From Actinokineospora spheciospongiae (lineage in GTDB: Bacteria; Actinomycetota; Actinomycetes; Mycobacteriales; Pseudonocardiaceae), in assembly GCF_000564855.1 (NCBI RefSeq), contig NZ_AYXG01000165.1, positions 1-64,000 of the forward strand: DNA of 64,000 nt, in the 5' to 3' direction. The notes beneath the pieces are model-generated. The model saw only the letters and a list, made by a program, of their open reading frames with translations, searched no databases and was not told the origin of the DNA. Positions within the stretch are counted from its first letter, which is position 1. The number at the start of each line of letters is the position of its first letter. This document shows positions 1-64,000 of this stretch, piece by piece. Position numbers and translations under genes: made by a program.

Positions 1-33
1 CGGGGATGGAGGACCTTCGGCCGGGGCTCCCGA

Positions 34-1455
34 TCAGGGGATGGCGGCGGCCTGGGCGCGGGCGACTGCCTCCGCGCGGTCCTCGGGGAGGAGGAAGCCG
101 AACCGGACGGCCACGTCGGCCGCGTCGGTGAACTTGGTGACGTACGCCTCGTGGGTGGGGTAGAGCTGCTTGAGGCGGTCGGCGGTGAACGGCTTGGTGG
201 TGCCCAGCAGCAGGCAGGCGCCGGTGACGTTGCCGCCGCTGTTGTTGGGGCCGTACGCGGCGACCGGGGTCACCAGGTCGGGCAGGCGCACGCCGCCGAG
301 GGCGTTGCCGTCCTTGTCGCGCTGGATGAGGGTGCCGAACCAGGCGTCGATCGGCTGGGCGCTGGGCGGCGGCGGCCCGCCCTGTGCCCAGGACTCCAGG
401 TGGGAGAAGGCGGCGTTCTCGGCGTAGCGGAAGGTCATCGAGTTGATCGGGGTGTCGCAGTACGTCGCGGCACCGTCGTTGATCGCCTTGTCGCGGGCGT
501 TGACCGGGTTGTAGGTGTCCAGCCCGTACTGGTCGGCGTGGGCGGTGCCCGCCACCTCCCAGGTGCGCACCCGGTCGGTGTTCTGCCGGGCCGAGGACGA
601 CAGCGGGACGTCGGTCTCGGACTGGAGGACGAAGACCGGGACGTTCAGGTCGGCACGGATCTTCGCCGAGATCGGCGGGAGGCCGCCCGCGATGGCCGCG
701 GCGCCGCCGCTGCGCCCGTGGACCATGATGCCGTCGAACACGTCGTCCTTGGGCTGGATGGCGTTGGCGTAGGTGACGAGCCTGCCCGCGGACTGCGAGT
801 GCCCGGAGGCCAGGACCGTGCGCGGGGTGCCGCCGCCGATGATCGACGGGTTCGCCCGGACCGCGCGGGCCGCCTGCGACAGCACGTCGTAGGAGATGGT
901 GTCGTTGGGCAGGTCCACCCCGGCGTAGCGGTCGGGGTCGAGCTGGGTCAGCTTGTCCGCGCCGCGCTTCTGGGCGGTGACGCCGATGTAGGCGTAGCCC
1001 TCGCGGGCGAAGTGCTCGTAGGACTGGGACAGGTCGACGGGGATGTCCACGCCGAAGCTGACGTTGAGCCACTCGACGACGACGGTGCCGTTGAACTTCG
1101 CCGGGTCGCTGGGCCGCTCGACGAGGAGCCGGGTGGTGTAGGCGGTCCCGGTCCCGGTGACCTTGGTGTTCCACCGGCCGTCGTCGGTCCACAGCCCCGA
1201 CTGGTCGTAGGTGGTGGCGGTGCCGGACATCAGGTACTCGTCCTCGGTGTACCCGAGCCGGTCGAGGTCGACGATCCCCTCGGCTCCGCTGAGCGGGTGC
1301 CCGCCGCCCGCCCCGGGGGCGATCCTGGTGACGGTCGGCTCCCCGGCCGCCTGCGCCGCGTCGGCACCCGGCACCCCGACGGCGACCACGCCCGCCGCCA
1401 CGCAGGACACCACGGCCGCTGCCCACGGCCACTTGGAGCGGAACCTCGCACCCAT
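34..1455 (-). CDS. Secreted alpha/beta-hydrolase domain protein
   Basis: About 473 residues. It resembles the large actinobacterial family annotated as alpha/beta hydrolase domain-containing protein, exported and of unknown substrate. The chosen start at 1455 has a GGAGAAGG ribosome site just upstream; an ATG at 1494 lacks one. Residues 1-35 form a Sec signal peptide (basic start, then an alanine/valine-rich core ending near ADAAQA). A nucleophile elbow GHSQS lies in the middle of the chain, and a GTAHAD motif further on probably supplies the catalytic histidine. It stands alone, with a TetR gene upstream on the same strand. Family is fairly sure; substrate is unknown. Confidence 0.8.
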   Translation of the reverse strand: MGARFRSKWPWAAAVVSCVAAGVVAVGVPGADAAQAAGEPTVTRIAPGAGGGHPLSGAEGIVDLDRLGYTEDEYLMSGTATTYDQSGLWTDDGRWNTKVTGTGTAYTTRLLVERPSDPAKFNGTVVVEWLNVSFGVDIPVDLSQSYEHFAREGYAYIGVTAQKRGADKLTQLDPDRYAGVDLPNDTISYDVLSQAARAVRANPSIIGGGTPRTVLASGHSQSAGRLVTYANAIQPKDDVFDGIMVHGRSGGAAAIAGGLPPISAKIRADLNVPVFVLQSETDVPLSSSARQNTDRVRTWEVAGTAHADQYGLDTYNPVNARDKAINDGAATYCDTPINSMTFRYAENAAFSHLESWAQGGPPPPSAQPIDAWFGTLIQRDKDGNALGGVRLPDLVTPVAAYGPNNSGGNVTGACLLLGTTKPFTADRLKQLYPTHEAYVTKFTDAADVAVRFGFLLPEDRAEAVARAQAAAIP

Positions 1456-1660
1456 GCCTTCTCCGACCTCCGGGTCGCCGCACTGGTTGGTCATCGAAGT
1501 GTTGCACCCCCGATACCGCGCCGCAATCGTTGTGCGCCAAGGAAAGTTGTCATTTCGTGCTTGGTCCGGCGGTGTTTTCCCGCATCGCGCGAGCGGGTTC
1601 GCCCCCGGTTGACACCTCGCCGCGCGGGACCTGGCAGGAGCGTGACAACCGCGGGCCGGA

Positions 1661-2287
1661 TCAGCGCGAGACCCTGCGCAGCCTGCCCCGCAGCGCCCGC
1701 CGGGCCACCGGCCCCAGGTCGTCGACGACCTCGACCAGGACGGCCAGCCGGTCCAGGGCGTCCAGGGCGGCCGCGGCGCCGCCGGGGTCGACGCCCTCGT
1801 ACAGCTCCAGGCCGATGAAGGCCGCGCTCACCGCCCTGGCCAGCCCGGCCGTGTCGAGGACCTCCGCCGCGGGCGAGTCGGCCAGCAGCCGCACCAGCGC
1901 CGCCTCGATCGGGTCGATCCACAGCCGCAGCGCCGCCGCGGTCGCCTCGGCCAGGGACGGGTCGGTCTGCGCGCCCGCGAGCAGTTGCGCCAGCACCGCC
2001 ACGTTGCCCGCCGCGCGCTCCTCCGCGTGCAGGGCCAGGCCCAGGGCGAGCAGGCCGCGCAGGTCGGCCACGGCGGCGATCCGGTCGGCGAACCGGGCGA
2101 CCCTGGCCTCGGTGTTGGCCAGGCAGGCGGCCCGCAGCAGGTCGTGCACGGTGCCGAAGTGGTAGAAGACCAGCGCCTGGTTGACCCCCGCGGTGGCGGC
2201 GATGGTGCGGGCCGAGGTCCCGGCGAAGCCGTGCGCGCGGATCGTCTCGATGGCACCGTCGATCAGGCGCCCGCGGGTGTCGGCCAT
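1661..2287 (-). CDS. TetR family transcriptional regulator
   Basis: A 208-residue protein with an N-terminal helix-turn-helix (RTIAATAGVNQALVFYHF) followed by an all-alpha ligand-binding domain. The start MADTRGRLIDGAIETIR at 2287 was chosen because the TetR homology begins there; the frame stays open for a further 1.2 kb upstream without coding character. It is divergent from the quinone oxidoreductase at 2393. Two direct CGGTAGCG copies at 2295-2302 and 2304-2311, just outside the start codon, are a plausible operator. It probably represses itself and the reductase; the ligand cannot be read from sequence. Confidence 0.88.
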   Translation of the reverse strand: MADTRGRLIDGAIETIRAHGFAGTSARTIAATAGVNQALVFYHFGTVHDLLRAACLANTEARVARFADRIAAVADLRGLLALGLALHAEERAAGNVAVLAQLLAGAQTDPSLAEATAAALRLWIDPIEAALVRLLADSPAAEVLDTAGLARAVSAAFIGLELYEGVDPGGAAAALDALDRLAVLVEVVDDLGPVARRALRGRLRRVSR

Positions 2288-2392
2288 GGGCCCACGGTAG
2301 CGCCGGTAGCGTGGCCGGGCGGGCGGGGATTCCCCCCGGGTCGGGAGCGCCCGGAGCGGACCCCGGCACCAGGGGATCGAGGAGGCACCGGA

Positions 2393-3358
2393 GTGCGGGC
2401 AGTGCGGTTCCACGAGTTCGGCGACCCGGGGGTGCTGCGGCTGGAGGACGTGGCGGACCCGGTGCCCGCGGCGGACGAGGTGCTGGTCCGGGTCGAGGCG
2501 GCGGGGACGTCCTACTTGGACGCGCAACTGCGGGCGGGGTCGGCCGCGACGCGGTGGTTCCCGATGCCCGGTCTGCCGTGGAGCCCGGGGTTCCAGGTGG
2601 CGGGCGCGGTGGTCGCGGCGGCGGACCCCGGGCTCATCGGCACCCGGGTGGTGGCGGGCCTGTGCGGCGGCGGGTACGCGGAGCTGGCGGCGGTGCCGGT
2701 GGCGTCGCTGGTGCGGCTGCCGCCGGGGGTGGGCGTCGAGCGGGCGGTGGCGCTCAACGGGCACGGGGCGATGGCGGTCGGGCTGATGGAGACCGGGCTG
2801 CCCGCCGCCGGTGAGGTGGTGCTGGTGCTGGCGGCGGCCGGGGGCGTCGGCGGGCTGGTGGTGCAGTTGGCGAAGCGGGCGGGCGCGGTCGTGGTGGGGG
2901 CGGCGGGCGGGCCGGAGAAGTGCGCGACCGCGGCGGCCCTGGGCGCCGACCACGTCGTCGACTACTCGCGCCCGGACTGGGCGGACCGGGTCCGGGCCCT
3001 GGTCAGCCCGGTGGCCCTGCTCTTCGACGGCGTCGGCGGGCACCTCAGCGCGACCGCGATGGGCCTGCTGGCCCCGGGCACCGGCCGCGCGGTCGTGCAC
3101 GGCACGGCGGCGTCGAACTCCCCCGGGTTCACCGCCGCGGACGTCCTCGTGCACGGCCTGACGGTCACCGGTTTCGGCCCCCGGGTGGCCCACGAACCGG
3201 CCCGCGCCATGGGTCTGCGCACCGAGGCCATGCGCCTGGGTGTCCTGGGGCTGCTCAACCCGATCACCGCCCCGCCCGTGCCCCTGGCCGAGGCGGCGAC
3301 CGCCCACCGGCTCCTGGAGGCCCGCCGGACGATCGGCACCGTGGTCCTCACCCCCTGA
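2393..3358 (+). CDS. Zinc-type alcohol dehydrogenase-like quinone oxidoreductase
   Basis: A 321-residue medium-chain dehydrogenase/reductase of the NADPH:quinone reductase branch. It has the N-terminal GroES-like fold (VRAVRFHEFGDPGVLRLEDV) and a Rossmann domain with the dinucleotide loop AAAGGVGGLVVQLAK near residue 145. The cysteine/histidine zinc ligands of true alcohol dehydrogenases are absent, so a zinc-free reductase of quinones or enones is expected. The GTG start at 2393 follows GGAGGCACCGGA. It is divergent from the TetR gene at 1661-2287, which is its likely regulator. Confidence 0.87.
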   Translation: MRAVRFHEFGDPGVLRLEDVADPVPAADEVLVRVEAAGTSYLDAQLRAGSAATRWFPMPGLPWSPGFQVAGAVVAAADPGLIGTRVVAGLCGGGYAELAAVPVASLVRLPPGVGVERAVALNGHGAMAVGLMETGLPAAGEVVLVLAAAGGVGGLVVQLAKRAGAVVVGAAGGPEKCATAAALGADHVVDYSRPDWADRVRALVSPVALLFDGVGGHLSATAMGLLAPGTGRAVVHGTAASNSPGFTAADVLVHGLTVTGFGPRVAHEPARAMGLRTEAMRLGVLGLLNPITAPPVPLAEAATAHRLLEARRTIGTVVLTP

Positions 3359-3395
3359 ACCACCCGCGCGGTCTCGGAACTGGTAAGAGGCAGCC

Positions 3396-3758
3396 ATGCG
3401 CATCAACGCCGCCGTCCTGGCGGCCGTCTCGGCGGGCGGGGTGCTCGGCGCCCTGGCCCGGTACGGGCTGGGCACGCTGCTCCCGGCGCCCTGGGCCACC
3501 TGGCTGGTCAACGTGAGCGGGTGCCTGCTGATCGGCGCGCTGATGGCGGTGATCACCCGCACCGGCCCGCACAGCCCGCTGCTGCGCCCGTTCCTCGGGG
3601 TCGGGTTCCTCGGCGGCTACACGACCTTCTCCACCGCCGTGGTCGACACGGTGCACCTGCCGCCGCCGACCGCGCTGCTCTACCTGTTCGGCACCCTCTT
3701 CGCCGCCGTGCCCGCGGTGGCGCTGGGCTGGGCCGCGGCGGCGAAGGTGCTCCGGTGA
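3396..3758 (+). CDS. crcB: Fluoride exporter CrcB/Fluc, first subunit
   Basis: A 120-residue, four-helix membrane protein of the Fluc fluoride-channel family. The signature GGYTTFSTAVVD is near residue 72, and the conserved asparagine of NVSGCLL is in helix 2. Fluc channels are dual-topology dimers. Here two adjacent genes overlap by four bases, a common arrangement in Gram-positive bacteria where the two proteins form a heterodimer. Start at 3396 follows AAGAGGCAG. No fluoride riboswitch is evident in the 37-base gap before it. Confidence 0.93.
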   Translation: MRINAAVLAAVSAGGVLGALARYGLGTLLPAPWATWLVNVSGCLLIGALMAVITRTGPHSPLLRPFLGVGFLGGYTTFSTAVVDTVHLPPPTALLYLFGTLFAAVPAVALGWAAAAKVLR

Positions 3759-4102
3759 CCGCGCTGCTGGTGGCCCTGGGGGCGGCGGTCGGGGCGCCGC
3801 TGCGGTACCTGGTCGACCAGGCCGTGCAGCGCCGGAGCGGGGGGCGGTTCCCGCTCGGGACGCTCGTGGTCAACGTGGTGGGCAGCCTGGTCCTGGGTTT
3901 CCTGGTGGGCCTGCCGGTGTCGACACCGCTGATGGCGTTGCTGGGCACCGGGTTCTGCGGCGCGCTGACCACCTACTCCACGTTCGGCTTCGAGACGTTC
4001 CGGCTGCTCCAGGGCGGCCGGTGGGTGGCGGCGGTCGGCAACGCCGCCGTCAGCCTCACCCTCGGGCTGGGGGCGGCGTTCCTGGGGTTGTCGCTGGCTT
4101 GA
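3755..4102 (+). CDS. crcB: Fluoride exporter CrcB/Fluc, second subunit
   Basis: A 115-residue partner of the preceding gene. Its GTG start at 3755 overlaps the stop of the first crcB (GTGA), so the two are translationally coupled. Four hydrophobic helices, NVVGSLVLGF in helix 2 and the family signature TTYSTFGFET near residue 72 are all present. The last 47 bases overlap the 3' end of the convergent gene at 4056-5249, so the two transcripts are antisense at their ends. Confidence 0.93.
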   Translation: MTALLVALGAAVGAPLRYLVDQAVQRRSGGRFPLGTLVVNVVGSLVLGFLVGLPVSTPLMALLGTGFCGALTTYSTFGFETFRLLQGGRWVAAVGNAAVSLTLGLGAAFLGLSLA

Positions 4103-5249
4103 CCACGCAACCGCTGCACGCGGTGGCGGCCGGGGTGCGGTAGTGCAGGCAGCAGCTACGCCGCCTCCCGTCCTCGGCCAGCGCCGCCGCCAGCTCGGGG
4201 ATCGCGGTCAACCGCTCGGCGGGGGCGTTCGGCACGGCCCGCAGCGCGGAGGCCAGCGACGAGGCGGCGTTGCCCCACAGCAACCCCCGCGCGATCCGGG
4301 TCGTGGCGTGCAGGGCGTCGTGCAGGGGCCGCAGCAGGTCGTCGACGACGACGCGGGTCAGCAGCGGGACCGGGTCGGCGGCCGTCCAGCCGCTGGGGTC
4401 GGGCAGGCTCAACCGCAGGGTGGTGGTCGGGTCCAGCCGCACCCGCAGCCGGTCCAGGTCGGGCACCAGCCCCGGCGCGGCCAGCGCCAGCGACCACACC
4501 CCGGCCACCAGCCGGTAGTGCAGCAGCGACGCCGCCACCCGGGTCTCGCGCACCCCCAGCTCCCCGGCGACCTCGTCGACGTGCGCGGCGAGCAGCGCCC
4601 GGTCGGCCAGCAGCGCCCGCAGCGCGACGCCGTCCCCGGTGTCGGTGTCGGTATCGCTGACGTAGCGGCACCGGGTGGCCGCGTCGGTCACCGCCGCCCG
4701 CACCCGCCCCGGGTCCGCCCGGCGCGCCCCGGCGCCGGGCGCGAAGGCGGCGGCGATGTGCCCCGCCTCGGTGAGGCGGGCGGGGGTGCCGGTGCGCACG
4801 AGGCCGTCGGGGGTCAGCAGCCACAGCGTGTCGCCCGCGGCCACGGCCAGGTCGGGGTCACGGGTGCCGACCACCACTGCGGCGTCGTGCCGGGCGGCCA
4901 GCTCGCGCAGGCGGGCGGTGAGGCGGGCCCGGGCCGGGCCGTCGAGGGCGGGGTCCGACTGGTCCAGCAGCAGCAGGCCGGGGCAGGCGGGGACCTCGTC
5001 GCCGGGCAGCAGGGCGACCAGGCGGGAGCGTTCGGCCGGGGCGAGCGCGTCCAGGTCGGCGCCGTCGAGGCACACGCGCCCGGCGAGGGCGGGGCTGCCG
5101 CCCGCCAGCGTGCGCAGCAGGGTCGACTTGCCCACGCCCGCGGGCCCGAGGACGACCGTGACCGCGCCCGCCCTGGCGTGGGCGGTGACCCCGCTGAAGA
5201 GGACGTGGTCGTCGTACCCGACGGTCAGGTTTATCAGGTGAACGCACAT
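4056..5249 (-). CDS. Degenerate ABC ATPase fused to a FhuF-like ferric reductase domain
   Basis: A 397-residue two-domain protein. Residues 1-165 resemble siderophore-uptake ABC ATPases: Walker A GPAGVGKSTLL and a Walker B-like LLLLDQSDPALD. However, the chain runs from RLVALLPGD almost directly into Walker B. The Q-loop glutamine, the helical subdomain and the LSGGQ signature are missing, and the catalytic glutamate after Walker B is glutamine. The C-terminal 230 residues end in CC-x10-C-x2-C (starting SCCLHYR), the [2Fe-2S] ligand pattern of FhuF siderophore-iron reductases. Role inferred: cytoplasmic release of iron from siderophores. The ABC part may bind but not turn over ATP. Start is 5249, or ATG 5258. 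Confidence 0.75.
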   Translation of the reverse strand: MCVHLINLTVGYDDHVLFSGVTAHARAGAVTVVLGPAGVGKSTLLRTLAGGSPALAGRVCLDGADLDALAPAERSRLVALLPGDEVPACPGLLLLDQSDPALDGPARARLTARLRELAARHDAAVVVGTRDPDLAVAAGDTLWLLTPDGLVRTGTPARLTEAGHIAAAFAPGAGARRADPGRVRAAVTDAATRCRYVSDTDTDTGDGVALRALLADRALLAAHVDEVAGELGVRETRVAASLLHYRLVAGVWSLALAAPGLVPDLDRLRVRLDPTTTLRLSLPDPSGWTAADPVPLLTRVVVDDLLRPLHDALHATTRIARGLLWGNAASSLASALRAVPNAPAERLTAIPELAAALAEDGRRRSCCLHYRTPAATACSGCVVKPATTPGTPPPARG

Positions 5250-5279
5250 GCCACACATTCCGTTGCTCGACGCGGTTGG

Positions 5280-5311
5280 CCCGGGAAAGCGCTCGATAAA
5301 GCTTTCCCGGG
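5280..5311. promoter_or_regulatory. Perfect 11-bp inverted repeat upstream of the ABC-FhuF gene
   Basis: CCCGGGAAAGC and GCTTTCCCGGG are perfect inverted arms separated by GCTCGATAAA. The element lies 30-60 bases upstream of the start at 5249 and also downstream of the HxlR gene on the same strand. There is no U tract. It could be an operator for the ABC-FhuF gene or a terminator of the gene before it. It does not match the DtxR/IdeR iron box seen at 31432. Confidence 0.45.
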
Positions 5312-5537
5312 AATTGCGCCCGGAGTGACGGAATCGCATTCCAACACTGTCACCGCCCCACCGGGTGAAGCGGCGACGCGCACGGATGCGTTGCACGGCA
5401 TGACAAAGGGCCTTCCAAGGGAATTTCGGCCGGGTTCAACCGAATGATGACGATCTTCCCTGGAATCGGCACGGTGAAGTGTTGTGGATCACACCGTCCA
5501 GGTGAAACAGTGGGATTCCGCTTCCATTCCGATAACC

Positions 5538-5554
5538 GCCGGAACTTTTCCGGC
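5538..5554. terminator. Short hairpin downstream of the HxlR gene
   Basis: GCCGGAA-CTT-TTCCGGC, a perfect 7-bp stem with a 3-base loop, lies 64 bases past the HxlR stop. There is no U run, so it is a weak terminator candidate. Apart from this hairpin and the 5280-5311 repeat, I see nothing in the 368-base gap 5250-5617. Confidence 0.3.
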
Positions 5555-5617
5555 GCCCGGCCCGACCCGCGCGGCGCGGCCGGGGCGCGGGTTGAGCGGG
5601 CGGAGCCGGTCCACCGC

Positions 5618-6073
5618 CTACGGCCGGGCCGCGCCCGGACCGGGGAGCAGGTCGATGTCGCCCGCGTGCATCGGCAGGCCGCAGTGCGCGCACCGCAGGT
5701 CGACGGCGGCGACCTGCCCGCAGGCGTGGTGGCGGTAGAGGACCGGCGGGCCCGCCTGGCCCGCGAGCCACCTGTCGCCCCAGCCGACCATCACCATGAG
5801 CACGTCGACGAGTTCGGTCCCCTTGTCGGTGAGGACGTACTCGTACCGCGGCCGCCGGTCGTAGGGGCGGCGTTCGAGGACGCCGCGGTCGACGAGGTGG
5901 TTGAGCCGTTCGGTCAGCACCTTGCGGGAGATGCCGAGGTCGGCCTGGAGTTGCTCGAACCGGGAGAGGCCGACCCAGACGTCGCGCAGGATCAAGGGGG
6001 ACCACGGCTCCCCGATGACGTCGAGCGTCCGCGCGATCGAGCAGGCCATCCCGCTGAAGTCCGTCCGTTGCAT
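5618..6073 (-). CDS. HxlR family winged-helix regulator
   Basis: A 151-residue HxlR-type regulator. It opens with the conserved cysteine segment FSGMACSIARTLDVIGEPWSP, followed by the winged helix (LGISRKVLTERLNHLVDRG) and the wing (RRPRYEYVLTDKG). A C-terminal extension carries CGQ and CAHCG cysteines, which could sense redox or bind metal; this is inference. It is divergent from the oxidoreductase at 6164, with a perfect palindrome between the two starts, so it most likely controls that small operon and itself. Confidence 0.9.
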   Translation of the reverse strand: MQRTDFSGMACSIARTLDVIGEPWSPLILRDVWVGLSRFEQLQADLGISRKVLTERLNHLVDRGVLERRPYDRRPRYEYVLTDKGTELVDVLMVMVGWGDRWLAGQAGPPVLYRHHACGQVAAVDLRCAHCGLPMHAGDIDLLPGPGAARP

Positions 6074-6094
6074 GGGAGCAGTCTAACGTTCAGG

Positions 6095-6109
6095 GTTCCC
6101 TGAGGGAAC
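6095..6109. promoter_or_regulatory. Probable HxlR operator
   Basis: GTTCCC-TGA-GGGAAC is a perfect 15-bp palindrome, midway between the divergent starts at 6073 and 6164. Its position and symmetry fit binding by a dimeric winged-helix regulator. The assignment to the HxlR protein at 5618-6073 is inference. Confidence 0.6.
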
Positions 6110-6163
6110 TCCGACTGCTACGGTAACGGAGTCTTCTCAAGGAACCCCGAAGGAGAACCCCCG

Positions 6164-6547
6164 ATGCTGACCCCCGCCGTGCGCCGAGCCCTCGACGGCA
6201 CCTCGCTGGCCCACCTGGCCACCGTCCTGCCCGACGGATCGCCGCACACCACCCCGCTCTGGATCGGCACCCACGACGACCACGTCGTCTTCTTCACCGG
6301 CCCGGACTCCCGCAAGGCCCGCAACCTGCGCCGCGACCCCCGGGTGGCGCTGTCCCTGACCACCCCGGACAACCCCTACGAACCCATCACCGTCCGCGGC
6401 CGCGTCACCACCTGGCTCGACGGCGACGCGGCCTGGGCGATCATCGACCGGATCGCCACCAAGTACACCGGTCAGCCGTACTCGCGCGACGAAGACCGCG
6501 TCGTCGCGGTCATCGCCCCCGACCGCCAGGCGGTGGGCGTCGGATGA
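6164..6547 (+). CDS. PPOX-class, probably F420-dependent, split-barrel oxidoreductase
   Basis: A 127-residue pyridoxamine-5'-phosphate-oxidase-like split barrel of the actinobacterial F420-dependent class. Recognisable parts are LAHLATVLPDGSPHTTPLWIG near residue 12, the RKARNLRRDPRVALSL strand-helix that binds the cofactor phosphate, and a short C-terminus. AGGAG at 6151 places the start at 6164. It overlaps the next gene by four bases (ATGA), so the two are coupled. Cofactor (F420 or FMN) cannot be settled from sequence. Confidence 0.85.
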   Translation: MLTPAVRRALDGTSLAHLATVLPDGSPHTTPLWIGTHDDHVVFFTGPDSRKARNLRRDPRVALSLTTPDNPYEPITVRGRVTTWLDGDAAWAIIDRIATKYTGQPYSRDEDRVVAVIAPDRQAVGVG

Positions 6548-6993
6548 GCGGCGTGCGGCGGTTCGACCACGTCGGCGTCGTCGTGGACGACCTGGACCTG
6601 GTCGCGGGGTTCTTCGTCGACCTCGGGTTCGAGCGCGGCGACCCGATGCGCGTCGAGGGCGGGTGGGTGGACCGGATCGTCGGCCTCGACGGGGTCCGGG
6701 CGGACATGGTGCCCGTCAACGCCCCGGACGGCGGCGGGTGGCTGGAGCTGACCAAGTTCCACCGGCCGGTCGACCCGGCGCCCGCGCAGGGCCCGCAGGC
6801 CAACCGCCTGGGCTTGCGGCACGTCGCCTGCGTCGTCGACGACCTCGACGGTGTTGTCGAACGGTTGCGGGACAAGGGGTGGGGCACGGTCGGCGACGTC
6901 GTCGACCACGAGAACACCTTCCGCCTCTGCTACGTCGGCGGGCCCGAGGGGCTCATCGTGGAACTGGCCGAGCGGGTCGAGGCGGCGGCCTGA
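6544..6993 (+). CDS. VOC (glyoxalase/bleomycin-resistance fold) protein
   Basis: A 149-residue vicinal-oxygen-chelate protein made of two beta-alpha-beta-beta-beta repeats: residues 5-60 starting at FDHVGVVVDDLD, and 80-145 starting at LRHVACVVDDLD. Metal ligands expected for the fold are visible as H7, E58 or nearby, H85 and E138. The ATGA overlap with the oxidoreductase makes it the second gene of an HxlR-controlled operon. Substrate unknown; lyase, dioxygenase or drug-binding roles are all possible. Confidence 0.85.
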   Translation: MSGVRRFDHVGVVVDDLDLVAGFFVDLGFERGDPMRVEGGWVDRIVGLDGVRADMVPVNAPDGGGWLELTKFHRPVDPAPAQGPQANRLGLRHVACVVDDLDGVVERLRDKGWGTVGDVVDHENTFRLCYVGGPEGLIVELAERVEAAA

Positions 6994-7003
6994 GCGGGGT
7001 TGG

Positions 7004-7474
7004 TCAGTACTTCTGGAGGAGGAAGTAGGTCTGGAGGGAGTTCGTCGAGCAGTTGGTGGTGTTCGTGGTGGCCGAGTAGGTGTAGCCGGGGGGCACGTTG
7101 CACGACCAGACCCCGGTCAGGTTGCGGCGGACCGGGTCGAGCACGGTGAACTCCGCGACGTACTGCGAGGTGCCGCAGGCGGTCGTGTTCGTCATGCGGG
7201 CGATGGCGAAGTTCGGCGGGACCCAGCACACGGTCGAGTTGCTGATGTCGAGGTTCGTGTAGTCCGAGAGCGTGAACTCGGTGGCGTACTGCGAGGTGCC
7301 GCACCTGGTCGACCAGGAAACGCGCGAGTAGGTGTACCCGGACGGCACCCAGCACGCCTGGGTGCCGTGCAGGCTCGTGGTCCCGGCCGCGTCGGCGGAA
7401 CCGCCCAGCAGGACCGAGAACCCGGCGGCCAGGGTGGCGACCAGCATGCCCGCGAACCGCTTCTCGCGCCCCAT
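7004..7474 (-). CDS. Secreted protein with three cysteine-containing repeats, function unknown
   Basis: 156 residues with a clear Sec signal peptide (MGREKRFAGMLVATLAAGF, cleavage near SADAAG). The mature part is three repeats of roughly 42 residues. Each opens with CWVP or CNVPP and carries a second cysteine about 18 residues on (RCGTSQY, ACGTSQY, NCSTNSL), suggesting one disulfide per repeat. It is rich in Thr, Ser, Tyr and Asn, as expected for a small secreted surface or inhibitor-like protein. I do not recognise the family. No operon partner is evident. Confidence 0.7.
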   Translation of the reverse strand: MGREKRFAGMLVATLAAGFSVLLGGSADAAGTTSLHGTQACWVPSGYTYSRVSWSTRCGTSQYATEFTLSDYTNLDISNSTVCWVPPNFAIARMTNTTACGTSQYVAEFTVLDPVRRNLTGVWSCNVPPGYTYSATTNTTNCSTNSLQTYFLLQKY

Positions 7475-7695
7475 CGTCTTCCCCTCGTCCGATCCTCCCG
7501 GCGACCTGCCGCCGCCGGGAGCCAGTCGATCACCAGGCGCGTCGGGGAGGTACCTCTGAAAGACGCAACGGGGTTCATCCCCAACGGAATTCACCCTGTG
7601 TTCACCGCCTTGCCCACGCCTCTTCCCGACCCGGCGGAGGCGTTGACCGGTGCTGCGGATCACCGCCTCCGAGCACTCCGCGTCCGCCCACCGGC

Positions 7696-8499
7696 TCAAG
7701 CGCCCCCGGCCGCGAGCAGGTGGCGCAGAGTGTCCCGGGTCGCGGGGGTGGTGAGGGCGGTGGCGTCGAGGTGGCGCAGGAACTCGGCGTGCCGGGCGGT
7801 GGCGGTGGGGTTCTCCAGCAGGAGGTCGGTGCCGAGCTGTTCGATGTGGACGATCGGCGGGAAGTGGCCGGTGGTCAGGACCCGGAAGCCGGGGTGCGGA
7901 GCGGTGGAGCCTGGGAGCAGGCGGATTCTCGGCAGGTGGTCGTCCAGCAGGTGGTGGAGTTGGTCGCGCAGGACTTCGCCGGTGAGGGCGGGGTGGCGCA
8001 GCACCCGGGGGTGCAGGAGGAACCGGCTGATCCGCAGCGCGGCTTGGTGCCCGGGCCGCGGGTCGGCCGACTGCTCGACGGCGCGGTCGTAGGCGGCGGT
8101 GCGCAGCGGTCGGGGGATCAGGTCGGAAGCGAACCAGGTGATGGCGTCGGCGATGGCCTCGACGTCGTGCACGATGGTCCGGCCGCCGCCGGGGTGGATG
8201 ATCCACTCGGTGCGGTCGGCGGTGGCCCGCCGCTCGTAGAGCACGGGGCGGCGGGCGGCGGGGACGTCCAGCACCGCGCACAGCCCACCGATCTCCAGGG
8301 CGGTCGGCACCCGGCGGCCCGTCATGACCCGGTTGACCATCGCCGGGGACATCGACATGGCCTGGGCGAGGTCCCGGGTGCTGAACCCGCGCGCCCGCCG
8401 GGCTTCGTCGAGTTCACGCGCGAGCAGCAGGCCGCGCAGGGTCTTGGCCCGGGAGAGGTCGTTGTCCTGCGGTCGGCTGGTTGTGTTCACTGTGGACAT
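7696..8499 (-). CDS. XRE-family helix-turn-helix regulator
   Basis: 267 residues: an N-terminal HTH_3 domain (STRDLAQAMSMSPAMVNRVMTGRRVP, near residue 42) and a C-terminal effector-like region of the type found in actinobacterial DUF5753 regulators. The core MSPAMxNRVMTGRRxPTALE is shared with the gene at 37278-38075, so the two are paralogues. It is divergent from the XRE-DUF397 pair at 8679. Target genes unknown. Confidence 0.83.
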   Translation of the reverse strand: MSTVNTTSRPQDNDLSRAKTLRGLLLARELDEARRARGFSTRDLAQAMSMSPAMVNRVMTGRRVPTALEIGGLCAVLDVPAARRPVLYERRATADRTEWIIHPGGGRTIVHDVEAIADAITWFASDLIPRPLRTAAYDRAVEQSADPRPGHQAALRISRFLLHPRVLRHPALTGEVLRDQLHHLLDDHLPRIRLLPGSTAPHPGFRVLTTGHFPPIVHIEQLGTDLLLENPTATARHAEFLRHLDATALTTPATRDTLRHLLAAGGA

Positions 8500-8587
8500 G
8501 GTGCTGTTCCTCGGTGGGTTCGTGCCCGGCGGCGGACACCGGCGCGACCGCGCGGGTCGGGTGTCCCACCTCCCGTACGGGAGGTGA

Positions 8588-8680
8588 CTTACGTAAGCAC
8601 AATGTGCTCACGTAAGCAATGGGAACCACCCGATCAGGGCATGGTCGGCCTGCATCAGCCAGGGCCTAGGCTGCTTACAT
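8588..8680. promoter_or_regulatory. Three-copy operator in the divergent XRE promoter
   Basis: ACGTAAGCA occurs at 8591-8599 and 8610-8618. An inverted copy with one mismatch, TGCTTACAT, occurs at 8672-8680 and overlaps the ATG at 8679. The first copy sits inside the palindrome CTTACGTAAG (8588-8597), and GCACAATGTGC (8597-8607) is also palindromic. A TAGGCT -10-like hexamer at 8667-8672 lies seven bases before the ATG, which suggests a leaderless transcript repressed by binding at the start codon. Autoregulation by the XRE protein is inference. Confidence 0.55.
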
Positions 8681-9524
8681 GTCTGAAAGCACGACCGCGG
8701 CGGCCCGCGAGCTGGGCGCCGACCTGAAGCGACTCCGCACGGCGGCCGATCACACGCTGCGCTCCCTGGCGGACGTCGTCGGGTTCTCCGACACGAAGCT
8801 GTCGTTCTGGGAGCAGGGCTCCCGCCTGCCCGCCGTCGACGACCTGACCATGGTGCTGACCGTGCTGGGGGTCGAGGCCGACGAGCGGGACCGCCTGCTC
8901 GGACTGCGCCAGCAGGCCGCCTCGCCGGGGGAACTGGTCGCGGGCTCCCCCACCATCGGCCCGCAGTTGGCCAAGTTTGTGGACATGGAGCAATCCGCCC
9001 GCCGCGTCACCGAGGTCAGCCTCGCCCTCCTGCCCGGCCTGTTGCAGACCGAAGCCTATGCCCGTGCGGTCCTCGGCAGCGAGCCTGAGTCGGAGACCAA
9101 GATCCGCCTCCGGATGGACAGGCAGCGCATCCTGACCCGTGACAACCCACTGGAGTTCTGCGCCCTGATCGATGACACCGCCTTGGTCCGGCCGATCGGT
9201 TCCCGCGCGGTCATGGCAGAGCAGTTGCAACACCTCATCACCTTGGCGCACCTGCCGAACGTGACGATCCAGGTGGTGCCGTCCGCAGCGCCCGGTTACT
9301 CGCGCCACCTCGCCGGGATCTTCATCCTGCTGGAGTTCGCCACCGCACCGCCGATCGTGCACCTGGAGCACTTCGCCGCTTCTTCCTCGCTGTGGCGCAC
9401 GCCAGATGTCAGCGCGTACCAATCCGCAGTCGAGGAGATCACTCGGCGAGCCCATACACCGGACCAATCACTGGAAATCATCGCCAAGCTCGGCGATGAC
9501 CTGGCACTGAACGGAGACCGATGA
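8679..9524 (+). CDS. XRE-DUF5753 regulator paired with a DUF397 protein
   Basis: 281 residues: HTH_3 at residues 10-65 (RTAADHTLRSLADVVGFSDTKLSFWEQGSR) and a C-terminal DUF5753 domain. The typical DUF5753 features are there: LLPGLLQTEAYARAV, RMDRQRIL, FCALIDDTAL and QVVPSAAPGY. The gene overlaps the DUF397 gene by four bases (ATGA). In actinomycetes such pairs are regulator/partner systems linked to development and secondary metabolism. Probably leaderless and autoregulated (see 8588-8680). Confidence 0.9.
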   Translation: MSESTTAAARELGADLKRLRTAADHTLRSLADVVGFSDTKLSFWEQGSRLPAVDDLTMVLTVLGVEADERDRLLGLRQQAASPGELVAGSPTIGPQLAKFVDMEQSARRVTEVSLALLPGLLQTEAYARAVLGSEPESETKIRLRMDRQRILTRDNPLEFCALIDDTALVRPIGSRAVMAEQLQHLITLAHLPNVTIQVVPSAAPGYSRHLAGIFILLEFATAPPIVHLEHFAASSSLWRTPDVSAYQSAVEEITRRAHTPDQSLEIIAKLGDDLALNGDR

Positions 9525-9703
9525 ACACCCCGCACGGCTCGGATGCGACTCGCTGGCGCACGGCGAGCACGACCAACAACACCTGCGTCGAACTGGCCCA
9601 CCACGGCCACGGCATCCGCGACAGCAAGAACCACGACCAACTCCACGGCATCGACACCCGCGCCCTCCTGCGCGCCGTGACCACCGACCTGCTCACCCGC
9701 TAG
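9521..9703 (+). CDS. DUF397 small partner protein
   Basis: 60 residues. It shows the DUF397 pattern: a start WRTASTT, a CVELA strand near residue 22, then GIRDSKN, followed by a short helix. It is coupled to the preceding XRE gene by an ATGA overlap. DUF397 proteins are small partners of XRE-DUF5753 regulators, in part antagonists of them. A second such pair is at 38564-39572. Confidence 0.85.
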   Translation: MNTPHGSDATRWRTASTTNNTCVELAHHGHGIRDSKNHDQLHGIDTRALLRAVTTDLLTR

Positions 9704-9713
9704 CCCCCGCACG

Positions 9714-9752
9714 GCGGGCGGGGCACCACCGACCGGGTGATGCCCCGCTCGC
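9714..9752. terminator. Hairpin after the XRE-DUF397 operon
   Basis: GCGGGCGGGGCA and TGCCCCGCTCGC pair over 12 bp (one G-U) around a 15-base loop, starting 11 bases past the DUF397 stop. There is no U tract, which is normal for high-GC actinomycete terminators. Also serves as an end for the convergent monooxygenase gene, given the distance. Confidence 0.5.
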
Positions 9753-9997
9753 CCCCATCCGGCGGGCGGCCTTCACCGGTGACCTCTCCGCCTTCCCCAC
9801 CGATGCGGACAACGCCGCGTAGACGGGGACGGCCACACCGCCTTCTTCAACGACCCGACCACCCGGGATGCCGCCGTGTCGTTCCTGATCACCGGGCAAC
9901 CGCGCTGAAGCCCGGCGAGATCACCGACCTGGCCGACCTGGCCACGCACCCCGTACGGGGCCGGAACAAGCCGCAGTCGCAGAAGGCGCCAACCATC
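9753..9997. other. Intergenic stretch with a possible gene remnant
   Basis: No intact gene. On the + strand a short frame around 9845-9908 reads FFNDPTTRDAAVSFLITGQ and then stops. It looks a little like the C-terminal tail of secreted TAP-like alpha/beta hydrolases. The similarity is too short to call; it may be decayed sequence. Confidence 0.2.
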
Positions 9998-11452
9998 CTA
10001 CGTGACAGTGCGGATGGGGTCGGCTTTTCCGCAGAAGGCGGCCAGGTACGCGGTGACAGTGGCTGCGTCCTCCGTGCGGTGTCCGATGTGGCCGTCCGGG
10101 CGGACCAGGACGAACTCACCGTCGCGCGCCTGGTACGCCGAGCGTGCCGCCGCGTGCGGGTCGAGCAGGTCGGTGCCGATCGAGTGGGCGTTGACCCCGG
10201 CGATGTCGGGCAGTGGGCCGCCGCCGAACCGGTAGAGCGTCCAGTCGCCGCCGCGCTGCAACTCGAACAACCGCACCGGGCGTCCGTCGGGCCGGGCGCA
10301 GGTGGCGTCGGGGCTGCGGTCACCCGGGTGCGGACCCGCGCCGTTCCAGGCGGGGCTGAGCGGGCCGCCGCGGTAGGTGATCCCCAGGCCGGACATCGCG
10401 TCGGAGTCGGACACCTCGAACTGCGCGAAGCGCGTCAACAGTTCCCTGGACAGGCCCAGAACCGCCGCCGCCACCGGCAGCCGCTCTTGTTCGTAGGTGT
10501 CCAGCAGGAGTTCGGGTGCGCCCCGCAGGACCGAGGCCAGCTTCCAGCCGAGGTTGATCCCGTCGTGGACGCCGGTGTTCATGCCCTGCGCCCCGGCAGG
10601 CGCGTGGACGTGGGCCGCGTCTCCGGCGAGCAGGACGCGCCCGACGCGGAAGCGGTCCACCATCCGCTCGTTGTAGCGCCACCGCGACGTCCAGAGAGCT
10701 TCGCGGAGGGTCACGACTCCCGGGCCGCACGCGTCGTCGACGAGCGCCTGGAAGGTGGCGAGGGTCGGCTCGACGTCGCCGTCGCTCTCGTTGATCTCGG
10801 CTTGGAGCACGAACGAGTCGGTCGCGGGCAGCGGCACCAGCGACAGGCGTTGACCGCCGGAGCGGTGCCGGGCGTGCCACCAGTCGCGGTCGACGCCGTC
10901 GAGTCGGAAGTCCCCGAGCAGCATCTGCTGTTCTTCGCGGGTCACGCCGAGGAACGACACCCCCGCGAGCTTGCGGACGGTGCTGGACCCGCCATCCGCG
11001 CCGATGAGCCAGTCGGCGCGCAGGTGCTCGCCGGAGGAGAGTTCGACGGTGACGCCGTCCTCGCCGGGCCGCATCCCGGTCAGGCGTGTGCCGAACTCGA
11101 CGCTGACGCCGTATCCCGCGAGCAGGGCGCGCAGGGTTTCCTCCAGCCGCCACTGCGGCAGGACCATCGAGCGGGCGAACGGTGTGGTCGGCGCCTGGTC
11201 GGCCCCCTTGCCCATGTCGTGCTCGTGCACGGTGCCGTCGGGGTCCACGCGGCGGATCACCAGGCGCGACCGGCCCGCGGCGAGCAAGCGCCCTGCCACC
11301 CCGAAGCCGTCCAGGAGTTCGAGCGTGCGCGGCTGCACGCCCTTGCCGCGGCTCCCGACCTGCGGTCGGGATCGGGCTTCGACCAGGCGCACCCGCACAC
11401 CTCGGCGAGCCAGGGTGGCCGCGGCGATCAGGCCGGTCGGGCCTGCTCCCAC
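9998..11452 (-). CDS. FAD-dependent aromatic monooxygenase (PheA/TfdB, rifampicin-monooxygenase-like family)
   Basis: About 484 residues of a class A flavin monooxygenase: GAGPTGLIAAATLARRG (FAD pyrophosphate loop), RGKGVQPRTLELL, the second FAD motif GADGGSSTVRKLAG, then GDAAHVHAPAGAQGMNTG. The C-terminus carries the thioredoxin-like tail of this family. Oddity: the FAD strand VEVLVVGAG needs codons upstream of the GTG at 11452, but no ATG, GTG or TTG lies between that GTG and the in-frame stop upstream. Start is therefore uncertain, or a rare codon is used. It is divergent from the TetR at 11543 with tandem operators between, so likely an inducible detoxification or catabolic enzyme. Confidence 0.87.
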   Translation of the reverse strand: MGAGPTGLIAAATLARRGVRVRLVEARSRPQVGSRGKGVQPRTLELLDGFGVAGRLLAAGRSRLVIRRVDPDGTVHEHDMGKGADQAPTTPFARSMVLPQWRLEETLRALLAGYGVSVEFGTRLTGMRPGEDGVTVELSSGEHLRADWLIGADGGSSTVRKLAGVSFLGVTREEQQMLLGDFRLDGVDRDWWHARHRSGGQRLSLVPLPATDSFVLQAEINESDGDVEPTLATFQALVDDACGPGVVTLREALWTSRWRYNERMVDRFRVGRVLLAGDAAHVHAPAGAQGMNTGVHDGINLGWKLASVLRGAPELLLDTYEQERLPVAAAVLGLSRELLTRFAQFEVSDSDAMSGLGITYRGGPLSPAWNGAGPHPGDRSPDATCARPDGRPVRLFELQRGGDWTLYRFGGGPLPDIAGVNAHSIGTDLLDPHAAARSAYQARDGEFVLVRPDGHIGHRTEDAATVTAYLAAFCGKADPIRTVT

Positions 11453-11490
11453 GACGAGAACTTCGACAGTGGCGGTCGTGCCCCCAACGT

Positions 11491-11528
11491 AACACTAACA
11501 CGTTAGTTTTTCATAACACGTTAGTGTT
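11491..11528. promoter_or_regulatory. Tandem TetR operator
   Basis: Two related near-palindromes lie between the divergent monooxygenase and TetR genes. AACACTAACACGTTAG is at 11491-11506 and AACACGTTAGTGTT is at 11515-11528; both contain TAACACGTTA. The second ends 15 bases before the TetR ATG at 11543. Most likely bound by that TetR protein to repress both genes. Confidence 0.68.
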
Positions 11529-11542
11529 GTTACTCTGGTTCG

Positions 11543-12130
11543 ATGGACTCGCAGGTGGGGCGCCGTGAGCGCAAGAAGGCGGCGACGCGGAGCCACATCG
11601 CGGAGGTCGCGCTGCGCCTGTTCGCGGAACACGGGTACGACGAGGTGGGCCTGCGCGACGTGGCCCGGGAGGCGGACGTCGCCGTGACCACCGTGTTCGC
11701 GCACTTCTCGTCGAAGGAGGCGTTGGTCTTCGACGAGGATGAGACCCACGAAGAACAACTGGTCGGCGCCGTGGTGAACCGGAGCGCCGACCAGTCGCTG
11801 CTCGACGCGCTGCGCGCCCAAGCCCTGCACTCGGCCCAGTGGTTCCGGACACCGAAGTCCACCACGTTCTGGGCCCTCGTCGAGAGTTCGGCCGCGCTGC
11901 GCGGCTACGCCGCCCACATGCGGGCGCGGCACGAACAAGCCCTCGTCGCCGCCATCGCCGCCGACCCCCAGGCGCCCGCGTCCGCCATCGCCTGCCGGGC
12001 ACTCGCCCGCTTCGCCCTGGACGTCCACTCCCTGGCCCGGGACGCCCAGGACCCGACTGCCGCGGTCGAGGAATCCTTCGACCTCATCGAGCACGGCTTC
12101 GCGTCCGCGATCGGGCGAGGCGGCAGGTGA
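11543..12130 (+). CDS. TetR family regulator of the flavin monooxygenase
   Basis: 195 residues. The N-terminal helix-turn-helix reads VGLRDVAREADVAVTTVFAHF near residue 36, preceded by the usual basic lead RRERKKAATRSHI. The C-terminal half is an alpha-helical ligand pocket. It is divergent from the flavin monooxygenase with two clear operator palindromes between them. This is a textbook repressor/target arrangement; the inducer would probably be the monooxygenase substrate. Confidence 0.9.
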   Translation: MDSQVGRRERKKAATRSHIAEVALRLFAEHGYDEVGLRDVAREADVAVTTVFAHFSSKEALVFDEDETHEEQLVGAVVNRSADQSLLDALRAQALHSAQWFRTPKSTTFWALVESSAALRGYAAHMRARHEQALVAAIAADPQAPASAIACRALARFALDVHSLARDAQDPTAAVEESFDLIEHGFASAIGRGGR

Positions 12131-12142
12131 GGTTCCCCCGGT

Positions 12143-12160
12143 GTTCGTGTTCGCACGAAC
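12143..12160. terminator. UUCG-capped hairpin between convergent TetR genes
   Basis: GTTCGTG-TTCG-CACGAAC, a perfect 7-bp stem with a stable UUCG loop, lies 13 bases past the TetR stop at 12130. It sits before the 3' end of the convergent TetR gene at 12241. Weak but well-placed bidirectional terminator candidate. Confidence 0.45.
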
Positions 12161-12240
12161 CGCCGTCGATCGACACTCGCCTGACCGACGCGACGCCCTA
12201 GGAGTCGATCCGCGGAGGTGGCAACGGTGGGCCGACGCCC

Positions 12241-12813
12241 TCAGGGCGCGGTGGGCCCGTCCCCGTCGACCTTCAAGGTCTCCACCAGCCAGGGGCGCAC
12301 GACCGCCCGGATGTCCTCCGCGGAGATGCGGGTCAACGCGTCCAGCTTGAGGAAGTGCCGCGCGACCGTCAGGCCGAGGATGCCCGCGACGGCGAGACCG
12401 GCGCGCAACTCGGCGTCGGGGGCGTCACTGGCGCGCGCGAGGTTGCGGGTCCGCTCGTCCAGGAACGCCTTCATCGCCGCCGTGGCCTCCGGTGCGGTGA
12501 GCATGGACCGCACCAGGGCGCGGGTCTCGGGGGGCGGCTCGTCGAGGCGGACGTCGAGCACGTCGAACAGGTGCTGCTCGATGTCGTCGACCGCCCCGTC
12601 GTCGAGTTCGATCGCCACCGCGAACAGGGCGGCCTTGGACCCGTAGTGCTGGATGACCAGTGACGGGTCGACCCCGGCGCGCTGCGCGATGGCGCGCACC
12701 GTCGTCGCCTCCAGGCCGCGCTCGCCGAACTCGGCCTGGGCGGCTTTGCGGATGCGCTCGGCGGTGGCGGCCCGCTTGGCCGCGCGGGTCGTGGGTTCGT
12801 TCACAGCGCTCAC
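12241..12813 (-). CDS. TetR family regulator divergent from the SDR-amidohydrolase operon
   Basis: 190 residues with a basic lead (RAAKRAATAERIRKAAQAEF) and the helix-turn-helix TTVRAIAQRAGVDPSLVIQHYGSK near residue 40. The C-terminal part matches TetR_C of the actinobacterial type. GTG at 12813 is the upstream start; GTG at 12804 would remove three residues and is equally possible. A perfect inverted repeat at 12823-12851 lies between it and the SDR gene at 12877, so it very probably represses that operon. Confidence 0.88.
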   Translation of the reverse strand: MSAVNEPTTRAAKRAATAERIRKAAQAEFGERGLEATTVRAIAQRAGVDPSLVIQHYGSKAALFAVAIELDDGAVDDIEQHLFDVLDVRLDEPPPETRALVRSMLTAPEATAAMKAFLDERTRNLARASDAPDAELRAGLAVAGILGLTVARHFLKLDALTRISAEDIRAVVRPWLVETLKVDGDGPTAP

Positions 12814-12822
12814 TCTACAAGC

Positions 12823-12851
12823 GTTGAGCGAGTCTGGTAGTTTCGCTCAAC
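12823..12851. promoter_or_regulatory. TetR operator upstream of the SDR-amidohydrolase operon
   Basis: GTTGAGCGA (12823-12831) and TCGCTCAAC (12843-12851) are perfect 9-bp inverted arms around an 11-base spacer. They are placed between the divergent starts at 12813 and 12877. A partial further half site, GAGCGAAA, follows at 12859. Binding by the TetR at 12241-12813 is inference. Confidence 0.68.
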
Positions 12852-12876
12852 AGAGCATGAGCGAAAGGGGCTCTTC

Positions 12877-13575
12877 ATGGCTGACAAGCACACCGAGGTC
12901 CTGCTGATCGGCGCCTCGCGCGGTCTGGGCCTGGCGATCGCCGCCGAATACCTCGAGCGCGGGTCGCGGGTCGTCGCCACCGTCCGGGGCGACGGGCGCA
13001 CCGCGCTGCACGACCTGCGCGACGGCGCGGACGGGCGGCTGGAGATCGAGCACGTGGACATCACCGACGAGGGGCAGGTGGGAGCACTGCGCGAGCGCTT
13101 GGCGGACCGGACCTTCGACCTGCTGTTCGTCAACGCGGGCGTGACGAACGCGCGCGAGGAGACCAGCGCCGACGTGAGCACCGAGGTGTTCACCCGGCTG
13201 ATGCTCACCAACGCGCTGAGCCCGTTGCGCGTGGTCGAGGCACTGGGCGACCTCGTTCCCGCCGACGGGACCATTGCCGTCATGTCCTCCGGGCAGGGCA
13301 GCGTCGCCAACAACGAGCGCGGCGGCTTCGAGGTCTACCGGGCCAGCAAGTCGGCGCTCAACCAGTTGATGCGCAGCTACGCGGCACGCCACCGCGACGA
13401 CCCGCGCACCCTGCTGCTCCTGGCGCCCGGCTGGGTGCGGACTGAACTCGGCGGACCCGACGCCGTCCTCACCGTGCGGGAGAGCATCCCGCGACTGGTG
13501 TCCGTTGTGGACTCCCAGCGCGGGCACGGGGGGCTGCGGTTCCTCGACTACCGCGGTGAGGTGGTGGCGTGGTGA
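12877..13575 (+). CDS. Short-chain dehydrogenase/reductase
   Basis: 232 residues with the classical SDR marks: cofactor loop IGASRGLGLAI near residue 11, NAG near residue 89, a serine in MSSGQGS, and the catalytic YRASKSAL near residue 152. NAD(P)H-linked carbonyl or alcohol chemistry. It is the first gene of a TetR-controlled operon and overlaps the amidohydrolase gene by seven bases. Substrate unknown. Confidence 0.9.
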   Translation: MADKHTEVLLIGASRGLGLAIAAEYLERGSRVVATVRGDGRTALHDLRDGADGRLEIEHVDITDEGQVGALRERLADRTFDLLFVNAGVTNAREETSADVSTEVFTRLMLTNALSPLRVVEALGDLVPADGTIAVMSSGQGSVANNERGGFEVYRASKSALNQLMRSYAARHRDDPRTLLLLAPGWVRTELGGPDAVLTVRESIPRLVSVVDSQRGHGGLRFLDYRGEVVAW

Positions 13576-14537
13576 ACCCGCTGATCGCGATCGAGGAGCA
13601 CTGGATGCCGCCGGAGCTGGCGGCGGCGCTGGCCGGGCGCGACGACAGCCTGGCCTTCAACGAGCGCGGCGACACCGCCCAGCGCCTCGCCGACCTCGAC
13701 GCCGGGCGCATCGCCACCATGGACGCCCAGGGCATCGACGTCTCGATCATCGCGCTGACACCACCCGGCACCCAGGCGCTGCCCGCCCACGACGCCGTGC
13801 GGCTGAGCCGGGCCGCCAACGACGCCGCCGCCGAAGCCGTGCGGCGCAACCCGACCCGGCTGCGCGCACTGTCCACACTGCCGATGTCGGCACCGGAGGC
13901 CGTGGCGGCCGAACTCGAACGCGCCGCCGACCTCGGGCACGTCGGCACGATGGTCTACGGCCGCTCCGGCGACCTGCTGCTCGACGACCCGGTCTACGAA
14001 CCGTTCCTCGCCACCGCCGAACGCCTGCGGCAACCGGTGTTCATCCACCCCCAACTCCCCTCACCGGCACAGCGCGACGCGGCCTACCGGGGGTTCGACG
14101 CCACCACCGACCTCGCCCTCGCCACCTTCGGCTGGGGCTGGCACGTCGACGCCGGGCTCGCCGCCCTGCGGCTGATCCTGCGCGGCATGTTCGACCGGCA
14201 CCCCGACCTGCGGATCGTGCTGGGCCACTGGGGCGAACTGCTGCCGTTCTGGCTCGACCGCGCCGACAGCCTGTCGCGCGTCGCGGGCCTGGATCGGACG
14301 GTGTCGGACTGCGTGCGCACGAACGTGCACCTGACCGCGTCGGGCATGCTCAACCCCGCCCTGCTGCACCACGTCCAGACCGTGACGACGCCGGACCGGT
14401 TGATCTTCTCCACCGACTACCCGTTCCAGCAGCCGACCCGCACGGAGATCTCGGCGTTCCTCGACCTCTTCCCCGACGACGAGCGCGCGCTGTTCACGAC
14501 GCGCAACGCGGCCTCGTTGTTCGACCTCGACCTCTGA
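13569..14537 (+). CDS. Amidohydrolase-2 family decarboxylase/hydrolase (gamma-resorcylate decarboxylase-like)
   Basis: 322 residues of the amidohydrolase-2 (ACMSD/gamma-resorcylate decarboxylase) family. The N-terminal IAIEEHW matches the E-x-H metal motif of the decarboxylase branch. Other ligand regions are FIHPQLP (about residue 158), LGHWGELLPFW (about 219) and STDYPFQ (about 282). A zinc- or manganese-dependent nonoxidative decarboxylation of an aromatic acid is the likeliest reaction, but hydrolysis cannot be excluded. The GTG start overlaps the SDR stop; the pair probably forms a short catabolic step. Confidence 0.82.
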   Translation: MVNPLIAIEEHWMPPELAAALAGRDDSLAFNERGDTAQRLADLDAGRIATMDAQGIDVSIIALTPPGTQALPAHDAVRLSRAANDAAAEAVRRNPTRLRALSTLPMSAPEAVAAELERAADLGHVGTMVYGRSGDLLLDDPVYEPFLATAERLRQPVFIHPQLPSPAQRDAAYRGFDATTDLALATFGWGWHVDAGLAALRLILRGMFDRHPDLRIVLGHWGELLPFWLDRADSLSRVAGLDRTVSDCVRTNVHLTASGMLNPALLHHVQTVTTPDRLIFSTDYPFQQPTRTEISAFLDLFPDDERALFTTRNAASLFDLDL

Positions 14538-14576
14538 GGAGGGGAACGCCGAGGTGGGCGGGCCGGGCACGACCGC

Positions 14577-14606
14577 GTGCGACCGGGTCCGGGGACCCGG
14601 TCGCAC
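14577..14606. terminator. Strong bidirectional hairpin
   Basis: GTGCGACCGGGTCC and GGACCCGGTCGCAC form a perfect 14-bp inverted repeat with two bases between (in practice about 12 bp with a six-base loop). It lies between the convergent amidohydrolase (ends 14537) and FG-GAP gene (ends 14622) and can terminate both. Confidence 0.75.
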
Positions 14607-14621
14607 AACCGGTCGACCGGG

Positions 14622-15278
14622 TCAGGCGCAGGTCGCGGGGTCGACGGCGAGCACCGGGTCCGTCCGGGGACGACCGGTGAACTCGACCGTGTCCCGCGTG
14701 GTCAGCGCGCCGTCGCGGAGGGTGTGGGCGGTGCGGGTGCCGGAGTAGGTGAGCCGGTCGGCCGGGGCGCCGAGGTCGTCGGCCTCGGCGGCGACGGTGT
14801 CGAAGGTGCGGGCCTCGTCGTCGGCGGTGCAGCGGTAGCCCAGGTGGGTGGCGATGCCGCCGCCCTCGGCGAAGGAGAAGGGCTGGTTGTCGTCGCCGAC
14901 GACCTGGCTCAGGGCGTGGCCGTCGAAGTGCACGGCGGTGAAGTGGGTGGTGTTGGCGCCGACGGACCGGGTGACGACCAGTTCGGCCCGGCCGTCGCCG
15001 TTGAGGTCGGCCACGCGCGGGGCCTCGAAGGGGGCCGTGCTGTCGGCGGGGAGGGTGATCGAGGCGCGGACCCCGTCCACCGTCGCCCAGATGACCTGCT
15101 CGTGATCGCCGGTCAACTGGGCGTTGACGCTTTCGATCTCCCCGTCGCCGTCCAGGTCGGCGACCGTGGTGACCGGGTCCGCGAGCGGGGCGGCCCCGGC
15201 CGGGACGACGGTGGCCAGGCCCAGTGCGGCGGCGAAGCCGGTGATGGTGGCGGTGCGGATGAGTCCGGTGCGGTCCAT
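14622..15278 (-). CDS. Secreted FG-GAP/VCBS-repeat protein
   Basis: 218 residues. A Sec signal peptide occupies residues 1-30 (MDRTGLIRTATITGFAAALGL, cleavage near AGAA). The mature chain has two calcium-binding FG-GAP-like loops, VADLDGDGEIESV near residue 39 and VADLNGDGRAELVV near residue 91. A single cysteine pair (YRC, ATC) may form a disulfide. Such proteins are usually integrin-like beta-propeller fragments at the cell surface; this one is short, with only two clear repeats. GGAAGG supports the start. Confidence 0.75.
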   Translation of the reverse strand: MDRTGLIRTATITGFAAALGLATVVPAGAAPLADPVTTVADLDGDGEIESVNAQLTGDHEQVIWATVDGVRASITLPADSTAPFEAPRVADLNGDGRAELVVTRSVGANTTHFTAVHFDGHALSQVVGDDNQPFSFAEGGGIATHLGYRCTADDEARTFDTVAAEADDLGAPADRLTYSGTRTAHTLRDGALTTRDTVEFTGRPRTDPVLAVDPATCA

Positions 15279-15557
15279 GAACTCTGCCTTCCTCTCCGTG
15301 TGGTGATTTCTTGCCCGGAAGTGCTGACATGAAGAAAGACGGCCACGGACGGGAAGGGTGCAGTGCCGGTGTGATGTGTCACACGCGTGCAACCCATGAT
15401 TTCCCGCCTGGGGTTTCACCCCCGTGTCGTCCGGGTCACCCCACCGTCAGGAACGCGACAAGATGAGCCGCCCCGGCGTCAAGGTCGCATTGCGACAGTC
15501 GCCGGGGGACGGGTCGCGGGCGTGTGCTGTCGGCAGGCACACGGAGGAGGGAACACG

Positions 15558-16853
15558 GTGACACTGGCGGAAATACTGCCCAGCCTGGGCGCGCTGGACC
15601 CGCTGCCGCGCGGCGGGTTGTGGCCCGAGGGCACCCGGGTCGGCCCCGACGGGGACCTGCTGGTCGGCGGGGTGTCGATGAGCGGGGTGGCGGCCCGGTT
15701 CGGCACCCCGTGCCACGTCTTGGACGAGCCGCACGCCCGGGCCCGGGCCCGGGAGTTCCGGGCCGCGCTGCCCGAGGCGGAAGTGCTGTTCGCGGGCAAG
15801 TCGTCCCCGGTCCGCGCGGTCTACCGGTGGATGGCGGAGGAGGGCCTGTCGCTGGACGTGTGCTCGGCCGGGGAGGTCGAGGTGGCCAGGGCGGCGGGGG
15901 TGCCCGGCGCGCGGGTGCTGCTGCACGGCAACGCCAAGACCGACGACGACCTCAAGGCCGCCCTGGCGCACGGCGTCCGCCGGATCGTGGTGGACTCCCC
16001 CGCCGAGGTCGACACGCTCGGGGCGCTGTGCCCGGCCGGGCAGGAAGTCCTCATCCGGGTCATCCCCGGCGTGGACGCGCGGACGCACCGCGCGATCACC
16101 ACCGGGGTCAGCGGCCAGAAGTTCGGTGTGGCCCCGGAAGCGCTGCCCGCGGTGGTCGACCGGATCGCCGCGCACCCGAACCTGCGCCTGGTCGGCCTGC
16201 ACTGCCACATCGGTTCCCAGGTGGGCAGGGTCGCGGCGTACGAGGAGGCGGTGCGCCGGATGGTGTCGCTGTTCCCCGGCCCGCTCACCACCCTGGACCT
16301 GGGCGGCGGCTTCGCGGCACCGTACCGACCGGGTGAATCCACCTTCGACATCACCGGCCTGGCCAACCGGGTGCGCATCGCCCTGCGCCAGGAGTGCGCC
16401 GCCCGGCGCCTGCCCGTGCCGAACCTGCTGATCGAACCGGGTCGCGCGGTCATCGCCAACGCGGGCCTCACCCTGTACCGGGTGGTGGCGGTGAAACCCG
16501 GGTTCGTCGCGGTCGACGGCGGCATGAGCGACAACCCCCGGCCTTCCCTGTACGGCGCCCGCTACGCGCCCCGGCTCATCGGCCGCGCCAGCGGCGCCCG
16601 CCGCGTCCCGACCGCGGTCGTGGGCCGCCACTGCGAGGCCGGGGACCTCATCGCCGAGGACGTCGCCCTGCCGCAGGACGTGCACCCCGGCGACGTCCTC
16701 GCCGTCCCCGCCACCGGCGCCTACCACTACGCGATGGCCAGCAACTACAACATGACGCCTCGCGCGGCGGTCGTGTCGGTGCGCGACGGGCAAACGGACC
16801 TGCGGGTCCGCCGGGAGACGATCAGCGACCTGCTGCGCCGCGACCTGGGCTGA
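15558..16853 (+). CDS. lysA: Diaminopimelate decarboxylase-family PLP enzyme
   Basis: 431 residues of the fold-III PLP decarboxylases. The cofactor lysine is K81 in LFAGKSSPVRA. Others are HCHIGSQVG near residue 214, the phosphate-binding GGGFAAPY, EPGRAVIANAG, and the C-terminal catalytic cysteine in GRHCEAGD followed by YNMTPR. GTG at 15558 was chosen for the GGAGGG site upstream. Classical role: meso-diaminopimelate to lysine. As it stands alone with no dap genes, it might also be a paralogue acting on another D-amino acid. It abuts the convergent gene at 16854 with no gap. Confidence 0.85.
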   Translation: MTLAEILPSLGALDPLPRGGLWPEGTRVGPDGDLLVGGVSMSGVAARFGTPCHVLDEPHARARAREFRAALPEAEVLFAGKSSPVRAVYRWMAEEGLSLDVCSAGEVEVARAAGVPGARVLLHGNAKTDDDLKAALAHGVRRIVVDSPAEVDTLGALCPAGQEVLIRVIPGVDARTHRAITTGVSGQKFGVAPEALPAVVDRIAAHPNLRLVGLHCHIGSQVGRVAAYEEAVRRMVSLFPGPLTTLDLGGGFAAPYRPGESTFDITGLANRVRIALRQECAARRLPVPNLLIEPGRAVIANAGLTLYRVVAVKPGFVAVDGGMSDNPRPSLYGARYAPRLIGRASGARRVPTAVVGRHCEAGDLIAEDVALPQDVHPGDVLAVPATGAYHYAMASNYNMTPRAAVVSVRDGQTDLRVRRETISDLLRRDLG

Positions 16854-17387
16854 TCAGGTGGAGAACCAGCACACGAGAAGGGCGGCGGCGTAGAGCGCCA
16901 GGAACGGCAGCGGCGTCAACTCGACCGACCTCGTGACCGCGAGGTCGGTCGGGTCGCCCGCCCGCTGCGCCGCCTCGATCTCCCTCGCCAGCAAGCGCTG
17001 CTGCGGGTTGCCCCGGAGGTTCCCCGCGATCGACCACCCGGCGGCGGCGGGGCGCACGTTCGCCGAGCCGCGCACGTGGATCAGCACGTCTTCCTTGGCG
17101 ACGACGGCGATCACCGCCGCCCAGGGGATGCGGTGGCGGAGGGCCATGTTGACGACCTCCAGGCCGGTGCTGCGCACGACCACCCGGGACTGGCCCGCGG
17201 CGAGCCACATGCCCCAGCACGCCAGCGACAGGACGAGCGTCGCCTGGGCCATGTAGGAGAAGCCGACGCCCTCAGGCGGGTTGACCGCGAGCCACAGGGT
17301 TCCCGCGGCTGTGCCGATCACGCAGGCGATGGCGAAGCGGTGTTCGAGCTTGCGCCGCACCACGGTGATGACCTCGCCGTCCCGCAT
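16854..17387 (-). CDS. Two-to-three-helix membrane protein with a PH-like domain
   Basis: 177 residues. Two hydrophobic helices at about residues 19-35 and 48-63, a middle beta-rich part starting RVVVRSTGLEVVNMALRHRIPW that resembles the bacterial PH domain of actinobacterial membrane proteins, and a last helix near the C-terminus (LPFLALYAAALLVCWF). The start 17387 has AGGAGG seven bases upstream; the ATG at 17393 would overlap that site. Function unknown. Confidence 0.68.
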   Translation of the reverse strand: MRDGEVITVVRRKLEHRFAIACVIGTAAGTLWLAVNPPEGVGFSYMAQATLVLSLACWGMWLAAGQSRVVVRSTGLEVVNMALRHRIPWAAVIAVVAKEDVLIHVRGSANVRPAAAGWSIAGNLRGNPQQRLLAREIEAAQRAGDPTDLAVTRSVELTPLPFLALYAAALLVCWFST

Positions 17388-17555
17388 CGGCATCCCTCCT
17401 GCTGCGCTGTCGGTCGGGTTCTGCCGGTGGGGTCGGACACGCGCCTCACGGCCCGAACAGCCTCGCACGTGATCGCCACCCGAGCACACCCCGTCTGCGC
17501 AGCCGGGCAGGCGTTCGCGGGGTGCCCGCCCGCCGTGTCGGGTGGGTGGGTGGGG

Positions 17556-18233
17556 TCAGGGTTGGAAGCGGTAGCCCATGCCGGGTTCGGTGATCAGGTG
17601 GCGGGGGTGGGCCGGGTCGCGTTCGAGCTTGCGGCGCAACTGGGCCAGGTACACCCGCAGGTAGTGCGTCTCGGCCGTGTAGGTCGGGCCCCAGACCTCC
17701 GTCAGCAGCCTGCGCTGGGCGATGAGGTGGCCCGGGTTGCGGACCAGGATCTCCAGGATGCCCCACTCGGTCGGGGTGAGGTGGACCTCCGCGCCGTCGC
17801 GGTGGACCCGTTTGGCGGTCAGGTCCACCGTGAAGGCTTCTGCCTCGACCACGGGTTCGCCGCCGGGGAGGTGGGTGGAGCGGCGGAGGGCGGCGCGGAG
17901 GCGGGCGAGGAGTTCGTCCATGCCGAAGGGTTTGGTCACGTAGTCGTCCGCGCCAGCGTCGAGGGCGGCGACCTTGCGGGTGGAGTCGGTGCCCGCCGAG
18001 AGGACGATGATGGGGACCGGGTTCCAGCCGCGCAGGCCCGTGATGACGTCGACGCCGTCGAGGTCGGGGAGGCCGAGGTCGAGCAGGACCAGGTCGGGGC
18101 GGTTGTCGGCGGCGAGGTCGAGGGCGCTGCGGCCGGTGTGGGCCACCAGCACGTCGTAGCCCCGGGCGGCCAGGTTGATCCGGAGGGCGCGGGCGATCTG
18201 CGGTTCGTCGTCGACGACGAGGACTCGGGTCAC
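17556..18233 (-). CDS. kdpE: KdpE response regulator
   Basis: 225 residues: receiver domain with VLVVDDEPQIARAL, the phosphoacceptor in DLVLLDLGLPDLDG (about residue 51) and KPFGMDELLARL, then an OmpR/PhoB-type winged helix (EVHLTPTEWGILEILVRNPG, TYTAETHYLRVYLAQLR). It is the last gene of the kdp operon and overlaps kdpD by four bases (GTGA at 18230-18233). It activates kdpFABC transcription when phosphorylated by KdpD at low K+ or high osmolarity. Confidence 0.95.
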   Translation of the reverse strand: MTRVLVVDDEPQIARALRINLAARGYDVLVAHTGRSALDLAADNRPDLVLLDLGLPDLDGVDVITGLRGWNPVPIIVLSAGTDSTRKVAALDAGADDYVTKPFGMDELLARLRAALRRSTHLPGGEPVVEAEAFTVDLTAKRVHRDGAEVHLTPTEWGILEILVRNPGHLIAQRRLLTEVWGPTYTAETHYLRVYLAQLRRKLERDPAHPRHLITEPGMGYRFQP

Positions 18234-20707
18234 GACGTCACCACCGGCAGGGACACCACGACGGTCAGGCCGCCGCCGGGGGTGTCCTCCAGGGCGATGT
18301 CGCCCGCCATGGCCTCGACGAAGCCCTTGGCGACGCTGAGGCCGAGGCCGGTGCCGCTCACCCGGTCCCCCAATCGCCGGAACGGTGCGAACACCACGTC
18401 TCCCGTCTTCTTCGGCAGGCCGGGGCCGGAGTCGGTGACCCGCAGCTCGACCCGCGACCCGTGGGCGCTGGCCCGCACCGCGACCCCGGTGCGGCCGTGG
18501 CGCAGGGCGTTGTCGACCAGGTTGGCCACCACCCGCTCCAGCAGCCCCAGGTCGGCGAGCACCAGCGGCAGTCCCTCGTCGACGTCGACGGTGACCGCCG
18601 CGCGTTCGTCGATGCCCGCCAGTGCCCGGGCGACGACCTCGTAGTACCCGACCGGGCGCAGGGTCGGCCGGACCGTGCCGGTGGCGAGGCGGGTGGAGTC
18701 GAGAAGGTTGTCCACCAGGCCGGTCAGGCGGTCGGCCGATTCCTCCACCGTGGCCATGAGTTCTCCGGTGTCCTCTTCGGACAGGGTCAGCGACCGGTCG
18801 CGCAGGCTGCCGATGGCGGCCTTGATGGAGGTGAGCGGGGTGCGCAGGTCGTGGCCGACCGCCGAGAGCAGTGCCGTCCGCAGTTCGGTGTCCGCGGCCT
18901 TGCGCTGGGCCTGCGACTTCTCCTCGGTGAGCTGCTGCTGCCGCAGCGCCAGGAACGCCTGACCCGCCGCCGCGGCGAGCACCCGCTGGTCGTGCGCGGG
19001 CAGGGCGCGTCCGCGCAGCACCAGCCGCACGTCCTCGCGCACCGGCACGTCCGCGTCCGGGTCGCCCTCGCACGCGTCGCCCGCGATCCGCACCCACCCG
19101 GTTTCGCGCCACTCCTGCAACGCGACCGCCTCCAGGGCGAAGTTCTCCCGCACCTTCTCCAGCAGCCGGTTCACCGGGTCGGGGCCTGCGAGCACGGTCC
19201 TGGCGTAGGAGGCCAGCAGCGCCGCCTCGGTGCGCGCCCTGGCCGCCTGGGTGGCCAGCCTGCTCGCCCGGTCCACCACGACCGCCACCAACCCGGCCAC
19301 GACCACCAACGCGACCAGCGCGACCACGTTCTCCGGGCTCGCCACCAGCAGGCTGCGGTAGGGCGGGGTGAAGAAGTAGTTGAGCAGACCCGCCGCCAGG
19401 AACGCCGAGAGCAGCGCGGGCCACACGCCGCCGAGCACCGCCACCGCGCAGGTCGCCAGGATGAACGCCGCCAGGTCCGTCGAGTACCCCACCGACTCCT
19501 GCCACAGCAGCCCCAGCAGGGTCACCAGCCCCGGCAGGGCGATCGTGGCGACCCACCCCAGCGGCCTGCCTCGGCGCGCGGGCCGCGCCCGGGTCCGCCG
19601 GGCCCGCGGGTGGGTGACCATGTGCACGTCGATCGAGCCGGAGGCGGCGATGACGGCCGCGCCGATCCCCTCGTCGAACACCCTGGCCAGCCGTGGGCGG
19701 CGCGAGGTTCCCAGCACGAGTTGGGTGGCGTTGACGCCGCGGGCGAAGTCCAGCAGCGCCGTCGGCACGTCGTCGCCGACCACGGAGTGGAACGTGGCCG
19801 ACAGGTCCAGGGCGGTGCGGCGGCACCCGGCGAGCGCGTCCGGTGCCGCCCCGGCCAGGCCGTCGCCGCGCAGCACGTGCACCACCAGCAGGTCCGCGCC
19901 CGCGCGCAGCGCGATCCGGCGGGCGCGGCGGATCAGCGTCTCGCTCTCCGGGCCGCCGGTGACCGCCACCACGACCCGCTCGCGGGCCTCCCAGGTGTCG
20001 GTGATGTCCTGCTCGGCCCGGTAGCGCTGCAACGCCACGTCGACCTGGTCGGCGACCCACAGCAGCGCCAGTTCGCGCAGCGCGGTGAGGTTGCCGACCC
20101 GGAAGTAGTTGCCCAGCGCGGCGTCGACCCTGTCCGCGGCGTAGACGTTGCCGTGGGCGAGCCTGCGCCGCAGCGCCTGCGGGGTGAGGTCCACCAGCTC
20201 GATCTGCTCGGCCCGGCGCACCACCTCGTCGGGCACCGTCTCGCGCTGCGGCACCCCGGTGATCCGGGTGACGACGTCGTTGAGGGATTCCAGGTGCTGC
20301 ACGTTGACCGCGGACAGGACGTCGATCCCCGCGTCGAGGAGTTCCTCGACGTCCTGCCAGCGCTTGGCGTTGCGCGAACCGGGGGCGTTGGTGTGCGCCA
20401 GCTCGTCGACCACGGCCACCTCCGGTGCCCTGGCCAGCAGGGCGTCGAGGTCCAGTTCCCCGGCGCCGGGGCCGCCGGGGCGCCGGGGCAGCACCTCCAG
20501 GCCCGCGACCAGCTCGGCGGTCTTCTCCCGGCCGTGCGCCTCGACCAGCCCGACCACGACGTCGGTGCCGCGCTCGCGGCGGCGGCGCGCCTCGCCCAGC
20601 GCGGCGAACGTCTTGCCGACACCGGGCGCGGCCCCGAGGTAGATGCGCAGCTCACCGCGCTTGACTCGCTCCACGCCCCGAGTCTGCGCGCCCCGCTCAG
20701 CCACCAT
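18230..20707 (-). CDS. kdpD: KdpD sensor histidine kinase
   Basis: 825 residues. N-terminal KdpD domain with the Walker-like GAAPGVGKTF near residue 25 and DELAHTNAPGSRN, a universal-stress-protein domain (VVVAVTGGPESETLIRRA), four membrane helices around residues 390-480, a GAF domain, and a kinase core with H-box AVGHDLRTPLTSI, N-box NLVDNALRHG and G-box GTGLGLSVAKG. ATG at 20707 overlaps kdpC by 11 bases. Full-length for the family. Confidence 0.96.
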   Translation of the reverse strand: MVAERGAQTRGVERVKRGELRIYLGAAPGVGKTFAALGEARRRRERGTDVVVGLVEAHGREKTAELVAGLEVLPRRPGGPGAGELDLDALLARAPEVAVVDELAHTNAPGSRNAKRWQDVEELLDAGIDVLSAVNVQHLESLNDVVTRITGVPQRETVPDEVVRRAEQIELVDLTPQALRRRLAHGNVYAADRVDAALGNYFRVGNLTALRELALLWVADQVDVALQRYRAEQDITDTWEARERVVVAVTGGPESETLIRRARRIALRAGADLLVVHVLRGDGLAGAAPDALAGCRRTALDLSATFHSVVGDDVPTALLDFARGVNATQLVLGTSRRPRLARVFDEGIGAAVIAASGSIDVHMVTHPRARRTRARPARRGRPLGWVATIALPGLVTLLGLLWQESVGYSTDLAAFILATCAVAVLGGVWPALLSAFLAAGLLNYFFTPPYRSLLVASPENVVALVALVVVAGLVAVVVDRASRLATQAARARTEAALLASYARTVLAGPDPVNRLLEKVRENFALEAVALQEWRETGWVRIAGDACEGDPDADVPVREDVRLVLRGRALPAHDQRVLAAAAGQAFLALRQQQLTEEKSQAQRKAADTELRTALLSAVGHDLRTPLTSIKAAIGSLRDRSLTLSEEDTGELMATVEESADRLTGLVDNLLDSTRLATGTVRPTLRPVGYYEVVARALAGIDERAAVTVDVDEGLPLVLADLGLLERVVANLVDNALRHGRTGVAVRASAHGSRVELRVTDSGPGLPKKTGDVVFAPFRRLGDRVSGTGLGLSVAKGFVEAMAGDIALEDTPGGGLTVVVSLPVVTS

Positions 20708-21244
20708 CGGTCAGGGCCCGGTTCAGGGCGGTGACGTTCACCGTCACCTCGCCGACGAAGCCGAGACCGCGCCGGGAGGTGTGCTCGGCGACCAGCTTGC
20801 GCACCCACCGCTCGGACAGGCCGCGTTCCCGCGCAACCCGGGGAACCTGCAGGTCGGCGTAGGCGGGGCTGATGTGCGGGTCGAGCCCGGAGGCCGACGC
20901 GGTCACCGCGTCCTGGGGCACCCGGTCCTCGGCCACGCCCTCGCGCCGGGCCACCTCGGTGCGGCGGTCGGCCACCACCCGGTCGTAGTCGGGGTTCACC
21001 TGGGACTTGTTGGAACCACCCGATGCGGGCAACGTCGCGGCGGACGGTCGCAAGTGGAACCAGCCGTCGCCTTCCCGGGCGACACCCACCAGTGTGGTGT
21101 TGACGGCTTCGGCGTTGTCGTGCAGGCCGGGGAGCCTGCTGACCGCCCACACGCCCGCCGGGTAGAGGACGCCGGTGACGACGGTCAGCACGAGCAGGAG
21201 GCGCAGCCCGGCCAGGGCCTGCTTGACGAGAGTGGACACGCGGG

Positions 21245-21248
<4 letters not shown>
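20697..21248 (-). CDS. kdpC: KdpC subunit of the K+-transporting ATPase
   Basis: 183 residues. One N-terminal membrane helix ([21 protein letters not shown]) and the conserved extracytoplasmic motifs [31 protein letters not shown] and [10 protein letters not shown]. KdpC stabilises the KdpFABC complex and raises ATP affinity of KdpB. The GTG at 21248 overlaps the kdpB stop by four bases. Slightly unusual: the usual N-L after GGSN is replaced by N-K. Confidence 0.96.
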
Positions 21249-23283
<2,035 letters not shown>

Positions 23284-23287
<4 letters not shown>

Positions 23288-24897
23288 AGCATCGCCTCCG
23301 CGATGGGTCCGAGGGCGAGGGCGGGGACGAAGGTCAGCGCGGCGACCAGCACGACGGCCCCGCCGAGCAGCCCGGCGAACAGCGGCCCGGTGGTGGGCAG
23401 CGTCCCGGCGGTGACCGGGGCCCTGCGCTGCGCGGCCAGCGAACCGGCCAGCGCCAGCACGGCGATGATCGGCACGAACCGCCCGAGCGCCATGCACACC
23501 CCGAGGGATGCCTGGAACCAGTCGCCGGTGGCGGTGAGGCCCGCGAACGCGCTGCCGTTGTTGTTCGAGGCGGACGCGTAGGCGTAGAGGATCTCCGAGA
23601 GCCCGTGCGCCCCGTCGTTGCCGAGCGCACCGGGCGTCGACGGCAGCACGGCGGCGATCCCGGCGCCGACCAGCAGCACGGTCGGCATGGCCAGGATGGA
23701 CAGGGCGGCGGCGGTCACCTCGCGGCGGCCGAGCTTCTTGCCCAGGTACTCCGGGGTGCGGCCGACCATCAGCCCGGCGAGGAACATGGCGATGACCGCC
23801 ATGACCAGGATGCTGTAGAGGCCGGTCCCGACCCCGCCCGGCGTCATCTCCCCGAAGAGCATGTTGAGCAGCGCCCCACCGCCGCCGAGGCCGGAGAAGC
23901 TGTCGTGCGCGGAGTTCACCGCACCGGTGGAGGTGGCGGTGGTCGTGTTGGCGAACAACGCGGACCCGGCCACGCCGAACCGCAGCTCCTTGCCCTCCAG
24001 CGGACGCACGCCGCTCGCCTCCGCCGCCCAGATCAGGGCCAGCACGGCGGTCCACAGGGTGCCCATGACACCGAGCAGCACGTACCCCTGCCTGCGCTCG
24101 CCCACCATCGTGCCGAAGGTCCGGGTGAGGGAGACGGGGATGACGAGGATGAGGAACAGCTCGACGAGGTTCGACCAGGCGTTGGGGTTCTCGAAGGGGT
24201 GCGCGGAGTTGGCGTTGAAGACGCCGCCGCCGTTGGTCCCGAGTTCCTTGATCGCCTCCTGGCTCGCGGTCGGCGCCTGGGCGACGGTCTGCCCGTCGAC
24301 GGCGACCCCGGACTTGAAGCTCATGGTCACGCCGGTCACGAGCAGCACGAGCGCGAACGCGAACGCCACCGGCAGCAGGATGCGCAGCGTCCCCCTGGTC
24401 AGGTCGACCCAGAAGTTGCCCAGCCGGTCGGTCTTGACCCGCACGAACCCGCGCACCAGGGCCATCGCCACCGCCAGGCCCACGGCGGCGGAGACGAAGT
24501 TCTGCACGGTGAGCCCGACGAGCTGCACGCTGTGCCCCATCGTGTTCTCCGGCACGTAGGACTGCCAGTTCGTGTTGGTCACGAAGCTGATCGCGGTGTT
24601 GAACGCCGTCCCGGGCTCGACGTTCCCGCGCCCGAAGTCGAACGGCAGCCACGACTGCACCCGCTGGAGCAGGTAGAGGAACCCGACACCCACCGCCGAG
24701 AACCCGACGACCCCGAGCGCGTAGGTCGACCACTTCTGCTCGGTGCCCGGGTCCACGCGCACCACCTGGTAGATCGCCCGCTCCACGGCGGAGTGCTCGG
24801 TGCGCTGGTAGACCCGGGCCATGTGGTCACCGAACGGCCGGTACACGACCGCCAGGGCCACGACCAGCAAGGCGGCCTGCGCCACCCCGGCCCACAT
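23284..24897 (-). CDS. kdpA: KdpA, K+-channel-like subunit
   Basis: 537 residues with about ten membrane helices and the four selectivity-filter-like loops of the SKT superfamily: [42 protein letters not shown] and [10 protein letters not shown]. The start [11 protein letters not shown] at 24897 shares one base with the kdpF stop (TGATG). The K+-selective pore of the Kdp pump. Confidence 0.97.
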
Positions 24898-24992
24898 CAG
24901 AACTTCTCCGGCCGGATGAGGGCGGCGAAGAGGTACCCGAGCAACCCCGCCGCGACGATCCCCCCGACCACGTTGCCGACCAAGCCGCTCAC
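24897..24992 (-). CDS. kdpF: KdpF small membrane subunit
   Basis: A 31-residue ORF read directly from the sequence: GTG start at 24992, one hydrophobic helix (VVGGIVAAGLLGYLFAALI) and the typical tail RPEKF, then TGA overlapping the kdpA ATG by one base. This is the normal position and size of KdpF, a lipid-like stabiliser of KdpA. Too short for most gene callers. Confidence 0.9.
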   Translation of the reverse strand: MSGLVGNVVGGIVAAGLLGYLFAALIRPEKF

Positions 24993-25072
24993 AACCGCTC
25001 CAGCCCGCGAACGGCCAGAGCCAGCCCGACGAAGACAACGACGATGAGCACCGCGTAGGCCAGGTCAGCCAC
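24989..25072 (-). CDS. 27-residue membrane micro-protein at the head of the kdp operon
   Basis: GTG at 25072, preceded by GAGAGGGG, encodes a single predicted membrane helix (LAYAVLIVVVFVGLALAV) ending RGLERL. The stop overlaps the kdpF start by four bases (GTGA). It is the first gene of the operon. The overlaps and the strong ribosome site argue that it is translated. I know of similar unnamed small ORFs before kdpF in other actinomycetes, but no function. Confidence 0.75.
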   Translation of the reverse strand: MADLAYAVLIVVVFVGLALAVRGLERL

Positions 25073-25235
25073 GCCGCACCCCTCTCCGAACCGGTGCCCA
25101 CCCCGCTGGCGGGCACGCCGGGAGGAGCGTGCAGCAGATCCGTGCGGTCGCCGCCGGGCCTGACGCCGTCTTGACGACGCCACCGGCGATCTTTACGCGA
25201 TCCTGACCCCCGGCGCGGGACCGTCCCGGGTCACC
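25073..25235 (-). promoter_or_regulatory. Probable kdp promoter region
   Basis: The 163-base gap before the first kdp ORF must hold the KdpE-controlled promoter. On the minus strand it contains GGCGTCGTCAAGACGGCGTC near 25156-25178, a short direct repeat of GGCGTC around CGTCAAGACG. This is a possible KdpE site. No clear -10/-35 could be assigned. Confidence 0.3.
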
Positions 25236-26090
25236 TCATCGGGGGACTTTGCCGCCGCGCCGGGGTGCGGCGACCGACGGCGGCGGGACCATCGGGCCGA
25301 CGTCGCCGTCGGGGGCCTCGTCGAGGTCCAGGACGACCGGGGCGTGGTCGCTGGGCTTGGTGCCCTTGCGGGCGGCCCGGTCGACCCAGGCGGCGCGGCG
25401 GCGGGCGGCCACGGGGGTGCCCGCCAGGATCAGGTCGATGCGCATGCCCCGGTTCTGGTGGAACATGCCCGCCCGGTAGTCCCAGTAGCTGAACACCGTC
25501 TCGGTGGGCCAGCGGTCGCGGACCACGTCGTGCAGGCCCAGGTCCAGCAGCTCCCGCAGGGCGGCCCGCTCGGCGTCGGTGACGTGGGTGTGGCCCTCGA
25601 ACGCCGCCGGGTCGAACACGTCGGCGTCGGCGGGGGCGATGTTGATGTCACCGCAGACCACGGCGGTGTCGACGTCGGCGGCGACGGTGTCGCGCAGGGC
25701 GCGCAACCACTCCAGCTTGTAGCGGTAGTGGTCGGAGTCGGGGCTGCGGCCGTTGGGGACGTACAGGGAGTGCACGCGCAGGCCGCCGCAGACGGCGGAG
25801 ACCGCGCGGGCCTCCTGGTGCGGGAAGCCGGGGCCGCCGGGCAGGCCGCGCACGACGTCGTCGAGGCCGACCCGAGACAGCAGGGCCACCCCGTTCCACT
25901 GGCCCTCGCCGTGGCTGGCGACCTCGTAGCCGCGCGCCGACAGGTCGTCGGTCAGCAGTTCCAGGAAGGCGTCGTCGGCGAGCTTGGTCTCCTGGAGGCA
26001 GACGACGTCCGGGGCGCGCTCGTCGAGCCAGGGCAGCAGGCGGGGGACGCGCTGCTTGACGGAGTTGACGTTCCAGGTGGCGATCCGCAC
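25236..26090 (-). CDS. xthA: Exodeoxyribonuclease III
   Basis: 284 residues of the exonuclease III/AP endonuclease family: ATWNVNSVKQR (metal-binding asparagine), VCLQETKL (glutamate), GDINIAPADADV (Asp/Asn), the RMRIDLIL-type strand near residue 235 and the C-terminal SDHAPVVLDL (catalytic histidine). Role: AP-site incision and 3' repair in base excision. GTG at 26090 is the first plausible start before the conserved core. Monocistronic. Confidence 0.93.
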   Translation of the reverse strand: MRIATWNVNSVKQRVPRLLPWLDERAPDVVCLQETKLADDAFLELLTDDLSARGYEVASHGEGQWNGVALLSRVGLDDVVRGLPGGPGFPHQEARAVSAVCGGLRVHSLYVPNGRSPDSDHYRYKLEWLRALRDTVAADVDTAVVCGDINIAPADADVFDPAAFEGHTHVTDAERAALRELLDLGLHDVVRDRWPTETVFSYWDYRAGMFHQNRGMRIDLILAGTPVAARRRAAWVDRAARKGTKPSDHAPVVLDLDEAPDGDVGPMVPPPSVAAPRRGGKVPR

Positions 26091-26212
26091 CCGCCCGACC
26101 CTAGTGCGGCCCGCCGGGACCGGCTCGGTGGTGGGGCGCCCCCGTTCACCCGATGGTCGGGCGCCACCGACAATCATGTGCGAAGCGTGATGAGGAAGTG
26201 GAGGGACCTGCG

Positions 26213-26848
26213 GTGGCCAAGCGCGGGAAGACGACCTGGGTGTCGCTGGTGGTGGCCCTGGTCGTGCTGGTGGTCGGCATCTGGTGGTCGCAACTGGACG
26301 AGGACACCCCGACCGGGGCGGACGCGCAGCGGGCGATCGACCAGTTGGCGAAGCTGACCGTGGCCGTGGAGGACACCGGCCTGCCCTACAACCGCGAGGA
26401 CTGGCCGCACTGGTCGGCCCAGGGCGATGGCTGCGACACCCGCGAGGAGGCGTTGAAGGCCCAGGGCAGGAGCGTGCGGACCGACGTCGAGTGCAAGGCG
26501 ATGGAGGGCACCTGGACCAGCCCGTACGACGGCGCCACCATCACCGACGCGCGCCAGACCGACCTCGACCACCTCGTGCCGCTGGCCGAGGCCAACCGCT
26601 CCGGCACCCGGGGCTGGACCCGCGAGCAGCGCCGGGCCTTCGCCAACGACCTCGACCAGTTGATCGTGGTCTCCGCCCGCAGCAACCGGCAGAAGGGCGA
26701 CCAGGACCCCGCCCACTGGCTGCCCGACGCGGCCTATGGCTGCGACTACGCGGTCCGCTGGGTCCTGGTGAAGGCGAAGTACAACCTGACCGTGGATCAG
26801 GCCGAACACGACACCCTGGCATCGCTGCTCTCCCGCTGCCCGCGCTGA
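26213..26848 (+). CDS. Membrane-anchored or secreted HNH nuclease (GmrSD C-terminal/DUF1524 type)
   Basis: 211 residues. An N-terminal helix (TTWVSLVVALVVLVVGIWW) with no obvious cleavage site, then a DUF1524-like HNH domain: TDLDHLVPLAEANRSG (His of the HNH core, about residue 120) and SRSNRQKGDQDP-type segment NRQKGDQDPAHWLP. Actinomycetes carry many such exported nucleases of unknown role (nutrient DNA use or competition). The GTG start at 26213 has GAGGGA seven bases upstream. Confidence 0.82.
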   Translation: MAKRGKTTWVSLVVALVVLVVGIWWSQLDEDTPTGADAQRAIDQLAKLTVAVEDTGLPYNREDWPHWSAQGDGCDTREEALKAQGRSVRTDVECKAMEGTWTSPYDGATITDARQTDLDHLVPLAEANRSGTRGWTREQRRAFANDLDQLIVVSARSNRQKGDQDPAHWLPDAAYGCDYAVRWVLVKAKYNLTVDQAEHDTLASLLSRCPR

Positions 26849-27293
26849 CCCCTACTTGATGAACAGTTCCGTACACCAACGGCGCGTTATCCCGCAAACG
26901 CATTCCGAGCAGCGGAAATACCTGCCCGGAAATTGCGGGACGCCAAGATCGGACACATCACCGGCAGATAAATCGAAGATTTTTCACCTTCAACCATCTC
27001 GGATTGAACCCCAGGTCCGACCAGGTACGCAGAGTTATCCGAACCACGACCCGCGAGTCCGATCGTCGCCCTGCGTAGCGGTCAGGCATCTTTGTCAAAC
27101 GCACGACACATTCTCATCCACACTTTGGCGCACCGGTACAGTTGTCGCGGATTCGCCATGAGCGGCCCACGACACCGATTGTGAACAAATCCCGCAAATT
27201 GTGCCCCCGCTATTTCCGATCACGGCGCCGATCTTCTAGATTGACCGCACCGGTGAATGGTCCGATCCGGGGTGGACAGTCGAGGAGGAGTGG
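26849..27293. other. 445-base AT-richer intergenic region
   Basis: No ORF with coding character on either strand. Base composition drops clearly below the flanks. A TAGATT hexamer at 27237-27242 could be the -10 of the GT39 gene, whose GAGGAGG site lies at 27282-27290. I found no hairpin, tRNA or repeat in it. It could hide an sRNA or be relic DNA. Confidence 0.4.
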
Positions 27294-28835
27294 ATGAGCG
27301 CGACCGAGGAGCGGGCGCAGGCGCGACCGCCGGCCGTGCCGCTCGAGCCCGCGGTCCCCCCGGTGCGGTGGGGTCCGCTGCTGTCGCTGGCGGCGGGCGT
27401 CGGGGTGCTCCTGCTGCTGGTCAGCGGCCGCTACGGCCACGACGGCGACGAGATGTACTTCGTCATCGCGGGCGGGCACCCGTCCTGGGGCTACGTCGAC
27501 CAGTCGGCGCTCGTGCCGCTGCTGGCCAAGGGCATCGACCTGCTGTTCCCCGGCAACCTGCTCGCCCTGCGCACCCCGTCCGCCCTGGTCACCGCCGTCG
27601 GCGTGGTCCTGGCCGGGCTGATCGCCCGCGAACTCGGCGGCAGGCCGCGCGCCCAACTGCTCGCCGCCGCCGCGTTCGGCGCGGCCCCGTTCGTGCTCTG
27701 GACCGGGCACCTGCTGGCCACCACCACCTTCGACACCACCCTGTGGGCGGCGATCACCTACCTGGTCACCAGGTGGGTGCGCACCCGCCAGGACCGGCTG
27801 CTGCTGGCCGCCGGGCTGTGCACGGCGGTCGCGCTGCAGATCAAGTACCTGGTGCCGATCCTGTGGGTGGCCATCGGCGTGGCGGCCCTGTGCACCGGCC
27901 GCGGCGACCTGCTGCGCCGCCCGCTGCTGTGGGTGGGCGCCGGGATCACCGTGGTCACCGCGCTGCCGGGGCTGCTGTGGCAGAACGCCAACGGGTGGCC
28001 GTACGTGGCGATGCTGGACGCGGTCAGCGCCGAGCAGGACTCGTTCCAGGGCGGCCGGGTCGGGTTCTCCGCCTGGTTGGCCCTCTACATCGGCCCGCTC
28101 GGGCTGGTGCTCATGGTGCTCGGCATCCGCAAGCTGCTGCGCACGCCGCCGTACCGGTTCCTCGGCGTCGCCCTGCCCATGCTGTTCGTGCTGATGCTGG
28201 TGTTCAACGGGCGCCCCTACTACCTGGTCGGGCTGTTCCCGCTGGGGTTCGCCGCGGGTGTGGTGGCGTTGCAGGACCGCGGACCCGCCTGGTGGCGGGG
28301 GCCGTGGGCGTTCGGGCTGACCGGGGCGCTGGGCGTGATCGCGGTGGTGTGCCTGCTGCCGGTGGTGCCGCAGGGCGTCGTCGAGCGACACCCGGCGCTG
28401 GTGCCCAACCCGCTGCTGCGCGGCCAGGTCGGCTGGCCCGCGTTCACCGAGGACATCGGCGACATCTACCGGTCGCTGCCCCCCGAGCAGCGCGCCCACA
28501 CCGTGGTCATGGCCGACGTCTACCCGCACGCCTCCGCCCTGGCCTACGAGGGACCCGCCCACGGCCTGCCACAGGTCTACAGCGGCCACCGCGGCTTCTG
28601 GTTCTTCGGAGCCCCACCGGACGACGCCACCACCGCGATCATCGTCGGCGGCGACCCGGCCTTCCTCCGCGCGCGCTTCCGCTCGGTCCAGGCGGTCGGC
28701 CGCGCCGACGACCACTCCAGCCTGGAGAACGTCGTCCTGCGCTCCCCCACCGTCTGGCTGGTCTCGGACCCGGTCCGACCGTGGTCGAAGACCTGGCCGG
28801 AGTGGCTGCACATGAACATCGACGACGACCAGTGA
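27294..28835 (+). CDS. GT39-type (ArnT/PMT-like) membrane glycosyltransferase
   Basis: 513 residues with about ten to eleven membrane helices. The first extracellular loop holds YGHDGDEMYFVIAG and HPSWGYVDQSAL, the acidic Asp-Glu motif of GT-C transferases using lipid-linked sugar donors. The C-terminal 120 residues are a soluble extracytoplasmic domain. Family members glycosylate proteins, lipids or wall polymers outside the membrane; the donor and acceptor here are unknown. Confidence 0.87.
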   Translation: MSATEERAQARPPAVPLEPAVPPVRWGPLLSLAAGVGVLLLLVSGRYGHDGDEMYFVIAGGHPSWGYVDQSALVPLLAKGIDLLFPGNLLALRTPSALVTAVGVVLAGLIARELGGRPRAQLLAAAAFGAAPFVLWTGHLLATTTFDTTLWAAITYLVTRWVRTRQDRLLLAAGLCTAVALQIKYLVPILWVAIGVAALCTGRGDLLRRPLLWVGAGITVVTALPGLLWQNANGWPYVAMLDAVSAEQDSFQGGRVGFSAWLALYIGPLGLVLMVLGIRKLLRTPPYRFLGVALPMLFVLMLVFNGRPYYLVGLFPLGFAAGVVALQDRGPAWWRGPWAFGLTGALGVIAVVCLLPVVPQGVVERHPALVPNPLLRGQVGWPAFTEDIGDIYRSLPPEQRAHTVVMADVYPHASALAYEGPAHGLPQVYSGHRGFWFFGAPPDDATTAIIVGGDPAFLRARFRSVQAVGRADDHSSLENVVLRSPTVWLVSDPVRPWSKTWPEWLHMNIDDDQ

Positions 28836-28940
28836 CCTCCTGCCCCCGCCGAGGGCCGTTGGGCTGAACCTTTTCGTGAATGATTGACCAATCACACCCG
28901 GGTCTCGTTGACTGGGGACCCGGGTGTGAGGAGGTCGGTC

Positions 28941-30041
28941 ATGCGGACACCGATGCGGCGCAGGTGGGGGGCGGGTTCCGCGGTGGGCCTGCTCCTGACC
29001 GCGGCACTGGCCACCCTCCCCACCGCCTCCGCGGCACCGGCGCTGACCACCCGGCAGTTGGCGGGCCAGCGGGTGGTCTACTCCTACCCCGGCCTCACAC
29101 CACCGCAGAGCCTGCTCGACCGCATCCGCGCGGGCGAGGCCGCGGGCGTGATCTTCTTCGGTGAGAACATCTCCGGCACCACCCAGATCGCGGGCGTCGT
29201 CGCCCAGCTCCGGGCCGCCGCCGCGCAGAGCCCGGTCCCCGCGCCGCTGCTGCTGATGACCGACCAGGAAGGCGGGCAGATCCGCCGCCTGCCCGGCGCG
29301 CCGCTGCTGTCGCAGAAGCAGGTGGGTGCCCAGGGCGCCACCGCCGCCCGCGACGCCGGGACCTCGGCCGGGCAGAACCTGCGCGGTGTGGGGATGAACG
29401 TGAACCTGGCGCCGGTGGCGGACGTGTACCGCACCCCCGGTGACCTCATGGACCAGTACGGCCGCTCCTACAGCACCGACTCGGGCACCGTCGGCGTGCT
29501 CAGCCGCGCCTTCGTCCAGGCCCAGCAGGCCACCGGTGTCGCCGCCACCGCCAAGCACTTCCCCGGGCTCGGTCCCGCCGGGGCGGCGGAGAACACCGAC
29601 CTGCGCCCGGTCACCCTGACCACATCCCTGTCGGACCTGCGCACCAGGGACGAGCCGCCCTACGACCTCGCCGTGTCCGCCGGGGTCAAGCTGGTCATGC
29701 TCTCCTGGGCCGTCTACCCCGCCCTCGACGCCTCCCGCCCCGCGGGCCTGTCCCCCACCGTGGTCCGCGACGAACTCCGCCGCGACCGCGGCTTCCGGGG
29801 CGTCACCATCACCGACGCCCTGGAAGCGGGCGCCCTCCAGCCCTACGGGACCACGGGCGACCGCGCGCTCCTCGCCGCCGCGGCGGGCATGGACCTCATC
29901 CTCGCCTCGGCCCGCGACACCACCCAGGGCGACCAGGTCCTCGACGCCCTCGCCACCGCCTACACCGCCGGAACCCTCGACCGGCAGGCGTTCACCGCCG
30001 CCACCGACCGCGTGCTGACCCTGCGCGGCTCCCTGCCCTGA
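28941..30041 (+). CDS. Secreted glycoside hydrolase family 3 (beta-N-acetylhexosaminidase-like)
   Basis: 366 residues. Signal peptide at 1-32 (ending ASAAPA), then a single GH3 barrel: LLLMTDQEGGQIRRL, NVNLAPVADV, the KHFPGLG loop of NagZ-type enzymes near residue 205, and the presumed nucleophile Asp in TITDALEAGAL. There is no C-terminal GH3 sandwich, as in NagZ. GAGGAGG six bases before ATG 28941 fixes the start. Probably trims wall muropeptides or chitin oligomers outside the cell. Confidence 0.87.
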   Translation: MRTPMRRRWGAGSAVGLLLTAALATLPTASAAPALTTRQLAGQRVVYSYPGLTPPQSLLDRIRAGEAAGVIFFGENISGTTQIAGVVAQLRAAAAQSPVPAPLLLMTDQEGGQIRRLPGAPLLSQKQVGAQGATAARDAGTSAGQNLRGVGMNVNLAPVADVYRTPGDLMDQYGRSYSTDSGTVGVLSRAFVQAQQATGVAATAKHFPGLGPAGAAENTDLRPVTLTTSLSDLRTRDEPPYDLAVSAGVKLVMLSWAVYPALDASRPAGLSPTVVRDELRRDRGFRGVTITDALEAGALQPYGTTGDRALLAAAAGMDLILASARDTTQGDQVLDALATAYTAGTLDRQAFTAATDRVLTLRGSLP

Positions 30042-30137
30042 CCCGCGGACAACCCAACCCTGTGGACAACTCGGCCCAGCGCGGCGGAACTGTCACCCCC
30101 GCGTGCTTGGATCGATTCGGGGGCTGCCCTGAACGCC

Positions 30138-30153
30138 CGGGGAGAACTCCCCG
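30138..30153. terminator. Hairpin between the convergent GH3 and MarR genes
   Basis: CGGGGAG-AA-CTCCCCG, a 7-bp perfect stem with a two-base loop, lies 12 bases before the 3' end of the MarR gene and 97 bases past the GH3 stop. Modest candidate. Confidence 0.4.
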
Positions 30154-30164
30154 CCCGGATTCCC

Positions 30165-30617
30165 TTACGCGACGCCGGATTCGCCCAGTTTGTTCAGCAG
30201 TTCGGTCAGCCGCACGACGTCCTCGCGGTCCCACTCCGCCAGCGAGGCGCGCCAGCGGTCGCGCTGCTCGGTCAGCAGCGCCGTCAGTCCTGTGTGGCCG
30301 GACGGGGTCAGCCGCAGCAGCCGGGCCCTGGCGTCGGTGCTGTCGACCACGCGCTCCAGCAGCCCCAGGCGGACCGCGGCGTCGACCTGCCTGCTCAGCG
30401 TCGACTTGTCCAGCGACAGCCGGTTCGCGGCCTCGGACATGCGCAGCGACCCGGCGTGCAGCACCAGGACCAGCAGCGGGTAGACGGTGGGGTCGAGGCG
30501 GGGGTGCAGGGTCCTGGCCGAGTCCCGCACCGACGCCCGCGCACGGCGCCACAGGGCGGTGAGTTCGGTTTCGAGGCCGGGGAGGACGTCTTCGGTGGGC
30601 AAAGCCGGGAGCCTCAT
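30165..30617 (-). CDS. MarR family regulator
   Basis: 150 residues (156 if the GTG at 30635 is used). Winged helix with LRMSEAANRLSLDKSTLSRQVDAAVRLGLLERVVDSTDARARLLRLTPSG split over the recognition helix (STLSRQV, about residue 75) and the wing. No divergent partner: the gene upstream, the siderophore-interacting protein, reads the same way, with a 44-base gap. Target unknown; control of iron or oxidant stress genes is possible from the neighbour. Confidence 0.87.
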   Translation of the reverse strand: MRLPALPTEDVLPGLETELTALWRRARASVRDSARTLHPRLDPTVYPLLVLVLHAGSLRMSEAANRLSLDKSTLSRQVDAAVRLGLLERVVDSTDARARLLRLTPSGHTGLTALLTEQRDRWRASLAEWDREDVVRLTELLNKLGESGVA

Positions 30618-30661
30618 TCCACGGTGTAGTGGCACTGGCCCCCGATCCTAGTCCGATCGGC

Positions 30662-31411
30662 CTAGACGGGGTCTGTGCGCTTGGCCGCTTGGAACTCCGG
30701 CTCGGCCATGCCCCTGCGCCAGTACCCGGAGATCGACAGCCGGTCGACCCCGGCCAGGACCTTGCGCAGGTCGCGGATCACGTAGGTCTCACCGTGGACG
30801 AAGGCGTGGCCCGACCCCGCGGGCAGCTCCAGCTCCTCGACGGCGGAGACCAGCGTCCCGGCGGGCACCCAGCGCAGGTCGAGCCGCGCGTCGGTGAGGA
30901 ACTTCTGCTCGTCGGCCGGGTCCTGCACCTCCAGGACCGCGATGGCCACGGCGGTGGCGGGCAGGGACTCCAGGGCCGCGCCGATCGCCGGGAAGGCCGA
31001 CGCGTCGCCGACGAACAGGTGCCAGTCGGCGTCGGCTGCCGGGGAGTACGCGCCGCCGGGGCCCTGGAAGGAGAACTCGGTGCCCGGCTGGACCGACGCG
31101 GCCCACGGACCCGCCAGGCCGACGTCGCCGTGGTACACGAAGTCGATCGCCAGCTCCGACGGTTCGCGGCGGCGGATTGTGTAAGTGCGGGTCACGACCT
31201 TGCCCTGGGCGCGCAGCTCGGCGACGTCCACGCCCTCCGGGCGGCCCTCGGGGAAGAACAGCAGCTTGACGTAGTTGTCGGTGAACCCGTTGTCCGGCAC
31301 CGCGGCCAGGCCGGGCCCGCCCGCCCAGACGCGCACCATGTGCGGGGTGATCCACTCGGTGCGGGTGACGGTGAGGGTGTGCACCGGGCGGGTGCGCTGT
31401 GGAGCAGACAC
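30662..31411 (-). CDS. Siderophore-interacting protein (FAD/NAD(P)H ferric-siderophore reductase)
   Basis: 249 residues of the SIP/ViuB family. Flavin-binding RTYTIRR near residue 74, the GPGGAYSP loop, GDASAFPAIGAALESLP (NAD(P)H site) and the C-terminal FVHGETYVIRDLRKVL and YWRRGMAE. It reduces Fe(III)-siderophores in the cytoplasm. An IdeR/DmdR iron box 20 bases upstream of the GTG at 31411 means it should be induced when iron is low. Confidence 0.93.
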   Translation of the reverse strand: MSAPQRTRPVHTLTVTRTEWITPHMVRVWAGGPGLAAVPDNGFTDNYVKLLFFPEGRPEGVDVAELRAQGKVVTRTYTIRRREPSELAIDFVYHGDVGLAGPWAASVQPGTEFSFQGPGGAYSPAADADWHLFVGDASAFPAIGAALESLPATAVAIAVLEVQDPADEQKFLTDARLDLRWVPAGTLVSAVEELELPAGSGHAFVHGETYVIRDLRKVLAGVDRLSISGYWRRGMAEPEFQAAKRTDPV

Positions 31412-31414
31412 GAC

Positions 31415-31464
31415 GAGGCCTCCCAGAAGACTTAGGTAAGCCTAAGCTACTCCTGGGAGGCCTC
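31415..31464. terminator. Terminator hairpin enclosing the iron box
   Basis: GAGGCCTCCCAG (31415-31426) and CTGGGAGGCCTC (31453-31464) are perfect 12-bp inverted arms. They sit just past the stop of the leftward DUF2637 gene and just before the start of the leftward SIP gene. The 26-base loop holds the iron box. It can end the upstream transcript while the next promoter starts within it. Confidence 0.65.
31432..31450 (-). promoter_or_regulatory. DtxR/IdeR/DmdR iron box
   Basis: TTAGGTAAGCCTAAGCTAC matches 17 of 19 positions of the DtxR/IdeR consensus TWAGGTWAGSCTWACCTWA. Its centre is the perfect CTTAGG-TAAG-CCTAAG. It lies just upstream of the siderophore-interacting protein gene and is in the loop of the hairpin 31415-31464. 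Confidence 0.82.
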
Positions 31465-31482
31465 GGTGCGCGAGTGCGATCG

Positions 31483-33294
31483 CTAGCGCGACTGATCGAT
31501 GCTGGTCAGCTCCGCGGTCCGGACCGAGCGACCGCGGGCGTGGGTGACGCGCCACAGCGTGGTGATGCTCTGCAACGGGTGCAGGAACCAGCCCCACGCG
31601 CCGATCACCGGCAGCGAGCGGGCGACCCGGCCGCGGGCCCGGCGCTCGCTGCGCGAGTGCCAACCGATGTGCAGCTCGAAGAGCAGGATGCCGACGGCGG
31701 CGGGAGCGGCGAACATGATCGACGCCTCGATGCCGTAGCCCTTGCCCGCGGCGTGCTCCCAATTCAGGTACACGCTGCCCGCGAGCAGGAGCAGCAGCGC
31801 GATCCGCGGCCCGGCACCGGAGTACGGCGAGAGCGCGTAGCGGTGCGCGAGCCCGGCCACGATCAGCGCCGACGCGTCGAACACCAGCGACACCACGGCC
31901 GCCAGCGGGGTCGGGATGCTGAACCCGCGGGCGTACTCGAACAGCGACCACCAGGAGATGCCCATCGCGGCGATCAGCACCACGATCCAGGCCATGTTCG
32001 CCGACCAGGACAGCACGACCGGCACCCGGGGCAGCGCGGGCGGCAGCGGCTCCGGGTCGACCGGGGCGGCCATCCGCTCCGCGTGCGCGGTCACCGGCTC
32101 CGCGGGCGGCTCGGGGGCCTCCGCGACGACCAGGTCCTTGCCCACCCGCTCCTCCGGTCCAGCCTCGGTGGTCGCGGCCTCGGCCTTGCCCGCGTCGTCC
32201 GCGCCGCCCTTGTCCGTGTCGCCCTTGGCCGCCTCGTCGGGCACCTCGACCTGGTCCAGCCAGGACAGGTCCGGTTCGACGGTGTTCGCCTCGACGGTGG
32301 CGGCGGTGTCGGCGTCGTCGCGGACCGGGGTGAAGGTGACCAGGGTCGGGGAGTCCTCGTCGGCGGCGGCGCGCTTGGCCGGGTCCACCTCGAAGATCTG
32401 CGTGGCGTCCTCGGCGTCCGCCTTCGGGGCGTCCGCTCTGCCCGATTCGACCGCGGTGTCCATGTTCTCTGTGCTGTCCTTGTCTGCCAGGGTGTCCACG
32501 CCGGGTGCTGCTGCCCCGCCCTCGTCCGACCGCTCGACGACCGCCCCGCCGCTGCCCGCCGCGGTGGCGCCGTTCGCGGGAGCACTGTTCGCGGGAGCAC
32601 TGTTCGCGGTGCCGCCGTCGGTGGCGCCGTTCTTCGCGGCGTCCCGCGCGGCCTTGGCCGCGGCGCTGCGCGCCGCCGCGCCGGTCAGGCGCTTCGCCTT
32701 CTTGCCACCGGTCGAGCCTTTGGCACCCGCCGCGCCGTTGGTGGCCGCTGCGCCGTTGGAGGCTGTCGAGCCGTTGACGGTGGTCGACCCCGCGGCGGCC
32801 GAGCCGTTCGCGGCGGCCGAGCCGTTGGTGGTCGACCCGCTGGTGGCGGTCGCGCCGTTGGGGGCCGCCGAGCCGTTCGCGCTGGTCGAGCCGTTCGCGG
32901 CGGCCGAACCGTTCGCGGCTGAACCATTCGCGGCCGAACCGTTGGTGGCGGCCGACCCGTTGGTGCCGTTCGCGCCGGTCGTGCCGCCGGGGGCGGCCGA
33001 GCCGTCGGTGCCGCCGGAGCCGGTGCGCAGCGCGTCCAGCTCGGCCAGCAGGCCGGGGCTGAGCGCGACGAGGTCACCGGTGTCGCCCACCTGGTGCTCG
33101 CGGCGCCAGGTGTCGATCACATTGGTGGCGTACGACCGGGCCGTGGTCACCCCGTAGGTGTCCAGCCACTGCTGGACCTCGAGGGTGGTGGGCGGGTCGA
33201 CGTGCTCGCAGGCGTAGCGGATCTTGTCCGCGATGGTGGCACGCCCGGCCAGGGCGACGGCGTGGGCGGGGTCGATGGCGCTCTCCGGACTCAC
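31483..33294 (-). CDS. DUF2637 membrane protein with N-terminal DNA-binding-like domain and long low-complexity linker
   Basis: 603 residues. Residues 1-75 form a small helical domain (VQQWLDTYGVTTARSYATNVIDTWR) resembling a winged helix. Residues about 95-220 are NGSAA/NGT-type repeats; 250-400 is an acidic Ala/Asp/Glu linker. The C-terminus has four membrane helices of DUF2637 (Spd-type), with WSANMAWIVVLIAAMGISWWSLFEYARG and a basic tail. DUF2637 proteins are common in actinomycetes, often on plasmids and integrative elements involved in mycelial spread. No transfer gene is near. Function unknown. Confidence 0.78.
   Translation of the reverse strand: MSPESAIDPAHAVALAGRATIADKIRYACEHVDPPTTLEVQQWLDTYGVTTARSYATNVIDTWRREHQVGDTGDLVALSPGLLAELDALRTGSGGTDGSAAPGGTTGANGTNGSAATNGSAANGSAANGSAAANGSTSANGSAAPNGATATSGSTTNGSAAANGSAAAGSTTVNGSTASNGAAATNGAAGAKGSTGGKKAKRLTGAAARSAAAKAARDAAKNGATDGGTANSAPANSAPANGATAAGSGGAVVERSDEGGAAAPGVDTLADKDSTENMDTAVESGRADAPKADAEDATQIFEVDPAKRAAADEDSPTLVTFTPVRDDADTAATVEANTVEPDLSWLDQVEVPDEAAKGDTDKGGADDAGKAEAATTEAGPEERVGKDLVVAEAPEPPAEPVTAHAERMAAPVDPEPLPPALPRVPVVLSWSANMAWIVVLIAAMGISWWSLFEYARGFSIPTPLAAVVSLVFDASALIVAGLAHRYALSPYSGAGPRIALLLLLAGSVYLNWEHAAGKGYGIEASIMFAAPAAVGILLFELHIGWHSRSERRARGRVARSLPVIGAWGWFLHPLQSITTLWRVTHARGRSVRTAELTSIDQSR
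32730..33000 (-). repeat. Degenerate NGSAA codon repeats inside the DUF2637 gene
   Basis: About 17 short units of the form Asn-Gly-(Ser/Thr/Ala)-(Ala/Thr)-(Ala/Asn) are encoded here. On the + strand they appear as repeated GCCGTTCGCGG or GCCGTTGG elements. Units vary in both sequence and length, as expected for slippage-prone coding repeats. Confidence 0.7.
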
Positions 33295-33505
33295 CTGCGC
33301 GGTCCTCCTGGATATAGACGGCTGACGAGTGGGGCGGAACTGCTTTTGAGTACGTGCACTGTGTCGGACGGGTGAGTACCGAGCACTATCGGGCTACCCT
33401 GCGGCCCCGATCTTGACGTTTTCGTTCCCGGCCTGTTATCTCCGCCTCGGCGCGGCACACCGAGGGTCACAGTAGACGTCGCCTCGAAATAACTTTCGGG
33501 GACCC

Positions 33506-33532
33506 TGTCGATTCGGGGGTCACTCGTTCGTA
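33506..33532 (+). promoter_or_regulatory. Candidate ECF42 promoter
   Basis: TGTCGA at 33506-33511 matches the -35 element reported for ECF42 promoters, which stand before the DGPF gene. A CGTTCGTA stretch follows at 33525-33532 in the -10 region. It lies about 40-65 bases upstream of the YCII gene start at 33571. Autoregulation by the sigma factor at 33915 is inference. Confidence 0.5.
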
Positions 33533-33570
33533 TGGGGGGTGACCAAGCACCACCGAACAGGGAGAACACC

Positions 33571-33918
33571 ATGCGGCAGTACCTGCTCAGCATCTTCCAG
33601 CCGCCCGGCGAGATGCCCGACCACGAGGCCTTGGCCGCCATCATGGCCGAGGTCGGCGCCCTCAACGACGAGATGCGGGCGGCGGGCGCCTGGGTCTTCG
33701 GCAACGGCTTGGAGGCCCCGGAGACCGCGACCGTCCTGCGCGCCGAAGGCGGCGACGTCCTGGTGACCGACGGCCCGTTCGTGGAGCTGAAGGAGCACCT
33801 GGGCGGGTTCACCATCATCAACGCCGAGGACCTCGACGACGCCCTGGGCTGGGGTCGCAGGTTGGCGGGGGTCCTGGGCCTGCCGGTCGAGGTCCGCCCG
33901 TTCGTGCCGCAGGGGTGA
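33571..33918 (+). CDS. YCII-related DGPF-domain protein
   Basis: 115 residues of the dimeric alpha/beta-barrel YCII family. The DGPF motif occurs as VTDGPFVELKEHLGGF near residue 70. Start MRQYLLSIFQPPGEM at 33571. It overlaps the ECF sigma gene by four bases (GTGA). This is the standard ECF42 pair; the DGPF protein function is unknown (possibly peroxide or small-molecule response). Confidence 0.9.
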   Translation: MRQYLLSIFQPPGEMPDHEALAAIMAEVGALNDEMRAAGAWVFGNGLEAPETATVLRAEGGDVLVTDGPFVELKEHLGGFTIINAEDLDDALGWGRRLAGVLGLPVEVRPFVPQG

Positions 33919-35129
33919 CCGAGCGCATCGCCCGGGTGTTCCGCGAGGAGTACGGGCGGGCGGTGGCGGTGCTGGTCCGCTCCCTCGGCGACATCGACCT
34001 CGCCGAGGAAGCGGTCCAGGACGCCTTCACCGAGGCGGTCCGCCGCTGGCCGGAATCGGGCGAACCGCCCAGCCCGGCCGGGTGGATCATCACCACCGCC
34101 CGCAACCGCGCCATCGACCGCCTGCGCCGCGAGTCGACCCGCGACACCCGGCACGCCGCCGCGCACGCCCTCCAGGCACCCGACGACAGCCCGGCCGAGG
34201 AGGAGGGCCCCGTGCACGACGACCGCCTGCGGATGCTGTTCACCTGCTGCCACCCGGCGCTGGCCGCGCCCGCCCGGGTGGCGCTCACCCTGCGGCTGCT
34301 CGGCGGCCTGACCACCGCCGAGATCGCCCGCGCGTTCCTGGTGCCCGAACCGACCATGGCCCAGCGGCTGGTCCGGGCCAAGGCGAAGATCAAGAAAGCG
34401 GGCATCCCCTACCGCGTCCCGCGCGACGCCGACCTGCCCGACCGCCTCAGCGGCGTGCTGGCGGTCGTGTACCTGGTCTTCACCGAGGGCCACACGGCGT
34501 CGGCGGGTGGGCGGCTGGTGCGCGAGGACCTGTGCGCCGAGGCCGTCCGGCTGGGCAGGCTGCTGGTCGAGCTGATGCCCGACGAACCGGAGGCACTGGG
34601 CCTGCTGGCACTGATGCTGCTCACCCGCTCCCGCCACCCGGCCCGCACCACCGCCGACGGGCGGGCCGTGCTGCTGGCGCAGCAGGACCGCTCCCGCTGG
34701 GACCGCGCGCTGATCACCGAGGGCCAGGACCTGGTCCGCCGCTGCCTGCGCCGCGCCCGCCCCGGCCCCTACCAGGTCCAGGCGGCCATCCAGGCCGTGC
34801 ACAGCGACGCCCGGCGGGCCGAGGACACCGACTGGGCGCAGGTCCTGGCCCTCTACAACCACCTGCTGGCGCTCACCCCGACCCCGGTCGTCGCGCTCAA
34901 CCGGGCGGTGGCGGTGGGCGAGGTGCACGGGCCGGGGGCGGCGCTGGCCGAGGTCGAGCGGATCGGCCTGGACACCTACGGCCCCGCCCACACCCTGCGC
35001 GCGGAAATGCTGCGCCGCCTCAACCGGCAGGCGGAGGCCGCCGAGGCCTACGCCACCGCCGCCTCGCTCACGGAGAACGAGGTCGAGCGGGCCCGGCTCA
35101 CCGCACTCTGGGAGTCCACAGTGGAGTGA
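33915..35129 (+). CDS. ECF42-type RNA polymerase sigma factor
   Basis: 404 residues, about twice a minimal ECF sigma. Region 2 (IDLAEEAVQDAFTEAVRRWP) and region 4 (LTTAEIARAFLVPEPTMAQRLVRAKAKIKKA) are followed by the long C-terminal domain with TPR-like helices typical of ECF42 (YLVFTEGHTAS, LALYNHLLALTPTPVVALNRAVA). There is no anti-sigma gene, as usual for this group. It is translationally coupled to the DGPF gene and probably controls it. Confidence 0.93.
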   Translation: MTERIARVFREEYGRAVAVLVRSLGDIDLAEEAVQDAFTEAVRRWPESGEPPSPAGWIITTARNRAIDRLRRESTRDTRHAAAHALQAPDDSPAEEEGPVHDDRLRMLFTCCHPALAAPARVALTLRLLGGLTTAEIARAFLVPEPTMAQRLVRAKAKIKKAGIPYRVPRDADLPDRLSGVLAVVYLVFTEGHTASAGGRLVREDLCAEAVRLGRLLVELMPDEPEALGLLALMLLTRSRHPARTTADGRAVLLAQQDRSRWDRALITEGQDLVRRCLRRARPGPYQVQAAIQAVHSDARRAEDTDWAQVLALYNHLLALTPTPVVALNRAVAVGEVHGPGAALAEVERIGLDTYGPAHTLRAEMLRRLNRQAEAAEAYATAASLTENEVERARLTALWESTVE

Positions 35130-35141
35130 ACAGTTTTCGCT

Positions 35142-35180
35142 GCCGAAGACCGGTTTTATTGCGGGAAAACGGTCTTCGGC
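35142..35180 (+). terminator. Terminator of the ECF42 operon
   Basis: GCCGAAGACCGGTTTT and AAAACGGTCTTCGGC pair over 15 bp with one bulged G, around the loop ATTGCGGG, 12 bases past the sigma-factor stop. Stable stem and good placement. Confidence 0.7.
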
Positions 35181-35206
35181 ATGCGCGGTGTCAATAGAGT
35201 GATCAC

Positions 35207-35989
35207 ATGGAACATGACGAACGGCTTCGGCACGCCTCATCGTTCGGGGCGGCGGCGACCTCGTACGCCGAGAACCGCCCGGACTACGCGCGGGCCGCGG
35301 TGCGCTGGGCGCTCGACGATCCGGCGCCCGGTATGCGGGTGCTCGACCTCGGCGCCGGAACCGGCAAGCTCACCGGCACCCTGGCCGCGATGGGCACCGA
35401 CGTCACCGCGGTCGAACCCGACCCGGCGATGCTGACCGAGCTGCGCCGCGCACTGCCGGGGGTCCGCGCACTGCCGGGCAGCGCCGAGGCGATACCGCTG
35501 CCGGACGCGTCCGTCGACGCCGTGCTGGCGGGCAACGCCATGCACTGGTTCGACATGACCGTCGCGGGACCCGAGATCGCCAGGGTCCTGGTGCCGGGCG
35601 GCACCCTGGCCGGCCTGTGGAACGTCGTGGACGACCGGGTCGACTGGGTTGCCGGGCTGGCGCGGGTCAGCGGGAGCGCGGCCATCGGCCCGCGTGACAC
35701 GCCCACCGGTTGGCGCGCCGAGACGGCCGAGGCGCACCTGCCCGGGACGGGCGGGGCCGCCCGGTTCGGCTCGCCGGAGCAGGCCGAGTTCCCGCACGGG
35801 CAGCGCCGCACCGCCGACTCCCTCGTCGCGGCACTGGCGACGCGGGCGGGGGTGCTGGTCATGCCGGAACGGGAACGACAGGTCACGCTCGACCGCATCC
35901 GCGCTTTCCTCGCAGGTGAGTCGGAGACCGCCGACGGCGAGTTCACCCTCCCGATGCTGACCTGCGTGCTGCGTGTCCGGCGGCTGTGA
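35207..35989 (+). CDS. Class I SAM-dependent methyltransferase
   Basis: 260 residues of the Methyltransf_11 type. Motif I is VLDLGAGTGKLTGTLA near residue 46, the acidic residue after strand 2 is in TAVEPDPAML, and the post-motif NAMHWFDM occurs near residue 110. It is related to actinobacterial and yeast Crg1-like methyltransferases, which use small acids or lipids; the substrate here is unknown. No partner genes are close enough to form an operon. Confidence 0.87.
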   Translation: MEHDERLRHASSFGAAATSYAENRPDYARAAVRWALDDPAPGMRVLDLGAGTGKLTGTLAAMGTDVTAVEPDPAMLTELRRALPGVRALPGSAEAIPLPDASVDAVLAGNAMHWFDMTVAGPEIARVLVPGGTLAGLWNVVDDRVDWVAGLARVSGSAAIGPRDTPTGWRAETAEAHLPGTGGAARFGSPEQAEFPHGQRRTADSLVAALATRAGVLVMPERERQVTLDRIRAFLAGESETADGEFTLPMLTCVLRVRRL

Positions 35990-36091
35990 CGGGTTCGCGG
36001 CAGGAAGCCGGAACCCCCGGGTGGTGGAATCGGGAGGACATCCTGGGCGCCCGCCGCGCGTGGGCCGGGCGGCACCCGGCATGATGCGGCG

Positions 36092-36850
36092 GTGCTCAGA
36101 ACCGTCACCGCCACCCGGTACGTGACCCCGCTGCGCGAGGGCGGCTCCCTCCCCGGCCTGGTCGAGGCCGACGACCTGGGCATGTACGTGGTCAAGTTCC
36201 GCGGCGCCGGGCAGGGCCCGCGCGCGCTGGTCGCCGAACTCGTGGTCGGCGGCCTCGCCAGGGCACTGGGGTTCCGGGTCCCGGAGATCGTCTTCGTCGA
36301 GGTGGACCCGGAACTGGGCCGCACCGAACCGGACGAGGAGGTGCAGGAACTCCTGCGCGCCAGCGACGGCCGCAACCTGGGCCTGGACTACCTCCCCGGC
36401 TCGTTCGACTTCAACCCGCTGGTCCGCGACCCCGGCCCGGTCGAGGCGGCCCGGCTGCTGTGGTTCGACGCGCTGGTGCTCAACGTCGACCGGAGCTGGC
36501 GCAACCCGAACCTGCTGCTGTGGCACCGCCGGATGTGGCTGATCGACCACGGCGCCTCGCTGTACTTCCACCACCGCTGGGAACCGGGGTGGCAACCCGC
36601 GAGGCAGTACCGCTGGGAACCGGCCGACCACGTCATGCTGCCGGTCGCGGGCCCGATCGAGAACCTGGCGGCGGAGGTCGACCTGGACGCGCTGGACGAG
36701 GTGCTGGCCGAGGTTCCCGACGAGTGGCTGCTGGGCTTCCCGGACCCGGCGGACACCCGCCGCGCCTACCGGGCCTTCTTCACCGCCCGGCTGGCCGCGG
36801 CCGCGGAGTGGACCGAGGGTTTGGAGGCCGCCCGTGCCGCACGTGTTTGA
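36092..36850 (+). CDS. HipA-like kinase-domain protein
   Basis: 252 residues matching the HipA-like kinase family found in a two-gene unit with DUF3037. Visible kinase-like parts are YVVKFRGAGQGPRALVAELV (ATP-site lysine), LNVDRSWRNPNLLLW (catalytic-loop Asp/Asn) and MWLIDHGASLYF (metal-binding Asp). It lacks the HipB partner of toxin-antitoxin hipBA. It overlaps the next gene by 17 bases. Function unknown. Confidence 0.8.
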   Translation: MLRTVTATRYVTPLREGGSLPGLVEADDLGMYVVKFRGAGQGPRALVAELVVGGLARALGFRVPEIVFVEVDPELGRTEPDEEVQELLRASDGRNLGLDYLPGSFDFNPLVRDPGPVEAARLLWFDALVLNVDRSWRNPNLLLWHRRMWLIDHGASLYFHHRWEPGWQPARQYRWEPADHVMLPVAGPIENLAAEVDLDALDEVLAEVPDEWLLGFPDPADTRRAYRAFFTARLAAAAEWTEGLEAARAARV

Positions 36851-37244
36851 GTACGCCCTGCTGCGCGCCGTCCCCCGCCAGGACCGGGGGGAAGCGCTCA
36901 ACATCGGTGTCCTGGTGCACTGCAAGGCCTTCGACTACCTGGGCTGCCGCACCCACGTGGACGACACCCGCCTACGCGCCCTCGACCCGGCGATCGACCT
37001 GGCGGTGCTGGCGGAGATGCTGGGCGGCCTGACGTCGGTGTGCGCGGGCTCGGCGGGCCCGGTGACCCGAATCCCCCCCGGCCAGCGCTTCCGCTGGCTC
37101 ACCGCACCGCGCAGCACCCTCGTGCAGACCTCCCCCACCCACACCGGCCTGACCGACGACCCGGAGGCGGAACTGGAACGCATGTTCCGCGCCCTGGTCC
37201 TCATCACGCCCGCGAACACCCCCCGGCTCGACCCCGTCGACTGA
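36834..37244 (+). CDS. DUF3037 protein
   Basis: 136 residues starting FEYALLRAVPRQDRGEALNIGVLVHC, the DUF3037 signature. This family is regularly encoded right after a HipA-like kinase, and here the genes overlap by 17 bases. No known activity. C-terminus ends in an acidic-then-hydrophobic helix (ELERMFRALVLI). Confidence 0.82.
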   Translation: MPHVFEYALLRAVPRQDRGEALNIGVLVHCKAFDYLGCRTHVDDTRLRALDPAIDLAVLAEMLGGLTSVCAGSAGPVTRIPPGQRFRWLTAPRSTLVQTSPTHTGLTDDPEAELERMFRALVLITPANTPRLDPVD

Positions 37245-37277
37245 CCAGGCCTGCCGGACCGGTTCCCGAACGCGGCC

Positions 37278-38075
37278 TCAGCGGGAGAAGAGCAGGTCGT
37301 CCAGGAACGCCCGGGTCTCCCCGACGGACAGCGCCCCGCGCTCCACAGCCCGCAGGGCGGCGAGGTGGGGCGCGGCGGCGTCGAGCTCCAGCAGGAGGGT
37401 CGCGGCGCCGAGGTCGAAGAACACCACCGGCGGGAAGTGGCGGGTGGTGATCACCTGGAACGGGTGCGCGGCCGGGGGCGGGGTGCGGTCCGGGAGCACC
37501 CGCAACCGCCGGTCGTCGCGCAGCCGGGCGAGTTGCGCCGTCATCACGGCCGGGTCCACCCAGGGTGCGCGCAGGGCGTGGGCGTGCACGTAGTGGGCGG
37601 TGTAGGCCTCCACCCGATCGGGTCCGCGGGCTGTGGGGGCGGCGCCAGTGGCGGCCAGCACCGCCCGGTGGTAGTCGGCGGTGCGCAGCGCGAGCGGGAG
37701 GGTCGCGGTGTCGTAACCGGTGATGGACTCGGCCACGGCGTGCAGCTCGCGCAGGACGGCGAACCGGTCCGGGTCACCGGGGTCGTGGTGGGTCAGCCAC
37801 TGGGTGCGGTCCCCTTCGCGGGCCAGGGCGTAGAGGACGGGCCGCCGCTCGGCGGGGACGTCGAAAAGCGCGCAGAGCCCGCCGACCTCCAGCGCGGTGG
37901 GCAACCTGCGGCCGGTCATGACCCGGTTCAACATCGCGGGCGACATGTCCATGCCACTCGCCGCCTGGCGGGTGCTCAGCCCCACGCGCCTGCGGTTGTG
38001 GTCCAGCTCGCGGCTCAATAGCAGCGCGCGCACGGTCCGCGCGCGGAAGTCGGGTTCGGGTGTCCTGGCAGCCAT
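37278..38075 (-). CDS. XRE-family helix-turn-helix regulator
   Basis: 265 residues and paralogous to the gene at 7696-8499: same HTH core (MSPAMLNRVMTGRRLPTALEVGGLCALFDVPAERRPVLY) split at the same place, same C-terminal FQVITTRHFPPVVFFD region. Start MAARTPEPDFRAR at 38075. Divergent from the XRE-DUF397 pair at 38564, as its paralogue is from 8679. Confidence 0.83.
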   Translation of the reverse strand: MAARTPEPDFRARTVRALLLSRELDHNRRRVGLSTRQAASGMDMSPAMLNRVMTGRRLPTALEVGGLCALFDVPAERRPVLYALAREGDRTQWLTHHDPGDPDRFAVLRELHAVAESITGYDTATLPLALRTADYHRAVLAATGAAPTARGPDRVEAYTAHYVHAHALRAPWVDPAVMTAQLARLRDDRRLRVLPDRTPPPAAHPFQVITTRHFPPVVFFDLGAATLLLELDAAAPHLAALRAVERGALSVGETRAFLDDLLFSR

Positions 38076-38175
38076 GGTGGTCCTGGGTGGTCGGAGTGAA
38101 CGGTGCGGCAGGCGGGGACCGTGGGGTTCATGGCGGTGGGACCGGCCGGGGCATCGACCGGCCCCACCGCCGCGC

Positions 38176-38334
38176 TCAGGCGCGGGGGCAATCAGTCCAC
38201 AGGGGACGTTCCGGGGTCGCCAACCGGCCGTAGTCGTGCGGCCGGGGGCGGGGAAGCGGTGCGGGACACCGCGCGCGCAAAGCAACCAACCATCGGCGTG
38301 TCTGCCACCGCTTGCGGATGCGGTAGAGGAACAT
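38176..38334 (-). CDS. Possible small basic protein, 52 residues
   Basis: ATG at 38334 with GGGAGAG six bases upstream; the product starts MFLYRIRKRWQTRRWLVAL and is rich in Arg and Trp. Nothing recognisable. It sits in the 488-base gap between the divergent XRE genes. The ribosome site and arginine-rich start favour a real gene, but third-position GC is not convincing. The rest of the gap is AT-richer and otherwise empty. Confidence 0.35.
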   Translation of the reverse strand: MFLYRIRKRWQTRRWLVALRARCPAPLPRPRPHDYGRLATPERPLWTDCPRA

Positions 38335-38524
38335 GTTCTCTCCCAAGGTATTCACGTGGTCGAGGAATTTTGCGCAAAAGGATGTCCTTGCAGGCAAAGG
38401 GTTTGGGTGCTGAAACGCGATCAGCGGTTCGCTCCACTTCCCCTCAACCCGACACCAAGGAGACTAAGCTTTGCCGCGACGAAATGACCAGTTGAATGCC
38501 GCCCGAGTCGGCGAACGGCAGAAA

Positions 38525-38550
38525 AGTCCCATCCAAGAGGACTAGTCCCA
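38525..38550. promoter_or_regulatory. Repeat element in the promoter of the second XRE-DUF397 pair
   Basis: AGTCCCA occurs as a direct repeat at 38525-38531 and 38544-38550, 19 bases apart. The second copy is part of the palindrome GGACTAGTCC (38539-38548). It ends 13 bases before the GTG at 38564. The spacing matches that of the 9-mer repeats before the first XRE gene at 8679. Possible autoregulatory operator. Confidence 0.35.
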
Positions 38551-38563
38551 CGAAAGGAGCGTC

Positions 38564-39424
38564 GTGCCCACGACGATCACCCCGCAGCGGCGCGCGCTCG
38601 GCGAAGCGCTGCGCCGCTACCGCAAGGCGGCGGCACTGACGGCCGAGGAGGTGGAAGACCGCTTCGGCTGGCACCCGGGGAAGACGAACCGGGTCGAGCG
38701 CGGGTTCCGCGTGCCGGTGCGCGCCGAGTTGCAGGAGCTGTTCAAGCTCTACCGCGTGCCCGCCGCCAAGCGCAAAGAGCTGCTGGAACTGCTGGAGATG
38801 GCCAGGCGCAGGCAGGCGGTGTCGCATACGGCCGAGCACGCCAACGCCTACTTTACGATGGAACGCGAGGCCGCCGAGATCTGCTACTTCGACGACGTAC
38901 TGGTCCACGGCCTCTTGCAGACCGAGGACTACGCCAGGGCGCTGGTGACCCAGGAGGGCGTCGAACACGCCGAACTGCGCGTCCAGGAGCGCCTGTCCCG
39001 CCAGCAGCGCGTTCTCGGCGCCGCCGAGCCCCCGCACCTGCGAGTGCTGCTCGGCGAACATGTGACCATGCAGGCCGTAGGCGGTCCCGGGGTGCTGCGC
39101 GCCCAACTGACCCGCCTGGTGGAGGCCGCCGCGACGGACACCACGGAGGTACGCCTGATCCCGTGGTCAGCGGGGGCGCACACGGGCTTGGGCAACAGCT
39201 TCACCCTGCTGCACCTGGAGCGGCCCGCACGCCTCGGGCAGGTTTACAGCGAAGGCGTCACCGGCGCCACCTACCTGCACCACGACGATGAAGTGGCCGT
39301 CTACCGAGCGGCTTTCGAGCACCTGTGGGACACCGCCGCCGCCGACCACGCAGAATCGATGAGAATCCTCGGCAGGCGCATCGACGACATCGGAGAAGCA
39401 CATGGATCAGACACGGTGGCGTAA
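38564..39424 (+). CDS. XRE-DUF5753 regulator paired with DUF397
   Basis: 286 residues: HTH at 10-65 (RRYRKAAALTAEEVEDRFGWHPGKTNRVERGFR), then DUF5753 with VLVHGLLQTEDYARALV, RQQRVLGA, RVLLGEH and VRLIPWSAGAH. GTG start at 38564 follows AAAGGAG. It overlaps the DUF397 gene by 23 bases. It is homologous in layout to 8679-9524 but the HTH part differs, so the two probably see different operators. Confidence 0.9.
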   Translation: MPTTITPQRRALGEALRRYRKAAALTAEEVEDRFGWHPGKTNRVERGFRVPVRAELQELFKLYRVPAAKRKELLELLEMARRRQAVSHTAEHANAYFTMEREAAEICYFDDVLVHGLLQTEDYARALVTQEGVEHAELRVQERLSRQQRVLGAAEPPHLRVLLGEHVTMQAVGGPGVLRAQLTRLVEAAATDTTEVRLIPWSAGAHTGLGNSFTLLHLERPARLGQVYSEGVTGATYLHHDDEVAVYRAAFEHLWDTAAADHAESMRILGRRIDDIGEAHGSDTVA

Positions 39425-39572
39425 AGCCTCGTGCAGCACCGGCGCGAACAACTGCGTGGAAATCCACCCGGACGGCTGGGTCCGAGACAGCAAGGACCCC
39501 CACCACCGCCCCATCGCGGTCGACCTCCAAGCCCTGCTGGCAGCAACCCGCACCAGTCGACTCACCCGCTGA
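39402..39572 (+). CDS. DUF397 small partner protein
   Basis: A 56-residue ORF found by reading the sequence: it begins MDQTRWRKASCSTGANN, then CVEIHPDGWVRDSKD, the DUF397 signature, and ends RTSRLTR. The C-terminal LTR is shared with the DUF397 protein at 9521-9703. Overlaps the XRE gene by 23 bases, so coupled. Confidence 0.85.
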   Translation: MDQTRWRKASCSTGANNCVEIHPDGWVRDSKDPHHRPIAVDLQALLAATRTSRLTR

Positions 39573-39579
39573 TACCGCC

Positions 39580-39612
39580 GCGCCGGGTGCCTCGACAGCG
39601 GGCACCCGGCGC
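39580..39612 (+). terminator. Terminator of the second XRE-DUF397 operon
   Basis: GCGCCGGGTGCC and GGCACCCGGCGC form a perfect 12-bp stem with loop TCGACAGCG, eight bases past the DUF397 stop. The next 267 bases, up to the CRISPR leader, show no gene or repeat. Confidence 0.68.
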
Positions 39613-39879
39613 GCGCCATCCATCAGCGGACCTTCGAGGCAGAGGCGTACCCGGACCTGTGATGACCTGGGCGGCTCCACGCCCAACCTCCGCCCCGGCG
39701 TACCCCTGGTCGATCTCCAGCCGCACACTCATCGCCCCACCGCACGGACCGGCTTGTTCGACACCTCGACCCCACGCCACCCATCGGCACCGACTCCCGC
39801 TCAGCCCCCGATCACCGACAGAACCGCCAGCCACAGTCCTCACCAGGGCATCTACCCAGCCCACCACCACGACAAACAC

Positions 39880-39971
39880 AGAGAGTGATCAGTCAACTAC
39901 AATATTTCGTTCCATCGCCAAAAGTGATGCTAAAATCCACTTTGCCCACCTAAACCTCCAGGTCAAGAAGG
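39880..39971 (+). promoter_or_regulatory. CRISPR leader
   Basis: About 90 bases of clearly AT-richer sequence (TACAATATTTCGTTCC, GATGCTAAAATCCAC) directly before the first repeat. The repeats on this side are perfect, while the far end is degenerate, which places the leader here and the array transcript on the + strand. Confidence 0.68.
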
Positions 39972-40968
39972 GTCTTCCCCGCGCGAGCGGGGCTGTTCCC
40001 GTGCCCTCCACACCCAGGGGGTGGCGGGTGGCGTCTTCCCCGCGCGAGCGGGGCTGTTCCGGTCACGCGGCACTGCAGGCCGCCGTTGGTGTCGTCTTCC
40101 CCGCGCGAGCGGGGCTGTTCCTCCATCTCGGACGGCTGGGACACCGAGGCGACCGTCGTCCCCGCGCGAGCGGGGCTGTTCCCAACCCGGACGGTTTCAA
40201 CCCGGGCCACCATTCGTCTTCCCCGCGCGAGCGGGGCTGTTCCGTCGCGGGCCAAACCGGAGGAGGTGTGCATCTCGTCTTCCCCGCGCGAGCGGGGCTG
40301 TTCCGCAAGCCGTGGACGCGATTGACAACAAACTGACGTCTTCCCCGCGCGAGCGGGGCTGTTCCGACGCATCCGGGGGCGGACAGCCCGTACCTGTGGT
40401 CTTCCCCGCGCGAGCGGGGCTGTTCCTTCGGCATCCTCCAAGCCGTCACCGTGGCGACCGTCTTCCCCGCGCGAGCGGGGCTGTTCCCACGGCCTTGAAC
40501 GCCTCGGCGCGCGTGATGGCGTCTTCCCCGCGCGAGCGGGGCTGTTCCCACCACGCGCATCGTCCAGGCGGTCCAGGCGGTGTCTTCCCCGCGCGAGCGG
40601 GGCTGTTCCCCCATTGCATAGATACGCACAGCTACGCAAAAGGTCTTCCCCGCGCGAGCGGGGCTGTTCCCTTGCGCACCTCGCGGGGCCACACGCCGCG
40701 CACGTCTTCCCCGCGCGAGCGGGGCTGTTCCCAACGTGCTGGCCGATGCCACCCACTGCTGCGACGTCTTCCCCGCGCGAGCGGGGCTGTTCCGCCAAGC
40801 GCCTGCGGGACGAAGCCGAAGCGGCGGTCTTCTCCGCTCGAGCGGGGCTGTTCCCTGGACCCCGATTTTGCCCTGGCCTTCTCCCGCGTCTTCCCCGCGC
40901 GAGTGGGGCTGTTCCCGCCAGCAGCATGACCGCCATGTCCAGCAAGACGTCTTCCCCGCGCGAGCGGG
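39972..40968 (+). CRISPR. Type I-E-like CRISPR array: 16 full repeats, one truncated, 16 spacers
   Basis: A 28-base repeat, GTCTTCCCCG...CGGGGCTGTTCC, with the internal palindrome CCCCGC-GCGA-GCGGGG. It starts at 39972, 40033, 40094, 40155, 40216, 40277, 40338, 40399, 40460, 40521, 40582, 40643, 40704, 40766, 40827, 40888 and 40949. Spacers are 33 bases, except the thirteenth (40732-40765) at 34. Repeat 4 has one change (GTCG for GTCT), repeat 15 has two, repeat 16 has one. Repeat 17 stops after 20 bases at 40968. Length and palindrome match type I-E repeats of actinomycetes. No cas gene lies in the window on either side. Confidence 0.97.
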
Positions 40969-41051
40969 CAACCTGGTGGCGCCCGGCTTTCCCGCCCCAG
41001 CCCTGCAACCCGCCGGCCGAGTGGGCGCTCACCCCTGTCCGGGGCCGTTTC

Positions 41052-41149
41052 CCACATCACACCCCAGCTAGTTGTGTTCCGCAACCAATGAACTTATAGT
41101 TGCAGATATCAACCGATTGGGGAGGCGACATGATCGCCACGACAACGGC
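41052..41149 (+). repeat. Promoter/5'-end duplication, copy A (functional, before marR)
   Basis: 98 bases that align without gaps to 47610-47707, about 86 % identical. Copy A covers TAGTTGTGTTCCGCAACC, the TATAGT hexamer at 41095-41100, GTTGCAGATATCAAC (a likely MarR operator overlapping the -10) and the first codons of marR at 41130. Confidence 0.85.
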
Positions 41150-41618
41150 GTCTGACCTGGTCGAGGCGTTGCGCTGGATCGTGCGGGCCGGGCGGGCGGT
41201 GCACAGTGCCGACGACGACCTGCACAACGCGCCCGCCGCGCTGCTCGGGTTGTTGGCTCGGGAGGGTGAGCAGCGGATGGGCAGGCTGGCCGGGGCGCTG
41301 GATGTCGATCCGTCCGTGGTGAGCAGGCAGGTGGCGATGCTGTGTGCTGCGGGGTTGGTTTCGCGGCGGCCTGACCCGCAGGACGGGCGGGCGAGCCTGT
41401 TGGGGTTGACCGACTCCGGCCGTGCCTGCCTCGATCAGCACCGGGCCCAGTGGGCGGGCAGGCTCACCACCGCCTTGGCCCACTGGGACGACGACGACGC
41501 CGCACGGTTGTTGGCACTGCTCCGCAGGCTGTCCGCTGACGTGCGGGGGCACCTGGTGCAGGAGAAGTCATCTCCTGCACCAGGGCATGGGGTGCACCCC
41601 GAACTCCAGTCCGGGTAG
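41130..41618 (+). CDS. MarR family regulator (displaced from its efflux gene)
   Basis: 162 residues. Winged helix: QRMGRLAGALDVDPSVVSRQVAMLCAAGLVSRR and the wing DPQDGRASLLGLT. ATG 41130 follows GGGGAGG. The protein reads HLVQEKS near its end and then runs through a 13-bp hairpin (41553-41583) into an unrelated-looking 15-residue tail. The same AGGAGAAGTC sequence at 47910-47919 leads straight into the MFS gene at 47921. So this marR was probably once followed by, or copied from, a marR-MFS operon. Likely autorepressor. Confidence 0.87.
   Translation: MIATTTASDLVEALRWIVRAGRAVHSADDDLHNAPAALLGLLAREGEQRMGRLAGALDVDPSVVSRQVAMLCAAGLVSRRPDPQDGRASLLGLTDSGRACLDQHRAQWAGRLTTALAHWDDDDAARLLALLRRLSADVRGHLVQEKSSPAPGHGVHPELQSG
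41553..41583 (+). terminator. 13-bp perfect hairpin over the marR 3' end
   Basis: CTGGTGCAGGAGA and TCTCCTGCACCAG pair perfectly around AGTCA. The stem lies inside the marR reading frame, 35 bases before its stop. It looks like the product of the rearrangement that cut marR from its downstream gene, and may now act as terminator. Confidence 0.55.
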
Positions 41619-41691
41619 CCCACCGGCAGTGAGTGGGACGACCTCGGTGGTGGCCCGGTCCGCAGCGGCGTGGTGTGTTCACGACACGGGG

Positions 41692-42855
41692 TCACACCTC
41701 CCACACCGCGTCGAGGGGGCCGGGCAGGCGCAGCTTCCAGCCGTGTGGTGCCGCCTGCCTGCCCGGGGCGGGCCGCACGTCTGGCATCCGGTCGAGCAGG
41801 ACGTCCAGGGCTGTGTGTGCCAGGGCGGTGACCAGGGGGGCCGCTGGGCACCGGTGCGGGCCGGTGCCGAACCCGAGGTGCGTGCGCAGGTCGCGGTGTG
41901 GGTTGAAGCGGTCCGGGTCGGTGAACACCGCTTCGTCGCGGTTGGCTGAGGCTATGGCTGCCGCTATCACGCTGTTCGCCGGGAGTTGCCGTCCGCCCAG
42001 TGTCACCGCGCGGGTGGTGCGCCTGCCCAGGACGCCGACCGGGCCGCTCCACCGCAGGGCCTCGTGCACCGCCGCGCCGAGCAGTGCCCGGTCGGCGCGG
42101 ACCTCGGTGAGGTGGCCGGGGGTCGACCACAGCGCCGCGAGGGTCCAGCCCGCCAGCCAGCCGGGCTCGATCGCGCTCAGCGCCAGGTGCTTGAGGACCG
42201 GCAGCACGTCGGGGTCCGGGCGTGGCAGGCCGCGTGGGCGGTTGGCGTGCAGCAGGTGGGAGATCACCGAGCCGTCCGGTTCCGCCCGCAACCGTTCGAC
42301 GACCGCGGTCACGGCCGTGTCCTGGGCCAGTTCGGCGGCCACGGTCCCGTCCAGCGCCGGGTCGCGGCCGAAGTTGTTCGCCACGTCGGTGAGCAGGTTT
42401 CCCCAGTGGCGCAGGGTGTCGGCTCCCTCGTCGGGGTCGAGGCCGAGCAGGGTGGTCACGGCGGTGGCCGCGACCGGCTCGAAGTAGTGCGCGGCCAGGT
42501 CGGCGTGGGCGGACGGGGCGAGTTGGTCGGCGGCCTTCTCGGCGATGGGTCGGGCGATCGTGTCCACGAAGTCGTCCGCCCGGTGGGGGGCGAAGTCGTG
42601 GTGGACCGCCTCCCGCACGTCCCGGTGGGGTTCGCCCTCCCGCATCAGCAGCGGCGTCCCGCCGCACACGCCGATCATCGGCGACCCGGGCTGGTCCGTG
42701 GTGAACCGCTCCACATCGGTCAGCACGGTGTGCACGTCCTGCCAGCCGGTCACCAGCCACTGGCGGGCCTCGGGGACCCAGGTGACCGGCTCGTCGGCCC
42801 GCAGCCGCGCGTAGGCCGGGTAGGGGTCGGCCTCCAGCTCCGAGAGGGTGGGCAC
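41692..42855 (-). CDS. Cytochrome P450 with atypical I-helix
   Basis: 387 residues, a short class I bacterial P450. It has the ExxR motif as HEALRW, and the haem-cysteine loop GFGTGPHRCPAAPL, in which the usual Gly two after Cys is Ala. The I-helix reads LALSAIEPGWLAGW and has no acid-alcohol (Asp/Glu-Thr) pair at the oxygen-activation site, so chemistry may differ from normal hydroxylation. GTG start four bases after the glutamate decarboxylase stop: same operon. No ferredoxin nearby. Substrate unknown, probably a small polar compound from the decarboxylase. Confidence 0.87.
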   Translation of the reverse strand: MPTLSELEADPYPAYARLRADEPVTWVPEARQWLVTGWQDVHTVLTDVERFTTDQPGSPMIGVCGGTPLLMREGEPHRDVREAVHHDFAPHRADDFVDTIARPIAEKAADQLAPSAHADLAAHYFEPVAATAVTTLLGLDPDEGADTLRHWGNLLTDVANNFGRDPALDGTVAAELAQDTAVTAVVERLRAEPDGSVISHLLHANRPRGLPRPDPDVLPVLKHLALSAIEPGWLAGWTLAALWSTPGHLTEVRADRALLGAAVHEALRWSGPVGVLGRRTTRAVTLGGRQLPANSVIAAAIASANRDEAVFTDPDRFNPHRDLRTHLGFGTGPHRCPAAPLVTALAHTALDVLLDRMPDVRPAPGRQAAPHGWKLRLPGPLDAVWEV

Positions 42856-42859
42856 GGGG

Positions 42860-44233
42860 TCAGTCCGCGAAGCTGAGCACGGCCGCGGGCTCGGGCAGCG
42901 GGAACGGGTGGCCCGCCAGCCGTTCGGCGTGCTTGACGAGGCTTTCGAGGAACCTCGCCGCGAGGTCGAGGGTGAAGCCCTGCCTGCACACCACGCGGAT
43001 CACGTCCACGTGCTCCAGGTCGGGCGGCAGGCTGTAGGCGGGCACGTGCCAACCGTCGCCCTTGAGGGCTTCGGACAGGTGGTAGACGGTGAAGCCCTCC
43101 CGTTCCGGGTCGCGCACGCGCAGCGCCACCACGGGCAGGTCCTCGCCGTCGCTGATGACCTCGAACGGTCCGATGGCCGCGACGCCCTTCGCGACGTACC
43201 GGGCGACCTCCTGGCACCGCTGCGCGATCAACTGGTAGCCGGCGATCCCGTTGCGCAGGAACTGGTAGTACTGCGCGATCACCCCGGAGGCGGGCCGGGA
43301 GAAGTTGAGGGTGAACGTGGGGTGGTGGCCGCCGAGCACGTTGCAGTCGAAGATGAGCGACTCAGGCAGGTGCTCCGGGTCGCGCCACAGGCACCAACCG
43401 GCGCCGGGGTAGACCAGGCCGAACTTGTGCCCGGACGCGTTGATCGACACCACTCGGGGCAGCGTGAAGTCCCAGGCGAAGTCCGCGTCGAGGAACGGCG
43501 CGACGAACCCGCCGCTCGCCGCGTCGACGTGCAGCGGCACGTCGACGCCCCGGTCGGCCGCCACGCCGTCGAGCGCGGCCGCGATCTCCGCGACCGGGTC
43601 GTAGCGCCCGTCCTGCGTGCTGCCCAGCACCGCGACGACACCGATGGTGTTCTCGTCGACCGCCGCCGCGGTCAGCGCCGGGTCCAGGATCGTGCGGCCC
43701 TCCGCGAGCGGCACCATCCGCGCTTCCACGTCCCAGTAGTTGCAGAACTTCGGCCAGCACACGTGCACGTGCGTCCCGAACACCATGTTGGGCCTGCCGG
43801 TGCCCCCGCTCTCGCGCCACCGGCGCAGCATGGCCAGACCGGCGAGCATGGCCGCTTCCGAGCTGCCGCTGGTGGAGCAGCCGATGAACCGGCCGTCGTC
43901 CTCGTGCCACAGGTGCGCGAGCGCGTTGACGCACTCCTGCTCGATGCGGGAGCTGGCCGGGTACTCCTCGCGGTTCATGATGTTGATCGGGGCGGTCTCG
44001 GCGTAGATCCGCTCCAGTTCCGGCTCCGCCGCCGTGGTGCAGAACGTGGCGAGGTTGAGCGCCGCCCGCCCGTCGAGCAGCAGCCGGGACTGCACGATGC
44101 CCGCCGCCACCCCCGCGGGCATCGGGTCCTCGGGCAACCGTCCCTTCGGGATCACGTCCTCGTCGATCCGCTGGGCGAACACGGGCGCTATCTGCAAGTC
44201 CTGGTCGTCGGTGATCACGCGCTGCAAACTCAT
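42860..44233 (-). CDS. gadB: Glutamate decarboxylase-family PLP enzyme
   Basis: 457 residues with typical GAD features: NLATFCTTAAEPE, GCSTSGSSEAAMLAGLAM, LHVDAASGGFVAPF, and the PLP lysine in SINASGHKFGLVYPG; C-terminal RVVCRQGFTLDLAARFLESL. It should decarboxylate L-glutamate (to GABA) or a relative. No antiporter gene follows; instead a P450 does, four bases downstream. A biosynthetic rather than acid-resistance role is therefore likely (inference). Confidence 0.87.
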   Translation of the reverse strand: MSLQRVITDDQDLQIAPVFAQRIDEDVIPKGRLPEDPMPAGVAAGIVQSRLLLDGRAALNLATFCTTAAEPELERIYAETAPINIMNREEYPASSRIEQECVNALAHLWHEDDGRFIGCSTSGSSEAAMLAGLAMLRRWRESGGTGRPNMVFGTHVHVCWPKFCNYWDVEARMVPLAEGRTILDPALTAAAVDENTIGVVAVLGSTQDGRYDPVAEIAAALDGVAADRGVDVPLHVDAASGGFVAPFLDADFAWDFTLPRVVSINASGHKFGLVYPGAGWCLWRDPEHLPESLIFDCNVLGGHHPTFTLNFSRPASGVIAQYYQFLRNGIAGYQLIAQRCQEVARYVAKGVAAIGPFEVISDGEDLPVVALRVRDPEREGFTVYHLSEALKGDGWHVPAYSLPPDLEHVDVIRVVCRQGFTLDLAARFLESLVKHAERLAGHPFPLPEPAAVLSFAD

Positions 44234-44729
44234 GGCCGACCTCTGAATTCTTCAGACGTTTCCGGGGTGGTTCGATCCAGGCGCGTGCCCGGGGTGCCGA
44301 TCGCGGCCGAACGCCTGCTGTCCGGGCACGCCTGCACTCCGCGCTCATCGCGTTGTTCATCGAAGGAGGGAAAAGGCGTCGATGCCCTCACCGACGCTGG
44401 AGCAGTCCGGTCGTGGTGCCGTTGTCCGTCTTCACGCATCCTGCCAGGCCCCGCGCGGCCAAGGGAACCTCATCGACCGCGCACAACCCGGGTGGGCAGG
44501 CCGAAGTCCCGGTCGACTGACAACCCTTTCACCCGCTGTCCCCGCGATCCGCTTGCCGTACTTCGGATGCCCACCGACGAGCTACTTGAAATTGCCGAAC
44601 ATCACCGAAAGTCACCGCGCGGTGGCGCTTTTCCGGGGGAAGGTGGCGCTTTCGCCGCTGTCACGGGCGGGTCGGCGCGGATAGCTTCGTGGTCGTTTCC
44701 ACGAGACGACCACACCACGGGAGAAACCG
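44234..44729. other. 496-base divergent intergenic region
   Basis: No gene with coding character. It holds a direct repeat GGTGGCGCTTT at 44621-44631 and 44642-44652, and the operator-like inverted repeat described at 44689-44713. Divergent promoters for gadB and the DJ-1 gene must lie here. Confidence 0.5.
44689..44713. promoter_or_regulatory. Inverted repeat upstream of the DJ-1-family gene
   Basis: GTGGTCGT (44689-44696) and ACGACCAC (44706-44713), 9-base spacer, 17 bases before the ATG at 44730. A TAGCTT hexamer at 44682-44687 could be the -10, which would put the repeat over the transcription start. Regulator unknown. Confidence 0.4.
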
Positions 44730-45470
44730 ATGAGTCAGGCGCCGTTCACCAACCCCGTCGACTCGGGGCGGCCGATTGTGGCGATGCTGCTCTACCCGGG
44801 GTTGACCCTGCTCGACCTGGTTGCCCCGCACACCGCGTTCTCCCCCGTCATGGACGTGCTGTTGGTGTGGAAGGACCTCGGGCCGATCACCTCTGACGCC
44901 GGGGTGCGGGTGCACCCGACGACGACGTTCGCCCAGTGCCCGGGTGAGGTGGACGTGCTGTTCGTGCCCGGTGGGCGCGACCAGGCGGCGACGGCCGAGG
45001 ACGAGGAGGTGTTGGAGTTCCTGGAGGATCGTGGTGGGCGCGCCCGCTACCTCACCGCCGTCTGCGGGGGCTCGTTGATCCTGGGGGCCGCCGGGCTGCT
45101 GCGGGGGCGCCGGGCCGCGACGCACTGGACGGGGCGGGACGTGTTGGGGTTGTTGGGGGCGGAGAACGTCAGTGAGCGGGTGGTGGTGGACGGGAACCTG
45201 ATCACCGGGGGCGGGGTCACCGCGGGCTTGGACTTCGGCCTGGTCGTCCTGGCGCGGATGTTCGGTGAGGACGTGGCGAAGATGGCCCAACTCGCGATGG
45301 AGTACGACCCCCAGCCGCCCTTCGACGCGGGTTCGCCGGAGAAGGCCGGGCCGCGGCTCGCCGACCTGGTGCGCGGTGCCACCAGCGGCACCAACGACGA
45401 CATGATCCGCGCCGTCACCCGGCTCACCGAGCGCGGTTGGGGTGGCGCGCGGAAGGTCCCGACCACCTGA
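44730..45470 (+). CDS. DJ-1/PfpI family protein (isonitrile-hydratase-like)
   Basis: 246 residues of the class I glutamine-amidotransferase-like fold. The nucleophile elbow is AVCGGSLILGAAGLLRGRRAATHW near residue 113 (cysteine after AV), with acidic partner in the FVPGGRDQA segment. The LLxGRRATTHW-type sequence is shared by isonitrile hydratases and by GlxA-type regulators, but the AraC domain of GlxA is missing. So an isonitrile-hydratase-like hydrolase is possible. Confidence 0.78.
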   Translation: MSQAPFTNPVDSGRPIVAMLLYPGLTLLDLVAPHTAFSPVMDVLLVWKDLGPITSDAGVRVHPTTTFAQCPGEVDVLFVPGGRDQAATAEDEEVLEFLEDRGGRARYLTAVCGGSLILGAAGLLRGRRAATHWTGRDVLGLLGAENVSERVVVDGNLITGGGVTAGLDFGLVVLARMFGEDVAKMAQLAMEYDPQPPFDAGSPEKAGPRLADLVRGATSGTNDDMIRAVTRLTERGWGGARKVPTT

Positions 45471-45480
45471 GCCCCACGGG

Positions 45481-45518
45481 GTGCGGGTCCTGAGCCCTGC
45501 GAGGCTCAGGACCCGCAC
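45481..45518. terminator. 16-bp terminator hairpin
   Basis: GTGCGGGTCCTGAGCC-CTGCGA-GGCTCAGGACCCGCAC, a perfect 16-bp stem 11 bases past the DJ-1 stop. It lies between convergent genes and can work both ways. Confidence 0.8.
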
Positions 45519-45715
45519 TCCGGGCCGCCGCCACCGGCGGTCCGGACGAGGACCTGCCCGGCGGGGGTTGCGACGGCGGGCGACTCGAAGTCGTCCGTGC
45601 CGCCGAGCATGGTCATCGTCCGGGCCCACGCCCGGTCGTCCGTCCGAACCGGTGACCGGACCACCGCGTGCCCGGGTTCCCGCACAGGCGCACGGCGGTG
45701 TCGCGGCCGTTCGGG

Positions 45716-46933
45716 TCACGCCCCGGCCAAGCGCGCCCCCCGCCGCCAGATCGCGCGGGTGTTGAGGGTGTCGTCGACGTTCTCCGTGGGGTCGCCGTCG
45801 ACCAGGAGGAGGTCGGCGCGGAGGCCTTCGGCGACGCGGCCGCGGTCGCCGAGGTGGAAGCGGCGGGCCGTGGTGGCCGTCGCCGCGCGCAACGCCTGTT
45901 GCGGTGTCAGGCCTGCCGCAACGAGGTACCGCAACTCCTGGTGCAGGCTGGCGCCGTGGGCGACGCCGCCGAAGAACGTTTCCGCCATGGAGGCGTCCGT
46001 GCCCGCCAGCAGGTCCACACCGGCGGCGGCCAGTGCCCGCACGGTGTCCAGGACGTCTTCCAGTTTCCCCTGCGGGTGGCGGTTGTAGCTCGACCGCAGG
46101 GTTTCGTCCCACTTGGCGTCGAGGCGGCGGGCGACCCGCGGGTCGTCGGCGAGTTCGTCGCCGGTGGTGCCCATCATGGACGCGTTGAGGCACACGCACG
46201 GCACGACGAACATCCCCGCCTCCGCCACCAGGTCGACGACCTCCTCGGTGTGCGGGCGGTCCATGAACACGTGGACCACGCCGTCGACCCCGGCCTCGGC
46301 GGCCATGCGGGTGGCGTCGAGGGTCAGGGCGTGCGCCACGGTGAGGGCGCCGTGGCGGTGGGCTTCGGCCACGCCCGCGTTCAGGGTGGCCTGGTCGAGC
46401 ACGGGCAGCCCGGGGTGGCCCTCGACGCTGCCGTCGTCGATCATGAACTTGATGTAGTCGGAGCCCCGGGCGAGCAGGTGCGGGACGAACGCCACCGCCT
46501 CCTCCGGTGTGGTGCTGAACGGCATCAGCGGTGGGGTGGGCGGCAGCTCCCAATCGGGTCGGAAGCCCTCGGGCATCAGCTCGCTCGGGTGCCCGCCGGG
46601 CGGGGTGATGGCGAAGCCCGCCGACCGCACGTCGGCGACCGCGTCGTCCTCGGTGATGTGCGCCCGGTTCTCCCGGGTGTTCATGCCCTGCATCTCCAGT
46701 TCGGTGGTGACGCCGAACCGCAGGGCCAGGGCCAGCGCGCCGGGGGCGACGTGGACGTGCGCGTCGATCAGCCCGGGCAGCAGGGTCGCGCCGCGGCCGT
46801 CGACGACCTCGGCCCCCTCGGGGACCTCGCCGCCGACCTGGCGAATCCTGCGGCCGTCGAGGACGACGGTCCGCACCCCCAACGCCTTCTCCCCGTCGAA
46901 GACCCTGGCCCCGGTGATTGCGGTGACGGCCAC
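45716..46933 (-). CDS. Imidazolonepropionase-like metal-dependent amidohydrolase
   Basis: 405 residues. It has the N-terminal beta-sandwich (ITGARVFDGEKALGVRTVVLDG), the metal HxH in LIDAHVHVAPG (about residue 60), a lysine in DYIKFMIDDG, further ligands in VAHALTLDATRM and the Asp in LLAGTDAS. C-terminal QALRAATATTARRFHLGDRGRVAEG is typical. GTG 46933 chosen because GAGGTGG lies just upstream and the family starts there. Organophosphate or peptide-like amide substrates are possible. Divergent from the MarR at 47029. Confidence 0.85.
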   Translation of the reverse strand: MAVTAITGARVFDGEKALGVRTVVLDGRRIRQVGGEVPEGAEVVDGRGATLLPGLIDAHVHVAPGALALALRFGVTTELEMQGMNTRENRAHITEDDAVADVRSAGFAITPPGGHPSELMPEGFRPDWELPPTPPLMPFSTTPEEAVAFVPHLLARGSDYIKFMIDDGSVEGHPGLPVLDQATLNAGVAEAHRHGALTVAHALTLDATRMAAEAGVDGVVHVFMDRPHTEEVVDLVAEAGMFVVPCVCLNASMMGTTGDELADDPRVARRLDAKWDETLRSSYNRHPQGKLEDVLDTVRALAAAGVDLLAGTDASMAETFFGGVAHGASLHQELRYLVAAGLTPQQALRAATATTARRFHLGDRGRVAEGLRADLLLVDGDPTENVDDTLNTRAIWRRGARLAGA

Positions 46934-46962
46934 GGAGGCCCACCTCGCTTCCTCGCTCGCAG

Positions 46963-47006
46963 TTGCATACCCGATGCTATGCATTTGCCAGTTGCTATGC
47001 AAATAC
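46963..47006. promoter_or_regulatory. MarR-type operator between amidohydrolase and marR
   Basis: TTGCATA at 46963-46969, then GCTATGCATTTGC (46976-46988) and GCTATGCAAATAC (46994-47006): a direct repeat of GCTATGCA 18 bases apart with ATTTGC and GCAAAT in opposite orientation. AT-rich against a GC-rich background, lying between divergent starts at 46933 and 47029. Confidence 0.6.
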
Positions 47007-47028
47007 CAGGGGTACTACACTTCGCCGG

Positions 47029-47484
47029 GTGAGCAGCGCGCGTTCCGCCGAGGACTCCCCGCTGGACCGGATCGGTCCGGCGCTGTCGCGGCTGCGCAGG
47101 CGCATCCCGGCCTCCAGCCGGGACCTGTCGCGCAACCTGGTGCTGAACGTGATCACCGACGCCCCGGGGGAGATGACCGTCGGCGGGCTCGCCGCGGAGA
47201 TGGGCGTCGCGCAGCCGGTGGCCAGCCGCACGGTGACCGCCTGCATCGCCGACGGCCTGCTGCGGCGGGCCGCTTCGCAGGTCGACGGCCGCCGGACCGT
47301 GCTCGAACTCACCGAGCGCGGCGCGGCCGAGCGCGACCGCTTCGCCGCCGAGCAGCGGGAGGCGTTCGAGGACATCACCGCCGCCTGGTCGGCGGAGGAC
47401 CGCGCGCAGTTCGCCCGACTCCTGGTGCGCTACACCACCGACGCCGACACGTGGTCCCACCGGCGGACACCGGGCGAACGCTGA
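47029..47484 (+). CDS. MarR family regulator
   Basis: 151 residues: LDRIGPALSRLRRRIPASSRDLSRNL lead, then a winged helix (VGGLAAEMGVAQPVASRTVTACIADGLLRRA; wing VDGRRTVLELTERG). GTG at 47029 places the start right after the operator-like AT-rich stretch. Divergent from the amidohydrolase, so that is the probable target. Unrelated in detail to the marR at 41130. Confidence 0.85.
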   Translation: MSSARSAEDSPLDRIGPALSRLRRRIPASSRDLSRNLVLNVITDAPGEMTVGGLAAEMGVAQPVASRTVTACIADGLLRRAASQVDGRRTVLELTERGAAERDRFAAEQREAFEDITAAWSAEDRAQFARLLVRYTTDADTWSHRRTPGER

Positions 47485-47609
47485 CGGTCGCCCGGCGGTG
47501 CCCGGGCGAGCCGCGCGGAACCACTCGACCCACCCCCGCGACAACCGAGGTCGCGGCGGACTTCACACAGCACGGCCCGGGTGACCCCGCGCGGCCACCC
47601 GACCGTCCG

Positions 47610-47707
47610 CCACGTCACACCCCGAGTAGTTGTGTTCCACAACCAATCAACCTATAGTTGCACCTATCAACCGATTGGGGGGGTGCCATGCTCGCCACGA
47701 CAGCGGC
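47610..47707 (+). repeat. Promoter/5'-end duplication, copy B (before the marR remnant and MFS gene)
   Basis: Gapless partner of 41052-41149. It keeps the TATAGT hexamer, the GTTGCACCTATCAAC operator and a perfect TTGTG-TTC-CACAA palindrome at 47628-47640, so the promoter is likely still active and would now drive the MFS gene through a long leader. Confidence 0.85.
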
Positions 47708-47920
47708 ACACGACCGGGCCGGGGCCCCGCGGACCCCGGACGGGTGGCCGTAGGCGACCCGCCTTCCCATGACGTCCCGATGACCAGCGTCCCGCCGCCG
47801 AGCTGCGCACGCCGAGCGGCGGCACCGCAGTGGCCCGCCAGGGTCCGAACCAGGATCAATGCCCCGCAGAGCGTCCGGCTCCGGGTGGGGCCATCCCGCG
47901 ATCACGTGTAGGAGAAGTCT
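47688..47920 (+). pseudogene. Decayed marR remnant
   Basis: Starts with an ATG at 47688 and LATTAAHD, matching IATTTASD of the intact MarR at 41130, then loses the frame (stop at 47751). A middle patch around CAGTGGCCCGCCAGG resembles the QWAGR codons. The end CACGTGTAGGAGAAGTC matches the HLVQEKS codons of the intact gene but contains a TAG stop. Both ends plus a middle piece survive in 233 bases, against about 450 in the intact gene, so internal deletions have removed the DNA-binding region. Confidence 0.65.
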
Positions 47921-49564
47921 GTGACCACGTCCACTGGAGCGGCCGCCGCCAGGCCGCTCACCGCCGAGGAGAGCGGCCGGATGGACCACCGCCGGGTGAT
48001 CGAGGCCCTGACCGGGCTCCTCCTGGCGATGCTGACCGCGTTCCTGTCCTCCACCATCGTCTCCAACGCGCTGCCGACGATCATCCGCGAGCTGCACGGC
48101 ACGCAGAGCCAGTACACCTGGGTCATCACCGCGACCCTGCTCGCCTCGACCGCCAGCACCCCGATCTGGGGCAAGCTGGCCGACCTGATCAGCAAGAAGC
48201 TGCTCGTGCAGCTCGCCATCGGGATCTTCACCGTCGGCTCGGTGCTGGCGGGGCTGTCGCAATCGGTCGACACGCTGATCGCGTGGCGGGTGTTGCAGGG
48301 GCTGGGCCTGGGCGGGTTGCAGTCGCTGGTGGTCATCGTGATCGCGGCGATGATCAGCCCCCGGGAGCGCGGGAAGTACACCGGGCCGATCTCGGCGGTG
48401 ATGTCGGTCGCCACGGTCGGTGGGCCGCTGCTGGGCGGGGTCATCGTGGACACCAGTTGGCTGGGGTGGCGGTGGTGCTTCTTCGTGTGCGTGCCGCTGG
48501 CGGTCATCTCGCTGCTCGTGGTGCAGCGCACGCTGAACCTGCCGCTGGTCAAGCGCCAGGTGCGGATCGACTACCTGGGTGCCGCGCTGATCGCCGCCGG
48601 GGTGAGCGCGCTGCTGATCTGGGTGACGCTGGCGGGCAACCAGTTCGCCTGGGGGTCGTCGACCTCGCTGCTGCTGATCGGGCTCGGGGTGGTGCTGCTG
48701 GCCGCCGCGGTGTTCGTGGAGACCAGGGCCGCCGAGCCGATCATCCCGCTGCGGCTGTTCCGCGACCGGACCACCGCGCTGGCCACCATCGCCAGCATCG
48801 CCGTGGGCACCGCGCTGTTCGGCAGCGCCGTGTTCCTCGGGCAGTACTTCCAGATCGCCCGGGGCTACTCCCCCACCGCGGCGGGGCTGCTGACGCTGCC
48901 GATGATCATCGGTTCGATGGTGTCGGCGACCGGGTCGGGCATCCTGATCACCCGGCTGGGCAAGTGGAAGTCGTTCCTGGTGGCCGGTTCGATCCTGATG
49001 GTGGCGGGCTTCGGCCTGCTCGGCACGATCGACCACACCACCGACATGGTGCTGCTCGGCGCGTTCCTGTTCGTGCTGGGCGTCGGCCTGGGCATGACCA
49101 TGCAGAACCTGGTGCTGGCGGTGCAGAACACCGTCGCCGCCACCGACCTGGGCGCGGCCAGCTCGACCGTGTCGTTCTTCCGCTCCCTGGGCGGCACGAT
49201 CGGCGTCTCCGTCCTCGGTGCCGTCCTGGCGAACCGGGTCTCCTCGCTGACCACCGACGGCCTCAGCGCGGCGGGCGTGCAGGTCCCGGCGGGGTCCTCG
49301 TCGGCCGGGATCGGCAACCTCGACCAGTTGCCCGGGCCGATCGCCGAGATCGTGCGCGCCGCCTACGGCGACGCGACGGCGACCATCCTGCTGGTGGCCG
49401 CGGCGCTGTCGATCATCACCGTGGTGGCGATCCTGTTCATCAAGGAGAAGCCGCTGCTGACCACCACCGGCATGGAGCGGCAGAGGGCGGAAGAGGCCAC
49501 TGAGGACGCCAAGGCCACCGAGGAGGCCGGAAGCACCGAGGAGGCGGCGCCCGCCAGGGCCTGA
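47921..49564 (+). CDS. DHA2-family (EmrB/QacA) 14-helix MFS drug exporter
   Basis: 547 residues with 14 predicted membrane helices. Motif A is GKLADLISKKLLV between helices 2 and 3, and motif C region GPLLGGVIVD is in helix 5, marking a proton antiporter. The C-terminal tail is a 30-residue Glu/Ala-rich stretch (EEATEDAKATEEAGSTEEA). GTG start follows GGAGAAG. Probably exports a hydrophobic drug or the cell's own product. Its normal repressor gene just upstream is destroyed. Confidence 0.92.
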   Translation: MTTSTGAAAARPLTAEESGRMDHRRVIEALTGLLLAMLTAFLSSTIVSNALPTIIRELHGTQSQYTWVITATLLASTASTPIWGKLADLISKKLLVQLAIGIFTVGSVLAGLSQSVDTLIAWRVLQGLGLGGLQSLVVIVIAAMISPRERGKYTGPISAVMSVATVGGPLLGGVIVDTSWLGWRWCFFVCVPLAVISLLVVQRTLNLPLVKRQVRIDYLGAALIAAGVSALLIWVTLAGNQFAWGSSTSLLLIGLGVVLLAAAVFVETRAAEPIIPLRLFRDRTTALATIASIAVGTALFGSAVFLGQYFQIARGYSPTAAGLLTLPMIIGSMVSATGSGILITRLGKWKSFLVAGSILMVAGFGLLGTIDHTTDMVLLGAFLFVLGVGLGMTMQNLVLAVQNTVAATDLGAASSTVSFFRSLGGTIGVSVLGAVLANRVSSLTTDGLSAAGVQVPAGSSSAGIGNLDQLPGPIAEIVRAAYGDATATILLVAAALSIITVVAILFIKEKPLLTTTGMERQRAEEATEDAKATEEAGSTEEAAPARA

Positions 49565-49581
49565 CCCCCCACCCCGGAACG

Positions 49582-49619
49582 CCTGTGCCGCCGAGGCCCG
49601 AACACCTCGGCGGCACAGG
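49582..49619 (+). terminator. 15-bp terminator of the MFS gene
   Basis: CCTGTGCCGCCGAGG-CCCGAACA-CCTCGGCGGCACAGG, a perfect stem 17 bases past the stop; also suited to the convergent gene at 49711. Confidence 0.82.
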
Positions 49620-49710
49620 TGCGTCCGGGCACCGCGCCGCCCGCACGGGCACGGTCAGCCGGACAACGCGGTGCGGGCGGCGGGTCGGGGAACCGGCACA
49701 GCGGTCGGGC

Positions 49711-50433
49711 TCAGCCGGGGTGGACGGGCCCGTGGTCGGGGTGGGTGAGCGCGGCGATCACGGCCTCGGCCATCGGGGCGCTCGACGCGGGGTTCTGGCC
49801 GGTGAACAGGTTCCCGTCCCGGACGGTGAACGCCGCGTAGGCGGGTCCCGCCAGGTGTTCGGCGCCCAGTTCGCGCAACCGGGTCGCGAGCAGCCACGGT
49901 GCGGCGTCCGCGGTGCCGAACAGCCGCTCCTCCTCATCGGTGAAGGCCGCCATCCGCCGCCCGGCGAACAACCACCCGCCTTCGGGGTCCACAGCCGACA
50001 GCAGGGCCGCCGGGCCGTGGCAGACGGCTGCGATGGGCTTGCCCGCCGCGTCCGCCGCGGTGAGCAGGCGCCCGAGGTCGGCGTCCCGGTGCAGGTCGAC
50101 CACCGGTCCGTGCCCACCGGGCAGCACCACCGCGGCGTAGTCCTCGACGTCGACCTCGGCGAGGTCGAGCAGCGGCCCGAACTCGCGCAGGGCCCGTTCG
50201 GCGTGCTCCACGTGGCGGGCGCAGTCCGCCCCGGCGACCGCCGGGTCGGCGCTGTGCCGGTCGAGCGGCTGGAGGACCCCGCCCGGGGAGGCGAAGTCGA
50301 CGGTGAAACCGGCCTCGACGAACCGCTGGTGCGGCGCCGCGACCTCCTCGGCCCAGTAACCGGTCGGGTACGCCGACCCGTCGGTGCGCTCCCAGGTGTC
50401 GGCGGCGGACATGACGATCAGGACCTTGCTCAT
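49711..50433 (-). CDS. DJ-1/PfpI family protein, Hsp31/YajL-like
   Basis: 240 residues of the type-1 glutamine-amidotransferase fold. The nucleophile is in IAAVCHGPAALL (Cys after AV, about residue 120), preceded by VVLPGGHGPVVDLH, and ending with the FTGQNPASSAPMAEAVI motif of the Hsp31-like glyoxalase III/chaperone group. Start MSKVLIVMSAADTW at 50433 has GAAGGG upstream. Likely a carbonyl-stress protein. Confidence 0.87.
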   Translation of the reverse strand: MSKVLIVMSAADTWERTDGSAYPTGYWAEEVAAPHQRFVEAGFTVDFASPGGVLQPLDRHSADPAVAGADCARHVEHAERALREFGPLLDLAEVDVEDYAAVVLPGGHGPVVDLHRDADLGRLLTAADAAGKPIAAVCHGPAALLSAVDPEGGWLFAGRRMAAFTDEEERLFGTADAAPWLLATRLRELGAEHLAGPAYAAFTVRDGNLFTGQNPASSAPMAEAVIAALTHPDHGPVHPG

Positions 50434-50675
50434 GGTGTCGCCCTTCGCGGGGGTCGTGGACCGCGCCGTCCGGGCGGTGCCCGGTGGCATGACTCCACCG
50501 TGGCCCACCGGAACCCGCCCCGGGGGCGCACAGCGCGCCCTGTGCGACCTGGGACGCGGCAACCTGGGACGCGCAGGTCCAGGCACCGCCGACGAGCGGC
50601 GACCCGGTCCTTCCACTTGGACCTACTGCTGGGTAGGGTTCGGGGTGGACTCACTGTCGAGGAAAGGGGACCGAG

Positions 50676-50930
50676 ATGGCTCTGTCGGCCAAGACCGCCG
50701 GGCTGGTGCTGGCGGGGACCGGCGCGGCGCACTTCGTGGCACCGAAGGCGTTCGTCCCGATCACCGTCAAGGCGTTCCCGAGCGACACCAAGCAGTGGGT
50801 GCTGCGCAACGGCGCGACCGAACTCGCCCTGGGCCTCGCGGTGAGCAACGCCAAGACCCGCAAGCTCGGCCTCGTCGGCCTCCTCGGCTACGTCGGGTGG
50901 CTGGGCAGCCGCATCCTCCAGAACCGCTGA
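50676..50930 (+). CDS. Small DoxX-like membrane protein
   Basis: 84 residues with two or three short hydrophobic stretches (AGLVLAGTGAAHFVAPKAF; ATELALGLAV; LVGLLGYVGWLG). It resembles small actinobacterial DoxX-like proteins with an HFVxPxxF segment. AAAGGGG upstream supports the start. Function unknown. Confidence 0.72.
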   Translation: MALSAKTAGLVLAGTGAAHFVAPKAFVPITVKAFPSDTKQWVLRNGATELALGLAVSNAKTRKLGLVGLLGYVGWLGSRILQNR

Positions 50931-50938
50931 CCCACCAG

Positions 50939-50964
50939 GTGGCCGCCGGTCGGGCGGCGGTCAC
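50939..50964. terminator. Hairpin at the end of the urease operon
   Basis: GTGGCCGCC and GGCGGTCAC pair over nine positions (one G-U) around CGGTCGGGC-type loop, between the convergent small membrane gene (ends 50930) and ureD (ends 50995). Confidence 0.45.
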
Positions 50965-50994
50965 TCCATCGCGGTGATCACCCCGTTGCGGTGG

Positions 50995-51726
50995 TCAGCC
51001 CGTCGCGGCGGCCAGGGCGGCGCCCAGGCGGGCGGACGCGGTCACCGCGTCCGGGCCCAGGGCGGTGGCCAGGTACCCGCGCGGGGCTGTGGCGGGACCG
51101 AGGGGCACCAGGGACCACCAGTCGCCGCTGACCGGGGCGGGAGGCGGTGGGGTTCCCACGGAGATCTCCGTGGTGAGGACCTTGTGCCCGGCCAGGCCCG
51201 CCAGGGATTGATCGGTGGCGGGGTCGCCGGTGGTGAGGGATTGCCGCAGCAGCGGGCGCGCGTCGTGGGTGATGTGGGTTTCGGTGGTCAGGTGCCCCGG
51301 GGCCTCCGACTTCCGGCCCAGGACCAGGGTTTCGCGCAGGCGCAGGCGGGCGGTGCCGGTCAGCTCCGCGGTCAGGGTCGCGTGGTGGTCCGCGTGCCGG
51401 GTGACGACCGTCGGTTCGGGCAGGTGCTCGAAGCTCGCCCCGTCGCCGATGGTGAGGCGCAGGTGGGTGGCGCTGCGGCCGGTGCCGGGGAGGGCGACCG
51501 TGGCCGCGACGCCGACCAGGCGGAGCGCGGCCCCCGGGGCCACCTCCACCGACAGGGTCAGGTGGTCGCCGCCCAGGGGCGCCGCCGCCGAGTTGACCAG
51601 GTGGACGACCGCCGCGCCCCGGGTCCCCCGCCGCGGGAGCAGGGTCAGCGGCGCCGCGGACTCCAGCACCCGGATGACCGACCTGGGGCCGACGGCCTCG
51701 ACCACCAGGCGGGCCCGGGCGCGCAT
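50995..51726 (-). CDS. ureD: Urease accessory protein UreD
   Basis: 243 residues, beta-rich, with VHLVNSAAAPLGGDHLTLSVEVAPGAALRL near residue 43 and RLRETLVLGRKSE, typical of UreD/UreH. ATG 51726 shares one base with the ureG stop (TGATG). UreD scaffolds the UreFG complex on the apoenzyme. Shorter than proteobacterial UreD (about 270), as usual in actinomycetes. Confidence 0.88.
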   Translation of the reverse strand: MRARARLVVEAVGPRSVIRVLESAAPLTLLPRRGTRGAAVVHLVNSAAAPLGGDHLTLSVEVAPGAALRLVGVAATVALPGTGRSATHLRLTIGDGASFEHLPEPTVVTRHADHHATLTAELTGTARLRLRETLVLGRKSEAPGHLTTETHITHDARPLLRQSLTTGDPATDQSLAGLAGHKVLTTEISVGTPPPPAPVSGDWWSLVPLGPATAPRGYLATALGPDAVTASARLGAALAAATG

Positions 51727-52439
51727 CACCGCAGCAGGCCCCGGACCCAGGCCGCGACGTCGGGCGCGTCGGGTGTCTCGACCAGGGACTGGGTGATCAC
51801 GGGCAGGGTGCCGCGCATCCGGTGGGCGTCGGAGACCATGACCGCCATGTCCGCGCCGACCAGCGGGGCCAGGTCGGTCTTGTTGATCACCAGCAGGTCG
51901 GCGGTGGTCACCCCGGGGCCGCCCTTGCGGGGGACCTTGTCGCCGCCCGCCACGTCGACCACGAAGACCTGGGCGTCCACCAGGCCCCGGCTGAACACCG
52001 CCGTGAGGTTGTCGCCGCCGCTCTCGATGATGACCAGTTCCAGGCCGGGGTGGCGTTCCTCCAGCGCCTCGACCGCGTCCAGGTTCGCGGTGATGTCGTC
52101 GCGGATGGCGGTGTGCGGGCAGGCCCCGGTCTGGACGGCCTCGATGCGGTCGGTGTCCAGGACGCCCGCGCGGCGCAGGAAGTCGGCGTCCTCGGTGGTG
52201 TAGATGTCGTTGGTGACGACGGCCAGCCGGACCTCGGTCAACGCCCGGCACAGGGCGGCGGTGAGGGCGGTCTTGCCGCTGCCGACGGGGCCGCCGATGC
52301 CGATGCGGAACGCGCGGCCCGTGGCCGGGGTGGGCTCGTGGGCGTCCGGGTCGGTGGCCGTGGGGTCGAAGTTCACGGTGTGCGTGTGGCCATGGCCGTG
52401 CCCGTGGCTGTGTTCATGGCCGTGCTGGTCAGCTTGCAA
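51726..52439 (-). CDS. ureG: Urease accessory GTPase UreG with His-rich N-terminus
   Basis: 237 residues. The first 21 contain nine or more histidines ([15 protein letters not shown]), then a G domain: [15 protein letters not shown] (P-loop), [13 protein letters not shown], the metal-binding CPH in [23 protein letters not shown] and NKTDLAPL. Delivers nickel with GTP hydrolysis. No ureE is present; the His tail may store nickel in its place. Confidence 0.95.
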
Positions 52440-53097
52440 AGAGCCGTACCTCTTCCTTGTGGTGGCGGGCGTGGGCCTCGGCGAGCAGGTCCAGGCCCGG
52501 GGAACCGGGGGCGGGCAGGTCCGCCGCGGGCAGCGCCGCCGTCGCTGCGGCGCGGGTGGCCTGGGTGCGCAGTTCGGCGGACAGGTCGGCGACCATGGCG
52601 TTGACGGCGAAGGGGTCCAGGCCCAGGAGGCGGACGGCGGCGCTCGCCGGGCCGCTGACCGCGAGGTAGCCCGCGACCGCCGCCGCGTCGGCGGGGCTTC
52701 CGCCCGCGACCCCGGTCAGGGCGCCCAGGGTGATCGGGTGGTGCGGTCGGGGGACCGCCGAGAGCAGGGCGTCGAGCACCGGCGACGGCCAGGCGCGGAC
52801 ACCGGCGCGCATCGTGCCGCGCCCTTGCGCCCGGGACGCGGTCCGCTGCGCGGGCGAGGGTGTGCGGGCGTCGAGTTCCGCGTCCAGCCCGGCCCAGTCG
52901 GTGGGCAGCAGGGCCGCCGCCGCGGCGAACACGGCCGCCAGCTCACCGGCGGTGCGCAACCGTCCCAAGAGGAACCCGGGCAGTTCGCGCTCGCCCCGCA
53001 CCAGGCCGCGCGACACCGCTTCCTCCAGGCCGCCGGAGTGCACGTGGCCGCCGCCGGGGTAGCGGGAGTCGGCCAGCACGAGCGCGCTGATGTCCAT
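52429..53097 (-). CDS. ureF: Urease accessory protein UreF
   Basis: 222 residues, all alpha. [18 protein letters not shown] near residue 11 is the family hallmark. It overlaps ureG by 11 bases and starts 14 bases after the ureC stop. UreF acts as the activating partner of UreG on the urease-UreD complex. Confidence 0.9.
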
Positions 53098-53111
53098 TGT
53101 GGAATCCCGGC

Positions 53112-54827
53112 TCAGAACAGGAAGTAACGCTGGGCCATGGGCAGTTCCGCCACCGGGTCCGCCACGACGGGGTCGCCGTCGATGGTCACGGCGAAGCTGT
53201 CCGGGTCGACCCGGACGTCCGGGGTGGCGTCGTTGCCCAGCATGTGCTGCTTGCCGACCCGCCGGGTGTCGGTGACGGCGACCAGCGGCGTGGACAGGCC
53301 CCAGCGGTCGGCCAGGTCATCGTCGGCCTCGGCGGCGACGAAGTACAGGCTGCTCGCGGCGGCGGGCGTCGGGGCCGCGCCGTACATCGGGCGGGCCAGG
53401 ACCGGCTGCGGGGTGGGGATGGAGGCGTTCGCGTCGCCCATCGCGGCGTAGGCGATGAACCCCGCCTTGAGGACCACCTGGGGGCGGACGCCGAAGAACT
53501 TGGGCTCCCACAGCACCAGGTCGGCGAGCTTGCCGACCTCCACCGAGCCGATGTGGGTGTCCATCCCGTGCGCGATGGCCGGGTTGATCGTGTACTTGGC
53601 GACGTAGCGGCGGGCGCGGAGGTTGTCGGCCGCGCCGTCGCCCGCGAGCGCGCCGCGGCGGGCCTTGTTGACGTGCGCGGTCTGCCAGGTGCGGATGATG
53701 ACCTCGCCGACCCGGCCCATGGCCTGGGAGTCGGAGCCGATCATCGAGATGGCGCCCAGGTCGTGCAGCACGTCCTCGGCGGCGATGGTGGAGGGCCGGA
53801 TGCGGGACTCGGCGAAGGCCAGGTCCTCGGCGATCGAGGGGTTCAGGTGGTGGCAGACCATCAGCATGTCGAGGTGCTCGTCGATGGTGTTGACCGTGTG
53901 CGGCCGGGTCGGGTTGGTCGAGGACGGCAGCACGTTCGCCTCGCCGACCACGCGGATGATGTCCGGCGCGTGCCCGCCGCCCGCGCCCTCGGTGTGGTAG
54001 GCGTTGATGGACCGGCCGCGGATCGCGGCCAGGGTGGACTCGACGAAACCGGCCTCGTTGAGCGTGTCGGTGTGGATGGCGACCTGCACCCCGGACCGGT
54101 CGGCCACGGTCAGGCAGGTGTCGATCGCCGCCGGGGTGGTGCCCCAGTCCTCGTGCAGCTTGAACCCGCCCGCGCCGCCGCGCAGTTGCTCGTGCAGGGC
54201 CTCCTCGCTGACGGTGTTGCCCTTGCCCAGGAACAGCACGTTGACCGGCTGGTGGTCCATGGCCTGCAACATCCGGCCCAGGTTCCAGGCGCCGGGGGTG
54301 AGGCTGGTGGCCTTGGTGCCGTCGGCCGGGCCGGTGCCGCCGCCGATGAGGGTGGTCAGGCCGGAGGCCAGCGCCTGGTCGGTGATGGTCGGGGTGATGA
54401 AGTGGACGTGGCAGTCGATGCCGCCCGCGGTCAGCACCCGGCCGTTGCCCGCCAGCACCTCCGTGGACGGGCCGATGACCAGCGCCGGGTCCACCCCGTC
54501 CATGGTGTCGGGGTTGCCCGCCTTGCCGATGCCGACGATCCGGCCGTCGCGCACGCCGACGTCGGCCTTGACCACGCCCCAGTGGTCGAGGATGACCGCG
54601 CCGGTGATGACCAGGTCGGGGGCGCCCTCGGCGCGGGTGGCCCGGGCCTGGCCCATCGACTCGCGGATGACCTTGCCGCCGCCGAAGAGCACCTCGTCGC
54701 CCGCCGCGGGGCCCCGGCTGCGGTCCTCGGTGACCTCGATGAGCAGGTTCGTGTCGGCGAGCCGGACGCGGTCGCCGGTGGTGGGGCCGTACAGCGCGGC
54801 GTAGCGGGCCCGGTCCAGCCCGGTCAT
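53112..54827 (-). CDS. ureC: Urease alpha subunit, nickel-containing catalytic chain
   Basis: 571 residues, full length. Visible active-site parts: [10 protein letters not shown] (nickel histidines), the carbamylated lysine K223 in [35 protein letters not shown], the flap [13 protein letters not shown] (cysteine and histidine) and [12 protein letters not shown] (nickel aspartate). ATG 54827 overlaps the ureB stop (ATGA). Hydrolyses urea to ammonia and carbamate in the cytoplasm. Confidence 0.98.
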
Positions 54828-55147
54828 CGGTCCAGCTCCCCGGCCCACTCCGGGCGCAGCCCCGGCACGACCCGGTTGCCCGCGATCGGAACCAGGTCCA
54901 CCTCCCGGTCCACACCCGGTTCGAACCGGACGGACGTGCCCGCCGGGATGTCGAGGCGGTGGCCGTGGGCGGCTTCGCGGTCGAACTCCAGCCCGGGGTT
55001 CACCGCGGCGAAGTGGTAGTGCGACCCGACCTGCACCGGCCGGTCGGCGGCGTTGAGGACGGTCACCCGCACCCGGGGCCGCCCGGGGTTCAGCTCGACC
55101 GGCTCCGCGCCGGGGATCACCTCACCGGGGATCAACTGGCCCTCCAT
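54824..55147 (-). CDS. ureB: Urease beta subunit
   Basis: 107 residues with [18 protein letters not shown] at the start, [20 protein letters not shown] in the middle and [13 protein letters not shown], the usual UreB pattern. The start MEGQLIPGE shares one base with the ureA stop. Confidence 0.96.
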
Positions 55148-55449
55148 CACGGGATCGGGTCGTGCACGGTGACCAGCTTGGTGCCGTCCGGGAACGTCGC
55201 CTCGACCTGCACCGAGTCGATCATCTCCGGCACCCCGGCCCGCACCTGCTCGCGGGAGAGCACCGACCGCCCGCTGGACATCAGCTCGGCCACCGACCGC
55301 CCGTCCCGCGCGCCTTCGAGCACGTGGTCGGTGATCAGCGCGACCGCCTCGGGGTGGTTGAGGATCACCCCGCGTTCCAGCCGCCGCCTGGCGACGTCGG
55401 CGGCGACGTGGACGAGCAGTTTGTCCCGCTCGTGCGGCGTCAGGTGCAT
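55147..55449 (-). CDS. ureA: Urease gamma subunit
   Basis: 100 residues, starting [20 protein letters not shown], with [24 protein letters not shown] and [21 protein letters not shown], the standard UreA sequence. First gene of ureABCFGD. A TAGACC hexamer on the minus strand near 55460 may be the -10. No nickel transporter gene is adjacent. Confidence 0.97.
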
Positions 55450-55516
55450 GGGCCAAGGTCTATCACCGCGGAGCCGCCGCGAACGTCCCGGACACATGTT
55501 GTTAACCGGCCCCGGC

Positions 55517-57103
55517 TCACCTCACAGGGAGGTCCAGGTGGGCGCCGCCGGTGTTGGTCAGGGTGACGCCGCTGCCGGGCTGGTTGGCGTCGACGAAGAG
55601 GGTGTCCTTGCCGTCCACCACGACCGACAGGCGGTGGCCGGGGTCCAGGTCGTAGGCGGTGGGCTGGAAGGCGAAGTCGGCCGCGCGGGGCTGGCCGGGG
55701 GCGGCGTTCGCCCAGGCGTGCGGGGCGTAGCCGATGATGCGGGCCTTGCCCAGGTGGTCGACGTCGAGGAGGTAGGCGATCAGGGTGCCCTTGGCCGCCG
55801 ACGGGGTGTGGGGCAGGTGCAGGGCGGCGGCGCCGCGGATGCGGGTCGTGGCCGTCCACGTGGGTTCGGCGGACCAGACCGCCGCGACGGTGCGGTCCAG
55901 GGCGCTGACGTCGATCGGGCTGGGTTCCAGGAGGAAGGTCTGGAGGGTGCCGGTGACCATGGCCTGCCCGCCGGAGACCGCGCTGTCGGTGTCGGTGGCG
56001 ATGGACTTCGACCAGGCGGGGCCGGTCGCGGTCGAGGTGGTCAGGGCGTTCTCGGTGAGCCGGTAGCGCCTGGGGGTGCCGAAGGCGGAGGCGGTGTCGG
56101 TGTACCTCTCGGTGCCGCGGGCCACCGGGCGCGGGGTGTACTGGAGGTTCGGTTCGGTCGTGATCGACCTGTCGGTGCCCGCCACGTACGCGTCCAGCCA
56201 GCGGTAGACCGGGTCGAGCACGCCGGTGGGCAGGCCCATCAGGGCGGGGATCTCCGGGGTGGCGTGGTCGCCGGGGCGGAACTCGACGCGCTTGGGGCCC
56301 CGGTAGGCGTTGTAGAAGTCGAGCATGGGGCCGGGCGGGAAGGCCGTCTCGCCCCAGGCCTGCTCGATGAGGATCGCCGGTTTGTTGGCGTTCAGCTCGG
56401 CCAGGTACGTCTTGGGTGAGCGGATCTCCGCCCACGCCACCAGGTCGGCGTAGTCGGCGTCGGACAGGGCCGGGTCGATGACCTGGCGCAGGCGCAGGTC
56501 GGTCTCGGCGCTGAGGCGCCCACCCGCCCGGCCGGAGTCGTGGAGCAGCTTCCCGGCCGAGGCGCTGCGCACGTCGTCGCGGGCGAAGGAGGCGGGCAGG
56601 TCGTACCAGCCGCTGAGGGCGGTCACGGCCTTGATGCGGCTGTCCTTGGCGGCGGCGAGGATGCCCATGCCCGCGCCGTAGGAAAGGCCGTAGACGCCGA
56701 TGCGCGTGGCGTCGGAGGCGGTGTTGGCCAGGGACCAGTCGAGAACGGTGCTGGTGTCGCGCACGTCGGTCGGGCTCGCCACGCCGACCTCGCCGCCGGA
56801 GTTCTTGAAGCCCCTGGTGACGTAGCTGACGACGGTGTAGCCCTTGTTCGCCAGGGTGAGCGCGGGGAGGGTGTTCTCGGTCCAGTCCATCGACCACGGG
56901 CTGATGAACACCACCAGCGGGTGCGGTCCGCTGCCCCACGGGCGCAGCACGAGCGCCTCCAGCGACACCCCGCCATCGACCGGGATCATCTGGATCTTCG
57001 CGTCGAAGCCGAGCGCGGACGCCGGACCCCCGGTGGGCACCGCGAAGGCCAGCCCGAGCACCGCCAGCGCCGCCACCGCGACCCGGACCAACCGTCCCCG
57101 CAC
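55517..57103 (-). CDS. Secreted CocE/NonD-type (X-Pro dipeptidyl-peptidase-like) hydrolase
   Basis: 528 residues. Signal peptide at 1-31 ([20 protein letters not shown], ending ASA). The alpha/beta-hydrolase part has [12 protein letters not shown] (nucleophile serine, about residue 145), an Asp near LLEQAWGE-type segment, and His in [11 protein letters not shown]. The C-terminal 180 residues form the jelly-roll typical of X-Pro peptidases and cocaine-esterase-like enzymes. Exported peptidase or esterase; substrate unknown. Confidence 0.85.
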
Positions 57104-57305
57104 AGGACCTCCCGAAACCGACGCACCATCGAGATAGTGTCATTATCTGGAATGTTCCGGTCCACGGTACCGGCCGGGTCGCCGGAATTCGAGACCGGGA
57201 ACCGCTCCGGTGTGGAGCCCGCGCCCCGGGTCCGCTGCGGCTGAGTGGAGTCTTGTCGGTGCGCCGGGGACGCGGGAGGGTGACCGGGGGAGGACGGAGG
57301 TCGCC

Positions 57306-58610
57306 GTGGAGACGGTCCGGGTCGCGTTCGAGGGGTTGCCGGGCGGGTCCGCGCCGTCGTCGTGGGGGCAGCGGGAGGTGTGGTGCATCGGCGGCCCCGG
57401 GACGGTGATCTCGTTGCGCGGGCTGGTCCCGCTGCCGCCCGGCACGACCGTCGACGACGGCGCCCGGGTGCTGCGGGACCTGGTGCGGCACGAGGCGATG
57501 CGCACCCGCTTCACCGTCGGCGCGGGCGGTTCGCTGGCCGAGCAGGCCGTGGCCGCCGAAGGTGAGGTGGAGATGGAGGTCGTGCCCGTCGTGGACGGGG
57601 ACGGGGAGGCGACCGCGCGCGGCGTCCTCGCCCGGTACGACGAGCGCGGGGTGGACTGCGTCAACGACTGGCCGATCCGCACCGCGATGGTGGTGGACGG
57701 CGGTGTGCTCACCCACGCGGTGGCGTTCTACAACCACCTGGCCATCGACCTCGGCGGCCTCGACCTGCTCCTGGCCCAGGTCGCCGGGAAGGACCCCGCG
57801 ACCGGGCGGACCCCGCGCGAACAGGCGCGGTGGCAGAACTCCCCCGCCGGGACCGCGCAGAGCGACCGGGCGCTGCGGCGCTGGCGCACCCTGCTGCGCG
57901 GGGCGCCCGCCCGCCGCTTCCCGCGCGGGCGCGGCGGTCCGGGGGTGGGCTACCGCAAGCTGCTGCACACCTCCCCCGCCGCCGCGCTGGGGGCGGCCGT
58001 GCTGGCCGAGAACACCGGGCAGGGCACGGGCAACGTGCTGCTGGCGGCGTACGCGGTGGCGGTGGCCCGGCTGACCGGGGTGGCGACGGCGGTGGTGCGG
58101 CTGGTGGTGCACAACCGGTTCCGCCCGGACCTGGCCGGGTCGGTCGGCGCGGTGAGCCAGTTCGGCCTGTGCGCCATCGACACCGGCGCCGACTTCCGCG
58201 CGGTGGTCGGCAACGCCTGGCGGGCCTCGCTGCACGCGTACAAGAACGCCTACCACGACCCGGTGCAACGGTTGGCGCTGCTGGATTCGGTGTCCGCCGA
58301 ACGCGGTGAGCAGGTGCACACCGACGTGCTGTTCAACGACCGCAGGCGCGTCCGGGACACCCCGGCCACCGCCTCCGCCGAGGAGGTCCGGGCGGCCCTC
58401 GGGCGGGCGACGGCGCAGTGGGAGCCCTGGCCGTTCCCGGCGCCTCCCGGGGAAACGCTGTACCTGCACGTGGACGACACCGACGCGGGCACGGTGTTCA
58501 CCGTGTGCGGCGACACCGACCACCTGAGCCCGGAGGAACTGCTGGAACTGCCGGTCATCATGGAGACGGTGATCGCCGAGGCCGCGATCGGGGTGCTCAG
58601 GACCTGTTGA
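57306..58610 (+). CDS. Free-standing condensation-domain protein (converging gene)
   Basis: 434 residues with the fold marks of NRPS condensation domains: WGQREVW near the start, the active-site loop at Y142-N143-H144-LAI-D148 (NHxxxD instead of HHxxxD, keeping the second histidine and aspartate), and a C-terminal TLYLHVDDTDAGTVFTVCGDTDHLS similar to that of its neighbour at 58795. It has no adenylation or carrier domain. GGAGG supports GTG 57306. It would join an acyl or aminoacyl group from a carrier protein to an amine or alcohol. Converges on the biosynthetic operon. Confidence 0.83.
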   Translation: METVRVAFEGLPGGSAPSSWGQREVWCIGGPGTVISLRGLVPLPPGTTVDDGARVLRDLVRHEAMRTRFTVGAGGSLAEQAVAAEGEVEMEVVPVVDGDGEATARGVLARYDERGVDCVNDWPIRTAMVVDGGVLTHAVAFYNHLAIDLGGLDLLLAQVAGKDPATGRTPREQARWQNSPAGTAQSDRALRRWRTLLRGAPARRFPRGRGGPGVGYRKLLHTSPAAALGAAVLAENTGQGTGNVLLAAYAVAVARLTGVATAVVRLVVHNRFRPDLAGSVGAVSQFGLCAIDTGADFRAVVGNAWRASLHAYKNAYHDPVQRLALLDSVSAERGEQVHTDVLFNDRRRVRDTPATASAEEVRAALGRATAQWEPWPFPAPPGETLYLHVDDTDAGTVFTVCGDTDHLSPEELLELPVIMETVIAEAAIGVLRTC

Positions 58611-58620
58611 GCGGCCGGGT

Positions 58621-58653
58621 GTTGTGGGGGCGGGCGGGGCACGCCCCCACAAC
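58621..58653. terminator. Bidirectional terminator between the condensation genes
   Basis: GTTGTGGGGGCG-GGCGGGGCA-CGCCCCCACAAC, a perfect 12-bp stem. It follows the stop at 58610 by ten bases, and the second micro-ORF of the opposite operon by 41. Confidence 0.75.
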
Positions 58654-58694
58654 CGGTGTCGACGGGCCGGGCCTGCGCCCGGCGCTCGCCTGAC

Positions 58695-58712
58695 TCACTT
58701 GATCTCGATCAT
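58695..58712 (-). CDS. Micro-ORF MIEIK, copy 2
   Basis: ATGATCGAGATCAAGTGA on the minus strand, preceded by GGGAGGTG six bases before the ATG. Identical at every base to copy 1 at 58781-58798, while the sequence before it has diverged. Last translated element of the leftward operon, before the terminator at 58621. An 18-base gene is at the limit of what is known (the biarylitide precursor bytA is also 18 bases), so I hold this as a candidate only. Confidence 0.4.
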   Translation of the reverse strand: MIEIK

Positions 58713-58780
58713 GTGCGCACCTCCCGGGGATCTGGCCCGCGTGCTCGGCGGGGACGGTGGGTTCGGCCCGCGCGGCGGGG

Positions 58781-58798
58781 TCACTTGATCTCGATCAT
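58781..58798 (-). CDS. Micro-ORF MIEIK, copy 1, coupled to the condensation gene
   Basis: ATGATCGAGATCAAGTGA with GAGGAGGTG six bases upstream. Its ATG overlaps the stop of the condensation gene at 58795 (ATGA), the same coupling used by most genes in this operon. Possible roles: minimal precursor peptide, regulatory leader peptide, or a chance ORF in a duplicated 3' end. Confidence 0.45.
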   Translation of the reverse strand: MIEIK

Positions 58799-60228
58799 GC
58801 GGACACCTCCTCGGGTGCCTGGCCGGGGTGCTCGGCGGGGGTGGCGGGAACGCCCGTGCGGGCTCCCGGGTCGGTGTGGGCCTGCACGGCGGCGGCCTCG
58901 ATCGCGCGCACCACGGCCTCGGTGTCGGCGGCGGTGAAGTACCGGGTGTCCACCGACAGCGCGAAGTCGACGACCACCTCCCCGGTGACCGGGTCGACCG
59001 GGTCGTCGAGGTGCAGGTACAGCTTCTGCCTCGGCATCCCCGGCTCGTCCTCCCAGTGGACCTCCGACCGCGCCAGGGCGGCGGCGATCTGCTCCGGGGT
59101 GGGGTCGGGGGCGTCCTCGGCGACGCGGTCGGCGGCGCGGCGGTCGTTGTAGAAGCAGGAGTAGTCGAACGGGGTGCCCAGCTCGCCGTTGACCCGGGCC
59201 AGGACCTCGTCCTGGTGGTTGGGGTCGTAGTAGGCGTGCTTGTAGGCGTTCATCGTGCTGCGCGCCGCCCTGGCGACCGCCTCGGCCACGGTGGTGTCGC
59301 CGACGTCGATCAGGTACGGGCTGATCTGGACCAGGGTGCTCACCGACCGGGCGAAGCCGGGGCGGAAGCGGTTGCCGACCATGAGCATCGCCAGCACCGG
59401 GTTGGACCCGGTGACCCGGGCCAGGCCGACCGCGAAGCAGGCCAGCAGCACCGCCGACGTGCTCACCCCGGAGCGGCGGGCCACCGCGTCCACGGCGAGC
59501 CGGGTGGCGGGCGAGCGGTAGCGGACCATCCGGTACGGGCGCGGGTCGGTGTGCCGGGGTGGGCCGAACCGGCTCACCGGGGCGGTGCGCAGCACCCGCT
59601 CGAAGTGGCGCAGCGCGGCAGCGGACTGGCGCAGCGCGGCGGGTCGCTGTTGTTGCGCGGCCTGCTCCAGCGGCGGCATGGCGTCGAGGTCGGGGCCTTC
59701 CCCGGTGGCGGGGTCGCGGGCGGCCATGTCGGCGATGAGCGCGGCGAGGCCACCGGCGTCCATGGACAGGTGCAGGTAGACCGCGACCATGTGGGTCAGC
59801 TCGGTGCCGACGCGGACCACGCCCATCCGCACCGGCCACTCGTGTTCGTAGTCGAACGGGACGGCGGCGTAGCGCTCCTCCAGGGCGGCGGCGACCTCGG
59901 CCGGGTCGGCGCTGCCCGCGTCGACGACCTCCAGTGGCACCTCGCCCTCCGCCGAGCAGACCTGGAGCGGGTCGGCGCCCGCGCGCAGGGCCAGCCGGGT
60001 GCGCAGCGCCGGGTGCCTGCGCATGACGTAGGCCAGCAGGTCGGTGAGGTCGGCCACGGTGAGCCCGAGGCCCGCGATCGAGGTGGACCCGCCCATGGTC
60101 CGCGACTCGCCGGACCCGGCGATGGCCTGCCAGATGCCGATCTGCCCCCAGGTCAGCGGTCCGGTGCCCGCGCCGTCGCCGCGGAACGGCACCGGCACCC
60201 GCTCCACCACCGGGAGTGTCGTCCTCAC
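58795..60228 (-). CDS. Free-standing condensation-domain protein (operon gene)
   Basis: 477 residues. Condensation-domain marks: LTWGQIGIWQ near the start, Y151-L152-H153-LSM-D157 in the active-site loop (again lacking the first histidine of HHxxxD), FRPGFARSVSTLVQ and the C-terminal LYLHLDDPVDPVTGEVVVDF. It is a paralogue of the gene at 57306. GTG 60228 overlaps the E1 beta stop (GTGA), so I prefer it to GTG 60237. It probably condenses a carrier-bound acyl unit with an amine. Confidence 0.83.
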   Translation of the reverse strand: MRTTLPVVERVPVPFRGDGAGTGPLTWGQIGIWQAIAGSGESRTMGGSTSIAGLGLTVADLTDLLAYVMRRHPALRTRLALRAGADPLQVCSAEGEVPLEVVDAGSADPAEVAAALEERYAAVPFDYEHEWPVRMGVVRVGTELTHMVAVYLHLSMDAGGLAALIADMAARDPATGEGPDLDAMPPLEQAAQQQRPAALRQSAAALRHFERVLRTAPVSRFGPPRHTDPRPYRMVRYRSPATRLAVDAVARRSGVSTSAVLLACFAVGLARVTGSNPVLAMLMVGNRFRPGFARSVSTLVQISPYLIDVGDTTVAEAVARAARSTMNAYKHAYYDPNHQDEVLARVNGELGTPFDYSCFYNDRRAADRVAEDAPDPTPEQIAAALARSEVHWEDEPGMPRQKLYLHLDDPVDPVTGEVVVDFALSVDTRYFTAADTEAVVRAIEAAAVQAHTDPGARTGVPATPAEHPGQAPEEVSA

Positions 60229-61208
60229 GCGCCCCACCCCGATTCCTTGAGCACCGAGCGGACGGCGTCGGCGATCTGCTCGCGGGTCGGCTGCAACACC
60301 GCGTCCAGTTCGGGGGCGGCGCCCACGACCGCGCCGTCGGGTCTGCTCACCCGCTTCGGCGGCACCCGCAGCGGCAGCTCCTCCGCGGCGGTGGCCAGGA
60401 CCTCCGCGCCCAGGCCGGAGAAGCGGTTGGTGTCGTCGGCGACGACCAGGCGCCCGGTGCGCCCGACCGACTCGGCCAGCAGGTCCCAGTCGAACGGGTA
60501 CACCGTGCGCGGGTCGAACACCTCCACCGAGATGTCCCCGGCGAGGTCGTCGGCGACCGCGATCGCCTCGTGCACCAGGTGCCCGGTGGCCACCAGGGTG
60601 ACGTCGGTGCCCGCGCGGTGGATGCGGCCCTTCCCCAGCGGGACCGGGACCAGGTCGGCGTGGTCGACGTCCTCGCGGACACCCAGGCAGGCCAGCGGGC
60701 CGATCACCACCACCGGGTCGTCGTCGCGGATCGCGGTGGTGAGCAGGCCGTAGGCGTCGGTGGGGGTGGCCGGGAGGACCGTCTTGACGCCCATGTGCGC
60801 GAACAGGCTGTAGGGCTGGTCGGAGTGCTGGGCGCCCCAGCCGGGCCGGTGCCCGCCCGCGGGCATCAGGTAGGTGACCGGGACGCTGCGCTGCCCGCCG
60901 CTCATGAGCAGGAACTTGTTGGCCTGGTTGGTGATCTGCTCGAACACCAGCAGCAGCAGGAACGGGATCTGGAACTCCACCACCGGGCGCCGACCGGCCA
61001 GCGCGGCGCCGGTGGCGAAGTTGGTGAAGCCCTGCTCCGACAGCGGCATCTCCAGCACCCGGTCGGCGCCGAAGCGGTCCAGGAAGCCGGAGGTGGTGTT
61101 GGTGAGGGCGAAGTTCATGTCCTCGCCCAGCACGAACACCGACTCGTCGCGGTCCATCTCGTCGCGGAGCGCGCGGTGCAGGGCCTTGAGGTACGACAGC
61201 TTGGGCAC
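60225..61208 (-). CDS. 2-oxoacid dehydrogenase E1 beta-type (transketolase beta) subunit
   Basis: 327 residues: VFVLGEDMNFALTNTTSGFLDRFG, LEMPLSEQGFTNFATGAALAGRRPVVE, and the C-terminal transketolase domain (VEVFDPRTVYPFDWDLLAESV). Pairs with the E1 alpha gene 24 bases upstream; ribosome site GGGGAGGAG. No E2 or E3 gene is present, so the thiamine-bound acyl or glycolyl unit is perhaps passed to a carrier protein, as in quinocarcin-type pathways (QncN/QncL). That is inference. Confidence 0.85.
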   Translation of the reverse strand: MPKLSYLKALHRALRDEMDRDESVFVLGEDMNFALTNTTSGFLDRFGADRVLEMPLSEQGFTNFATGAALAGRRPVVEFQIPFLLLLVFEQITNQANKFLLMSGGQRSVPVTYLMPAGGHRPGWGAQHSDQPYSLFAHMGVKTVLPATPTDAYGLLTTAIRDDDPVVVIGPLACLGVREDVDHADLVPVPLGKGRIHRAGTDVTLVATGHLVHEAIAVADDLAGDISVEVFDPRTVYPFDWDLLAESVGRTGRLVVADDTNRFSGLGAEVLATAAEELPLRVPPKRVSRPDGAVVGAAPELDAVLQPTREQIADAVRSVLKESGWGA

Positions 61209-61232
61209 GGCGTCACTCCTCCCCGGCGGGGC

Positions 61233-62246
61233 TCATCGGGCGGACCCGGGGCGCGGGCGGAGTCCGTCGGCGTGCAGGTGGTCGGTGGCGGTGGCCGGGT
61301 CGGGGTACGGGCTCGCCACGGCGAACCGGACCACCTCGTCGAGCCGCGCCTCCACCTCGGCGTCGACGCGGGCGCGCTCGTCCTCGGCGACCCGGGCAGC
61401 CTGGATCAGCAGCGGGTCCCTGCCCAGCCACGAGTCCACTTCAGATTGTTCGCGGTACCTGAGCCGGGTTTTCAGCTCGAACGTGTGGTGCCCGTGGTAG
61501 CGGTAGGTACGCATCTCCAGCAGCGAGGGACCACCGCCGGACCTGGCGCGGACCACCGCCTCGCGCACGGCGGCGTACACGGTTTCCGCGTCCTGACCAT
61601 CCACGGAGGACGAGGGGATGCCGAACGCCTCGCCGCGGCCGACGACCGTGCCCGCGATGGCGGCCCCGGCGGGCAGGGTGGTGGCGTAGCCGTTGTTCTC
61701 GCACACGTAGACGACCGGCAGCCGCCACAGGGCGGCGAGGTTGAAGCCCTCCAGCAGCGCGCCCTGGCTGACCGCGCCGTCGCCGAAGAAGCTCAGCACC
61801 ACGCGCGGGGAACCCGCCGTGGCCGCCGCCCAGCCGATGCCCGCGGCGATGGCGGCGCCGTGGCCGACGGTGCCGGTGGCGTTGAAGACGTTCGCGGAGA
61901 AGTCCGAGGGGTGGAACGACCCGCCCCGGCCGCGGTCGATCCCGGTGGCGCGGCCCGCCAGCTCGGCCATGAGCCGGGCCGGGTCGCAGCCCTTGGCCAG
62001 CAGGTGTCCGTGGCCGCGGTGGCTGGAGAGCACGACGTCGTCGGCGTCGAGGGTGGCGACGGCACCGGCGGCGACGGCTTCCTGCCCGATGCAGGGGTGG
62101 ATGCCACTGCGGATCTCCCCCGCCTTGACCAACTCGACCGCGCGTTCCTCGAAGCGGCGGATGAACCGGATCGTCCGGTAGAGCGCCGCGCTGTCCGGCA
62201 CCGCGCTGTCGGCCTCGGTGGCGGGCACCTCGTCGAGGACGCTCAC
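61233..62246 (-). CDS. 2-oxoacid dehydrogenase E1 alpha-type subunit
   Basis: 337 residues: IRSGIHPCIGQEAVAAGA, SSHRGHGHLLAKG, the thiamine-diphosphate motif starting FFGDGAVSQGALLEGFN and ending ENNGYA, and RTYRYHGHHTFE. GTG 62246 overlaps the stop of the ligase gene (GTGA). With E1 beta it makes an alpha2beta2 TPP enzyme of the pyruvate, acetoin or branched-chain type. Confidence 0.87.
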   Translation of the reverse strand: MSVLDEVPATEADSAVPDSAALYRTIRFIRRFEERAVELVKAGEIRSGIHPCIGQEAVAAGAVATLDADDVVLSSHRGHGHLLAKGCDPARLMAELAGRATGIDRGRGGSFHPSDFSANVFNATGTVGHGAAIAAGIGWAAATAGSPRVVLSFFGDGAVSQGALLEGFNLAALWRLPVVYVCENNGYATTLPAGAAIAGTVVGRGEAFGIPSSSVDGQDAETVYAAVREAVVRARSGGGPSLLEMRTYRYHGHHTFELKTRLRYREQSEVDSWLGRDPLLIQAARVAEDERARVDAEVEARLDEVVRFAVASPYPDPATATDHLHADGLRPRPGSAR

Positions 62247-63145
62247 GTGGTCGCCTCCAGCACGGCCGCCGCATCGTCGCCGTGCGCGTGGATCAACGCC
62301 ATGGCCAGCCGTTCCAGGCCGAAGGCCAGGCACGCCGTGTGCGCGGGGGCAGCGTCGGCGGTCAGGTCGAAGGCGACGCCGAAGTGGTCCTTGTGGTGGT
62401 TCGCCGACGCCACCGCCTGCACCACGCCGTCGGCCACCGGGACCTTCAGCTCGAACTTGAGTTCCTGGAGGCGTTGCGCGGCCTGGAAGACCTTCTTGCC
62501 CGGCCCGAAGAACGGGTCGTCGGCGGCCTCGACCACCGGCGCCAGCCCCAGGTCGGTGAACCACCGGCCGACCCGGTCGAGCCAGTCCGCCCGCCAACGC
62601 AGGCAGTGCTCCTCGGCCCCGGCGGTGACCAGCTCCAGCATCCGGAACGAGCGCAGCCGCCCGGCCTCGCCGGTGGCCTCGTCGCGGAAGCAGGTGGCCT
62701 GCACGGTGACCCTGGCCGGGGTGTCGACGGCGGTCCCCGCGAGCGCGGCGTAGACCGGGTAGCAGGCGGCGGGCAGCAGCACCAGGTCCCGGATCTCCTG
62801 CTGGGCGTGCCAGTCGCCGCCCGTACCGACCAGCGGGCGGAGCCGGGCCCAGCCCGACGCGGTGCCCCGGTAGCCGTGCACGGTGCCGAGCAGTTGCGGG
62901 AACGCCTCGACGTAGCCCGCGCGCTCGATGGTGGCCCGGGAGATCACCGGCGGGACGACCAGCCGCTGGAACGGCTCGGTCGCGGCCAGCCGGGCCACCC
63001 CGGCGCGCAGCGCGTCGACCACCCGCTCGAACGCCTCCGGGTAGAGGAAGACCCCGGGGACGGCGGTGGGGATCGGCAGACCGCTCTCCGGAACCCGGGG
63101 CGGCACGGGGGCGGTGGGGTTCGCGCTGGGGATGGTGCTGGTCAT
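62243..63145 (-). CDS. Class II aaRS-like amino acid:[carrier protein] ligase
   Basis: 300 residues, a truncated seryl-tRNA-synthetase-like catalytic core without a tRNA-binding arm. VQATCFRDEATGEAGRLRSF with FRMLELV holds motif 2 and the first two zinc ligands (Cys, Glu); HTACLAFGLERLAMAL holds the third ligand Cys and motif 3 (GLERL). This matches enzymes that adenylate a small amino acid and load it on a phosphopantetheinyl carrier protein. The PPTase gene next to it (ATGA overlap) fits. Confidence 0.85.
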   Translation of the reverse strand: MTSTIPSANPTAPVPPRVPESGLPIPTAVPGVFLYPEAFERVVDALRAGVARLAATEPFQRLVVPPVISRATIERAGYVEAFPQLLGTVHGYRGTASGWARLRPLVGTGGDWHAQQEIRDLVLLPAACYPVYAALAGTAVDTPARVTVQATCFRDEATGEAGRLRSFRMLELVTAGAEEHCLRWRADWLDRVGRWFTDLGLAPVVEAADDPFFGPGKKVFQAAQRLQELKFELKVPVADGVVQAVASANHHKDHFGVAFDLTADAAPAHTACLAFGLERLAMALIHAHGDDAAAVLEATT

Positions 63146-63795
63146 GGGGTCTCCCGTTCGTGCCATCGGTGTGCGCGCACCCGGTACGGCGCCGCGCCCC
63201 CGACGGCGACGGCGGCGGCGAAGCCCGCGGGTGCGGTGAGGTCGCGGACCCGGTACCGGCCCCCGTCCGCCTCCCCGACCACGTCCCGGTCGAGCACCGG
63301 ACGGCGCAGGCCGGGGAACAGCCGCCCACCCGAGGCCTTGACGCAGGCCTCCTTGCGGGTGAGCAGGCGAGTGAGCAGGGCGGGGCGTTCGGCCGCGGCG
63401 GCGGCGCGCACCCGGTGCGCCTCCTCGGCGGCGAAGAACCTCTCGGCGGTGCGGACCGCGTCGGTGTGCAGCAGGCGTTGCAGGTCCACGCCGAGCGGCC
63501 GGTCGCGGGTGAGCGCCACCATGGCGACCCCGGCGGAGCGGGACAGGCTCACGCTGACCCCCGGCACCTCCGGTTTGCCGTGCGCGCCGATCCGCCAGCG
63601 CACCTCGGCCGGGGCCAGGCCCAGGCGCCTGCCGACGACGGCCCGCGCGGCGCCGTGCGCGGCGACGAACTCCCGGCGGTGCGGCCGGTCCAGCGCCGCG
63701 GCCCGGCGCCGCTCCTCGGGGTCGAGCACGCCCTCCAGCCGGTCCAGGACGGCGTCGGGGAGGTCGGGGACGAGCCAGACGTGCACGCTGGTCAT
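63142..63795 (-). CDS. 4'-phosphopantetheinyl transferase (Sfp type)
   Basis: 217 residues: RWRIGAHGKPEVPGVSVSLSRSAG split into the P1/P1a region, RPLGVDLQ (the P2 motif, usually GVDxE; here the glutamate is glutamine), and the P3 motif LLTRKEACVKASG. Activates carrier proteins from CoA. It overlaps the partial gene upstream (ATGA) and the ligase gene downstream. Confidence 0.88.
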   Translation of the reverse strand: MTSVHVWLVPDLPDAVLDRLEGVLDPEERRRAAALDRPHRREFVAAHGAARAVVGRRLGLAPAEVRWRIGAHGKPEVPGVSVSLSRSAGVAMVALTRDRPLGVDLQRLLHTDAVRTAERFFAAEEAHRVRAAAAAERPALLTRLLTRKEACVKASGGRLFPGLRRPVLDRDVVGEADGGRYRVRDLTAPAGFAAAVAVGGAAPYRVRAHRWHERETP

Positions 63796-64000
63796 CCGGC
63801 CACCGCCCGCGCGTCGGCCAGTGGGCGGGCCGGGGCGGGCACGTCGAGCGCGGACAGGCTGAGCACGCCCACTTCCGGTGTGTACTCGGCCAGCAGCACC
63901 AGGCCCTCCGGGCGCCCGGTGGCCAGTTCGTACCAGACCCCGGTGCAGGGCTGCCCCTCGGCGGCGACCACGTGCGCGATGCCCGGGGGCAGCAGCCCGG
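63792..64000 (-). CDS. Partial gene at window edge, unknown
   Basis: The last 69 codons of a gene entering from the right: LPPGIAHVVAAEGQPCTG, VWYELATGRPEGLVLLAEY, ending ADARAVAG. Stop overlaps the PPTase start by four bases, so it belongs to the operon. I do not recognise the family from this piece. Confidence 0.7.
   Translation of the reverse strand, partial: GLLPPGIAHVVAAEGQPCTGVWYELATGRPEGLVLLAEYTPEVGVLSLSALDVPAPARPLADARAVAG

Follow-up and report, generated by a model that had tools for sequence, protein, structure and literature searches.

A five-codon micro-ORF conserved behind a condensation-domain gene in Actinokineospora is very probably translated and may act as a leader cistron

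Can a frame of five codons be a gene, and if so, what would it be for? Frames of 18 bp slip past automatic annotation, and the question arises here at the 3' end of a biosynthetic operon from Actinokineospora spheciospongiae, within a stretch of 64,000 nucleotides (the window) that forms part of the 103,207-bp contig C164 in a 7.5 Mb genome (G000). The micro-ORF reads ATG ATC GAG ATC AAG TGA and would encode MIEIK. Copy 1 (58781-58798, minus strand) shares ATGA with the stop of a free-standing condensation-domain gene, C-dom2 (58795-60237, minus strand), and copy 2 (58695-58712, minus strand) consists of the same 18 bases. Each copy is preceded by the Shine-Dalgarno sequence GGAGGTG (58804-58810 and 58718-58724, both minus strand), with the ATG 5 nt after GGAGGTG or 6 nt after GGAGGT. 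Two identical frames behind a strong ribosome site, the first overlapping the condensation-gene stop, is what an earlier note on this DNA had described, and both points hold. The two copies in the window, both on the minus strand, are the only exact occurrences of ATGATCGAGATCAAGTGA in the genome; a scan of the window for further matches with up to two mismatches found none, and shuffled sequences gave 0.

The two copies lie in a tandem duplication (approximately 58683-58860, minus strand) with a unit of 86-87 nt. In ungapped register, blocks of 47 and 44 nt are 79% and 75% identical, at a spacing of 86 and then 87. Pairwise alignment of the units introduces two single-base gaps, both in the flanks, and the ORF is gap-free and unchanged. 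The note had likewise described flanks that drifted and gained an indel around an unchanged ORF and ribosome site.

The test suggested in that note was to align the 3' ends of homologous operons, and the frame passes it. The Shine-Dalgarno sequence followed by ATGATCGAGATCAAGTGA stands after the C-dom2 ortholog in all eight other Actinokineospora genomes that have this gene; the orthologous proteins are 63-66% identical to that of the window (tblastn), and the ATGA overlap is kept. The ribosome site is GGAGGTG in seven of the eight and GGGGGGTG in G045. A pattern tolerant of synonymous codons matched 9 of 16 genomes of the genus, namely the nine that carry C-dom2, and every match was the 18-mer without a change. 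The ORF is invariant in 9/9 clusters and the bases past the stop vary immediately, although the nine genomes are kin and counts across them are not independent. Order-wide, 5 of 397 sampled genomes match the pattern: four are Actinokineospora, and the fifth match (G546) runs antisense inside a 507-aa ORF of an unrelated gene, presumably an aldehyde dehydrogenase, and was taken as chance.

Invariance of all 18 bases in nine genomes could point to an untranslated DNA or RNA element instead, because the 18-mer contains a near-palindrome, the 12-bp inverted repeat TGATC-GA-GATCA, which might be a protein-binding site. The nine genomes all agree at 131 of 610 four-fold sites (G000 shares 61-65% with each other genome), and five conserved cluster genes contain 18 six-codon windows, out of 1762, that do not vary at any base. 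Where residues are invariant in four cluster genes, they mostly keep a single codon (Ile 17/19, Glu 28/47, Lys 10/10), so no constraint at the DNA level is needed; peptide conservation together with codon bias would suffice to explain the invariant nucleotides. Conservation also ends at the stop codon. In Actinophytocola the palindrome is broken (ATGATCGAGGACAAG) while Shine-Dalgarno sequence, ATG and stop persist, and a transcription-factor site was rejected on that ground. We consider an untranslated element highly improbable.

Three clusters in Actinophytocola contain micro-ORFs led by a Shine-Dalgarno sequence, with the letters changed and the ribosome site, ATG and stop retained. G094 has MRIEDKPMVEDKPMIEDKP behind GGAGGTGG, a fused MRIEDKP-MVEDKP-MIEDKP whose units vary in the Pro codon, in Ile or Val, and in an extra Arg in the first unit. 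G148 has MILEKP and then a decayed copy, a second Shine-Dalgarno sequence with an ACG start (TAEKA). G115 has MAVKD, the least alike of the relatives, and after C-dom2 a second frame led by a Shine-Dalgarno sequence, MRVEDKP..., which is 44 aa long and stops 11 nt short of the following gene call; the in-house gene calls are crude. The first micro-ORFs of G115 and G148 share the reading frame of the gene before them, and separate initiation is marked there only by the Shine-Dalgarno sequence. A C-domain tail fragment follows MRVEDKP in G115, similar to one in G148 (see below).

The distribution of the micro-ORF follows that of C-dom2. At E <= 1e-85 the C-dom2 subfamily occurs in 12 of 390 family genomes, namely the nine Actinokineospora and three Actinophytocola with the micro-ORF, and class-wide in 1 of 394 sampled genomes, the window's own. 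Another 24 family genomes had a C-domain match; extended regions covered nine of them, plus L010, and a scan that demanded a strong Shine-Dalgarno sequence, and could therefore miss weakly led ORFs, found no such ORF in these ten regions at more distant C-domains. The wide pattern searches addressed the exact or near-exact form, and diverged Actinophytocola-type forms were sought in the fetched regions only. Three other family matches to a Shine-Dalgarno sequence with M(I/V)ExK open longer frames (122, 110 and 28 aa) and were set aside.

The MIEIK frame is very probably translated, to judge from its conservation in the related clusters and its relatives in a second genus. That its translation is under selection, as the earlier note proposed, is well supported by this comparative evidence: the frame does not change, the bases after its stop do, and the diverged relatives keep the order of ribosome site, ATG, a few codons and stop. 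Conservation of the micro-ORF is thereby measurable over two genera, being invariant in nine genomes, diverged yet recognisable in three, and duplicated in several. Translation could still serve a generic role. A 3'-terminal mini-cistron might help ribosomes to recycle or reinitiate once past the C-domain stop, or protect the mRNA 3' end, with no downstream regulation and no function of the peptide. The shared ATGA and the hairpins that follow the micro-ORF fit such a role, as does its retention in the window genome despite the lack of a downstream gene. However, the three Actinophytocola clusters lack the overlap and have a different gene in front, and a generic role does not predict an invariant peptide; we regard a purely generic mini-cistron as unlikely.

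The gene content of the cluster bears on what a specific function might be. Upstream of C-dom2, all on the minus strand, lie the beta (60225-61208) and alpha (61233-62246) subunits of a TPP-dependent dehydrogenase E1, a class II aaRS-like homolog of amino acid-[carrier protein] ligases (62243-63166, possible start 63145), a 4'-phosphopantetheinyl transferase (63142-63795) and the 3' end of a gene for a 291-aa protein that matches nothing in Pfam or NCBIfam (63792-64000 in the window; C164:63792-64667, L042:3792-4667). The note's E1 is this alpha/beta pair, and its aaRS-like ligase is the ligase homolog, which at 275 bits stays below the model cut-off of 357; no amino acid-[carrier protein] ligase was found in the Actinophytocola regions. 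Homologs of the 291-aa gene are present in the compared clusters, and in Actinophytocola they directly precede the first micro-ORFs (MAVKD in G115 among them). Judged by eye alone, the 291-aa protein looks ketosynthase-III-like. Beyond the operon, to about 83 kb of C164, there are genes for KS, KS/CLF, ACPs, a KSIII-type protein, a second C-domain, a glycosyltransferase, an ABC transporter, PhyH, an aminotransferase, an alpha/beta hydrolase and an FMN-dehydrogenase ortholog. The cluster further contains an HPPD-like dioxygenase (311 bits, cut-off 277) and an AvaA6-like diazotase (463 bits, cut-off 975). The HPPD-like, FMN-dehydrogenase and aminotransferase genes fit a hydroxyphenylglycine pathway. 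The highly reducing type II PKS, the AvaA6-like diazotase and, in the relatives, a CreE/CreD-like pair recall the ava and cma (avenalumic and p-coumaric acid) clusters, whereas free-standing condensation genes, an E1 pair and micro-ORFs are not among the ava and cma genes compared in the part of the source used here (PMC10777205).

One reading of these data is that the micro-ORF is a peptide gene, with MIEIK or MIEDKP serving the cluster enzymes as a substrate, perhaps as the amine acceptor of C-dom2 or as a scaffold that releases a residue as a building block. All 12 of the 390 family genomes with the C-dom2 subfamily have the micro-ORF. C-dom2 is also the sole gene found at high similarity in all 12 micro-ORF clusters (52-66% to that of the window, against 33-38% elsewhere in the fetched regions). 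The FMN-dehydrogenase was seen only beside micro-ORFs, in 7/12 regions versus 0/9 others, the fetched regions being of unequal extent. The fused units of G094 resemble multi-core precursors, and G000, G148 and G115 each have several copies. C-dom2 keeps the second His and the Asp of the motif in 8/8 aligned members (of 12). In the PDB it matches 6cgo, 4znm and 8qnf. The second-best of these, 4znm, is a 'C-domain type II peptide synthetase' that we take to be SgcC5; like that enzyme, C-dom2 is a free-standing C-domain protein, though the similarity is weak (E 1e-4). A precedent for a ribosomal peptide as a source of a building block is the pentapeptide that supplies nitrotyrosine for rufomycin, as given in the part of the source consulted (PMC13417212).

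Other observations count against a peptide gene. The note had compared MIEIK with bytA, the biarylitide precursor, which according to the same source is an 18-bp pentapeptide gene in a biosynthetic cluster, the third and fifth residues being aromatic (PMC13417212). Precursors of this type have a dedicated P450 beside them. The size and setting agree, five residues from 18 bp in a biosynthetic cluster, but MIEIK contains no aromatic residue, with Glu3 and Lys5 at those positions, and no P450 was found among the scanned Actinokineospora cluster proteins, so the likeness to a bytA-type RiPP precursor is not supported. More broadly, no P450, radical-SAM or similar RiPP enzyme turned up among the Pfam-scanned proteins of the window, the G000 cluster and the G152 flank (not every gene). 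The Actinophytocola clusters do have a P450, with a counterpart in 0/9 Actinokineospora regions, yet in several micro-ORF-free regions. Hydroxyphenylglycine-type genes offer a plausible other amine donor, which weakens the peptide-acceptor idea, and the co-occurrence of micro-ORF and C-dom2 may reflect shared ancestry. A second micro-ORF, unrelated in sequence, precedes another gene (see below). A peptide gene is possible, if on the doubtful side. We are more sceptical of its fuller form, in which MIEIK and the (I/V)EDKP relatives would be bona fide micropeptide genes whose products serve as acceptor or scaffold of the free-standing condensation enzyme and feed a type II PKS and carrier-protein pathway with neither P450 nor leader-peptide machinery.

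A different reading turns on what lies downstream. The note placed the micro-ORF at the end of an operon, which is true of the window genome and not of the eight relatives, where a same-strand NAD_binding_9 (CreE-like) gene follows the hairpin, together with a nitrosuccinate-lyase-like gene (543 bits, cut-off 650). CreE/CreD orthologs are absent from the window genome, whose matches (only 41-44% and 30-32%) are on other contigs; an attenuator of CreE/CreD as the whole story was rejected for this reason. A third condensation-domain gene (57210-58610, plus strand), which is about 40% similar to C-dom2 and runs towards the operon, occupies the place of the relatives' CreE/CreD-like genes. In two Actinophytocola clusters the next gene encodes an MFS exporter, and G148 has lost most of its downstream MFS gene. 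At L070:7790-7945 (G148, C63) only the first codons of this gene appear to remain, joined to a second C-domain tail fragment. The layout of Shine-Dalgarno-led ORF, hairpin and following gene is found in the eight other Actinokineospora, G094 and G115, and not in the window genome.

A strong GC hairpin stands downstream in 12/12 MIEIK-type regions. In the window, copy 2 is followed by CCGGGC-GCAG-GCCCGG (58667-58682, minus strand) and then by a strong, terminator-like GC hairpin without a T run, HP2 (58621-58653), between the convergent genes. With hairpins set by hand, the segment from stop to HP2 folds better than shuffles in the 12 regions (mean z -1.92, range +0.51 to -3.38), the window's copy 2 giving z -3.38. 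Scans for T-run terminators, a weak method that detects this type only, found none in two stretches, the hairpins being without T runs. No promoter-like site was found in L045:1900-2150, or in its shuffles, by a weak sigma-70-type scan, and a search for TANNNT behind the MIEIK-type ORF came up empty in all 12 stretches. Rfam gave 0 matches at E <= 0.5 (7 loci, 21,184 bases).

A second micro-ORF family accompanies MIEIK in the cluster. The peptide MR[NSG]VRE[VLA], in some orthologs replaced by the extended forms MRGVRERNVLERNVREA and MSVRERNVLERNVREV, is encoded upstream of the alpha/beta hydrolase in 7/7 in-cluster orthologs, at -110 to -182 nt; in the window genome it lies outside the window, at C164:83025-83048 on the minus strand (comparison L137-L143). 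From its position we infer that it is within the hydrolase 5' UTR. Hydrolase homologs occur at 14 places in 11 of 16 genomes of the genus. The seven in-cluster orthologs are 68-100% identical, and the micro-ORF is missing from five out-of-cluster paralogs and two distant homologs. The hydrolase search returned no in-cluster ortholog in G152 or G236, both of which have the MIEIK cluster. The Shine-Dalgarno sequence is strong in 6/7; G244 has only a G-rich tract, its leader being read by eye. Two genomes carry an in-frame repeat, RNVLE-RNVRE, within the micro-ORF. A strong GC hairpin separates micro-ORF and hydrolase and ends 18-32 nt before the ATG. The stop-to-hairpin segment of this family folds no better than shuffles (z -1.83 to +1.35, mean about -0.06).

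A second micro-ORF before another gene, with hairpins behind both families, argues that a regulatory leader fits at least as well as a RiPP precursor, and it leads us to place a leader ahead of a peptide substrate. We therefore favour, tentatively, the view that the MIEIK micro-ORF is translated and works in cis as a leader, or 'sensor', cistron. A ribosome would load at the strong Shine-Dalgarno sequence, synthesise the five residues and terminate at the stop, ahead of the hairpins; its occupancy or slow termination there would set the folding of the downstream RNA, and this folding in turn how much transcript or translation extends into the cluster gene that comes next. That gene would be CreE/CreD-like in Actinokineospora and the MFS exporter in Actinophytocola. 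Of this model, the conservation, the Shine-Dalgarno sequence, the hairpins and the similarly built second micro-ORF are observed, while translation, occupancy-dependent folding and the identity of the regulated gene are all inferred. Since the window genome lacks the downstream gene and has duplicated the module, the module there would be either a relic or active on the 3' end only.

Several results count for the leader: the ortholog comparison in Actinokineospora, the restriction of the second micro-ORF to the cluster (7/7 in-cluster, 0/5 out-of-cluster), the Actinophytocola relatives with hairpins before the next gene, the folding of the MIEIK-type segment above shuffles and, weakly, the absence of promoter-like and TANNNT sites behind the ORF. 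The second family's lack of excess folding slightly lowers our confidence in the leader. Alternative pairing with the hairpin 5' arm is at chance level (mean z 0.13 for 12 MIEIK-type and 0.21 for 7 MRxVRE-type regions, with power limited in such GC-rich sequence), and a classical antiterminator was rejected because neither micro-ORF family gave a pairing signal above shuffles. This result and the lack of T runs and of a detected terminator count against a leader, as do the missing downstream gene of the window genome, the deletion in G148 and the extension of the MRVEDKP-type frame to 44 aa in G115. Leaders that sense merely ribosome-bound drugs also need no invariant peptide.

Known leader and uORF attenuators of resistance genes include Streptomyces are5sc (MLV), tiaA (MVGDDDISG) and wblC, and bmrB of B. 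subtilis, in the portions of the sources used (PMC12421871, PMC4191407). They share with the present system, so far as those portions go, a very short ORF, hairpins and then a gene, which is the MFS exporter in two Actinophytocola clusters. Unlike them, MIEIK is intra-operonic, its peptide is invariant in nine genomes and it is tandem in some genomes, and no antiterminator pairing was detected for its regions. The word MIEIK occurs in none of the best 8 of 179 papers matched in a literature search. The micro-ORFs would represent either intra-operonic, sequence-specific leader micropeptides in actinomycete clusters or ribosomal pentapeptides that feed condensation enzymes.

The hydrolase leaders show one further feature. 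A weak sigma-70-type promoter scan of one of them found nothing, and by eye four (L137, L138, L139 and L142) appear to share the motif GTGTCCATTC, or a close form of it, in the promoter region at about -220 to -265. A candidate third micro-ORF (MSILH...) in the divergent gap next to the glycosyltransferase (GT) gene was dropped because, by eye, it looks like part of this shared promoter motif. A motif like GTGTCCATTC is also seen by eye in the GT divergent gaps of G211, G228, G244 and G236, and it is possibly a regulator site common to the two transcription units.
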